Position numbers and translations under genes: made by a program. Shown one piece after another: positions 1 through 41,371 of a DNA stretch of 41,371 nt. Position 1 is the first letter of the stretch. Each line of letters starts with the position of its first letter. Source of the DNA: Marivivens sp. (lineage in GTDB: Bacteria; Pseudomonadota; Alphaproteobacteria; Rhodobacterales; Rhodobacteraceae); the NCBI GenBank assembly GCA_024642145.1, contig JAHEBS010000003.1, forward strand, positions 1 through 41,371, in the 5' to 3' direction. The notes below the pieces were generated by a model. It made no database searches. It was given only the letters and a program-made list of their open reading frames with translations, and was not told the origin of the DNA.

Positions 1-1127
1 GCCTCGATGCCGTTGACATGGCCGATGTCCACATGGGTCAGACGTGCGGTGCCGTGGCTGACCGTAAAGACCGCCCATTGGGCGCCATCGCGGAACAGCG
101 CGCTGGCCGGAACGATCAGCGCCTGTGGGTCTTCCCATGTGACAATCCGCGCTTCGATCCGGTAGCCATCGCCCAATCCGGGTCGGTCGATTGCGGGGCT
201 GGTAAAGGCGATGGCGACATTGACCCGCTGTTCAGCCACGCCCAGCGCCGAGACGCTGGTGGTGCCGAAGGGGTCGATCCGCACGACCTCGCCGCCCAGA
301 TCGGCCCCGCCCCAGTTGTCCAGAATCACACGGTCACCCACGCCCACCTGAACCGCGTCCGAGGACACCAGATCCACCACGACCTCCAGATCGGCGTCGA
401 TATCGCCAATCACCATCACAGGCGCACCGGCGGGCATGGTGGTTTCGCTTTCCTGCACGATCCGCAAGATCACCCCGTCGATGGGGGCCTTGAGCGGGAT
501 GGATTGCCCGTCGGTCTCGCTGGCGGCGGTGCCGGTGGGATCGTCAAAGCTGATCAACAGCGCGCGGGCGTTCTCGACATCTGCCTGACGCACGGCGACG
601 GCGGCCTCGGCGGTTTGAAGGCGGGCCTGTGCGGCGCGCGCCTCGGTCACGGCGCGGTCCAGCGCCGCCTGACTGACGGTGCCGGATGTCGATAATGCGC
701 GGGTTCGCTCCAGCGCCGATTGGGCAAGCTCGGCGGCGGCGCTGGCAGATTCCACATCGGCCTCGGCCACTTTCAGCCCTGCTTCGGCAGCAGAAACGGC
801 GGCGTTGGCCTGTTCGCGGGTGCGCACGTCCAGAAAGGCGGGGTTGATCGGGCGCATGCGCGCCACCACCGTTTCGCCGCCTTTGACGACGTCGCCTGCA
901 TGCATTGAAACGCGCAGCAACTGGCCGGCGACGGGGGTCGAAACGGTGTAGCTTTCACGCACCTCGGTGCGACCCTCCTCATCAATCGTGACCAGCATCG
1001 GGCCGCGCGTAACCTGTCCCATGTCGACCGCTACGGGCTTGGGGATGAATGCGGCGCCGATCCCGCCGCCGACCACGATGATCGCGGCAAGCGTGAGCCA
1101 GAGGCGCGAGCGTCTGCGTTTGGCCAT
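1..1127 (-). CDS. HlyD-family efflux periplasmic adaptor (C-terminus beyond window)
   Basis: This is the membrane-fusion adaptor of an ABC exporter and would link the inner-membrane pump to the outer envelope. The frame is open from the ATG at 1127 to the left edge, giving about 375 residues with no stop, so the C-terminus is missing. The N-terminus is basic (MAKRRRSRLW) followed by one membrane anchor at about residues 10-27. A biotinyl-lipoyl-like half follows, then an Ala/Glu-rich coiled coil at about residues 105-200, the second lipoyl half (LKAPIDGVILRI) and a beta-barrel region. The start lies 2 nt after the permease stop, so the two are translationally coupled. It is the last of three co-directional genes. 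The fold assignment is firm; the substrate is unknown. Confidence 0.9.
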   Translation of the reverse strand, partial: MAKRRRSRLWLTLAAIIVVGGGIGAAFIPKPVAVDMGQVTRGPMLVTIDEEGRTEVRESYTVSTPVAGQLLRVSMHAGDVVKGGETVVARMRPINPAFLDVRTREQANAAVSAAEAGLKVAEADVESASAAAELAQSALERTRALSTSGTVSQAALDRAVTEARAAQARLQTAEAAVAVRQADVENARALLISFDDPTGTAASETDGQSIPLKAPIDGVILRIVQESETTMPAGAPVMVIGDIDADLEVVVDLVSSDAVQVGVGDRVILDNWGGADLGGEVVRIDPFGTTSVSALGVAEQRVNVAIAFTSPAIDRPGLGDGYRIEARIVTWEDPQALIVPASALFRDGAQWAVFTVSHGTARLTHVDIGHVNGIE

Positions 1128-1129
1128 GT

Positions 1130-3493
1130 CTATTCCCTTGTCTTGAGCGCGGATACGAGGTCCGCGCGATCGATGTCACGTTTGACGAAAAAGCCCGAGG
1201 CAATCGCGGCCCCGACGACAACCAGCGCCGCCTGACCATAGGCCCCCGGAATGAACTTGGCGGGGATTTGATAAAGCTCGGTCGAAAACCCTTCGGCGAT
1301 TGAAACCGACAGGAAGTTGCCCAGAAAAACCCCCAAGGGCAGGGCCGCGACCACAACGGCCGCCAACTCGCCCAGCAGCACAAAGGCGGTTTCGCCGGTG
1401 GTAAAACCGATTACCCGTAGGCTGGCCAGATCGCGTGCGCGTTCGGCCTGCGCCACACGTGCGGCATTATAGACGATGCCAAAGGTGATGACGAAGGCGA
1501 TAGCCCCCATCACATAGCGGATGGCACCCGCGCCTTGGTTCATCAGGCTCTGAAAGGCCTGCATCGCCTCGGCCTTGATCGAGATGCCAGCCACCAGCGG
1601 CATATCGCGCAATGCCGCCTTGACGGTTTCGGCGCTGGCGGGGTCGATGCGCAGATAAGCGCCTGATGCCAGATCCGCCTCGCCCAAGGCGTGATTGAGG
1701 TCACCCATATCCATATAGGCGGGCGCACCCATCAGGCTTTGGGCAATGGCCAGAACCGGCACTTCGATCACAGGTTGACGGCCTTCGCGCACCTCGATGG
1801 TCAGGATCTCGCCCGGCGTGATGTGCAAAAGGTCCGCCAGTTCACGCGCCAGAACGATCCCTCCGGGACGCATTTCGATGGTCACATAATCGGCGTCGAT
1901 GGCGCGGTTCAGCACGGGGTTCTGGGTCAGCCCCGTGACACCGCCCTTATGGCTATAGAGACCATGGCGCAAAATCGCAGAGACATTTCGCACCGGCTCG
2001 ACCGCCCAGACGCCCTCGATCCGGCCCAATTCGTCCAGCGCGTCCTGCCCCGATGGCCGCATAAAGCTGACAGTGGCGTCAGAGCGATCGACCACGGAAA
2101 AGGCGGTGGTCAGCGCCTCGTCAAAGCCGTTGTAGATTGTCATCATCGACGCGGTCAGCGCCATGCCCGCCGCGATGCCGATCACGGCGCCCAGCATCCG
2201 TCCGGGATAGCGGGTCAGGCGGCGCAGGACCATGCGCGAAGGCTGGTCCAATTGCTGCGCCAACCAGCCGCTGCCATTGCGACCACGGCTATAGTCGGGC
2301 GGCGCGGGCGGGCGCATGGCGGTGGCGGGCGCCAGTGCAAAAACCCGCCGCATCACCAGCGCGCCACCCAGAACCGCCGCCGCCGTTGCTGCGGCAAAGC
2401 CGATGCCAAAGGATGCGGGTTCCATGCGAAACACGAGGAAGGGGAACTTGTAATATTGGGTATAGACCTGAATGAGCGCCCCACCCGCCGCCACGCCAAA
2501 CGCGCAGCCCAGCGCCGCCCCGCCCCATGCAATGACAAGGATCATGCGCAGGTAATGACCGCCGACCTCGAGGTTGCGATAGCCAAAGGCCTTCATCAGC
2601 CCGATCTGCTCGCGCTCGGACTGCACCATGCGGCCCATGACGATATAAAGCAGGAAGGCCGCGACCGAGAGGAAGACAGGCGGCACGCCGCTGGCCGATG
2701 CCTCGAGGCCCGAGACTTCCTCGGTGACGAAACGGTTGGAAAACTGGTCTTCCAACCCGTAGGCACCCAGCCCGCCGTAGGGGTCAAGGATTGCGTCGAT
2801 CTTGTCGCGCACCTCGGCCTCGACGGCACCCCGCGCTACGGCGAAAAGCGCCTCATTGAAGGCCCCACCCATGTCATAGGCGGCGGACATGGCCGAATGG
2901 CTCATCCAGATCACGCCAAACCGCGCGTCGTCCGGCACCAGTTCGCCGGGCGCGGAGGTGTAGAGAAACTCTGGCGCTTTCGCGAGCCCCACGATCACCA
3001 GCACCCGCCGCGTGCCGTTCATCGTCGCGGCGATCGTATCGCCGGCGGCAAGGCCATTGGCATAGGCAAAGGCGTCAAGCAGCACGATTTCTTCGGGGCG
3101 CGTCGCGTCGGGGCGGCGGCCCTCGGTCATATAGAGATCGTTGAAACGTGGCGGCCCGCTATCAGGGATCGACAAGGCGCGCGCATGGACAGGCAGGCTG
3201 CGGCCCGGCACCGTTACCAGCGCGTCGCCTGTGATGCGCCCCTCGACCCCGGCCACGCCCGGCAGGGCCGCCAGCCGTGTCAGCAACCCTTCGGGCGCGC
3301 GGGCCACGGGCGCAAAGACCTGCGCCAGCCGGTAGCGTTCGTAATAGGCGTCTCGGGTCTGTGTCAGCGAGGATACAAGCCCTGTCATCATCACCAACAT
3401 CATCACGCCAAGCGCGATCACCAATGCGATGGCAATGGCCTGCCCCTTCATGCGCCACAGATCGCGCCAGAGCTTATGCCAAAGTGGGCTCAC
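1130..3493 (-). CDS. ABC transporter permease with two FtsX-like domains
   Basis: This 787-residue inner-membrane permease belongs to the FtsX/MacB/DevC-like class, which works by mechanical coupling to a periplasmic adaptor rather than by a classical channel. A first membrane segment lies at about residues 20-42, followed by a large extracytoplasmic domain. A first FtsX block of three or four helices lies at about residues 270-400 (containing [10 protein letters not shown]). A second periplasmic domain is followed by a second FtsX block at about residues 655-780 (containing [14 protein letters not shown]). The start is a GTG overlapping the ATPase stop as GTGA. Being flanked by an ATPase and an HlyD adaptor fits a tripartite exporter. 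The substrate cannot be inferred. Confidence 0.9.
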
Positions 3494-4197
3494 CAGTTGA
3501 TCTCCGCGGGATCGACCCGCTTCTTGTTGCGCACGGTTTCGCGGATCGCGCCATCGGCGAAATGCAGCACGCGGTCGGCCATGGCCGCGGTCGCTGCGGC
3601 ATGGGTCACGATCAGCACCGTTGTGCCCAGCCGGTCATTCACATCGCGTAAAACCTTCAGCACCGCGCGGCCCGTGGTGCTGTCGAGCGCGCCAGTGGGT
3701 TCGTCACAAAACAGCACCGTCGGCTGTTTGGCCACGGCGCGCGCAATGGCCACCCGCTGTTGTTCGCCGCCGGAGAGTTGCGAGGGAAAATGACCGACGC
3801 GTTCGCTCAGCCCCACCAGATCCAGCGCGGCCTCTGGCTCCATCGGGTCGCGGGCGATCTCGGTCACCAACTCGACGTTTTCGCGCGCAGTGAGGCTGGG
3901 CATGAGGTTGTAGAACTGGAACACGAACCCGACGTGGTTGCGCCGGTATTCGGTCAATTGCCGTTCCGACATCGACGATAGCGCCTGATCCTGAAAATAC
4001 GCGGTGCCCGAGGTGGCGGTGTCCAGCCCCCCCAGAATGTTCAGCAGCGTGGATTTTCCGCTGCCAGACGGGCCGAGCAGCACGACGATTTCGCCTTTGG
4101 GGATTTCAAGATCAACGCCGCGCAACGCATGAACGGCGCTGTGCCCTTCGCCATAGGTCTTGGTCAACTGCTGCGTGGCGAATGCGGTATCGGTCAT
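3490..4197 (-). CDS. ABC transporter ATP-binding protein (LolD/MacB-type)
   Basis: This cytoplasmic ATPase of 235 residues drives the FtsX-type permease encoded next. Walker A is [11 protein letters not shown], the signature is [14 protein letters not shown], and Walker B is [12 protein letters not shown], all canonical. The arrangement with a Q-loop [16 protein letters not shown] is typical of the LolD/MacB/DevA group. The frame continues upstream, but that extension has no family similarity and overlaps the divergent oxoprolinase gene. [16 protein letters not shown] at 4197 is therefore chosen as the start, although its ribosome-binding site is weak. It shares four bases with the permease start. 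This is the first gene of the operon ATPase-permease-HlyD. Confidence 0.93.
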
Positions 4198-4329
4198 GGC
4201 ATGTATCCGGTCATATCCTGCCCAGCTTAACGGATTTGGCGGGACAGTCACCCTGATCGAGGTCAAACCCGCTTTCACCTCTTTGGGCGCGCCGCTAGGA
4301 TTGCTTGGAATGCGATAAGGGGCCGGCAA

Positions 4330-7300
4330 ATGAGCGCTGCGGATTGGGAATTCTGGATCGACCGCGGCGGCACCTTTACCGATATCGTCGCACGCAGGCC
4401 CGACGGGACCTTGGTGACGCATAAGCTTTTGTCCGAAAACCCCGAACGCTACACGGACGCCGCCGTGCAGGGTATCCGCGAGCTGATGGGTGACAGACCC
4501 GCCCGTATCGCCGCAGTCAAGATGGGCACCACTGTCGCCACCAATGCGCTTCTCGAACGCAAGGGCGTGCCGGTTCTGTTGTTGATCACCCAAGGCTTTG
4601 GCGATCTGTTGCGGATCGGCTATCAAAACCGTCCGCGTCTGTTTGATCTGGCAATCAAGCGACCTGACCTGCTTTATGCCGAGGCCGCCGAAGTGGCCGA
4701 ACGGTTGGATGCCGAGGGCAGGGTCGTCGCCCCCTTGGACGAGGATGCGGCCCGCACGGCGCTGCGTGCGGCCTATGCCCGCGGCATCCGGTCGGTCGCC
4801 ATTGCGTTCTTGCACGCCTATCTCAACCCGACGCACGAGGCCCGCGTGGCCACCATGGCGCGCGAGGAAGGCTTTACCCAAGTCTCAACCAGCCATGAGG
4901 TCAGTCGGCTGGCAAAGTTGGTGGGGCGTGGCGATACGACCGTGGTCGATGCCTACCTGTCGCCCATATTGCGCCGTTACGTCGATCAGGTCGCGGGCGC
5001 GCTGGACGTCGGCGGCGCCTGCGAGCGGCTCTTGTTCATGCAGTCCAATGGCGGGCTGACCGACGCGCGGTTCTTTCAGGGCAAGGATGCCATCCTGTCG
5101 GGCCCCGCGGGCGGAATTGTCGGCATGGTCAAGGTGGCCGAGGCCGCGGGCTTTGATCGCCTGATCGGCTTTGACATGGGTGGCACCTCTACCGATGTCA
5201 GCCATTATGCCGGCGACTATGAACGCAGTTTCGAAACCGAGGTCGCGGGCGTGCGGATGCGCGCGCCGATGATGGATATTCACACCGTCGCGGCGGGCGG
5301 TGGCTCGATCTGCCGTTTTGCCGATGGCCGTTTGCAGGTTGGCCCCGAAAGCGCCGGTGCCGATCCCGGTCCCGCCGCCTATCGTCGCGGCGGGCCGCTG
5401 ACGGTGACGGATTGTAATGTGATGCTGGGCAAGCTCGATCCCCTGCATTTCCCGCATGTCTTTGGCCCGAATGGCGACCAGCCGCTTGATCTTGCCGCCG
5501 TGCGCGCCCGTTTCGCTGACCTCGCCGCCGAGATCGCCGCCGCCACCGGCGAGCCACCGCGCGCGGCCGAGGATCTGGCCGAGGGTTTCTTGCGGATCGC
5601 GGTCGACAACATGGCCAATGCGATCAAGAAAATCTCGGTCAGCCGTGGCCACGATGTCACCGCCTACACCTTGCAGTGTTTCGGCGGCGCGGGCGGCCAG
5701 CACGCCTGTCTGGTTGCCGATGCGCTGGGCATGAAACGCGTGTTCATCCATCCCTTTGCCGGTGTTCTGTCGGCCTTTGGCATGGGCTTGGCCGAGATCC
5801 GCGCCCTGCGCGAGGCGCAGGTGGACCGTCCGCTCGAGGATCTGGCCGCCGCCCGGGACGCATTGGGCCGGATCGCCGCCCAAGCGCAGGCCGAGGTCGC
5901 AGCCCAGGGGGTCAGTGACATCCGCACCGAGGCGCGGGCCCATCTGCGCTACGAGGGCTCGCATCAGGCACTTGAAGTGACCTTTGGCGAGGTCGCCGCA
6001 ATGCGGGCGGAATTCGAGGCCGCGCATCAAAACCGGTTCGGCTTTGCCTCGCCCGAACGGCGCGTTCTGGTCGAGATGGTCGCGGCCGAGGCCATTGGAC
6101 ATGCCGCCGACCTGCCAGCGATGACCGCCCCCGAAGGCAAAGGGGCGCCGCGCGCGCAGGTCGCGGTTCATGTCGCAGGCGCGCGTCAGACGGTGCCGCT
6201 CTATGACCGAGCCGATTTACCCGTGGGCCAGATGGTTATGGGGCCAGCCGTCATCACCGAACCTACCGGCACCAATATGGTCGAGCCCGGCTGGTCCGCA
6301 CGCGTGGATCGGGCGGGAAACCTGATCCTTGACCGTGTGGGCGCCGCCCACCGCCCGCCTGCCGCTGGCACCGCCGCCGATCCGGTGATGCTCGAGGTCA
6401 TGTCGAACCTCTTTATGTCGGTCGCCGACCAGATGGGTGCGACGCTCAGCCTCACGGCGTGGTCGGTCAATATCAAGGAACGCTACGATTTTTCCTGCGC
6501 GATCTTTGACGTCAACGGCGATCTGGTGGCCAACGCCCCGCATGTGCCGGTGCATCTGGGGTCTATGTCGGACAGCATCAAAACGGTGATGCGGGCTTGG
6601 CCCGAGGCGCGCGACGGCGATGCCTTTATGCTGAACTCACCCTTCAACGGCGGCACGCATCTGCCCGATGTAACCGTGGTGACGCCTGTTTTCGCGGGCG
6701 GCCGCAAGCCTGCTTTCTGGCTGGGTTCGCGCGGGCATCACGCGGATATCGGCGGCCGGACGCCCGGTTCTGGGCCGCCCGACAGTCAGCACATCGACGA
6801 CGAGGGCGTGCTGATCGACAATGTGCAACTGGTGCGCGGCGGGCGGCTGTTAGAGCCCGAGGCGCGCGTGATCCTTGCCTCGGGGCGTTACCCCGCGCGC
6901 AATCCAGACCAGAATATGGCTGACCTCAAGGCGCAGGTCGCGGCGAACGAGACAGGCAAACGTGAGTTGCTAAGGGTCTGCGCGGCCTACGGCGCCGATG
7001 TGGTGACCGCCTATATGGCCCATGTGCAGGACAACGCCGAAGAAAGCGTGCGCCGCGTGGTGGAACGCCTGCGGGACGGGCGGTTCAGCTATCCGATGGA
7101 CGAAGGCCAAAGGATCGAGGTGCGCGTAACGGTCGATCGCGCGGATCGCAGCGCCACGGTCGATTTCACCGGCACTTCGGCCCAGCACAGGGGCAACTAC
7201 AACGCGCCCTTGGCGATTTCGCGGGCCGTGGTGCTTTATGCCTTTCGCTGTCTTGTCGGGTCCGACATCCCCCTGAACGAGGGTTGCCTGAAACCCCTGA

Positions 7301-7902
7301 ACATCATCGTGCCCGAAGGTTCGATGTTGAACCCGCGCTATCCGGCGGCCGTGATCGCCGGCAATACCGAGGTTTCTCAGGCCGCCTGCAACGCGCTTTT
7401 TGGGGCGCTGGGTGTGATCGCGGGATCGCAGGGCACGATGAACAACTTCATCTGGGGCAACGATCGGTTCCAGAATTATGAAACCATCGCTGGCGGCACG
7501 GGCGCGGGGCCGGAATTCAATGGTTGCGACGCGGTGCAGAGCCATATGACCAACACCCGCATGACCGACCCCGAGATTTTGGAAAAACGCTTTCCCGTGC
7601 GGCTCGAGGCCTTTGGCATACGGCAAGGTTCGGGCGGGCAGGGGCATTGGACCGGCGGCAATGGCGCGCTGCGGCGATTGCGGTTTTTGGAACCGGTCAC
7701 CGTCACGACGCTCTGCTCGCACCGGATCGTGCCGCCTTTTGGCGTTGCGGGCGGTGCGGCGGGCGGTTGCGGCGTGAACCGTGCAGAATTGCCGGACGGG
7801 CGCATCGTGACGCTGAAAGGCAATGACGAAATCGACCTGCCCGCTGGCGCGGTTTTTCACATGGAAACACCGGGCGGTGGTGGCTGGGGCAAAGCCATTT
7901 AA
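4330..7902 (+). CDS. Fused HyuA-HyuB hydantoinase / 5-oxoprolinase
   Basis: The 1190-residue protein joins both halves of the ATP-dependent hydantoinase/5-oxoprolinase family. These enzymes open five-membered lactam or hydantoin rings in the cytosol. The HyuA part (about residues 1-670) begins with the phosphate-binding [11 protein letters not shown]. It also has [22 protein letters not shown] near residue 257, [14 protein letters not shown] near 280 and [10 protein letters not shown]. The HyuB part starts near residue 687 and shows [13 protein letters not shown] near 769, [13 protein letters not shown] and [18 protein letters not shown] near 1070. An AAGGGG ribosome-binding site precedes the ATG. 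The family covers 5-oxoproline, hydantoins and N-methylhydantoin, and sequence alone does not separate them. The gene converges on the purine permease, and allantoin is itself a hydantoin, so a purine-related substrate is possible but unproven. Confidence 0.9.
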
Positions 7903-7930
7903 AAAAAGGGCGACCCGAGGGCCGCCCTTA
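7901..7930 (-). terminator. Rho-independent terminator of the nucleobase permease operon
   Basis: A 7-bp stem AAGGGCG / CGCCCTT encloses a 10-nt loop that itself contains CCC/GGG. Read on the minus strand the stem is followed by a run of seven T. It lies 24 bases after the permease stop and also abuts the stop of the convergent oxoprolinase gene. There is no T run on the plus side. Confidence 0.8.
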
Positions 7931-7953
7931 GCGTCAGACAGGGAAATGCTGAC

Positions 7954-9438
7954 TTAGTGATCTGCAACCGAGGCTGCAGCCTTGGCGTCATCCGCACTGC
8001 CCGAAGTGCCATTGAAGAAGGCGTTCAGGGCAACCGCAACGATCGAGGCAAGCAAAATGCCCGAGTCGATCAGCGGGTGGATGTCGTGGGGCAGGTGCAT
8101 TTTGAAGTTCGGCGCGATCAAGGGGATCATGCCAAAGCCCAGAGCGGTCGCCACGATGATCAGGTTCTGGCGGTTGGCGTTGAAGTCAACGCGGGACAGG
8201 ATACGGATACCGGTCGCTGCAACCATGCCGAACATCACCAGACCCGCACCGCCAAGAACGGCGGTCGGAACGGCCTCGACCAAGGCGCCCATCTTGGGCA
8301 TCAGGCCAAGCACGATCAGGATCAGACCGCCGGTCACGGTGACGAAGCGGCTCTTGATGCCGGTGACGCCAACAAGACCCACGTTCTGGCTGAACGAGGT
8401 GTAGGGGAAGGTGTTGAAGATACCGCCGATCAGCGTGCCCAGACCGTCAGTGCGCAGGCCTGCGGACAGGCGCGACTGGTCGATCTTGGTATCGGTCATG
8501 TCACCAAGCGCAAGGAACATGCCGGTCGACTCGATCATGATCACGATCATGACAAGCGACATGGTCAGGATCATCACGACGTCGAACTGCGGCGCACCAA
8601 AGTGGAAGGGCGTGATCAGGCCGAACCAAGCGGCGCTGGACACTTTGCCAAAGGTCATGGCTCCGGTCAGCGTCGCGACGATGCCGCCGACGACGATGCC
8701 GATCAGCACCGAGATGTTCGAGGCAAAGCCCTTGCCATATTTGGACACCAGCATGATCACGACCATGACCAGAGCCGACATCCACATGCCCGAAACGGGT
8801 GCGTAGTTGTCGTTGGGCATATTGGCGTTCAGGCCGAGACCCGCAGGTGCTGCCGGAACGGTCGAGCCATCGGCCGCAGCAAGGTCACCAATGGCGGAAA
8901 GCCATGCGGCGTGGTCGGGGTTCACCAGCATCGGCGCGGTCGGACCGACGGGGTTGCCGAAGATCCAGTTGATGCCGATCCGCATCAGCGTGACGCCGAT
9001 GACAAGAATGATCGTGCCGGTCACCACAGGCGGGAAGAACCGGATCATGCGGCTGATGATCGGCGCGATCAGAATCCCGACGATACCCGCTGCAATGATC
9101 GTGCCGAAAATGAACTGGGCGCCTTCGGCACCCGGATGGCCGCCAGCGATGGCAAGCATCGGGCTGACAGAGGCAAAGGAAACACCCATCATGACGGGCA
9201 GGCGGATGCCGAACCACTGGGTCGCGCCAAGCGACTGGATCAGCGAAACGATCCCGCAGGCGAAAAGGTCGGCCGAGATCAGATAGGCCACGTCTGCGGG
9301 TTCAAGTTTAAGGGCGCGGCCGATAATCAACGGCACTGCGATAGCGCCGGCATACATCACCAGCACATGTTGAAGCCCAAGCGTAAACAGCTTGGGCGGC
9401 GGCAGCATTTCGTCCACCGGATGTGTTGCGTCGGTCAT
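7954..9438 (-). CDS. NCS2-family nucleobase:cation symporter (urate/xanthine permease)
   Basis: This 494-residue polytopic membrane protein of the nucleobase-ascorbate transporter family imports purine bases or urate with a proton or sodium ion. The first helix carries GLQHVLVMYAGAIAVPLIIG with the conserved His. The substrate-site Glu lies in MIESTGMFLALGD near residue 300. The Gln/Asn motif is SQNVGLVGVTG near residue 345. The start at 9438 has GGGAAGAG just upstream; a longer in-frame extension to 9522 lacks family similarity. It is the last gene of the puuE-uraD/allE/allA operon, 88 nt after allA. That position suggests urate or xanthine (UacT/PbuX-like) as substrate, but the exact specificity is inferred from context only. 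Confidence 0.92.
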   Translation of the reverse strand: MTDATHPVDEMLPPPKLFTLGLQHVLVMYAGAIAVPLIIGRALKLEPADVAYLISADLFACGIVSLIQSLGATQWFGIRLPVMMGVSFASVSPMLAIAGGHPGAEGAQFIFGTIIAAGIVGILIAPIISRMIRFFPPVVTGTIILVIGVTLMRIGINWIFGNPVGPTAPMLVNPDHAAWLSAIGDLAAADGSTVPAAPAGLGLNANMPNDNYAPVSGMWMSALVMVVIMLVSKYGKGFASNISVLIGIVVGGIVATLTGAMTFGKVSSAAWFGLITPFHFGAPQFDVVMILTMSLVMIVIMIESTGMFLALGDMTDTKIDQSRLSAGLRTDGLGTLIGGIFNTFPYTSFSQNVGLVGVTGIKSRFVTVTGGLILIVLGLMPKMGALVEAVPTAVLGGAGLVMFGMVAATGIRILSRVDFNANRQNLIIVATALGFGMIPLIAPNFKMHLPHDIHPLIDSGILLASIVAVALNAFFNGTSGSADDAKAAASVADH

Positions 9439-9526
9439 TGTCTCTTCCCACGGGGCTGTTTGTATTCGCGCCGTCTCTGTATCGCCCCTTGGATACAGTC
9501 CGGTTAGTTCCCCTTCTTCCAAGGGG

Positions 9527-10012
9527 TTAGGCCGTTACGTGGAAAACCTCCTCGTATCGGAATTCTTCAAGGTTCGCGGTCGCGCCGATCCGGTCGACCA
9601 CTACGAACAATCCTGGTGCGGCCAGCGGCGTCAGCACGCCATGCCATGTGCCGCGATGCAGGTTGATGCCCTGCTTGCCGTTGGTCAAAAAGGCCTGCGG
9701 CGCGCCGGGGCGACCGCCCTCGTCGGGCGCGACAATGATCAGGAACGGATGTTGCGACATCGGCACAAAGGCCTGCGAGCCCTCGGGGTGCCGTTCGACA
9801 AGGTTGAAGGTATAGGGCAGCGCGCGCGGTTCCGCGTCGAAAATCGAGATGCCCGCCCGCCCCTCGGGCCCGAAATCCAGTGTCGCGCGGTCGTGGTGAC
9901 GGTGACACAGCCCCTCGTTGATCAGGCGGAAATCGCCCGAGGCCTCCAGAACATCGCCAAATGCCGCGAAAGCCGCGGCGGTCAGGGGCGAAGTCTGGAT
10001 GGTCTGCGTCAT
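9527..10012 (-). CDS. allA: Ureidoglycolate lyase
   Basis: This 161-residue cupin-like enzyme would cleave (S)-ureidoglycolate to glyoxylate and urea (EC 4.3.2.3), the last step of the ureide branch. Family hallmarks include ALTAAAFAAFGDVLE-like N-terminal wording, RHHDRATLDF, FVPMSQHPFLIIVAPD, and the C-terminal NLHRGTWHGVLTPL with FVVVDRIG. The length matches the family. The ATG at 10012 overlaps the stop of the upstream aminohydrolase as ATGA, which fixes the start. A longer frame to 10117 would run deep into that gene and is rejected. Its product urea implies a urease or urea export elsewhere in the genome. Confidence 0.9.
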   Translation of the reverse strand: MTQTIQTSPLTAAAFAAFGDVLEASGDFRLINEGLCHRHHDRATLDFGPEGRAGISIFDAEPRALPYTFNLVERHPEGSQAFVPMSQHPFLIIVAPDEGGRPGAPQAFLTNGKQGINLHRGTWHGVLTPLAAPGLFVVVDRIGATANLEEFRYEEVFHVTA

Positions 10013-10830
10013 TTCAGCACCAGATCGGGATGTCGGTTGACGTCTTTGTAGAGCAGGTAACGGAACGGACCCGTGCCAGTGGCGATACAGGCCTGCGGGC
10101 ACCATGCGCGAAGCCACATGAAATCACCGGCCTGAACACTGACCCAATCTTGGTTCAGCAGATATTCCGCCGTTCCCTCAAGAACATAGAGCCCATGCTC
10201 CATGATATGTGTCTCGGCAAAAGGGATACGGCCGCCGGGTTGGAAGGTGACGATGTTCACATGCATGTCATGGCGCAGATCGGCGGGGTCGGCGAAGCGC
10301 TGGGTCGCCCATTTGTCGGTCCCGGGCATGTAGTTGAACACGCTTTCGGCGTCCGAGGTCATGATGACTTCAGGAGCGCCGAGGCCCGCCGCAGGCTGCC
10401 AGCGTTTGCGGACCCAGTGGAATTTCAAAAGCCCGCTGCCCGCATTGACCAGCGACCAGCCGATCCCCGGCGGGATATAGGTGTAGCTGCCTTTGCCGCG
10501 GCGGTGGGTCACGCCGTTCAGCGTCAGGTCCATCTCGCCCTCGGCGATAAAGATGCCAGCTTCGGCGCCAGCATCGGGCTCGGGGGTGGCGGAACCGCCG
10601 CCGGGCTGCACCTCGACCGCATATTGGGCAAAGGTTTCGGCAAAGCCTGTCAGCGGGCGCGCGATGATCCATGCGCGCGTGCCGGTCCAGCCCGGCAAAA
10701 GGCTGGCAACGATGTCGCGCATCGTCGTGCCGGGGACAAAGGCATAGGCCGTCGTAAACCGCGCGCCAGCGACGGCGGGATCATCGGACAGGTCGGGCAT
10801 ACCGCCCGGTGGGAAGGCATAGTCGGTCAT
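10009..10830 (-). CDS. allE: (S)-ureidoglycine aminohydrolase (bicupin)
   Basis: This 273-residue two-cupin protein would convert (S)-ureidoglycine to (S)-ureidoglycolate and ammonia (EC 3.5.3.26). The N-terminal cupin lies at about residues 45-150 (FIAEGEMDLTLNG, YIPPGIGWSLVN). The C-terminal cupin at about 185-265 has the metal motif ETHIMEHGLYVLEGTAEY, with Glu and two His. A downstream CPQACIATG provides the conserved Gln. Two four-base ATGA overlaps join it to the PuuE-UraD gene upstream and to allA downstream, so the three are clearly one operon. Ureidoglycine arises from allantoate by AllC, which is not encoded in this window. Confidence 0.9.
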   Translation of the reverse strand: MTDYAFPPGGMPDLSDDPAVAGARFTTAYAFVPGTTMRDIVASLLPGWTGTRAWIIARPLTGFAETFAQYAVEVQPGGGSATPEPDAGAEAGIFIAEGEMDLTLNGVTHRRGKGSYTYIPPGIGWSLVNAGSGLLKFHWVRKRWQPAAGLGAPEVIMTSDAESVFNYMPGTDKWATQRFADPADLRHDMHVNIVTFQPGGRIPFAETHIMEHGLYVLEGTAEYLLNQDWVSVQAGDFMWLRAWCPQACIATGTGPFRYLLYKDVNRHPDLVLK

Positions 10831-12266
10831 GGCAGCAACGCTTTCAGGCGCAGTTCGGCAATACGTTCAACCTGCAGGCAGGCGGTGGTGAATTCGGTCG
10901 CGCTGTCGTTGCCGATGCGCGTCTCAAAGGCGTGGACGATCCCGGCCTTGTCATGATCGCGCACGGCAATGATGAAGGGAAAACCGTGCTTGGCCACATA
11001 GGCGTCGTTCAATGCGGTAAACCGCGCGCGTTCGGCGTCGGTCAGTGAATCGAGCCCTGCCGAAGATTGTTCTTGGGTCGATTCAGCGGTCAGCCGCTTG
11101 GCCATGGCCAATTTGCCCGCCAGATCGGGGTGGGCGACCAGAACGCCCATGCGTTCTTCGGGCGTGGCCGAACGGAACATGCGTGCCAGCGCGTTATGCA
11201 GGCCGCCAGCCGTGTCATGCGCGGGGCCCAGTTCCAGATCAAAGGCGCGTTCCGCGATCCACGGCGAATGTTCAAAGATCGAGCCGTATTTGGCGACAAA
11301 AGTCGCGCGGTCCATTTGGCTGGGCCGCAGATACCGCTGGTTGGGGTGGGTTGCGGCCCAATGGCGCGCGATGTCCAGACGGCGTGCGAACCAGACGCCC
11401 TCGTGGCCTTTGGCGTAGTCGATGAACCGCCGCAGACCCGCGATCTTACCGGGGCGGCCGATCAGGCGGCAATGCAGCCCCACGGACATCATCTTGGCCT
11501 GACCTGCGGCGCCCTCGCGGTAAAGCTCGTCAAAGGCATCCTTGAGGTAGGTGAAGAACTGCTCGCCTTCGATATAGCCCGGTGCGGTGGCAAAGCGCAT
11601 GTCGTTGGCTTCAAGCGTGTAGGGGATCACCAACTGGTCGCGATCACCGGCCTCGATCCAGTAGGGCAGGTCATCGTCATAGGTGTCGGATACCCAGTCG
11701 AAACCCGCCTCGGCGGTCAGGCGCACGGTGTTGACGCTGCAGCGGCCGGTATACCAACCGGTCGGGCGCGAACCCACGACTTCGGTATGCAGCCGGATGG
11801 CTTCGGCAATCTGGCGGCGCTCTTCGTCCTCGGGCATGTCCTTATGCTCGACCCATTTCAGGCCGTGGCTGGCAATTTCCCAATTGGCGGCTTTCATGGC
11901 CGCGACCTGCTCGGGCGAGCGGGCGAGGGCTGTGGCGACGCCGTAGATTGTGACCGGCACATGGGTTTCGGTGAACAGACGATGCAGCCGCCAGAAACCG
12001 GCGCGGGCGCCGTATTCGTAGATCGATTCCATGTTCCAATGGCGCGCGCCCGCCCAAGGCTGGGCACCGGCGATATCGGACAGAAAGGCCTCGGACCCGC
12101 CATCACCATGAAGGATGTTGTTTTCGCCACCCTCTTCGTAATTCAGCACAAGGCTGATGGCGACGCGGGCGCCGTTCGGCCATTTGGCGTCGGGGATGCG
12201 CGGCCCATAGCCGATCATATTGCGGGGGTAACGTTGCATAATTTCCTCGGGGCCCATTGCCATCAT
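10827..12266 (-). CDS. puuE: Bifunctional allantoinase PuuE - OHCU decarboxylase UraD fusion
   Basis: The 479-residue protein contains two enzymes of one pathway. Residues 1 to about 312 are a metal-independent allantoinase of the polysaccharide-deacetylase fold (PuuE). Its typical blocks are YPRNMIGYG, LVLNYEEGGENNILHGD, NMESIYEYGARAGFWR, SDTYDDDLPYW and GLHCRLIGRPG. Residues from about 312 to 479 are 2-oxo-4-hydroxy-4-carboxy-5-ureidoimidazoline decarboxylase (UraD), with FEHSPWIAERAF, VAHPDLAGKLA, TAESTQEQSSAGL and GFPFIIAVRDH. The UraD half makes (S)-allantoin, which the PuuE half hydrolyses to allantoate, so the product could pass within one polypeptide. Start: four Met codons cluster at the N-terminus (12266, 12263, 12257 and 12239). 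The upstream one is given, but the Met before QRYPRN, preceded by GAGGAA, is equally plausible. First gene of its operon. Confidence 0.88.
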   Translation of the reverse strand: MMAMGPEEIMQRYPRNMIGYGPRIPDAKWPNGARVAISLVLNYEEGGENNILHGDGGSEAFLSDIAGAQPWAGARHWNMESIYEYGARAGFWRLHRLFTETHVPVTIYGVATALARSPEQVAAMKAANWEIASHGLKWVEHKDMPEDEERRQIAEAIRLHTEVVGSRPTGWYTGRCSVNTVRLTAEAGFDWVSDTYDDDLPYWIEAGDRDQLVIPYTLEANDMRFATAPGYIEGEQFFTYLKDAFDELYREGAAGQAKMMSVGLHCRLIGRPGKIAGLRRFIDYAKGHEGVWFARRLDIARHWAATHPNQRYLRPSQMDRATFVAKYGSIFEHSPWIAERAFDLELGPAHDTAGGLHNALARMFRSATPEERMGVLVAHPDLAGKLAMAKRLTAESTQEQSSAGLDSLTDAERARFTALNDAYVAKHGFPFIIAVRDHDKAGIVHAFETRIGNDSATEFTTACLQVERIAELRLKALLP

Positions 12267-12274
12267 GCTAAACC

Positions 12275-12296
12275 TGAAAATGGCAAAGGATTTTCA
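12275..12296. promoter_or_regulatory. Perfect dyad TGAAAAT-N8-ATTTTCA in the puuE/uraH divergent region
   Basis: Two 7-bp arms (12275-12281 and 12290-12296) are exact inverted repeats around 8 bases. The dyad ends 8 nt upstream of the puuE start and lies in the 123-bp region shared with the divergent uraH. Size and symmetry fit a dimeric repressor or LysR-type site. A degenerate relative (TGAAAGT-N8-ATTACTT) occurs at 13692-13713 between the LysR gene and puuD. The regulator identity is an inference. Confidence 0.45.
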
Positions 12297-12327
12297 ATAA
12301 TTCCCATAAGCACCTATTCCCTTTGTG

Positions 12328-12347
12328 GGCGGTCGCTTTTCACCGCC
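12328..12347. repeat. Short inverted repeat GGCGGT-N8-ACCGCC upstream of uraH
   Basis: Six-base arms are exact complements around an 8-base spacer, about 42 nt before the uraH start. It could be part of the 5' leader of uraH or a protein site. There is no T run, so it is not a terminator. Function unknown. Confidence 0.3.
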
Positions 12348-12389
12348 ATTCGCCGCAAGATTGCCGCGTAAACCGATTGGGAGACGACC

Positions 12390-12746
12390 ATGGCCGAGGG
12401 CTTTTTGACCACGCACGTTCTGGATACGGCTAAGGGCTGCCCAGCGGCGGGCCTCAGGATCGAGCTTTTCGCGCTGGATGGCGGGCGGCGCTTGATCTGC
12501 GAGATGGTCACCAACCACGATGGCAGGACCGACAAGCACATCCTGCCCAAAGAAAACTTTACCACGGGCAAGTATGAGCTTGTTTTCCACGCCGGCGCTT
12601 ATCTGCGCGCCTCGGGGCAGGCCACCGAAGAGCCCTTGTTCCTAGACGAGGTGCCGATCCGCTTTGGCATGGCCGACAAGGACGCGCATTACCACGTGCC
12701 TTTGTTGCTTTCGCCCTACGGGATGAGCACCTATCGCGGCAGCTAA
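12390..12746 (+). CDS. uraH: 5-hydroxyisourate hydrolase (transthyretin-like)
   Basis: The 118-residue protein hydrolyses 5-hydroxyisourate, the product of urate oxidation, to OHCU (EC 3.5.2.17). It carries the complete family signature: LTTHVLDTAKGCPAAG with the active-site His at the N-terminus, VTNHDGRTD in the middle, YHVPLLLSPYGMSTYRGS at the end. The last four residues YRGS are diagnostic of hydrolases as opposed to transthyretin. No signal peptide is present, so it is cytosolic. A GGGAG ribosome-binding site (12379-12383) precedes the ATG. It is divergent from puuE-uraD and convergent with the LysR gene, with only 4 bases between the two stops. Confidence 0.96.
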   Translation: MAEGFLTTHVLDTAKGCPAAGLRIELFALDGGRRLICEMVTNHDGRTDKHILPKENFTTGKYELVFHAGAYLRASGQATEEPLFLDEVPIRFGMADKDAHYHVPLLLSPYGMSTYRGS

Positions 12747-12750
12747 GCGG

Positions 12751-13677
12751 CTAGTATTTCAGGTTTTCGACCGCGGTGGCCATGTCGGCGCGCACGCGGG
12801 TGATGATGAAATCAGTGAAAAGCCTGATCTTGGGGTCGCGCAAACGGCGGTGCTGCGTCAGGCAGGACAACTGCGTGGCGGTGGGCGGCGTCTTGGTGGC
12901 CACGGGGACCAGAGCGCCGCTGCGCAAATAGTCGGCCACCTCGAAGATAGGCTTCATCACCACCCCACGCCCATCCAGCGCCCATGCGGTCAGCACATCG
13001 CCATCGTCGCTTTCAAAGGGCCCCGAGATTTCATAGCGCTGCGGTCCGCTGGGCGTCACCAGATGCCAGCGGAACTCGGTCGCGCCGGGAAAGCGCAGGT
13101 TCAGACAGTCATGTTTGTCCCGCAGCAGCGCGTCGCCGTCCTCGGGCATGCCACGTGCCAAGACATAGGCGGGCGAGGCACAAAGAACGCGCGGGCATTC
13201 CGCGACCTGCCGCACCTTGAGCGTCGAATCCTCAAGCTGCCCAAGGTGGAACGCCAGATCCAAGCCTTCACTCACCAGATCGATTTTGCGGTCCGACAGG
13301 CGCAGGCGCACGTCGATCAGGGGGTAGGCGTCCTTGAAGGCGGGCACATGCGGGGCAATCAGCCGCCGCCCGATGCCCAAGGGGGCCGCGACGAAAACCG
13401 TGCCACGGGGGTTGTGGGCCACCTGCGCGACCTCGGCTTCGGCCTCTTCGATCGCGTCCAGCACGCGCTGCGCGCCTTCGTAAAAGATGCGCCCGTTTTC
13501 AGTTGGTTGCAGGCTGCGCGTTGTGCGGTTGAACAGGCGCACCGCCAGATGTTTTTCCAACTCGGCAATCCGCGCCGAGGCAACCGCGGGCGACGTCCGC
13601 TGATCGCGGGCGGCCGCACTCATGCTGCCCAGCTCGAAGACGCGGATGAACATACGCAGGTTGTTCACATAGGACAT
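12751..13677 (-). CDS. LysR-family transcriptional regulator
   Basis: The 308-residue protein has a winged helix-turn-helix at residues 1-60. MSAAARDQRTSPAVASARIAELE covers the HTH in two parts, followed by RLFNRTTRSLQPTENG. An effector domain of the LysR substrate-binding type follows at about 90-295. It is divergent from puuD with 101 bp between the starts and sits between uraH and puuD. A role in controlling urate genes is therefore likely but is inferred only from position. Divergent LysR genes usually repress themselves and activate the neighbour on ligand binding. The effector is not known; urate or a degradation product would be the first candidates. Confidence 0.9.
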   Translation of the reverse strand: MSYVNNLRMFIRVFELGSMSAAARDQRTSPAVASARIAELEKHLAVRLFNRTTRSLQPTENGRIFYEGAQRVLDAIEEAEAEVAQVAHNPRGTVFVAAPLGIGRRLIAPHVPAFKDAYPLIDVRLRLSDRKIDLVSEGLDLAFHLGQLEDSTLKVRQVAECPRVLCASPAYVLARGMPEDGDALLRDKHDCLNLRFPGATEFRWHLVTPSGPQRYEISGPFESDDGDVLTAWALDGRGVVMKPIFEVADYLRSGALVPVATKTPPTATQLSCLTQHRRLRDPKIRLFTDFIITRVRADMATAVENLKY

Positions 13678-13688
13678 TATGCGGCTCG

Positions 13689-13725
13689 GTTTGAAAGTGT
13701 TCCCCGATTACTTCGATTATCAAAC
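13689..13725. promoter_or_regulatory. Candidate operator region between LysR gene and puuD
   Basis: Exact 6-bp arms GTTTGA (13689-13694) and TCAAAC (13720-13725) flank 25 bases. Inside lies a partial match to the dyad found upstream of puuE. It is about 54 nt upstream of the puuD start, where a LysR activator would be expected to bind. The wide spacing and short arms make this a weak call. Confidence 0.25.
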
Positions 13726-13778
13726 AAATGCTCAGCCGTATAGGGTATGCATCGGGACAGTTAACCGGGAGAACCGCT

Positions 13779-14999
13779 ATGTTCGACTATACGCTCTTGA
13801 TGGAGTGGCTCGAGTTTTCCGTGCGCTGGTTGCACGTGATCACCGCCATTGCCTGGATCGGGTCGTCTTTCTACTTTGTCGCGCTTGATCTTGGTCTGCA
13901 TCGTGACCGCGATCTGGCCTCGGGCGCTGACGGCGAAGAGTGGCAGGTTCACGGTGGCGGTTTCTACCATATCGAGAAATACCTCGTTGCGCCGGAAAAG
14001 ATGCCCTCGGACCTCGTGTGGTTCAAATGGGAAAGCTACATGACCTGGCTTTCCGGTTTTGCCCTCTTGTTCCTTGTCTATTACATGGGGGGCTCGCTGT
14101 TCTTGGTCGATCCCAACGTGCTGGATGTGCCGGTCTGGCAGGCCGTTGGCATTTCCATGGCGTCGCTGGCCTTTGGCTGGGTGGTCTACAACAGCCTTTG
14201 CAAGCTGTTCATCAACCAGAATGCAACGGTGCTGATGGTCGCTCTTTTCGGTGTGATCGTGCTGATGGCGCTGTTTTACACCAATGTCTTCACTGGCCGC
14301 GCGGCTTTGCTGCACTTGGGGGCTTTCACCGCGACGATCATGACCGGCAACGTGTTTTTCGTGATCATGCCTAACCAGCGCGTGGTGGTGGCTGACCTTA
14401 TCGCAGGCCGCAAGCCCGACCCGAAATACGGCAAGATCGCCAAGCAGCGGTCAACCCACAACAACTACCTGACCCTGCCGGTGATCTTTCTGATGCTGTC
14501 GAACCACTACCCGCTGGCCTTCGCCAGCCAGTGGAACTGGCTCATCGCGTGCCTTGTGTTCCTGATGGGCGTCACGATCCGTCACTACTTCAACACGGTC
14601 CACGCCCGCAAAGGCAACCCGACCTGGACCTGGGCTGTTACGGTCATCATCATGCTGATCATCGCTTGGCTCTCGGTCGCGCCCGCCTTCCATTACGAAG
14701 AGGACGCGGCCATGACCGCCGATGCGCAGAAATTCGCCACGGCAGACGATTTCCAGCATGTCAGCGAGATCATTCTTGGCCGTTGTTCGATGTGCCATTC
14801 GTCCGAGCCGGTTTGGGAGGGTCTCTACTGGCCGCCCAAAGGTGTCATGCTGGAAACGGATCAGCAGATCGCGGCCCATGCGCGCCAGATCTATCTGCAG
14901 GCCGGTCTGACCCACGCCATGCCGCCAGCGAATGTGAGCTACATGAGCGACGAGGAACGTCAGGTGATCGTGGCTTGGTATCGCGAGGTCGCGGGCTGA
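13779..14999 (+). CDS. puuD: Membrane-bound cytochrome c urate oxidase
   Basis: The 406-residue protein oxidises urate to 5-hydroxyisourate, using a fused cytochrome c domain as electron acceptor instead of O2. The N-terminal part (about residues 1-310) has eight or so membrane helices, starting with MEWLEFSVRWLHVITAIAWI. It includes WKEXXP-free DUF989-type blocks such as GGGFYHIEKYLVAPEKMP and SNHYPL. The C-terminal part has a single haem-binding CSMCH and a distal MPPANVSYMSDEER providing the axial Met. The reaction is known from the Agrobacterium homologue. The start at 13779 has GGGAG seven bases upstream; an in-frame ATG at 13728 is less likely. PuuD replaces soluble uricase here and avoids H2O2. 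Monocistronic, followed by a strong terminator. Confidence 0.93.
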   Translation: MFDYTLLMEWLEFSVRWLHVITAIAWIGSSFYFVALDLGLHRDRDLASGADGEEWQVHGGGFYHIEKYLVAPEKMPSDLVWFKWESYMTWLSGFALLFLVYYMGGSLFLVDPNVLDVPVWQAVGISMASLAFGWVVYNSLCKLFINQNATVLMVALFGVIVLMALFYTNVFTGRAALLHLGAFTATIMTGNVFFVIMPNQRVVVADLIAGRKPDPKYGKIAKQRSTHNNYLTLPVIFLMLSNHYPLAFASQWNWLIACLVFLMGVTIRHYFNTVHARKGNPTWTWAVTVIIMLIIAWLSVAPAFHYEEDAAMTADAQKFATADDFQHVSEIILGRCSMCHSSEPVWEGLYWPPKGVMLETDQQIAAHARQIYLQAGLTHAMPPANVSYMSDEERQVIVAWYREVAG

Positions 15000-15020
15000 C
15001 AGACCGCCGGTTCTGACAGC

Positions 15021-15051
15021 AAAAAGCCCCGGCGGTTTGCCGGGGCTTTTT
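15021..15051. terminator. Bidirectional rho-independent terminator between puuD and soeC
   Basis: A perfect 13-bp stem, AAAAAGCCCCGGC paired with GCCGGGGCTTTTT around the loop GGTTT. It ends in T5 on both strands. It serves puuD (stop 14999) on the plus strand and soeC (stop 15069) on the minus strand. Confidence 0.93.
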
Positions 15052-15068
15052 GTTTGTGCGTGCAGGGG

Positions 15069-15950
15069 TCAAGCCGCGCGGCGCTTGCCGTAATAAAGGC
15101 CCACGACATGCTCGGCTTCGGCAAAGAACAACCAGCGTGACGCAAAGACGCCGATCAGGTGGCTCAAGATCGCCACAGCCGCCCAGATATGGCCGAAGGG
15201 CAGGGTCAGCAGGACGATCGGTGCGCCAAAGCCCGCCAAGAGCGCGATGGCCCGCAGGCGGCTGGCGTGGCGGCGACCGACGACATGCACCATTTCCTTC
15301 ATCAGGTAATTGGTGCCGGTATGGGGCGGTTCAAAGGCGCGCACCTTACCGATGCGGCCAAGGCCCGTGGCAGTGGCAATGGTATGACCGGACCTGTTCA
15401 AACGGCCATCACCGTCGATCCAGACATAGACCTGCACAAGGCCCGCCATCGCCAGCAAAGGCAATGCGAAACGCGGCTGGCCAGCCAAAAGCGCGCCACC
15501 CGCAACCGAGAAGGTCAGAAACATCAGCGGCGTGGACCAGTGGTTCCAGCGCGGCACGGTTTTCAGTTGGCAGTAGATCATCGAGGTCGCATAGACCGTG
15601 GCCAGCGACAGCGCCGCGCCGATATAGCCCAACCAGTTCCAGCGGGTCGCAAGAAACACCAGCCCCGCGCCATAGACCGCCATCAAGATCAGCGTGATGA
15701 CCGAGAGCCAGCCCTCGCGGCTAAGCCAGCTGGTGCGCCATTGGGTGAAGGCCTTCAGCGCGCGTTCGGGGTGCCCGAGGTGAAAGGTCGAGGCGATCAG
15801 GCCGCCCACCGCCAAAAGGTAGGCCAGCGTGAAAAAGATAAAGGCGGTCAAGCCGGTGACACCCGGATAGCCGAGCCCCATCCAGAAGATCAGGCCAAAG
15901 CCCAGCCCGCTCAGCGTGGTGAAAATGATGACGGAAGGTGCGGGATGCAT
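15069..15950 (-). CDS. soeC: DmsC-family membrane anchor subunit (probable SoeC)
   Basis: The 293-residue polytopic membrane protein resembles DmsC/YnfH anchors, which bind quinone and hold the catalytic subunits at the membrane. About eight hydrophobic helices are visible, with STFHLGHPERALKAF and WRTSWLSREGWLS being family-typical loops. Its start overlaps the soeB stop as TGATG. Together with the two upstream genes it forms an A-B-C complex iron-sulfur molybdoenzyme. SoeC is preferred over DmsC because the catalytic subunit lacks a Tat signal and a TauE/SafE exporter lies in the same operon. The substrate assignment is inference. Confidence 0.75.
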   Translation of the reverse strand: MHPAPSVIIFTTLSGLGFGLIFWMGLGYPGVTGLTAFIFFTLAYLLAVGGLIASTFHLGHPERALKAFTQWRTSWLSREGWLSVITLILMAVYGAGLVFLATRWNWLGYIGAALSLATVYATSMIYCQLKTVPRWNHWSTPLMFLTFSVAGGALLAGQPRFALPLLAMAGLVQVYVWIDGDGRLNRSGHTIATATGLGRIGKVRAFEPPHTGTNYLMKEMVHVVGRRHASRLRAIALLAGFGAPIVLLTLPFGHIWAAVAILSHLIGVFASRWLFFAEAEHVVGLYYGKRRAA

Positions 15951-16711
15951 CAGTCGTTTCCTCCGGGCATGGCCGATAGCGCACGGTCGAGCCAGCCCAA
16001 GAAGCCGCGCGGCTCGTCAGTGACCGGCCGCAGAACGGGCGCTGCCGGATCGGCGCTGCGCAGCGCGTCCTTATTGCGCGGTGGCAGGTATTTGTTGGTG
16101 GGCTTGGTGCCCTGTTCGGGCATCAGATCCATGCCGCCACGTTCACGCGTCAGGACGCTCACGTTGCTTTCCGGATCGGCAAAATCGCCAAAGTGGCGCG
16201 CACCGGACGGGCAGGTGCGCACGCAGGCGGGGGTGCGGTCGATCTCGGGCAGGTTTTCATTATAGATGCGGTCGATGCAGAGCGTGCATTTCTTCATCAC
16301 CTTGGCGGCGCCATCCATCTCGCGCGCGCCGTAGGGGCAGGCCCAAGCACAAAGCCCGCAGCCGATACAGGCGCTTTCGTTCACCAGAACGATACCGTCC
16401 TCGGACCGCTTATAGCTGGCCCCCGTTGGGCAGACGGTGACGCAAGGCGCGTCTTCGCAATGCAGGCAGGATTTGGGGAAGTGGATCGTCTGGGCGGGGC
16501 CCTCGACTGGCGTCACCTCGTAGCTGTGGACACGGTTGAGAAAGGTGCCCACCGGATCGGCGCCGTAGGCGTCGATGTCGGCCAGAGGCGCACCATAGTT
16601 TTCAGTATTCCATCCCTTGCAACTGACGACGCAGGCATGACAGCCGACGCAGGTATCAAGGTCGATGACCAGACCGAGCTTGCGGTCGGTGGTTTTCGGC
16701 AGAGCGGTCAT
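15950..16711 (-). CDS. soeB: Four-cluster ferredoxin subunit of molybdoenzyme (probable SoeB)
   Basis: This 253-residue electron-transfer subunit carries four cysteine motifs for [4Fe-4S] clusters. They are CVGCHACVVSC (residues 21-31), CLHCEDAPCVTVCPTGA, CIGCGLCAWACPYGA and CTLCIDRI with PACVRTCPSGA. It passes electrons between the molybdopterin subunit and the membrane anchor. The start MTALPKTTDRK overlaps the soeA stop as ATGA and has GGAAGGTGGG upstream. The longer frame to 16870 is therefore rejected. There is no signal peptide. The C-terminal 50 residues are less conserved. Confidence 0.85.
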   Translation of the reverse strand: MTALPKTTDRKLGLVIDLDTCVGCHACVVSCKGWNTENYGAPLADIDAYGADPVGTFLNRVHSYEVTPVEGPAQTIHFPKSCLHCEDAPCVTVCPTGASYKRSEDGIVLVNESACIGCGLCAWACPYGAREMDGAAKVMKKCTLCIDRIYNENLPEIDRTPACVRTCPSGARHFGDFADPESNVSVLTRERGGMDLMPEQGTKPTNKYLPPRNKDALRSADPAAPVLRPVTDEPRGFLGWLDRALSAMPGGND

Positions 16712-19530
16712 TTGCCCACCTTCCATGTCAGGTTCTTGGGTCCACGACCTACCGGCGATTTGATGGGCGCAAAGGCGGGCTGCGCCTCGTCCGGCGGGGG
16801 TGATTTCTCGATCTTGACCCGCAGGTCGAACCACGCCGCCTGACCGGTCACAGGGTCGGAGTTGGCCCACCGCATCCCGTCGCCCTTGGGCGGCAGCAAT
16901 TCGTGGATCAGGTGGTTGAGCAAGAACCCCTTGGTCGCCTCGGGCGCATCATCGGCCAAGGCCCATGTGCCCTTGCGTTTGCCAATCGCGTTCCATGTCC
17001 AGACGGTGTTTTCGTTCAGCGCGGCCATATGCGCCACCGGCACAACGATCGCCCCATGGGCCGAGGTCACACGCGCCCAGTCGCCATCGGCAAAACCATT
17101 GGCCTCCCAGATCTTGGTCGGGACATACAGCGGATTGCGCCCGTGGATCTGGCGCAGCCAGGCGTTTTGCGTGCCCCAACTGTGATACATGGCCATGGGC
17201 CGCTGGGTCAGGGCGTGGACGGTGAATTCGCTGGTGTCTACGCGGCTGTCCTCGAAAGGCGCATACCAGATCGGCAGCGGGTCCATCGTGTCCAGAATAC
17301 GCTGGCGCAGATGTTCGGGCGGCTGGCGGTTGCCTTCACCCTCGGCGGCCAACTGGAAACGGCGCAGCGGTTCGGCGTAAAGCTGGAAGATGTAGGGCTG
17401 GGGGCTGTCATAGAAACCCATCTTGACCGCCCAAGCCTGATATTCGTTCGACCATGGTTTGAAATAGGCCGCTTCGTGGGGGATATGTTCGATCCAGAAC
17501 CCGCCGTTCTTGATATAGGTATCCAGCTGCGCGGCATTGGCCCCGCCGCGGCCATGCTGGACGCCATTCTCGCCCATGCGCCACCCCGCCAGCGGGCCAA
17601 TACCCGGACGGCGGATGTGGTTGGTGATGTAATCGGCGTAGTCCGCGTATTTCTGGCTGCCGTCGTCGTTCACGAAGCCGGGCAACGCCAGACGCGCACC
17701 GAGGTCGCACAGAACCGACTGGAACCCCCGCACGTCGCGGTCGGGCTCGATTACGGGCCAACGGATCGCATCGGCAACGCCATCAGCCTCGCAGATCGGG
17801 CGATCGAGCAGGCTGATACAGTCATGGCGTTCAAGATAGGTGGTGTCTGGCAGCACGAGGTCCGCGTAGGCCACCATTTCCGATGAATAGGCATCGGAAT
17901 AGATGATGCGCGGGATCACGTAGTCGCCGTTTTCGTCCTTGTCGGTCAGCATCTGCATGGTGCCAGCCGTATTCATGGACGAATTCCACGCCATATTCGC
18001 CATGTAGAGAAACAGCGTGTCGATCTTGTAGGGATCGCCTGCATGGGCGTTCGAGATGACCATATGCATCAGCCCGTGCGCCGACATCGGGTTTTCCCAT
18101 GAAAACGCCTTGTCGATGCGGGCAGGATTGCCGTCGGCGGTCAGGCAAAGATCATCCGGCCCCTGCACATAGCCCAGATGCGGGCCGTCCAGCGGCTTGC
18201 CGGGGGTGACCTTGCAATGCGGTTTGGGGTGAGCCGTTGCGGGCTTGGGGTAGGGCGGCTTGAACCGCATGCCGCCGGGCGTCTCGACCGCGCCGATCAG
18301 GATTTGCAGCATGTGCAAGGCGCGCGCGGTCTGGAACCCGTTGGAATGGGCCGAGATGCCGCGCATGGCGTGCATGCTGACGGGGCGACCCAGCATGGTG
18401 CGGTGCTTTTTCCCGCGGAAATCCGTCCATTCGCGGTCCAGTTCCACCGGCTCGTCAAAGGCAACGCGCGCGATCTCGGCGGCCAGCGTGCGGATGCGGT
18501 CGGCGCTGATGCCAGTGCGTTCGGCCACGGCCTCGGGGGCATAATCATCGCCCAGATAACGCGCGGCCATGTGATGGAACACAGGCCGATGTGTGACGCC
18601 CTTTTCGCGCAGGGTAGCGGAAAGGTCGGGTTCCACGCCCTGACCGTTCCACGGCGCGGGCTTGCCCGTGCGGCGGTCGATCACCAGCGGCTGACCGTTT
18701 TCGTCGCGCAGCAGCAAACCGTTCTGCGGTGATTTGGGGTCTTCGTTGACAAGGCACGAGGCATTGGTGAACCGCGCCAGATAGTCGAGATCGACCTTGC
18801 CTGCCTTCATCAGCACATGCACCAGCGACAGGATCAGCAAACCATCCGTGCCGGGCGTGATGCCATACCAGTCGTCGGCCACGGCGTTATAGCCCGACCG
18901 GATCGGGTTGATGCCCACGATACGCGCGCCGCGCGCCTTGATCTGGCCGATGCCGATCTTGATGGGGTTGCTGTCATGGTCCTCGGCCACGCCAAAAATC
19001 AGGAACAGCTTGGTGTGATCCCAGTCGGGCTGGCCGAATTCCCAGAACGCGCCGCCCATCGTGTAGATGCCGCCCGCCGCCATGTTGACCGAGCAAAAGC
19101 CGCCGTGCGCCGCGTAATTGGGCGTGCCGTAGGCCTGCGCCCAGAGCGAGGTGAACGACTGCGACTGGTCGCGGCCAGTAAAGAAGGCGAGCTTTTCAGG
19201 GGACTCGTCGCGGATCGGTTTCAACCAGTCGGTTGCGATCTGCAGCGCCTCGTCCCAACTGATTTCCTCGAAAGCGCCAGAACCACGGGGGCCGACCCGC
19301 TTGAGCGGTTTGCGCAGGCGCGAGGGCGCATTGATCTGCATGATTCCGGCAGAACCCTTGGCGCAAAGCACCCCACGGTTCACGGGATGATCGCGGTTGC
19401 CCTCGATATAGGCGACCTTGCCCTCTTTCATATGCACGTTGATGCCGCAACGGCAGGCGCACATGTAGCAGGTGGTCTTACGGATCTCGTCCGAAACTCG
19501 GGGCGACAGGTTCACGACCGGCTGGTTCAT
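16708..19530 (-). CDS. soeA: Molybdopterin oxidoreductase catalytic subunit (probable sulfite dehydrogenase SoeA)
   Basis: The 940-residue catalytic subunit belongs to the DMSO-reductase superfamily with bis-MGD cofactor. It begins with a [4Fe-4S] motif, Cys21, Cys24, Cys28 and Cys56 (CYMCACRCG and GVLCAKGSAG). It ends with a molybdopterin-dinucleotide domain (WARVTSAHGAIVVPVAHM). No twin-arginine signal is visible, so it would face the cytoplasm, as is known for SoeABC of Allochromatium and roseobacters. The proposed reaction is sulfite to sulfate with electrons to quinone. The upstream TauE/SafE gene supports sulfite as substrate. Alternatives are polysulfide/thiosulfate or DMSO-type reductases. 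An AAAGG ribosome-binding site precedes the ATG. Confidence 0.78.
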   Translation of the reverse strand: MNQPVVNLSPRVSDEIRKTTCYMCACRCGINVHMKEGKVAYIEGNRDHPVNRGVLCAKGSAGIMQINAPSRLRKPLKRVGPRGSGAFEEISWDEALQIATDWLKPIRDESPEKLAFFTGRDQSQSFTSLWAQAYGTPNYAAHGGFCSVNMAAGGIYTMGGAFWEFGQPDWDHTKLFLIFGVAEDHDSNPIKIGIGQIKARGARIVGINPIRSGYNAVADDWYGITPGTDGLLILSLVHVLMKAGKVDLDYLARFTNASCLVNEDPKSPQNGLLLRDENGQPLVIDRRTGKPAPWNGQGVEPDLSATLREKGVTHRPVFHHMAARYLGDDYAPEAVAERTGISADRIRTLAAEIARVAFDEPVELDREWTDFRGKKHRTMLGRPVSMHAMRGISAHSNGFQTARALHMLQILIGAVETPGGMRFKPPYPKPATAHPKPHCKVTPGKPLDGPHLGYVQGPDDLCLTADGNPARIDKAFSWENPMSAHGLMHMVISNAHAGDPYKIDTLFLYMANMAWNSSMNTAGTMQMLTDKDENGDYVIPRIIYSDAYSSEMVAYADLVLPDTTYLERHDCISLLDRPICEADGVADAIRWPVIEPDRDVRGFQSVLCDLGARLALPGFVNDDGSQKYADYADYITNHIRRPGIGPLAGWRMGENGVQHGRGGANAAQLDTYIKNGGFWIEHIPHEAAYFKPWSNEYQAWAVKMGFYDSPQPYIFQLYAEPLRRFQLAAEGEGNRQPPEHLRQRILDTMDPLPIWYAPFEDSRVDTSEFTVHALTQRPMAMYHSWGTQNAWLRQIHGRNPLYVPTKIWEANGFADGDWARVTSAHGAIVVPVAHMAALNENTVWTWNAIGKRKGTWALADDAPEATKGFLLNHLIHELLPPKGDGMRWANSDPVTGQAAWFDLRVKIEKSPPPDEAQPAFAPIKSPVGRGPKNLTWKVGK

Positions 19531-19544
19531 TGGCGGCGCCTTTC

Positions 19545-19560
19545 ATTCCACTTTGGGAAT
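19545..19560. repeat. Inverted repeat ATTCC-N6-GGAAT upstream of soeA
   Basis: Exact 5-bp arms around six bases, 15 nt upstream of the soeA start within the 77-bp gap after the TauE/SafE gene. It may be an mRNA hairpin or a protein site. Nothing else supports either role. Confidence 0.2.
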
Positions 19561-19607
19561 ATGTAAACGATGGCATACCAGCATTGCCACAGCTTTTTCG
19601 CGCTAAT

Positions 19608-20351
19608 TCAGCCGATCACCGCCTTGGCCAGCGATAGAACCGACAGGCCCGCCAAGAGCCAGATGGCAAAACGGCGGAAACTTTCGGGGCTGGCGCGCAA
19701 GAAATGGCGCGAACCGGCCCAAATGCCAGCGATCATCAGGGGCAGACCCAGAGCGGCAAGGATCAGTGTCTCGCGCCCGACAAGGCCCGCCACCATCATA
19801 TTGGGCAGGGTCCACAAATCCATCAGCGTGAAATAGGCGATGATCGAGGCGCGAAACGTCGCTGCGGGCACGCCCGATGCTGCAAAGAAGGCCGCCGCGG
19901 GCAGGCCGCCGATTGATGCGCCATTGGCCAGACCCGCCACCATGCCAACGCCGGCATGGGCCGTCTTGCCCGGCATGCGGTGCAGCCGCCAACCCGCCAG
20001 CAAGAAGCCGCACATCACCAGAATGAAGACCGCGATCACGCTGCGCGCCGTGTCGATGCCGATGCGCGACAGGATTTGCACGCCGACAGGAATCGTCAGG
20101 TAGCTGCCCACCAGCATGGGCAGGATGCGTTTCCAGTCGATATGGGCGCGGATGTCACGGGCCTGCAGCAGCGTCAGCACGATGTCGGCCACGATAATCA
20201 CCGGCACAAAGACCATCGGATCAGCCACAAGGCTTGCGCCCGCAATCAAGAGCGCCGCGTTGCCAAAGCCCGAATAGCCTCGGACAAAGGCCGCGCCAAA
20301 GGTAATCACCGCCAGCCAGATCCAGGCGACTAGGGAAAGGTCGGTCAACAA
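19608..20351 (-). CDS. TauE/SafE-family sulfite (anion) exporter
   Basis: This 247-residue membrane protein has about eight helices in two related halves, the TauE/SafE family plan (GAAFVRGYSGFGNAALLIAG in the first half, GLANGASIGGLPAAAFF in the second). Family members export sulfite or sulfoacetate, or move other anions. The start is a TTG at 20351, supported by GGAG six bases upstream (20358-20361); no ATG is available near the N-terminus. It lies 27 bp after the MocR gene and 77 bp before soeA, all in one direction. Sulfite is the likely substrate from that context, giving the cell an export option besides oxidation. Confidence 0.82.
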   Translation of the reverse strand: MLTDLSLVAWIWLAVITFGAAFVRGYSGFGNAALLIAGASLVADPMVFVPVIIVADIVLTLLQARDIRAHIDWKRILPMLVGSYLTIPVGVQILSRIGIDTARSVIAVFILVMCGFLLAGWRLHRMPGKTAHAGVGMVAGLANGASIGGLPAAAFFAASGVPAATFRASIIAYFTLMDLWTLPNMMVAGLVGRETLILAALGLPLMIAGIWAGSRHFLRASPESFRRFAIWLLAGLSVLSLAKAVIG

Positions 20352-20378
20352 GGTCTGCTCCAGATGGCGGGTGCGGGC

Positions 20379-21839
20379 TCAGGCGCCGATGGCCTCGGCG
20401 ATAATCTCGATGCCCTCGCGTATACGGTTCGCCGCAATCGAGGAATAGGCCAGCCGGTAATAGTTTTGCGGCGCATCGGGCGCGGCGAAAAATGACCGCC
20501 CGGGCTCAATCAGCACGCTTTTGTCGCGCAGCCGCAGTGCAAGGTCTTCGGTATCGACCCCCTCGGGGGCCTTCATCCAGATCGACGAGCCGCCATAGGC
20601 GCCTTCGCCCGCGACCGACAGGCCGAATTCGGCGATGGCGTCATCGGTCACGCGGCGGCGTTCATGCAAAACGCGCGACACGCGCCGGATCAGCGAGTCG
20701 TAATGGCCGAGCGAGAGGAAATAGGCCGCCGTGCGCTGCATCTGTCCGGGCGGGTGGCGCAGCACCGTGGCGCGCAGCGCGCGGGCCTCGCGGATGAACG
20801 CCTCGGGACCGACAAGATAGCCCAGCCGGAGACCGGGAAAGAGCGATTTCGAGAAGCTGCCGATGTAGATGACCCGCCCGTTGCGATCGAGCGATTTGAG
20901 CGCGGGCGAGGGCGGCTTGAGAAAGGACATCTCGAATTCGTAGTCGTCCTCGACGATCAGAAGATCCTCACGCTCGGCCCGTTGCAACAATTGTTCGCGC
21001 CGCGCCAAGGGCATGGTGGCGGTCGTCGGGCATTGGTGGCTAGGTGTGGTAAAGACCGCGTCCGTGCCCAGCGGAATGTCGTCGGGGTTAAGACCGTCCT
21101 CGTCGATCGGCACGGCGTCTAACTGACAACGCGCCTGTGTCAGGATCCAGCGCTGCGTGGAATAACAGGGGTCCTCGACCACCGCGCGGCGGCGCTGGTT
21201 CAGCAGCACATGCGCCGACAGCCACAGCGCGTTTTGCGCGCCCATGGTGACAAGGATTTCCTCTGGACGGGCCAGAATGCCACGGCGCGGCAGGCTGTGA
21301 CGGGCGATGAATTCGACCAGCTTGGGGTCGTCGGCGTCATATTGATCCGAGGTCAACGAGTAGAAATCGCGCTTGCCCAGTGCCTGCAGGGCGCAAAGCC
21401 GCCAGTTGGCGCTGTCAAACAGGGTCGGATCGGCCTGACCGTAAATGAAGGGAAAGCGAAAGCTGGCCCAGTCGGCAGGTCGCGTCACCGCAGGGGCCAT
21501 GGTATAGCGCTGGCCGCCCAAGATGCGCGCCCAATCAACACTGCCAGTTCCTTCGGCATTGGCCGGAAAACTTGGCGGTTCGGGCGCGTTTTCCGAAACG
21601 TAATAGCCCGACCGTCCGCGCGACACGAGATAATCGTCGGCCACCAGTTCGGTATAGGCCAAGGTCACGGTAATGCGGCTGACGCCCAGATGTTCGGCCA
21701 GTTTGCGTGACGAGGGCAGCTTTTCGCCCGGCATGAAGCGCCCTGCAAGAATGCCCTGCGCGACCATCTGCTGAATGCGCGCTTGCAATGTGCCTTCGGT
21801 GGCGGGGTCCAGAAAGAATGAATCGGTCGAAATGGGCAT
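20379..21839 (-). CDS. MocR/GntR-family regulator with aminotransferase domain (TauR-like candidate)
   Basis: The 486-residue protein has an N-terminal GntR winged helix (residues 12-80: ILAGRFMPGEKLPSSRKLAE and SRITVTLAYTEL). A class-I aminotransferase fold follows at about 115-480. The PLP-binding Lys is K331 in GSFSKSLFPGLRLGY. MocR proteins sense an amino-group compound or PLP and activate nearby metabolic genes. In Rhodobacter, TauR of this family activates taurine genes. Here it precedes the TauE/SafE exporter and SoeABC, and a taurine aminotransferase lies 4 kb away, so a taurine or sulfonate role is a reasonable inference. Other members (PdxR, GabR) respond to PLP or GABA, and sequence alone does not decide. 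Confidence 0.88.
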   Translation of the reverse strand: MPISTDSFFLDPATEGTLQARIQQMVAQGILAGRFMPGEKLPSSRKLAEHLGVSRITVTLAYTELVADDYLVSRGRSGYYVSENAPEPPSFPANAEGTGSVDWARILGGQRYTMAPAVTRPADWASFRFPFIYGQADPTLFDSANWRLCALQALGKRDFYSLTSDQYDADDPKLVEFIARHSLPRRGILARPEEILVTMGAQNALWLSAHVLLNQRRRAVVEDPCYSTQRWILTQARCQLDAVPIDEDGLNPDDIPLGTDAVFTTPSHQCPTTATMPLARREQLLQRAEREDLLIVEDDYEFEMSFLKPPSPALKSLDRNGRVIYIGSFSKSLFPGLRLGYLVGPEAFIREARALRATVLRHPPGQMQRTAAYFLSLGHYDSLIRRVSRVLHERRRVTDDAIAEFGLSVAGEGAYGGSSIWMKAPEGVDTEDLALRLRDKSVLIEPGRSFFAAPDAPQNYYRLAYSSIAANRIREGIEIIAEAIGA

Positions 21840-21845
21840 GGGTTT

Positions 21846-21873
21846 GGCCTTATTAGGCCTATTAGACTGGCCT
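21846..21873. promoter_or_regulatory. Candidate MocR operator: tandem TATTAG and GGCCT/AGGCC repeats
   Basis: TATTAG occurs twice in the same direction, at 21851-21856 and 21860-21865, nine bases apart. The blocks GGCCT (21846-21850), AGGCC (21855-21859) and GGCCT (21869-21873) interleave with it and form a palindrome-like array. It starts 6 bp upstream of the MocR start and lies in the divergent region shared with the rhodanese gene. MocR-type regulators are known to use direct repeats near their own promoter. The assignment is inferred from layout. Confidence 0.45.
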
Positions 21874-21956
21874 TAAAATGCTGCTTTGGCAAGGGCTGGC
21901 GTTCCGGCGTGGGCCATGTCACGCTTGCGGGGAATGATCCGTTATGGGAGGGACCT

Positions 21957-22352
21957 ATGGTCAAGACTGTCAAAAGCCTGCTGGAAGACGCCAATGCGGC
22001 CGTGCCGCGTGTGACCCTTGCCGAGGCCAAACGCCTGATGGCGGAACAGGGCGCTGTCATCATCGACGTGCGCGACGCGCCCGAACTGGAAAAGATGGGG
22101 CGCATTCCCGGATCGCATCATATTCCGCGCGGCATGCTTGAATTCCGCGCCGATCCGGCCTCGCCCTATTACAACCCTGAACTCAAGCCCGACCAGCCGG
22201 TGTTGTTGCACTGCGCATCAGGCGGGCGTTCGGCTCTGGCGGGCCAGCGTTTGCAGGAAATGGGCTACACCCAAGTCTTCAATATCGGCGGCTTCAAGGA
22301 CTGGGTCGAGGCCGGTGGCGAGATCGAAGAACCTGTCGATCAAGGCATGTAA
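21957..22352 (+). CDS. Single-domain rhodanese (sulfurtransferase)
   Basis: The 131-residue protein has one rhodanese domain. ITLAEAKRLM-like and VIIDVRDAPELEKMGRIPG blocks lie in the first half. The active-site Cys86 lies in LLHCASGGRSALAGQRL, and GFKDWVEAGGEIE closes the domain. Such proteins transfer sulfane sulfur to cyanide or protein acceptors. The start at 21957 is preceded by GGGAGGGA (21946-21953), better than the upstream in-frame ATG at 21909. It is divergent from the MocR-TauE-SoeABC operon, consistent with a sulfur-metabolism role, and has its own strong terminator. Confidence 0.9.
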   Translation: MVKTVKSLLEDANAAVPRVTLAEAKRLMAEQGAVIIDVRDAPELEKMGRIPGSHHIPRGMLEFRADPASPYYNPELKPDQPVLLHCASGGRSALAGQRLQEMGYTQVFNIGGFKDWVEAGGEIEEPVDQGM

Positions 22353-22378
22353 AGCCAGCCTGTCAGACCTCTAGGGTC

Positions 22379-22412
22379 AAGGCCCGTCCGCGCAGCGCGG
22401 GCGGGCCTTTTT
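22379..22412 (+). terminator. Rho-independent terminator of the rhodanese gene
   Basis: A 14-bp stem (AAGGCCCGTCCGCG with CGCGGGCGGGCCTT, one T-G wobble) has a three-base loop CAG and is followed by a T run on the plus strand. It separates the rhodanese gene from the convergent protease gene, whose stop is at 22418. Confidence 0.88.
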
Positions 22413-22417
22413 GCTGA

Positions 22418-24700
22418 CTAGTTGTCGGCCAGCGCCGCTGTGACCGCATCGGCAAAGGCGCGGCTGTCGACCGCCAGATTGCCTTGGGCAAAGGCACCGT
22501 GCTTGTCCTCGGGGTCGAAATACTGGCTATCGACCGCGATCACCTGCCATGTGCCATCGACCTGCAGCAGGAAGGGCGAACCACTGTCACCATAGGCCGT
22601 GTCGCACTGATGCATGACCGAGTTATCGTCATAGGCCATCGTCAGGCGGCACCCTTCGTTGCCCGAGAGGTTATCGCCGGTGTCCCAGCTATAGCCCGCC
22701 TGATCGACCAAAAGCCCACTGCGCTTGATCTGCGACAGCTCGGCTTCGGTCAGCACATGGATCTCAAGCATCCCGACATAGTTCCCCAGATCGCGATCAA
22801 GCGTCACCAGCGCCCAGTCATGGCCGTTGCCGGTGCCCGGATCGACCGTGTCGGGGCTGTAGGCGGGATCGAAATAGACGGCGATCCCGCGTGCAGTGCC
22901 AAAGTCGCCGCCATGCATGGCCCCCGCCGAGAACGTATCGGGGATCATCGTCTTTATCGCGTCTTCGGTCACGCAATGCGCGGCGGTCAGCACCAGATGC
23001 GGGCCGACCAGCGTGCCGGTGCAGACATGTTCGTCGAAATTCAGAATGCCGATCGCGCGCCAAGGCATCGCCTCGGTCTGGGGCAGGAACCGGTCATCGC
23101 GACCAAAGAAGTGATCGCGCAGCCCCGCGGGGCGGTTGCGACCGATACAGTCGGCCGTATCGGAATAGACCGCGCAAGTGCCGTCGCCCGTTCCGGGTTC
23201 GTTGCAGACCCCGTCAAAGGCGCTGTCGCAGGTGTCGTCGCGGTTGCGCAGATAGGCGACAGTGGAACAGTCGCTGACATCCGTGCCCGAGGTGCAGGCC
23301 CCCGTGCCGATGCCCGGTTCATCGCATTCATTGTCATTGGCGTATTGGCAACTATCCTCGCCGCCTGCCGCCAAGGCACGGCAATCCGCCGCGTCGGTGC
23401 CTGCGTCACAGACGCCGGTGCCGCCAAAGTTGATGTCGTCGCATTCCCCGTCATTGGCGTATTGGCAGCTATCATTGCCAAGCTGGCTGCGCACATCCGA
23501 CGGCAAGAGCGCCAAGAGGGCATCATATTGGGCCTGCGCATCCGCAGTTATGGCGGCGCAGTCATTGGTGTCGGTGCCATCCGTGCAGGCACCGGTTCCG
23601 TCGAAACGCGGCTCGTCGCATTCGTTGTCATTGGCATAGGCGCAAGAGTTGTCGCCACCCGCAGCCACCGCGCGACAGTCCGCCGCGTCTGTCCCCGCGC
23701 CGCAATAGCCCTGACCGCCAAAGGCGCTGTCGTCGCATTCGTTGTCATAGGCATATCGGCACGTGTTATCGCCCAGTTGCCGTTGCAGATCGGGGGGCAG
23801 TATCGCCAGCAAAGCGGCAAAATCCGCTTCGCGCTGGGCAACATAACCGCTGCAATCGCTGGCGTCGGTGCCGTCGGTGCAAAGGGTCGAGCCTGTGTTG
23901 TAACGGGGTTCGTCGCACTGACCATCGCGCGCGCTGCTGCAGCTATCGTCGGTCTGACCCACGGCCATCATCCGGCAGTCGTTCGTATCGGTGCCATCGT
24001 CGCAGACGCCGGTGCCGTTATAACGACCTTCGTCGCATTCGTTATCGTTGGCGTATTCGCAGGAATTGGCGGCGTCGGTGCTGGGTGCGGGGGACAGGAC
24101 CGCGCTGGGGGTGGCGCCACCGTTACAATCGGTTGCATCGGTCCAATCCGCGCAAGACCCTGTGCCGCCGGCCCGTACCTCGTCGCATTCGCCATCCTTG
24201 GCGAATTCACAACTATCTTCGCCACCCATGGCCTGTGCGCGGCAGTCGGCCGCGTCGGTGCGCGGGTTGCAATAGCCCGTGCCGCCCAAGGCAAGGTCGT
24301 CGCATTCGCCATCGAAGGCATAGATGCAGGAATTGTCGCCCAGCGCGCCTTGGATGTCGGCAGGCACAAGAGCCATCAGGCTGTTGAAACTATCCAGCCG
24401 CGCGGCGTCAAAGGCCGCGCAGTCGGTGGTGTCCGAACCGTCAACGCAGGCATTCGACTGGTTGCGATAGCGCGGTTCTTCGCAGGCGCCATTACGGGCG
24501 CTGGTGCAACTGTCATTGAGGATGCCCGTCGCCAAGAGCGCGCAATCGGTGGCATCGGTTCCGGCCTCGCAGGCGCCACCACCACCAAACCGCGACTCGT
24601 CACATTCATTGTCGCGGGCGAACTGACAACTGTCAGCGGCCAAGGCGGGGGCGGCGGTCAGGGTTATTGCCACGAACATCAGGGCAGAAAGCAGACGCAT
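22418..24700 (-). CDS. Secreted trypsin-like serine protease with eleven Cys-rich repeats
   Basis: The 760-residue protein starts with a signal peptide (MRLLSALMFVAITLTAAPALA, cut before ADSC). Eleven repeats then fill about residues 23-520. Each has the spacing C-x7-C-x(9-11)-C-x8-C and the consensus DSC-YA-D-ECDE, G-G-C, GTD--DC, rich in Asp/Glu and so likely to bind Ca and form two disulfides. The C-terminal 220 residues are a chymotrypsin-fold protease. Its triad is visible as LTAAHCV (His near 573), GHDWALVTLD (Asp near 627) and CDTAYGDSGSP (Ser near 703). It is presumably exported and extracellular or periplasmic. The repeats recall LNR or LDL-A modules in acidic Cys layout, but I do not recognise the family. 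Monocistronic; the substrate is unknown. Confidence 0.88.
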   Translation of the reverse strand: MRLLSALMFVAITLTAAPALAADSCQFARDNECDESRFGGGGACEAGTDATDCALLATGILNDSCTSARNGACEEPRYRNQSNACVDGSDTTDCAAFDAARLDSFNSLMALVPADIQGALGDNSCIYAFDGECDDLALGGTGYCNPRTDAADCRAQAMGGEDSCEFAKDGECDEVRAGGTGSCADWTDATDCNGGATPSAVLSPAPSTDAANSCEYANDNECDEGRYNGTGVCDDGTDTNDCRMMAVGQTDDSCSSARDGQCDEPRYNTGSTLCTDGTDASDCSGYVAQREADFAALLAILPPDLQRQLGDNTCRYAYDNECDDSAFGGQGYCGAGTDAADCRAVAAGGDNSCAYANDNECDEPRFDGTGACTDGTDTNDCAAITADAQAQYDALLALLPSDVRSQLGNDSCQYANDGECDDINFGGTGVCDAGTDAADCRALAAGGEDSCQYANDNECDEPGIGTGACTSGTDVSDCSTVAYLRNRDDTCDSAFDGVCNEPGTGDGTCAVYSDTADCIGRNRPAGLRDHFFGRDDRFLPQTEAMPWRAIGILNFDEHVCTGTLVGPHLVLTAAHCVTEDAIKTMIPDTFSAGAMHGGDFGTARGIAVYFDPAYSPDTVDPGTGNGHDWALVTLDRDLGNYVGMLEIHVLTEAELSQIKRSGLLVDQAGYSWDTGDNLSGNEGCRLTMAYDDNSVMHQCDTAYGDSGSPFLLQVDGTWQVIAVDSQYFDPEDKHGAFAQGNLAVDSRAFADAVTAALADN

Positions 24701-24766
24701 GTCATCCTCGCAGGGCCATTTGGGCCTATGCTAGGCGTGTCGGCCCCTTCCGGCCAAGGGATATTA

Positions 24767-25459
24767 TCAGAAGGTCAGCGGGGATTTCTGGCGACCGCGG
24801 GCGTCGAAGTTATCGGGATCAAGCCACCGCTGGAATCCCGCCTTCAAGCGGGGCCAGTCCTTGTCGATAATGGCAAACCACGCGGTATCGCGATTACGGC
24901 CCTTGTAATGGATCGCCTGCCTGAACGTGCCCTCGTAGACAAAACCCAGTCGCGCCGCGGCCCGTCGCGAGGGCGCGTTCAGGGCGTCACATTTCCACTC
25001 ATAGCGGCGGTAGCCCAATTCATCGAAGGCGCGCGACATCATCAGATACATGGCCTCGGTCGCAGCGGCCGTGCGCTGCATCCGCGGCGAAAAGGCAAGG
25101 TTACCCACCTCGATCACGCCGTTTGCCGGATCGATCCTGAGGTATGAGCCCCAACCCACAGGCTCGCCCAATTGATCCAGAACCGTATAGAATAGCGGGT
25201 CGTCGCCCGTGCAGCGTTGTTCCAGAAACAGCCGCAGATCGCTTTCACGGGCGAAGGGGCCGTAGGGCATATAGGTCCAATTGCGCCCTTCCGCATCCAG
25301 CGCAAAGGCCAGTTCCAGCCCCGTTGCATGGGCAACAGGGTCCATTGGCACAAGGGTGACGCGCTGGCCGTGCATCGCCGTCCGGTCGGGGCGGGGGCGG
25401 GGCAGATCGACGTCCAGCGGGTCGCCGACTGGTTGGCCGAACTCGTTCTGGCGCGTCAT
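24767..25459 (-). CDS. GNAT-family N-acetyltransferase (RimJ/RimL-like)
   Basis: The 230-residue protein has a GNAT fold of the RimJ/RimL type. The visible blocks are VIEVGNLAFSPRMQRTAAATEA (split in two) around the acetyl-CoA site, YRRYEWKCDALNAPSRRAAARL, and GFVYEGTFRQAIHYKGRNRDTAWFAI. The last two are typical of the C-terminal half. The substrate is unknown; relatives acetylate protein N-termini or small amines. The start at 25459 has GGGGGAT upstream; a longer in-frame start at 25489 overlaps the terminator of the preceding gene. It follows tpa on the same strand but is separated from it by that terminator, so it is probably transcribed alone. Confidence 0.88.
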   Translation of the reverse strand: MTRQNEFGQPVGDPLDVDLPRPRPDRTAMHGQRVTLVPMDPVAHATGLELAFALDAEGRNWTYMPYGPFARESDLRLFLEQRCTGDDPLFYTVLDQLGEPVGWGSYLRIDPANGVIEVGNLAFSPRMQRTAAATEAMYLMMSRAFDELGYRRYEWKCDALNAPSRRAAARLGFVYEGTFRQAIHYKGRNRDTAWFAIIDKDWPRLKAGFQRWLDPDNFDARGRQKSPLTF

Positions 25460-25475
25460 GTGATCCCCCGAAATG

Positions 25476-25504
25476 AAAAGGCCCGGCACTTGGCCGGGCC
25501 CTTT
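25476..25504 (-). terminator. Terminator between tpa and the GNAT gene
   Basis: An 8-bp GC stem, GGCCCGGC / GCCGGGCC, with loop CAAGT on the minus strand, is followed by TTTT. It lies 12 bases after the tpa stop. Confidence 0.8.
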
Positions 25505-25515
25505 GCGTGTCCGGC

Positions 25516-26898
25516 CTAGCCGAAAACTTTGGTCAGCGCGGCATCAACCGCGCCGGTGATCTCGTCAATATCGCTGGATGTGGCGATCAGCGCGGGCGCG
25601 AACAGGAGCGTGTTGTTCAGCCCCGGCATCGAGCGGTTCGATGCGCCGATCATCACGCCCTGCCGCAGGCAGTCCGCAACCACCGCACCGACCTGCGCTT
25701 CGGAGGCGGGCTCTTTGGTGACGCGGTCGGCAACAAGTTCGGCCCCCGCAAAAAGACCCTTGCCGCGCACATCGCCAATGGCGCGGTGCTTGTCCATCAG
25801 CGCCATCAGGTTGGCATTCAGCCGCTCGCCCATCTTGGTCGAGTTGGCGCAAAGCCCTTCGTCCTCGATGATACGCATGTTCTCCAGTGCCGCCACGGGA
25901 CCAGAGGTGCAGCCACCAAAGGTTGAAATGTCACGGAAATGGCCGAGCTTGTCGGTGTCGTCCTTGAACATGTCGAACACACGTTCGGTGGTCACGCAGC
26001 ACGAAATAGCCGCATAGCCCGAGGCGACGCCCTTGGCCATGGTCACGATATCGGGCTGGACGCCGTATTGCTGATAGCCAAACCACGTGCCGGTGCGGCC
26101 AAGGCCGCAAACGACCTCGTCGATATGCAGCAAGATATCGTATTTGCGGCAGATCTCCTGCACCTTTTCCCAATAGCCCTTGGGCGGGGTCAGTGCGCCG
26201 CCGCCTGCGGTGATGGGCTCGAGGCAGAGCGCGCCGACCGTGTCGGGGCCCTCGCGCAGGATCACCTTTTCGATCTCGAGCGCGGCCAATTCGCCATAAT
26301 TCTCGCCCGCAAGACCGGCCTGCGCGCGGTATTCCGAACAATGCGGAACCATCACAAAGTCGGGCACGAAGGGCCCGTACATCGCATTGCGTTCCTGCTG
26401 GCCACCCGCCGAAATCGTGGCGATGGTGCCGCCATGATAGTCGCGGTCGCGGTAGAGGATCTTGCTCTTCTTGCCGCCATGGTGCTTGTGCGAAATCTGC
26501 CGCACCATCTTGAAGGCCTTCTCGTTGGCTTCGGAGCCCGAGTTGGCATAGTAGACACGGGACAGACCGGGCATCTTTTCGATCAGACGCTGGGCAAATT
26601 GCGCGCCGGGGATGGTGCCCTTGGCGCCCGCGAAATAGCACATCTTGACCAGCGCATCACGCACCGCATCGGCGATTTCCGTGCGGCCATAGCCCACGTT
26701 CACGGTCCAGACGCCGCCGGAAACCGCATCGAGGAATTCCTTGCCGGTGATGTCCCAGACCCGCAGGCCCTTGCCCTCAACGATGATCTGGGGGTCGACG
26801 GTTTCGAACGGCTTATGCTGGACCAGATGGTGCCAGACGTGGGCGCGATCGGCCTCGATGACCTGACGGGGGTCGTTGCTGAACTGACGGCTATCCAT
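25516..26898 (-). CDS. tpa: Taurine-pyruvate aminotransferase (class III PLP enzyme)
   Basis: The 460-residue class III aminotransferase would move the amino group of taurine to pyruvate, giving sulfoacetaldehyde and alanine (EC 2.6.1.77). Features close to known Tpa proteins are HVWHHLVQHKPFET, DAVSGGVWTVNVGYGR, YYANSGSEANEKAFKMVR, LLHIDEVVCGLGRTGTWFGY and the PLP Lys in TMAKGVASGYAAISCCVTTE. MDSRQFSN at 26898 is the start, with GGGAG five bases upstream. The frame runs to 26916 without support. Xsc, the next enzyme, is not in the window. Other class III omega-aminotransferases are the main alternative. Confidence 0.78.
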   Translation of the reverse strand: MDSRQFSNDPRQVIEADRAHVWHHLVQHKPFETVDPQIIVEGKGLRVWDITGKEFLDAVSGGVWTVNVGYGRTEIADAVRDALVKMCYFAGAKGTIPGAQFAQRLIEKMPGLSRVYYANSGSEANEKAFKMVRQISHKHHGGKKSKILYRDRDYHGGTIATISAGGQQERNAMYGPFVPDFVMVPHCSEYRAQAGLAGENYGELAALEIEKVILREGPDTVGALCLEPITAGGGALTPPKGYWEKVQEICRKYDILLHIDEVVCGLGRTGTWFGYQQYGVQPDIVTMAKGVASGYAAISCCVTTERVFDMFKDDTDKLGHFRDISTFGGCTSGPVAALENMRIIEDEGLCANSTKMGERLNANLMALMDKHRAIGDVRGKGLFAGAELVADRVTKEPASEAQVGAVVADCLRQGVMIGASNRSMPGLNNTLLFAPALIATSSDIDEITGAVDAALTKVFG

Positions 26899-27077
26899 GA
26901 GTGCTCCCTTAGGCACGTGAACTGGGCCAAGCGGCGAATCCGCCTAGCCACGATTTCTGGCAACAGTTTGCGCGATAAACACTGTCGCACAATATGACCA
27001 AGGGCCACGCGCTGTAGGTCCAAATCACGCCGTCAGCGCCATTTTTGGCCTGCGACCGCCTGTCGCGCGGGTGGGGC

Positions 27078-27110
27078 TTGACCTTCCAGTGACTGGAACC
27101 CCCATATAGG
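27078..27110 (+). promoter_or_regulatory. copA: MerR-type copA promoter with CueR operator
   Basis: A -35 element TTGACC (27078-27083) is followed by the perfect palindrome TTCCAGT-G-ACTGGAA (27084-27098), and a -10-like CATATA/TATAGG lies at 27103-27110. The long 19-bp or greater spacer with the palindrome inside it is the hallmark of MerR-family promoters, which are twisted into shape by the metal-bound regulator. cueR is the second gene of the operon, so this should be its target. Confidence 0.8.
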
Positions 27111-27130
27111 ACGCAGCAACGGAGGCTTCC

Positions 27131-29596
27131 ATGGGCAAGCATCAGACCATCGCGCTTGAAATCGACGGCATGACCTGTGCCGGTTGCGTCGCGCGGGCGG
27201 AGAAAGCCATTTCGGCGGTCGCGGGTGTCGACAAGGCCGAGGTCAATCTGGCGACGCGCGGGGGCAAGGTTATTCTGGCCGAAAACGCAGGCGCCGACAC
27301 GCTGCGTGCGGTGTCCGGCGCGCTGCGCGCCGCTGGGTATCCGGCTGTGCCACACCGCCAGCGGCTGCAGATCAAGGGGATGAGTTGCGCCACTTGCGTG
27401 GCCAAGGTGGAAACCGCGCTGCTGTCGGTGCCGGGGGTTCAAGCGGCTACGGTCAATCTGGCCGACGCAACGGCGGCGGTGACGACGCTGGCCGACAACA
27501 CCAATGACTTGATCGCGGCGGTCAAGGCGGCAGGCTACGGCGCCGAACCTCTGGCCAGCGGCGAACGCCCCGTCGACCACGCCGCCGAGGAATCCGCCGC
27601 TTTGCGCCGGCGGTTGATCTGGGCGGCGGCGCTGACCTTGCCGGTGTTCGTCCTCGAGATGGGGGGGCATCTTTTCCCCGCGTTCCACCATTGGCTGGCG
27701 ATGACGCTTGGCACCCAGCAAAGCTGGTTGATCCAGTTTGCCCTCGCCACGGTGGTTATGGCTTTCCCGGGCCGTGCCTTCTTTGTCAAAGGCGTGCCTG
27801 CACTGTTACGCGCTGCGCCGGATATGAACTCACTGGTGGCACTGGGCACATCGGCGGCTTGGGGGTTTTCGACGGTGGCGACCTTTGCGCCCTCTGTCCT
27901 GCCCGCGGGCACCGCCGCGGTCTATTTCGAGGCGGCGGCCGTCATCATCACCCTGATCCTGCTGGGTCGCCTCTTGGAGGCGCGCGCCAAAGGCCGCACT
28001 GGCGCGGCCATCAAGCGCCTTGTCGGTCTGCGCCCCGCGACGGCCTTGGTCGAGCGTGATGGCGCGGCTGTCGAAACGCCGGTCGAGGAAATCCGCCGTG
28101 GCGACATGATCCAGATCCGCGCGGGCGAACGCATTGCGGTGGACGGTGTGCTGCGTGAAGGCACCAGTTGGGTCGATGAAAGCATGATAACCGGCGAACC
28201 TGTTCCGGTTGAAAAAACCAAGGGCGCCTTGCTGGTCGGCGGCACGGTCAACGGCAACGGCGCCCTGCGCATGCGCGCCACGGCCGTCGGCAGCGACACG
28301 ATGCTCGCCCGTATCATCGACATGGTGCAAGAGGCGCAAAGCGCGCGCCTGCCTGTGCAGGATCTGGTCAACAAGATCACCGTCTGGTTTGTGCCTGCCA
28401 TCATGGGCATTGCTGTGGTGACTGTCGGGCTCTGGCTGGCCTTTGGCCCCGCACCTGCGCTGCCCTATGCGCTGGTGGCCGGTGTTGCGGTGCTGATCAT
28501 CGCCTGCCCCTGCGCCATGGGTCTTGCGACGCCGACATCGATCATGGTGGGCACGGGCCGCGCGGCGGAAATAGGGGTTCTGTTCCGTCAAGGCGACGCG
28601 CTACAGGGATTGCAAGCGGTGCAAACGGTGGCCTTTGACAAGACCGGCACCCTGACCGAGGGCCGTCCGGACCTGACCGATATCCGTGTTCTGGGCGCCA
28701 TGACTGCGGATGAACTGCTGGCCACGACCGCCGCGCTCGAGGCGCTGTCGGAACATCCTATCGGTGGCGCCATCCTGCGCGCCGCCAAGGCCAAGTCCCT
28801 GCCCCTGCCGCCGGTCAACGGGCTGGAAACCATCCCCGGCCATGGCCTGCGGGGTCACATCGGCGGGGCCGAAGTTCTGGTCGGCGCGGCACGCCTGATG
28901 GACCGCCAAGGCATTGACGCCGCCGAGGCGCGCCAGATTGCCGATGAATTCGCGGCGCGGGGCCGGACCCCTGTCGTTGTCGCCGTGGCTGGCCGGATCG
29001 CAGGCGTCCTTGGTGTGGCGGACCGGATCAAACCCGAGGCGCGCGCCGCAATTGCCGCGCTTCATGCACGTGGCCTGCGCACCGCCATGATCACGGGCGA
29101 TACCCAAGCCACGGCCAAGGCCGTTGCCGCCGATCTTGGTATCGATCAGGTGCTGGCCGAGGTCCTGCCCGAGGGTAAGGTCGCCGCGATCCGCCAGTTG
29201 CAACAAAATGGCCGCGTGGCCTTTGTGGGCGATGGCATCAATGACGCACCCGCGCTTGCCGCCGCCGATGTGGGGATCGCCATAGGCACCGGCACCGATG
29301 TGGCGGTCGAAAGCGCGCAGGTCGTGCTGATGTCGGGCGACCCCTCGGGCGTGGTCAATGCCATCGAGATCAGCCGCCGCACATTGGCCAATATCCGTGA
29401 AAACCTTGTCTGGGCCTTTGGCTATAACGTCATCCTCGTGCCGGTAGCCGCCGGTGCGCTCTATCCAGTCTGGGGCACGATGCTGTCGCCAGCCCTCGCG
29501 GCGGGTGCCATGGCGGTCTCGTCGGTGCTGGTCGTCTCCAACGCGCTGCGGCTGCGGTTTGTCGCGCCCGTGCTGCGAAAAGAGGCCCGCGCATGA
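27131..29596 (+). CDS. copA: Copper-exporting P1B-type ATPase
   Basis: This 821-residue inner-membrane pump exports Cu(I) from the cytoplasm. Two heavy-metal-associated domains lie at the N-terminus (GMTCAGC with Cys16/19 and GMSCATC with Cys86/89). The membrane CPC motif is Cys459-Pro-Cys461. Further motifs are the phosphorylated Asp503 in DKTGTLTEG, SEHPIGGAILRAA with the family HP, TGE in MITGEPVP, and GDGINDAPALAAADVGIA. The CPC motif and CueR linkage indicate Cu(I), perhaps Ag(I). GGAGG sits five bases before the ATG. Its stop overlaps the cueR start as ATGA. Confidence 0.95.
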   Translation: MGKHQTIALEIDGMTCAGCVARAEKAISAVAGVDKAEVNLATRGGKVILAENAGADTLRAVSGALRAAGYPAVPHRQRLQIKGMSCATCVAKVETALLSVPGVQAATVNLADATAAVTTLADNTNDLIAAVKAAGYGAEPLASGERPVDHAAEESAALRRRLIWAAALTLPVFVLEMGGHLFPAFHHWLAMTLGTQQSWLIQFALATVVMAFPGRAFFVKGVPALLRAAPDMNSLVALGTSAAWGFSTVATFAPSVLPAGTAAVYFEAAAVIITLILLGRLLEARAKGRTGAAIKRLVGLRPATALVERDGAAVETPVEEIRRGDMIQIRAGERIAVDGVLREGTSWVDESMITGEPVPVEKTKGALLVGGTVNGNGALRMRATAVGSDTMLARIIDMVQEAQSARLPVQDLVNKITVWFVPAIMGIAVVTVGLWLAFGPAPALPYALVAGVAVLIIACPCAMGLATPTSIMVGTGRAAEIGVLFRQGDALQGLQAVQTVAFDKTGTLTEGRPDLTDIRVLGAMTADELLATTAALEALSEHPIGGAILRAAKAKSLPLPPVNGLETIPGHGLRGHIGGAEVLVGAARLMDRQGIDAAEARQIADEFAARGRTPVVVAVAGRIAGVLGVADRIKPEARAAIAALHARGLRTAMITGDTQATAKAVAADLGIDQVLAEVLPEGKVAAIRQLQQNGRVAFVGDGINDAPALAAADVGIAIGTGTDVAVESAQVVLMSGDPSGVVNAIEISRRTLANIRENLVWAFGYNVILVPVAAGALYPVWGTMLSPALAAGAMAVSSVLVVSNALRLRFVAPVLRKEARA

Positions 29597-29988
29597 ACAT
29601 TTCCGACGCCGCCGCCCGCACCGGTATCCCGCCCAAGACGATCCGCTACTATGAGGATATCGGCCTCATCGCCCCTGATCGCGCGGATAACGGCTACCGC
29701 GATTTCAGCGAAACGGCGGTGGGCAAGCTCGATTTTCTGGGCCGCGCGCGGGCCTTGGGCTTTTCGATCAACGAATGCCGCGATCTTTTGGCGCTGTGGG
29801 AGGACAAGGCCCGCGCCAGCGCCGATGTCCGCCGTATCGCGGCCAGTCACCTTGCGGCGATAGAGGCCAAGATCAATGACCTTACGGCCATGCGGGGCAC
29901 GCTGGCCCATCTGATCGAAACCTGCGCAGGCGATCACCGCCCCGATTGTCCGATCCTTGCAGATCTGGCGGGCGGTGATTGCTGCTGA
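29593..29988 (+). CDS. cueR: CueR-type copper-responsive MerR regulator
   Basis: The 131-residue MerR protein has the N-terminal helix-turn-helix (MNISDAAARTGIPPKTIRYYED) in two readable parts and the dimerisation helix. The metal loop is Cys111-x7-Cys119 (CAGDHRPDC), which is the spacing used for Cu(I)/Ag(I)/Au(I) in CueR. It ends in a further Cys-Cys pair (residues 130-131), common in alphaproteobacterial members. It is translationally coupled to copA and would act at the MerR-type promoter upstream of copA, giving autoregulated induction by copper. Confidence 0.9.
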   Translation: MNISDAAARTGIPPKTIRYYEDIGLIAPDRADNGYRDFSETAVGKLDFLGRARALGFSINECRDLLALWEDKARASADVRRIAASHLAAIEAKINDLTAMRGTLAHLIETCAGDHRPDCPILADLAGGDCC

Positions 29989-30000
29989 CGTCTTCTGACC

Positions 30001-30050
30001 CCCAATACCCCGGGGGTGAGGGCAAAGCCCGAGGGGGCAGCGCCCCCTTG
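30001..30050. repeat. GC-rich hairpin repeat between cueR and tal
   Basis: The stretch contains GGGGG-CAGCG-CCCCC (30034-30048) and a second CCCC/GGGGG block near 30008-30016, then AGGGCAAAGCCCG between them. On the minus strand it reads GGGGGCGCTGCCCCC followed by CCCCCGGGGTATT, a wording often seen after genes in Rhodobacteraceae. It ends 8 bases before the tal stop. It may terminate tal or act as a dispersed repeat. There is no clear T run. Confidence 0.5.
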
Positions 30051-30057
30051 CACCCGA

Positions 30058-31005
30058 TCAGCCGGCCAGACGGTCGGCGATCATCTTCAGCAGTTTCTGG
30101 TGGTCCACGTCGAAAAGACGGATGCCTTCGGCCAACTTTTCGGTGGCCATCGCATCGCCGTTCAGTGCCCAGCGAAAGGCCTTTTCATCCAGCGAAACCC
30201 GCGCCACGCCCGATGCTTTGGCAGGGTCCAGCGCACGCGGCAGGGCCGCCACTTCTGCTTCAAGCTCGTTCAACAGCGCGGGCGAAATCGTCAGGCGATC
30301 ACAACCCGACAGCGCCTTGATCTGACCCACGTTGCGGAAAGATGCGCCCATGACGACGGTCTTGATGCCGTTCGATTTGTAATAATCGTAGATCCCGCGC
30401 ACAGACAAAACGCCGGGGTCTTCTTCGGGGGCGAACTTGGCGCCGCCCGCCTTGGCCGAATACCAGTCGGTGATCCGGCCCACGAAGGGCGAAATCAGGA
30501 ACACGCCCGCCTCGGCACAGGCCATGGCCTGCGCTTGGCAGAAAAGCAGGGTCAGGTTGCAGTCGATCCCCTCGGCCTGCAGCACCTCGGCGGCACGAAT
30601 GCCTTCCCAAGTCGAGGCGAGCTTGATCAAGATGCGGTCACGGCCCACGCCATTGGCCTCGTAGGCCTTGATGATCGCGCGCGCCTTGGTGACCGACGCC
30701 GCGGTGTCAAAGGACAGGTTGGCATCGACCTCGGTCGAAACCCGACCCGGCACCAGCGCGGCCAGTTCGGTGCCCACGCCCACAGCCAGCGCGTCGGCAA
30801 TGGCAAGCGCGGACTTTCCGGCCTTGCGGCCTGCTGCGATCTCGCGTGCGACCAGCGCCTCGAAGGCCGGGCTTTGCAGCGCCTTCAGCACGATCGAGGG
30901 GTTGGTGGTGCAATCGACGGGCTTGAGCGCGCGGATCGCATCCACATCGCCCGTATCGGCAACGACAGTGGTCATTTCACGCAGCTGGGACAGGGCGCTG
31001 GACAT
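30058..31005 (-). CDS. tal: Transaldolase
   Basis: The 315-residue cytosolic enzyme of the non-oxidative pentose phosphate pathway moves a dihydroxyacetone unit between sugar phosphates (EC 2.2.1.2). It is TalA/TalB-like in length and motifs. These include [13 protein letters not shown] at the N-terminus, the Schiff-base Lys near residue 128 in [49 protein letters not shown] and [12 protein letters not shown]. The start at 31005 has AGGAGA six bases upstream; an upstream frame to 31059 is not supported. It is convergent with cueR and separated by a GC-rich hairpin. Confidence 0.94.
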
Positions 31006-31102
31006 GGGCTTCTCCTGAAAGATCCTGCGGCGCGGGGCCATGCGCCGGTCGTGCCTCACCTAGGATCAAACGCGCCGACGGTCAACCGGCTCGCGGTTGC
31101 AG

Positions 31103-31564
31103 CTAGCCCTCGGGGCGCAGTTCCGCGCGCAAGAGCGCGATCAACATGTCCGTGTCCGCCTCGGTCAGTTTGGGCAGGTCTTCGCACACATGATACCAAG
31201 GTAATTGCGTGTCGGCGTAGATATGACGGCTGACGCGGGCCTCGGCGGGGCGGTCAAGGCTGCCGACCGTGACATTGGTCAACCAGTCATCCTCGGGCTC
31301 GACCGCCTGCCAGACGATACGAGACCCGCAATTGGCGCAAAAGCCGCGTTTGCCGCCGGATGAGGACCGATAGTATTTGGGTTCCTCGCCCTCGTATTTC
31401 AGGGTGCCGGCCTTGACGATCACCGTGATCTCGGCGGGCTGGCCGGTGCTGCGCTGGCAGACCGTGCAGTGACAGATATAGCCGTTGTCCAGAAAGACCT
31501 CGGCCTGATAGCGGACCTGCCCACACAGGCAGCCGCCGGTAACGCGTGTCGGGTGGTGTTCCAT
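31103..31564 (-). CDS. GFA-family zinc-binding protein
   Basis: The 153-residue protein belongs to the glutathione-dependent formaldehyde-activating (GFA/CENP-V) fold. Zinc ligands are visible in GGCLCGQVRY, CHCTVCQRSTG and GFCANCGS. The family name does not prove a formaldehyde role; many members are of unknown function. A GGAGG ribosome-binding site lies five bases before the ATG. It follows nothing on the same strand within 100 bases and precedes tal by 97 bases, so it may or may not share a promoter with tal. Confidence 0.88.
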   Translation of the reverse strand: MEHHPTRVTGGCLCGQVRYQAEVFLDNGYICHCTVCQRSTGQPAEITVIVKAGTLKYEGEEPKYYRSSSGGKRGFCANCGSRIVWQAVEPEDDWLTNVTVGSLDRPAEARVSRHIYADTQLPWYHVCEDLPKLTEADTDMLIALLRAELRPEG

Positions 31565-31675
31565 GTCAACCTCCGCTCTGACGCAAGCCTGCGGGGACTG
31601 ACCAATGCGGTCAAGCTTCTAGACATGACCGAACGCGGCGGGGGCGGTCCTGGGTGGCGATGCTGATTGGATTAC

Positions 31676-31750
31676 TGGCTGGGGAGACAGGATTCGAACC
31701 TGTAACCTGCGGTACCAAAAACCGTTGCGCTACCGTTGCGCCACTCCCCA
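31676..31750 (-). tRNA. tRNA-Gln (anticodon TTG)
   Basis: The cloverleaf on the minus strand is complete. The acceptor TGGGGAG pairs with CTCCCCA. The D-stem is GCGC, and the anticodon loop TTTTGGT gives anticodon TTG. The T-arm is ACAGG-TTCGAAT-CCTGT, followed by discriminator G and an encoded CCA. The length is 75 bases including CCA. The anticodon stem has an A-C mismatch at its base (positions 27 and 43), otherwise it pairs normally. No integrase is next to it. Confidence 0.93.
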
Positions 31751-31762
31751 GCAGTGGGCGGG

Positions 31763-31791
31763 TAATTACTGAGTCGGGGCGCGGACTGCAA
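31763..31791 (-). promoter_or_regulatory. Promoter of tRNA-Gln
   Basis: A -35 element TTGCAG (31786-31791) and a -10 element TAATTA (31763-31768) on the minus strand are separated by exactly 17 bases. The -10 ends 12 bases before the mature tRNA 5' end, a normal distance for a stable-RNA promoter. Confidence 0.65.
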
Positions 31792-31832
31792 GTGCTTTCC
31801 TGCCCGAAATAGCGCCTTTTTCCGAGGCCCCG

Positions 31833-32666
31833 TCAGACCCTGATCGGGTCCGCCTTGGCCAGTCGGTCAAAGCCCATCAGGCTCTCGATCAGGGCTTGCA
31901 TCTGATCTAGCGGGATCATGTTGGGGCCATCAGAGGGGGCGCGGTCGGGGTCTTCATGGGTTTCGATGAACACGCCGGCGATACCAAGGCTGACAGCAGC
32001 GCGCGCCATGACGGGCGCAAATTCGCGTTGCCCGCCTGACGAGCCACCCATGCCGCCCGGTTGCTGCACCGAGTGCGTGGCATCCATCACCACCGGATAG
32101 CCGGTGCGCGCCATGGTCGGCAGGCCGCGCATGTCGGCCACCAGCGTGTTATAGCCAAACGACGTGCCGCGCTCGGTCAGGATGATGCGATCATTGCCGG
32201 TCGAGGCGACTTTGGCGGCCACATTGTCCATGTCCCAAGGGGCCAGAAACTGGCCCTTCTTGATGTTGATCACGGCACCCGTCTGCCCCGCGGCCAATAG
32301 CAGATCGGTCTGGCGGCACAAAAAGGCAGGGATCTGCAGCACATCGACCACGGCGGCCGCCTGCACGCATTGTGCCTCGGAGTGGACATCCGTCAGCACG
32401 GGGCAGCCGAAGGCCATTTTGACGCTTTGCAGCACCTCGAGCCCCGCCTCGATGCCAATGCCCCGCTTGCCCGACAGCGACGTGCGGTTGGCCTTGTCAT
32501 AGGACGCCTTGAAGATGAATTGCGCGCCCGCCTTGGCGCAGACCTCGGCCATGCGGCCCGCGATCATCTGGGCATGGTCGCGGCTTTCGATCTGGCAGGG
32601 GCCCGCGATCACGGTCAAAGGGCGGTCATTCGATAGCGTCAATGCGCCAACCTTGACGTCTTTCAT
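31833..32666 (-). CDS. kdsA: 3-deoxy-8-phosphooctulonate (Kdo-8-P) synthase
   Basis: The 277-residue enzyme condenses arabinose-5-phosphate with phosphoenolpyruvate (EC 2.5.1.55). Motifs are VIAGPCQIESRD, FIFKASYDKANRTS, VLTDVHSEAQ, LTERGTSFGYNTL, MDATHSVQQPGG and ETHEDPDRAPSDGPNM. Cys24 in GPCQIES, with the later His, Glu and Asp, marks the metal-dependent class, unlike the E. coli enzyme which has Asn. Its ATG lies 11 bases after the kpsE stop with GGGG upstream, so it is co-transcribed with capsule export genes. This suggests a capsule role in addition to, or instead of, LPS core supply. Confidence 0.96.
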   Translation of the reverse strand: MKDVKVGALTLSNDRPLTVIAGPCQIESRDHAQMIAGRMAEVCAKAGAQFIFKASYDKANRTSLSGKRGIGIEAGLEVLQSVKMAFGCPVLTDVHSEAQCVQAAAVVDVLQIPAFLCRQTDLLLAAGQTGAVINIKKGQFLAPWDMDNVAAKVASTGNDRIILTERGTSFGYNTLVADMRGLPTMARTGYPVVMDATHSVQQPGGMGGSSGGQREFAPVMARAAVSLGIAGVFIETHEDPDRAPSDGPNMIPLDQMQALIESLMGFDRLAKADPIRV

Positions 32667-32677
32667 CTTGGGTCCCC

Positions 32678-34357
32678 TTAGGCCGAAATCTGTTCGCGCA
32701 GGATCGAGACCGTGAGCGAAATCATCAGGTAGATGCCCGAAAACACCAAAAGCGCCAAGAGCGTGTTTTCTGTCGAGCGCGGGAAGGCGGCCTCGTCCGG
32801 CGCCACGGGCTCGACCCCCAGCGACAGATAACGCACCTGCCGGTTTGCCTCGATGCGCGAGGTTTCCATCATCTGCAGCGCCTGCTGCACCATGATGGTC
32901 TGGAACTGATAGTTTTCCTCGGCCAGCCGCAGTTCGGTGTTCTTGGCGGCCAGTGACCCGCCGTCGCTTGACTGGGTCATCTGGGACCGCAGGGTGGCGA
33001 TCAGCGAGTCGAACCCGTCGATTTCGCCCTGCACGGCGTTGACACGGCCCGCATTGGGCTGGGCGGCGCTCTGGAGCGTGGTCAGTTCAAGGATCTTGCG
33101 CTGGCGCTGGACCTCTAGCTGGCTGATCTGTTGCAAGGCCGCAGCACTTTCGCCCACGGGGTCGATGGCTTCGACATCCGATTGAATGCGCAACAGTTCG
33201 TTCAGCGCGTCCGTGCGCCGCTGTTCGGCCTGCTGATAGCTCTGCAAGGCGCCTTCCATCTGATCGGCGCGCAGGCGCTGTGTCAGTTGGTCAACCTGTT
33301 CCTCGGCGTAGCTGATCAGGGCTTGGCTGAAATCAAGCGAGACATGCGGATCGGGCGCGGACACCTCGAGCCTGACGATGCCTTCGGTCGGGTCGTAGCT
33401 GATTTTCACATGGCGCGAATAGGTCGCAAAGGCCTGTTCGTTGCTGGCGTCGGGCGCAAGCCGCTGGATGGCATCGACCGAAGGGTCTGAAAAGACCGCC
33501 TTGAACGCGTGGTCCCCGTCCAGCCGCACCATGGCCGCGCGCGATGACAGGTAGGACTGGACCGTCATGCTGTCTTGCTGGTTGGCCATCGAGGTGCCGG
33601 AAAAAAGCCCCCCAAGCCCCGCAGCCGATGGGGCCGCGGACTCGGCCTTCTGGATCACGAACTCGGATTTCGTCAGATACATCGGCGTGGCGATGGCGAA
33701 GAAATAATAGCCACAGACCGCGGTCGGCAGACCCACAAAGGCCGCAAGCCGCGCCAAAAGCAGCACCGAGCGGCGGCGGCGCCGTTTGACCAGATCGCGC
33801 TGGATGCTGTGGATTTCGCTGGCGCGTTCCTCGGCGATCCGCTGGCGGTCCAACGCGGGCTGCGTCTGCTGGGCGGGCATGGTCTGGGGCAGTTGAACCC
33901 TGCCACCGGCGATACCGGGCAGGTTTTGCTTGGTCGTAGCTGGCAACTGGGTCGGCGCTTCGCCAGTGCCCTCACCGCCAGTGCCGACAAAATCGAGGAT
34001 ATTGCCGCGCTGGAAAGGGTCGATACCCGCAGCACGCAATTGCCGCACCGCATCAAGGTCCGACGTCACGGCAAGGCCCTGACGCTGCGCCATGCGTCGC
34101 GCCAACCGCAATTGTCGGCCCGTCAGCCCCTCGGCGCGGATCGCGTTCAGCTCATCCTCGGCGCGCACAGTCGCGGGGCTATCCACCTGCCCGCTGCGGG
34201 CAACAGCCCGCGCCGCCGCCTGCGGGCGGGCGGCCCTTGCGGCCTGCGGGCGTTCGCTATCGCCTTCCGTGGTCGCGCCAGCGCCCATGCCGCCGCCGCT
34301 GGGGGCGGGGCCGCTACGGCGAATGCGGAACTTACTGGCCTTCGGGTTTGTAGTCAT
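32678..34357 (-). CDS. kpsE: Capsule polysaccharide export inner-membrane protein (KpsE/CtrB-type) with long N-terminal extension
   Basis: The 559-residue polysaccharide co-polymerase/export protein spans the periplasm in ABC-type capsule export. A membrane segment near residues 205-225 (LLLARLAAFVGLPTAVCGYYFF) precedes a Wzz-like periplasmic part. That part has a coiled coil at about 360-510, and the C-terminal helix (STENTLLALLVFSGIYLMI) closes it. The first 200 residues are cytoplasmic, rich in Ala, Gln and Arg, and longer than in E. coli KpsE. They include RAEGLTGRQLRLARRMAQRQ. The start MTTNPKASKF overlaps the kpsT stop by 26 bases. KpsE is the closest known type; Wzz/BexC relatives share the fold. 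Confidence 0.75.
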   Translation of the reverse strand: MTTNPKASKFRIRRSGPAPSGGGMGAGATTEGDSERPQAARAARPQAAARAVARSGQVDSPATVRAEDELNAIRAEGLTGRQLRLARRMAQRQGLAVTSDLDAVRQLRAAGIDPFQRGNILDFVGTGGEGTGEAPTQLPATTKQNLPGIAGGRVQLPQTMPAQQTQPALDRQRIAEERASEIHSIQRDLVKRRRRRSVLLLARLAAFVGLPTAVCGYYFFAIATPMYLTKSEFVIQKAESAAPSAAGLGGLFSGTSMANQQDSMTVQSYLSSRAAMVRLDGDHAFKAVFSDPSVDAIQRLAPDASNEQAFATYSRHVKISYDPTEGIVRLEVSAPDPHVSLDFSQALISYAEEQVDQLTQRLRADQMEGALQSYQQAEQRRTDALNELLRIQSDVEAIDPVGESAAALQQISQLEVQRQRKILELTTLQSAAQPNAGRVNAVQGEIDGFDSLIATLRSQMTQSSDGGSLAAKNTELRLAEENYQFQTIMVQQALQMMETSRIEANRQVRYLSLGVEPVAPDEAAFPRSTENTLLALLVFSGIYLMISLTVSILREQISA

Positions 34358-34994
34358 AAAGCTCTTTGGCCTCTTCAAGCGTATCGAACATATACAGCCT
34401 GCCGTCCTTCAGCACAGCCGCAGATCGCGCAAATCTTTCCAACGTCTGCGCCTGATGCGAGACGATGATCACCGTGGTCTTTTCCAGCCGCTCGCGCAGA
34501 ATATCGCCTGCCTTGCGGTTGAACTCGGCGTCCGCCGTCGCGGGCATGCCCTCGTCGATCAGGTACATGTCAAAATCCAGCGCCAGCAACAGCGCGAAGG
34601 ACAGCCGCGCGCGCATGCCAGAGCTATAGGTCCCGACAGGCTGGTCGAAATATTCCCCGATCCCGCAGAGCCAACGGCAAAACGCCTCGACATAGTCGGG
34701 GTCCAGCCCATAGAGCCGTGCGATATAGCGCGTGTTTTCGCGCGCCGTATGGCGGTTCACCAGCCCGCCCATGAACCCCAGCGGGAACGACACACGGCAC
34801 CGGCGCGAAATGCGCCCTTCGTCGGGTTTTTCCAACCCCGCCATCATGTTGATCAGCGTGGTCTTGCCAGTTCCGTTGGGTGCCAGAATGCCCAGCGAAT
34901 TGCCAAGCTCCACACGAAAGCTGGCGCGGTCGAGGATGACCTTGCGGCTGGACCCGGTCCAGAAGGACTTACTGACGTTCTCGAACTCGAGCAT
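34332..34994 (-). CDS. kpsT: Capsule polysaccharide ABC transporter ATP-binding protein
   Basis: The 220-residue ATPase is of the KpsT/Wzt type. Walker A is APNGTGKTT (residues 38-46), the signature is TYSSGMRARLSFALLLALDF, Walker B is MYLIDEGM, and the switch His lies in IIVSHQAQTLERFA. It would energise export of capsular polysaccharide across the inner membrane. KpsM, its membrane partner, is not adjacent: upstream lies nhaD. The kpsT start has no clear ribosome-binding site. It leads the kpsT-kpsE-kdsA operon. Confidence 0.87.
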   Translation of the reverse strand: MLEFENVSKSFWTGSSRKVILDRASFRVELGNSLGILAPNGTGKTTLINMMAGLEKPDEGRISRRCRVSFPLGFMGGLVNRHTARENTRYIARLYGLDPDYVEAFCRWLCGIGEYFDQPVGTYSSGMRARLSFALLLALDFDMYLIDEGMPATADAEFNRKAGDILRERLEKTTVIIVSHQAQTLERFARSAAVLKDGRLYMFDTLEEAKELYDYKPEGQ

Positions 34995-35136
34995 ATGTGC
35001 TGCAACCCGATAGGGCGTGACCTTCCCGATGGGGCTTCTGGATAGGACGGCCCCTTTGGTCGCATTATGTCGGATGAAGGGGTTAAAAAAAACCCCAATA
35101 CGGGGCGGCTCTGGTCAACGTCGCGCCCATGTGAAG

Positions 35137-35158
35137 AGGGGCGCCGCTGGGCGCCCCT
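35137..35158 (-). terminator. Hairpin downstream of nhaD
   Basis: A 9-bp perfect stem, AGGGGCGCC / GGCGCCCCT around GCTG, lies 14 bases after the nhaD stop on the minus strand. The following bases CTTC are only mildly T-rich, so terminator strength is uncertain. The remaining gap to kpsT (35000-35130) holds a weaker GGGGTT-A6-AACCCC hairpin at 35079-35096 and nothing else recognisable. Confidence 0.55.
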
Positions 35159-35171
35159 TTCATCGGTCGGA

Positions 35172-36658
35172 CTATTGCATCACATGCAGCAGCGTATGCA
35201 CCCAGATACTGGCGGCATAGCCAAGCGCGATGGCCCACGTCCATTTCAGGTGCCCCATGAAGGTGTAGATATTGACGAAACGGCCAGTTTCGTCACGCAT
35301 CTTGGCAGCGCCCATCAAGGCCACGCCCGCCGCCGAGCCGACAGACAGCATCGAGCCGCCGACACCGGCGGTCAGCGTGACCAGCATCCATTGGCCATGC
35401 ACCATCTGGGGTCCATCTTCAGCACCGCCGACATCACGGGGATGTTGTCCACCAAGGCCGATAGCAGACCCACGGCGATGTTGGTCACGGTCGCGCCGAA
35501 CTCGCCATACATCGTGCGGCTGACCTCGACCAGAAAACCGACCTGCGCCAGACCGGCAACGGCCATCAAGATGCCGTAGAAGAACAGCAGCGTGTCCCAC
35601 TCGAGGTTCTTGATAGAGACCATCGGGTCAAAGGGTTTGCGGCGCGGTTTGAAATGCTCTTCCAGATAGGCCATGTGCGAGTCGTGCAGATCGGCCGGCA
35701 GCACCGCCTCCTCGAACATCTCGTGTTCGTGGTGCGACAGGAAATAGCCATAGAGCATCAACAGCCCAAGGCCCGTGGTCATGCCGATGACCGGCGGCAG
35801 TTGAAAGAACATGTGGCCCGAGACGGCCATGAACATGGTCAGGGCAAAGATGCCGATCATCACGCCCGCGCCGCGTTTAAGCTGGACAGGGGCGTTCACC
35901 ACTTCGGCGTCACTTGACTTGATGGCGAAGGACATGATGAGCGCCGGCACCAGCCAGTTCACGAGCGAGGGCAGGAAGATCGAGAAGAACTCGAGGAATT
36001 CGACCTTTTCGGCCTGCCAGACCATCAGCGTTGTGATGTCGCCAAAGGGGCTGAAGGCGCCGCCGGCATTGGCCGCGACCACGAGGTTGATTGCGGCAAG
36101 GACCACAAAGTTCCGGTCACGCGTGGCCGTGCCGACCGCCAGCACCACCGAGACCAGCGCCAAGGCGGTGGTCAGGTTGTCCAGAACCGGTGACAACATA
36201 AAGGCCGCCGCACCGGTCGCCCAGAAAATCGCCCGCTGCGACAGGCCCGCATGCAGCATCCTAAACCGGATCAGTTCGAACACGTTGCGTTCTTGCAGCG
36301 TGATGACAAAGGTCATTGCGGTGATGAGAAAGAAGGTCAGTTCGCCAATCTCGACGATCGAATGGTCGAAGCCCGCATCCATCAGGGCGATCATGCTTTC
36401 GTCGCCGTGGATCATATAGGTCGTGGCGACCAAGCCCCAGATCACACCGGCACCGATCAGCACGGGGATCGACTTTTTCAGCTCATGCTGTTCGCCCCAG
36501 ACAACGGTGGCGTAAGAAATGACCAGCACGATCAGAACGCCCCACGCGATGGGGTAGCTGGTAAAGTCTGGCGGGGTTTGCGCCGCCGCGGCAGAGCCGG
36601 ATGCGAGAGCAGGTATCGCTGAAGCGAAGAAAGCGAGGAGGGCAGCGAGAACGCGCAT
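35172..36658 (-). pseudogene. nhaD: Na+/H+ antiporter NhaD, frameshifted near 35410
   Basis: The gene encodes a polytopic Na+/H+ antiporter of the ion-transporter superfamily. It starts at 36658 (MRVLAALLAFFASAIPALA, signal-like, with GGAAGGA upstream) and reads in one frame to NIPVMSAVLKMDP. The conserved remainder (QMVHGQWMLVTLTAGVGGS to YAASIWVHTLLHVMQ) continues in another frame to the stop at 35172. The join lies at a run of four C on the minus strand (35408-35411). One extra C, or a -1 slip on CCC, restores a 495-residue protein of normal length. Unshifted, translation stops after about 14 unrelated residues, losing the last two or three helices. This may be a real mutation, a homopolymer error in the sequence, or slippage. 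Confidence 0.85.
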
Positions 36659-36852
36659 GACGATCCTTCCTGAAGTTCCAGTTATGACGTTCGGATCTGG
36701 CCAAAGCCGCGCCCCGCGCGCCGGTTTTGCGGGATACTTAAGCCATTGCCACGCGGGTTTCGAGTGGAAATGGGCGCAGGCCACGGCCGCTTTCTCTTGC
36801 TCCCCGCGCGGGGGGGACATAGGTCGGGGGCGCAACAACAGGGTGCCGCGCC

Positions 36853-37638
36853 ATGCTGACCGATCTAGACCTTGCCCATCAGGCCATGGACGCCCGTCCC
36901 GAGGACGACGCGGCACGGCTACGGTTTTACGAGCGTTTGGCCGACAGCGAGTTGTTTCTGGTCTTGGCCAGTGACCCACAGGGCAGCCAGATCGAGCCCG
37001 ATCTTTTCGAAATCGCTGACCAGAAATTCGTGCTGGTTTTTGACCGTCAGGAACGGCTGGCCGAATTCACGGGCCGGATCGTGCCGGTGGTGGGCCTGTC
37101 TGGGCGCAGTCTGGTGGCCATGCTGGCGGGGCAGGGCATCGGCATTGGCCTGAACCTCGAGGTCGCGCCCTCATCGGCGCTCTTGCCGCCCGAGGCCATC
37201 GACTGGCTGGCCGAGACGCTGGCGGGCGGGCCCGAAGAACTGGAGGCCCTGCCAGAATCCTTTGCCGCGCCCATGGGCCTGCCAGAAGATCTGGTGACGG
37301 GTCTGGACCGCAAGCTTGCCACCGCAGGTGGTTTTGCGGTGGCAGCCTATCTTTGCACCGTGCGCTATAGCGACGGTGCGCAGGGGCATCTTCTGGCATT
37401 CGAAGATGCGCAGGATGGTGCGGAACGTGCTTTGGCCACCGCCGTGCGCGAGGCGCTGGTTTTTTCCGGTCTCGAGGCCGGTTCGGTGGATGTAGCGTTT
37501 CTAAGCAGCGGTGAGCCGGTGCTGCAGGCCATCGCCGATGTGGCGCTGCGCTTTGACCTACCCGTCGCCGAAGCCCCAAAGGCCGAGGTTATTACGCCCC
37601 CCGGCATGGACCCCGACACGCCGCCCCGCCTGCGTTAA
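36853..37638 (+). CDS. SseB-family protein
   Basis: The 261-residue cytosolic protein has an SseB N-terminal domain at about 10-125 (LRFYERLADSELFLVL, FVLVFDRQERLAEF, IGIGLNLEVAPSSALLPPEAIDWL read in parts). A weaker C-terminal SseB-like half follows at about 150-245. In E. coli SseB affects serine sensitivity, but the molecular role is not known. The ribosome-binding site is weak (AGGG about seven bases from ATG). Its stop TAA overlaps, tail to tail, the stop of the convergent reductase. The 194-base gap before it also holds the nhaD promoter; I see no further gene there. Confidence 0.8.
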   Translation: MLTDLDLAHQAMDARPEDDAARLRFYERLADSELFLVLASDPQGSQIEPDLFEIADQKFVLVFDRQERLAEFTGRIVPVVGLSGRSLVAMLAGQGIGIGLNLEVAPSSALLPPEAIDWLAETLAGGPEELEALPESFAAPMGLPEDLVTGLDRKLATAGGFAVAAYLCTVRYSDGAQGHLLAFEDAQDGAERALATAVREALVFSGLEAGSVDVAFLSSGEPVLQAIADVALRFDLPVAEAPKAEVITPPGMDPDTPPRLR

Positions 37639-38567
37639 TAGCCGCGCACGCGGTCCACGAGGTTCAAAAGCGGCGCACCCGCCTCGGACCTGCGGATGTT
37701 CTCCGCGATATGGCGGGCCGAGCTGATGGTGCGGGTCTCGGATGCCATATGCGGGGTCACCGTGACATTGGGGTGAGCCCAATAGGGGTGGTCCTGCGGC
37801 AAGGGTTCAATGCGAAACACATCCAGCGTGGCATGACCTATCTGCCCACTGTCGAGCGCCGATAACAGGGCATCATCGTCGATCAATGTGCCACGCCCGG
37901 GATTGATGATGACCGCGCCGCGCGCCATGCGGGCAAGGGTCGCTGCATTGATGACGCTTTCGGTTTCCGGCGTGGCGGGCAACAAAAGCACCACGATTTC
38001 CGCGCCATCCAGCGCCACGGGCAGGTTGTCGAACCCCGCCAGACAATAGACACCTGCAATGTCTTTGGGGCGCGCGCTCCAGCCCGTCACGTCAAAACCC
38101 AGCGCGACAAGCGCCTCGGCGGCGGCCGCACCCAAAGCGCCAAGGCCCATGACCGTCACCTTGCGTTCAGGCGCCAGCGGCGGGACATGCGGTTCCCAAA
38201 TGCGGTCGGTCCTGCGGATGTCGACATCAAGGCCAAGGTGATGGCGCATGGCGTGGCCCACCACATATTCGGTCATCCCACGCCGCAGCCCTTCATCGGC
38301 CATGCGCGTCAAGGGCTGGGTCAGGGTCTGGTTGCCGACGATGGTTTCGACACCTGCCCAGAGGCTCAGCACTGCCTTGCAGCGCTTGTAGGGCGTAAAG
38401 TCCGAAACCGGCCCATTCGGGGCAAAGACCATATAGTCGGTCTGTTCGGGCGTAAAATCACGTCCCAGCCGCGCCGCGACACCTTTTTCCGCCAGCGCCT
38501 TTGGTAGCGCATCGGCGTAATCGGCCCAGCGCGCTTGGGATCCGGCGTAAAGGACGTTGACGGTCAT
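37635..38567 (-). CDS. ghrA: Glyoxylate/hydroxypyruvate reductase A
   Basis: The 310-residue NAD(P)-dependent D-2-hydroxyacid dehydrogenase most resembles GhrA, which reduces glyoxylate and hydroxypyruvate. The Rossmann motif is VMGLGALGAAAAEAL, NPGRGTLID holds the typical active-site Arg region, and DVFRIEPLPQDHPYWAHPNV with TPHMASET has the catalytic Glu and His. GhrA is suggested by the short N-terminus and the LSLWAGVETIVG block. The start at 38567 has AGGAGA four bases upstream. Glyoxylate from ureidoglycolate would be a possible substrate, though the genes are far apart. It lies 8 bases after rodA. Confidence 0.83.
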   Translation of the reverse strand: MTVNVLYAGSQARWADYADALPKALAEKGVAARLGRDFTPEQTDYMVFAPNGPVSDFTPYKRCKAVLSLWAGVETIVGNQTLTQPLTRMADEGLRRGMTEYVVGHAMRHHLGLDVDIRRTDRIWEPHVPPLAPERKVTVMGLGALGAAAAEALVALGFDVTGWSARPKDIAGVYCLAGFDNLPVALDGAEIVVLLLPATPETESVINAATLARMARGAVIINPGRGTLIDDDALLSALDSGQIGHATLDVFRIEPLPQDHPYWAHPNVTVTPHMASETRTISSARHIAENIRRSEAGAPLLNLVDRVRGY

Positions 38568-38575
38568 GGGTTCTC

Positions 38576-39715
38576 CTAGCGGGGGCGGTGGACATGAGCG
38601 GATTGAACCAGACCAAATGCGCCCAGCAGCACCATCATGGCCGATCCGCCATAACTGACCAGCGGCAGCGGCACGCCGACGACGGGTGCCAGTCCCATGA
38701 CCATCGCCATGTTGACCGCGAAAAACAAGAAGAAGGTCACCGCGATCCCCAGCGTCATCATCGAGGCGAAACGGTCCTTGTTCTGCAGGGCCGAGACCAC
38801 GCAAAAGACGATGATCAGCGCATAGAGGGTCAGCAATGTCACGGCGCCGACAAAGCCGAATTCCTCGGCCAGAGTCGTAAAGATGAAATCGGTGTGCTTT
38901 TCAGGCAGAAAGTTCAGGCGCGTCTGCGTGCCCTGCATAAAGCCCTTGCCACCCCAGCCGCCTGACCCCAGCGCAATCTTGGCCTGCGTGATGTGGTAGC
39001 CCGCGCCCAAGGGATCGTTCGAGGGGTCAAGAAACGTGTCGATACGGCGGAACTGATAGTCGTGCAGCAATTGCCACGACGTGCCGCGACTCTGGAACAC
39101 GGCGACAACCACCCCCACCACCGAGGAAACCGCGGCCACGAAATAGCCCAGATGGACGCCCGCCAAAAACATCATCGCGCCGCCGCCGAGCAAGAGCATC
39201 AGGGCGGTGCCAAGGTCAGGCTGGGTCAGCACGAGAAAAGTCGGCGCGCCGATAAACAAGAGCGGCAAGATCACCCAAAGCGGATGCGACACTTTCTTGA
39301 GCGGCAACCAGTCGTAGTAAACCGCAAGCAGCATCACGAGCGCGATCTTCATCAACTCGGATGGCTGCAACCGGATGAAACCCAGATCGATCCAGCGCTG
39401 GGCGCCCATGCGGATACTGCCAAAGAACTCGACCCCGACCAAAAGGACCAACGTCCCCAGATAGGCGGGCACAGCCATGCTGCGCCAGAACCAGACCGGC
39501 ACCATGGCAACCACGACCATCAGACCCATCGAGGCTACAAAACGCTTTAGCTGCGGCGCCATCCACGGCTCGGCGGAACCGCCGGCGACGGAATAAAGCA
39601 TCAGGAACCCCGCCGAAGCCACGGCGGTCAACAACAAGACCAGCGGCCAATTGAGATAGAGCAGCTTGCGGATGCCGGTCGGCACGGACTTGTTGTTATA
39701 ATCGAGGTAGCTCAT
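38576..39715 (-). CDS. rodA: Rod shape-determining SEDS glycosyltransferase RodA
   Basis: The 379-residue polytopic SEDS protein polymerises peptidoglycan glycan strands during elongation, working with PBP2. About ten helices are visible. Characteristic blocks are GAQRWIDLGFIRLQPSELMKIALV, LTQPDLGTALMLL, RIDTFLDPSNDPLGAGYHITQAKIALG (in parts), FLPEKHTDFIFTTLAEEFGFVG and PLPLVSYGGSAMM. The catalytic Asp is expected in the WEHTDFI-type loop, here KHTDFIF. It starts 3 bases after the mrdA stop, the classic mrdA-rodA order. Confidence 0.96.
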   Translation of the reverse strand: MSYLDYNNKSVPTGIRKLLYLNWPLVLLLTAVASAGFLMLYSVAGGSAEPWMAPQLKRFVASMGLMVVVAMVPVWFWRSMAVPAYLGTLVLLVGVEFFGSIRMGAQRWIDLGFIRLQPSELMKIALVMLLAVYYDWLPLKKVSHPLWVILPLLFIGAPTFLVLTQPDLGTALMLLLGGGAMMFLAGVHLGYFVAAVSSVVGVVVAVFQSRGTSWQLLHDYQFRRIDTFLDPSNDPLGAGYHITQAKIALGSGGWGGKGFMQGTQTRLNFLPEKHTDFIFTTLAEEFGFVGAVTLLTLYALIIVFCVVSALQNKDRFASMMTLGIAVTFFLFFAVNMAMVMGLAPVVGVPLPLVSYGGSAMMVLLGAFGLVQSAHVHRPR

Positions 39716-39718
39716 GTC

Positions 39719-41371
39719 TCAGACCCTCGACTGACCGGCCTGCGCGGCCTGATTGCGTTCTTCGATGCGCTTTTGCTGCTCTTCGATCGTGCCACGCACT
39801 GCCGACGGATAGGCGGTTAACGGTGGCGGTCCGTCGTAGAAGGCCTGCAGCAGAATGTCGCGCGCGATAGGCGCCGCCGCCGCCGAACCGCCACCGCCAT
39901 GTTCGACAACCACCGCGATCGCATATTTGGGTTTGTCGATCGGCGCGAAGGCGACGAACAGCGCATGGTCGCGCCGTTCCCACGGCAGATCTTCGTTTTT
40001 GGTCACACCGGCGTCGCGCTCGGCTTGGGTGATGCGGCGGACTTGGCTGGTGCCGGTCTTGCCGCCGAATTGATGTTCAGGCTCGACCGTGCGGGACCCA
40101 AAGGCCGTGCCACGGTTCGAGTTCACGACATCGATCAGGCCCTGCCGCACACGGCGCAGATCGTTTTCGTTGATGCCCAGATCGGGTGCTGGCGCATAGG
40201 GCTGTTCGACGCCCGCGATCTTGTGGACAAGACGCGGCTCGATGGCGCGGCCCGTTGCCAGTCGCCCCACCATGATCGCCAACTGCGTCGGCGTGGCCAG
40301 CAAATATCCCTGTCCGATCGAGGCGTTGATCGTATCGCCCACCAGCCAGTTCTGGCCATGCACACGGGATTTCCAGTCGCGGTCGGGCACCAGCCCTGTG
40401 GCCACAGCCGAAAGCGGCAGATCAAAGCGTTCGCCCAGACCCATGCGATGCGCCATGGCCGAGATATTGTCGATGCCTACGCGCTGGGCGACCTCGTAAT
40501 AATAGCAATCGCAGCTTTGTTGCAGGCTTTCGTTCAGGGTCACGTTGCCATGGCCACCCGATTTCCAGCAGTGAAAGCGGATACCGGAAATATCGGTGTA
40601 GCCGCGACAGTAGATATGTTCCTGCGGGTCGATCACCCCCGCCTCAAGGGCCGCGAGCGCCGTCACGATCTTGAAGGTCGATCCTGGTGGATAGGCGCCC
40701 TGCACGGTTTTGGTGGCAAGCGGGCGATAGGGGTTTTCGTTCAGCGCGTTCCAATCCGGCACGGAAATGCCGCGCACGAACAGGTTGGGGTCAAAACCCG
40801 GCGCCGATGCGGCCACCCGCAGATCGCCGGTTTCCACATCAATGACCACGGCCGCAGCGCTCTGACCCTCGAGCCTTGCCTCTGCATAGCTTTGCAGCGG
40901 CGCGTCGATGGTCAGTTGCACGTCCGATCCTGGCGCGCCTTCTTGTCGGGTCAGTTCGCGCATCTCGCGGCCCAAGGCGTTGACCTCGACCTGCTTGAAC
41001 CCCGCACTGCCGCGCAAGACGGCCTCGAGTTTGGTTTCGACTCCGGTTTTGCCGATCTGGAACTTGGGAATCTGCAAAAGCGGGTCAGGGTCCTCGATTT
41101 TGCCAAGGTCAAAGTCGCTGACGGGCCCGACGTAGCCCACCACATGCGCAAAATCACCGCCGTTGGGGTAATGCCGCGACAGGCCGACATCCGGCAAGAT
41201 GCCAGGCAGCGAAGGCGTATTCAGGGCGACGCGGCTGACTTCTTCAAAGCTGAGGCGGTCGACGATGGTGACCGGCACAAATGACGACCGCTTCATCACC
41301 TCGTCCGCCGCACGGGCGCGATCATCGGCTGAAAGCGGGATGATCTGGCTCAGCCGGTAAAGCGCCTCGTC
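39719..41371 (-). CDS. mrdA: Penicillin-binding protein 2 (N-terminus beyond window)
   Basis: Class B transpeptidase that cross-links peptidoglycan for rod elongation with RodA. The C-terminal 551 or so residues are present; the frame is open to the right edge, so the N-terminal membrane anchor and first pedestal residues are missing. The nucleophile lies in YPPGSTFKIVTAL (STFK), the second motif is SCDCYYYEVA, and the third is GKTGTSQV. The RLSFEEVSRVALN and GDFAHVVGYVG blocks mark the pedestal. The C-terminal tail after FYDGPPPL is charged, as in other alphaproteobacterial PBP2. Confidence 0.96.
   Translation of the reverse strand, partial: DEALYRLSQIIPLSADDRARAADEVMKRSSFVPVTIVDRLSFEEVSRVALNTPSLPGILPDVGLSRHYPNGGDFAHVVGYVGPVSDFDLGKIEDPDPLLQIPKFQIGKTGVETKLEAVLRGSAGFKQVEVNALGREMRELTRQEGAPGSDVQLTIDAPLQSYAEARLEGQSAAAVVIDVETGDLRVAASAPGFDPNLFVRGISVPDWNALNENPYRPLATKTVQGAYPPGSTFKIVTALAALEAGVIDPQEHIYCRGYTDISGIRFHCWKSGGHGNVTLNESLQQSCDCYYYEVAQRVGIDNISAMAHRMGLGERFDLPLSAVATGLVPDRDWKSRVHGQNWLVGDTINASIGQGYLLATPTQLAIMVGRLATGRAIEPRLVHKIAGVEQPYAPAPDLGINENDLRRVRQGLIDVVNSNRGTAFGSRTVEPEHQFGGKTGTSQVRRITQAERDAGVTKNEDLPWERRDHALFVAFAPIDKPKYAIAVVVEHGGGGSAAAAPIARDILLQAFYDGPPPLTAYPSAVRGTIEEQQKRIEERNQAAQAGQSRV

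Follow-up and report, generated by a model that had tools for sequence, protein, structure and literature searches.

The window, as we call the whole 41,371-nucleotide stretch of DNA from the marine-type alphaproteobacterium Marivivens sp. that was analysed, carries on its minus strand a gene for an exported protease preceded by an array of eleven short cysteine-rich repeats (Table 1). Its neighbours, within positions 20379-26916, are a MocR regulator and a rhodanese on one side and a GNAT protein and a class-III aminotransferase on the other. The regulator and the aminotransferase flank the gene in most of the fetched loci of the Octadecabacter clade; other clades have other neighbours. With a neighbourhood that differs between clades, we claim no operon or functional link with these genes. 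An acetolactate-synthase-like (Xsc-like) gene is also found nearby in Octadecabacter, and the array-protease locus may be a taurine-use locus. On the plus strand, an 887-residue open frame (22484-25147) runs antisense across the protease gene. This frame is the antisense shadow of a GC-rich gene, and its likeness to frames elsewhere is due to the sense gene and is no evidence for a second protein.

Table 1. Features of the array-protease gene and its product, with positions in the window.
Feature	Residues	Positions	Strand	Basis or remark
Whole gene, 760-aa exported array protease		22418..24700	-	ATG start; translation, homologues, dN/dS
Signal peptide (ALA-AD junction)	1-21	24638..24700	-	Visible in translation
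Repeat R1	25-53	24542..24628	-	
Repeat R2	65-94	24419..24508	-	
30-residue linker, predicted helix type	95-124	24329..24418	-	Same linker class helical in five-repeat model
Repeat R3	125-153	24242..24328	-	
Repeat R4	164-192	24125..24211	-	
Repeat R5	214-242	23975..24061	-	
Repeat R6	254-283	23852..23941	-	
Repeat R7	314-342	23675..23761	-	In 294-bp segmental repeat family D2
Repeat R8	353-381	23558..23644	-	
Core repeat R9	412-440	23381..23467	-	
Core repeat R10	451-478	23267..23350	-	Most conserved module, mean entropy 0.68 bits
Core repeat R11, specialised last repeat, putative docking repeat	491-518	23147..23230	-	
Arg-rich linker between array and protease	519-529	23114..23146	-	Conserved GR.RP
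YdgD-like S1 protease domain	530-760	22421..23113	-	Pfam, phmmer, Foldseek
Catalytic H575 (H57 equivalent)		22976-22978	-	
Catalytic D628 (D102 equivalent)		22817-22819	-	
Catalytic S706 (S195 equivalent)		22583-22585	-	

An earlier sequence-only reading had proposed an exported protein with a signal peptide. This was borne out by the translation, where the signal peptide reads MRLLSALMFVAITLTAAPALA and is likely cleaved after residue 21. All 44 cysteines of the array lie inside the repeats, and a further four are found in the protease. Residues 1-520 are strongly acidic, with 98 D/E versus 24 K/R, and we saw neither a sorting motif nor an anchor in the window protein. The window's 30-residue linkers are predicted to form two helices (residues 68-87 and 91-97 of a five-repeat AlphaFold2 model), in the one model of the array that reached moderate confidence.

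The repeats lie between residues 25 and 518, are 28-30 residues long and have a cysteine spacing of 7/(9,10,11)/8. The sequence-only reading had described eleven repeats of the form C-x7-C-x(9-11)-C-x8-C, and its coordinates and counts proved right, with every one of the 44 cysteines accounted for. It had also called an ECD patch invariant; the patch is indeed common, but R2 reads ACEE and R11 reads VCNE. The columns that are invariant across the window's repeats are C1, A4, C9, C20, D25, D28 and C29. Among the acidic positions, D25 and D28 are invariant or nearly so, and D6 and D10 are D, N or E in nearly all repeats. The spacing was kept almost always in 374 repeats from other genomes (7-9-8 in 205, 7-10-8 in 160). 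The repeat is a real conserved module, far beyond chance.

At the DNA level, the repeats of the window are mutually only 60-75% alike. As their spacing is nevertheless kept across the 374 repeats, they are maintained by selection at the protein level. Tandem Repeats Finder found nothing in the array DNA. With this result and copies of such low similarity, we rejected a recent tandem expansion at the DNA level, and the array is therefore old. Purifying selection acts on the array: between close relatives, dN/dS ranged from 0.02 to 0.23 in the array and from 0.02 to 0.17 in the protease, although these values are rough, with many dS above 1.

The repeat had been said to match no named bacterial domain, which our searches confirmed, as it is absent from Pfam, NCBIfam and the PDB sequences. 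Queries of Pfam and NCBIfam by hmmscan, using the window protein and relatives of each kind, returned only the protease plus sub-threshold noise, and the proposed profile search against family databases matched no described repeat family. Repeat profiles run against PDB sequences gave nothing meaningful; matches to gp120 were set aside as a short coincidence around C(N/K)(D/E)xxFNGTGxC. A Foldseek search with the five-repeat model yielded zero matches, to which we attach little weight since the model is weak. Literature searches returned no paper with the typical motif string of the repeat and none describing Lin12-Notch repeats (LNRs) in bacteria. A viral or phage origin of the array was rejected, as a search of IMG/VR found no viral relative. 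Spread of the array on plasmids was likewise rejected, as matches in PLSDB span the protease domain only.

The protease domain matches Pfam Trypsin (2e-13), and the residues H575, D628 and S706 are in invariant columns of 70 homologues. The trypsin-like triad that had been read from the sequence is thus intact, and its trypsin context and a fold match to 7uxg place the domain in peptidase family S1 (trypsin fold), YdgD-like. Several residues are conserved in array-bearing enzymes and not in array-less ones. These include W672, T674, G675, S679 and G680, all in a loop that follows the AGY strand and by homology would be the autolysis loop. In the S1 pocket, they include T701, D724 and F/Y727 (positions 190, 213 and 216). 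Position 213 is Asp in array-bearing enzymes and His in most array-less relatives. These clade-specific residues could be ordinary divergence, because the array-less comparison set is small (n = 15) and distant. The presence of D700 (position 189) and D724 (position 213) in the S1 pocket suggests that a basic P1 residue is probably preferred.

An alignment-based search of species-representative genomes identified 355 related stretches, of which we retrieved the best 80 together with the names of their organisms. The array, whose presence in close homologues the sequence-only reading had treated as decisive, is found in these relatives. Among the fetched relatives, proteases of Octadecabacter and Pseudooctadecabacter mostly have eight or nine repeats, those of Rubellimicrobium mostly five or six, those of Pararhodobacter mostly four, and those of Maricaulis, Oceanicaulis, Glycocaulis and Hyphomonadaceae three. 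Eleven is the highest number seen on any protease, and array expansion is confined to Rhodobacterales among the relatives examined. Outward from the repeats nearest the protease, Rhodobacterales proteins have a linker of 26-29 residues followed by further repeats, with outer linker lengths that vary between lineages. Compared with Octadecabacter, the window has an extra repeat-10-repeat-30 unit (R7-R8 plus a 30-residue linker), which is an old 294-bp duplication with 70% identity.

Array proteases were found in 7 of 293 genomes of the order, and the wider class contains many array-less relatives. In a maximum-likelihood tree of protease domains, all array-bearing enzymes fell into one strongly supported set (95/89), whose only other members are two paralogues with one repeat each and two array-less rows on long branches. 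The array proteases are thus essentially one alphaproteobacterial clade, and the single supported set implies that the fusion is old, was mainly vertically inherited and expanded in Rhodobacterales. Array proteins at two loci (L065 and L098) are assigned to Chloroflexota through the metagenome-assembled genome Anaerolineae bacterium IP29b_bin.19. Since the protease of L065 is almost identical to that of the alphaproteobacterial locus L080, the contig has probably been mis-binned.

A fixed core of three repeats adjoins the protease in all complete array proteases (77/77). In these proteins, the linkers among the last three repeats are always 10-11 and 12 residues long and the distance from the core to the catalytic His is near-constant, with 0 to 8 outer repeats. 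The mean entropy over 70 homologues was 0.88 bits for R9, 0.68 for R10 and 1.07 for R11, versus 1.65 for the protease. Part of the low entropy of the core repeats must come from the structural need for Cys and Asp, and it may reflect folding alone. Two positions other than Cys and Asp are near-invariant, namely W3 of R10 (92%) and F5 of R11.

The last repeat differs from all others. Across the 77 proteins, every last repeat (100%) has a hydrophobic residue at position 5 (Phe in 94%), as against 4-6% of the others, and position 8 is hydrophobic (Val/Ile-like) in 88% versus 0%, the others mostly having Glu. Conversely, position 3 is aromatic in only 6% of last repeats versus 94-100% of the others. 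R11 is thus hydrophobic at sites where other repeats carry N and E, and its sequence suggests that it is a docking repeat. AlphaFold2 modelled R9-R11 together with the protease at a pLDDT of 92 and a pTM of 0.89; five repeats modelled without the protease reached a pTM of 0.48, with four of five models at a pLDDT of 41-54. These models agree indirectly with docking of R11, from which we infer an interface between R11 and the protease. Taken together, the fixed core, the specialised last repeat and the lineage-specific outer repeats favour a protease-linked role of the core over simple targeting.

Repeats of this type also occur outside the array protease. One locus (L183, G718:C34) encodes an exported protein consisting only of repeats, ten in number, and another protein of repeats only (L098) has at least 13, mostly near-identical 45-residue units, and runs off the contig end. 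Some Octadecabacter have, immediately upstream of the array-protease gene, another gene for an exported protein with three repeats (near position 4000 in L050, L054, L057 and L058). Neighbouring paralogues with a single repeat of the last type were found at two loci (L090, ORF offset 1084, 441 aa; L117, ORF offset 3868, 369 aa), and these have two hydrophobic, membrane-hairpin-like stretches within the protease domain, between the triad Asp and Ser. A two-Cys variant family, lacking Cys 1 and Cys 3, is widespread in other exported proteins. Examples are DDSSQWANDGECDDPRFEG...DASDC and FGDDSSQWANDGECDDPRFEG...DATDC, the latter in one to six copies (L026-L041, L044, L045 and L141-L146). Many carriers of the variant are small exported proteins or lipoproteins, and the one member tested had no Pfam or NCBIfam match. 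In one case (L004), an unnamed domain (DTxLLVNxPDGxWxxNDDSxGxNPxL...GxYDIWxGxY) takes the place of the array before a YdgD-like protease, and the same domain adjoins repeats in L042, L140 and L146. Judging by these arrangements, this domain and the repeat array look as if they were exchangeable exported accessory modules.

The repeat ends, DGxCD and DxxDC, are those of LNRs. The sequence-only reading had noted a resemblance to LNR or LDL-A modules. Our comparison favoured the first part: hhalign of the repeat profile against six Notch LNRs gave P = 6e-4 at a probability of 28%, with the LNR picked after the resemblance had been noticed. When the LNR columns other than Cys were shuffled (n = 100), none of these Cys-fixed decoys reached the real score (0/100). 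The second part did not hold, as 10/100 decoys reached the LDL-A profile score and the repeat has four Cys rather than six; kinship to EGF (27/100 decoys) and to EF-hands (no usable alignment) was rejected as well. The LNR letters used here agree with PDB 3i08 and 2oo4 save for one Notch2 residue. Up to an E-value of 10, Pfam Notch (PF00066) matched neither the window protein, by hmmscan, nor anything in its own genome, and LNR chains were absent among the PDB matches of the repeat profile. Every repeat has four Cys rather than the six Cys and three disulfides of the Notch type, which lowers the case for Notch-type membership only, since PAPP-A LNRs too have fewer than three disulfides (PMC9579167). 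With four Cys and no match in Pfam, the repeat falls short of formal membership. It is plausible that the repeat works like an LNR; that it is an LNR is unproven.

The disulfide pairing can be approached through natural losses of Cys. Among repeats at the retrieved loci, 298 had all four Cys, 16 had only Cys 2 and Cys 4, and 0 had lost a single Cys. Since Cys 1 and Cys 3 vanish only jointly, 1-3/2-4 disulfides are suggested, albeit from few independent events. The LNRs of PAPP-A have one or two disulfides, paired 1-3/2-4 where there are two (LNR1 and LNR3), and each bind calcium; mutations of their calcium sites abolish the cleavage of IGFBP-4 but not that of IGFBP-5 (PMC9579167).

In our preferred reading, to which we give a probability of roughly 45%, the core R9-R11 is a calcium-stabilised exosite that selects substrates for an exported trypsin-like protease. 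Its observed basis is the anatomy of the protein, the conservation and geometry of the core, the specialised last repeat, purifying selection and the high-confidence core model. R9-R11 would be three LNR-like modules that form an integral part of an exported endopeptidase, N-terminal to its catalytic domain. Each module would be a disulfide-locked knot of about 29 residues with the predicted 1-3/2-4 disulfides, and the putative acidic cage of D6, D10, D25 and D28 would suit one calcium ion per module. The exposed hydrophobic residues of R11 would seat it on the protease, while R9, R10 and, in Rhodobacterales, the extra repeats on helical linkers would project as a rigid acidic exosite. This exosite would pick and hold protein substrates, which the protease would then cut, probably after basic residues. 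The enzyme would thus act much as PAPP-A does with its LNRs, except that the catalytic fold is that of trypsin. Pairing, calcium binding, docking, exosite role and P1 preference are the parts of this model that we infer. Against an exosite, such repeats are also present in proteins that lack a protease (L183, L098 and the Octadecabacter three-repeat protein), and therefore the module is not protease-specific. More tentatively, we propose that calcium-binding LNR modules form a widespread bacterial family with four-Cys and two-Cys members. The alphaproteobacterial protease fusion would then be a built-in exosite that arose as an independent parallel to PAPP-A and Notch, possibly tied to the origin of the animal module.

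An unlikely alternative is that the array is a pro-domain or latch whose core repeats cover the zymogen activation region. A cut in the Arg-rich linker (GRxRP...DHFFGRDDR) would then free a new N-terminus and remove the array, perhaps triggered by the enzyme's own basic-residue specificity or by calcium loss. About 11 residues separate the end of the array from the position aligned with the mature N-terminus of the Bacillus intermedius glutamyl endopeptidase; however, array-less relatives begin a few residues upstream of FFGxDDR, straight after the signal peptide, and therefore the fold needs no pro-domain. Two Arg of the linker are kept in nearly all homologues, but the R523-P524 bond is poorly cut by trypsin-like enzymes, and conservation is lower in the linker than in R9 and R10. 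As no Cys is spare for a disulfide between array and protease (44 + 4), cleavage would indeed release the array, and the clade-specific protease residues lie near the activation-domain loop. Notch LNRs conceal a cleavage site in a calcium-dependent manner (PMC3415683), but a latch does not require expansion to eleven repeats.

We consider it similarly improbable that the array is a calcium-dependent stalk that targets the enzyme to the cell envelope, exopolysaccharide or particles, with catalysis independent of it. Repeat number differs among lineages and repeats are also found alone or beside other exported domains (L183, L098, L042, L140 and L146), as a stalk would allow, but neither the fixed spacing of the three core repeats nor the specialised last repeat that every protease has would be needed for a pure tether. 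The strong acidity of the array would fit such targeting, whereas the lack of any visible sorting motif or anchor in the window protein argues against it. Least probable is that the repeats are mere stability or spacer modules that armour an exported marine enzyme with disulfides and have no specific partner: exported proteins often contain acidic, disulfide-rich repeats and the outer linkers vary in length between lineages, but the array dN/dS is equal to or below that of the protease in several pairs, and the near-invariant W3 of R10 and F5 of R11 go beyond Cys and Asp.

No Pfam or NCBIfam model covers the repeat, an exported module that is conserved and undescribed. One paper treats the LNR unit as confined to Notch and PAPP-A proteins (PMC9579167). 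If the repeat is a true LNR, this unit would gain a protease-coupled bacterial counterpart, which would provide a small, easily expressed system for direct tests of calcium-controlled substrate choice. Even otherwise, it remains a new disulfide-rich repeat whose protease-proximal unit is specialised.

The best solved relative of the protease is Escherichia coli YdgD (PDB 7uxg; phmmer 2.9e-21, Foldseek 1.8e-18), which shares the FFGxDDR start and CDTxxGDSGSP but has no repeats and has Q instead of D at S1 pocket position 213. The glutamyl endopeptidase of Bacillus intermedius (PDB 1p3c) is in the same S1 subgroup by sequence and fold, yet has no array and has His at position 213 (Glu specificity), where the array clade has Asp. 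Of the modules compared, LDL receptor class A is likewise acidic and disulfide-rich with a CxDGxD patch, but has six Cys. The Notch negative regulatory region (PF00066) also has three short Cys/Asp modules in tandem, with DGxCD and DxxDC, and the profile alignment to the repeat is in register across the whole module. Notch LNRs differ in their six Cys and three disulfides, whereas the repeats here have four Cys, carry two additional residues ahead of the DxxDC end and match no Pfam model. PAPP-A (pappalysin-1) is likewise an exported protease, and its modules are LNRs (LNR1-3). However, PAPP-A belongs to the zinc metzincins and has two of its LNRs inside the catalytic domain and one near the C-terminus, while the window protein has a trypsin fold after an N-terminal array of up to eleven modules, with a middle Cys spacing of 9-11 residues and no significant HMM match to LNRs. 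Viewed against these systems, the repeats resemble a bacterial version of the calcium-binding modules with which the animal proteins PAPP-A and Notch direct proteolysis or hold it locked.
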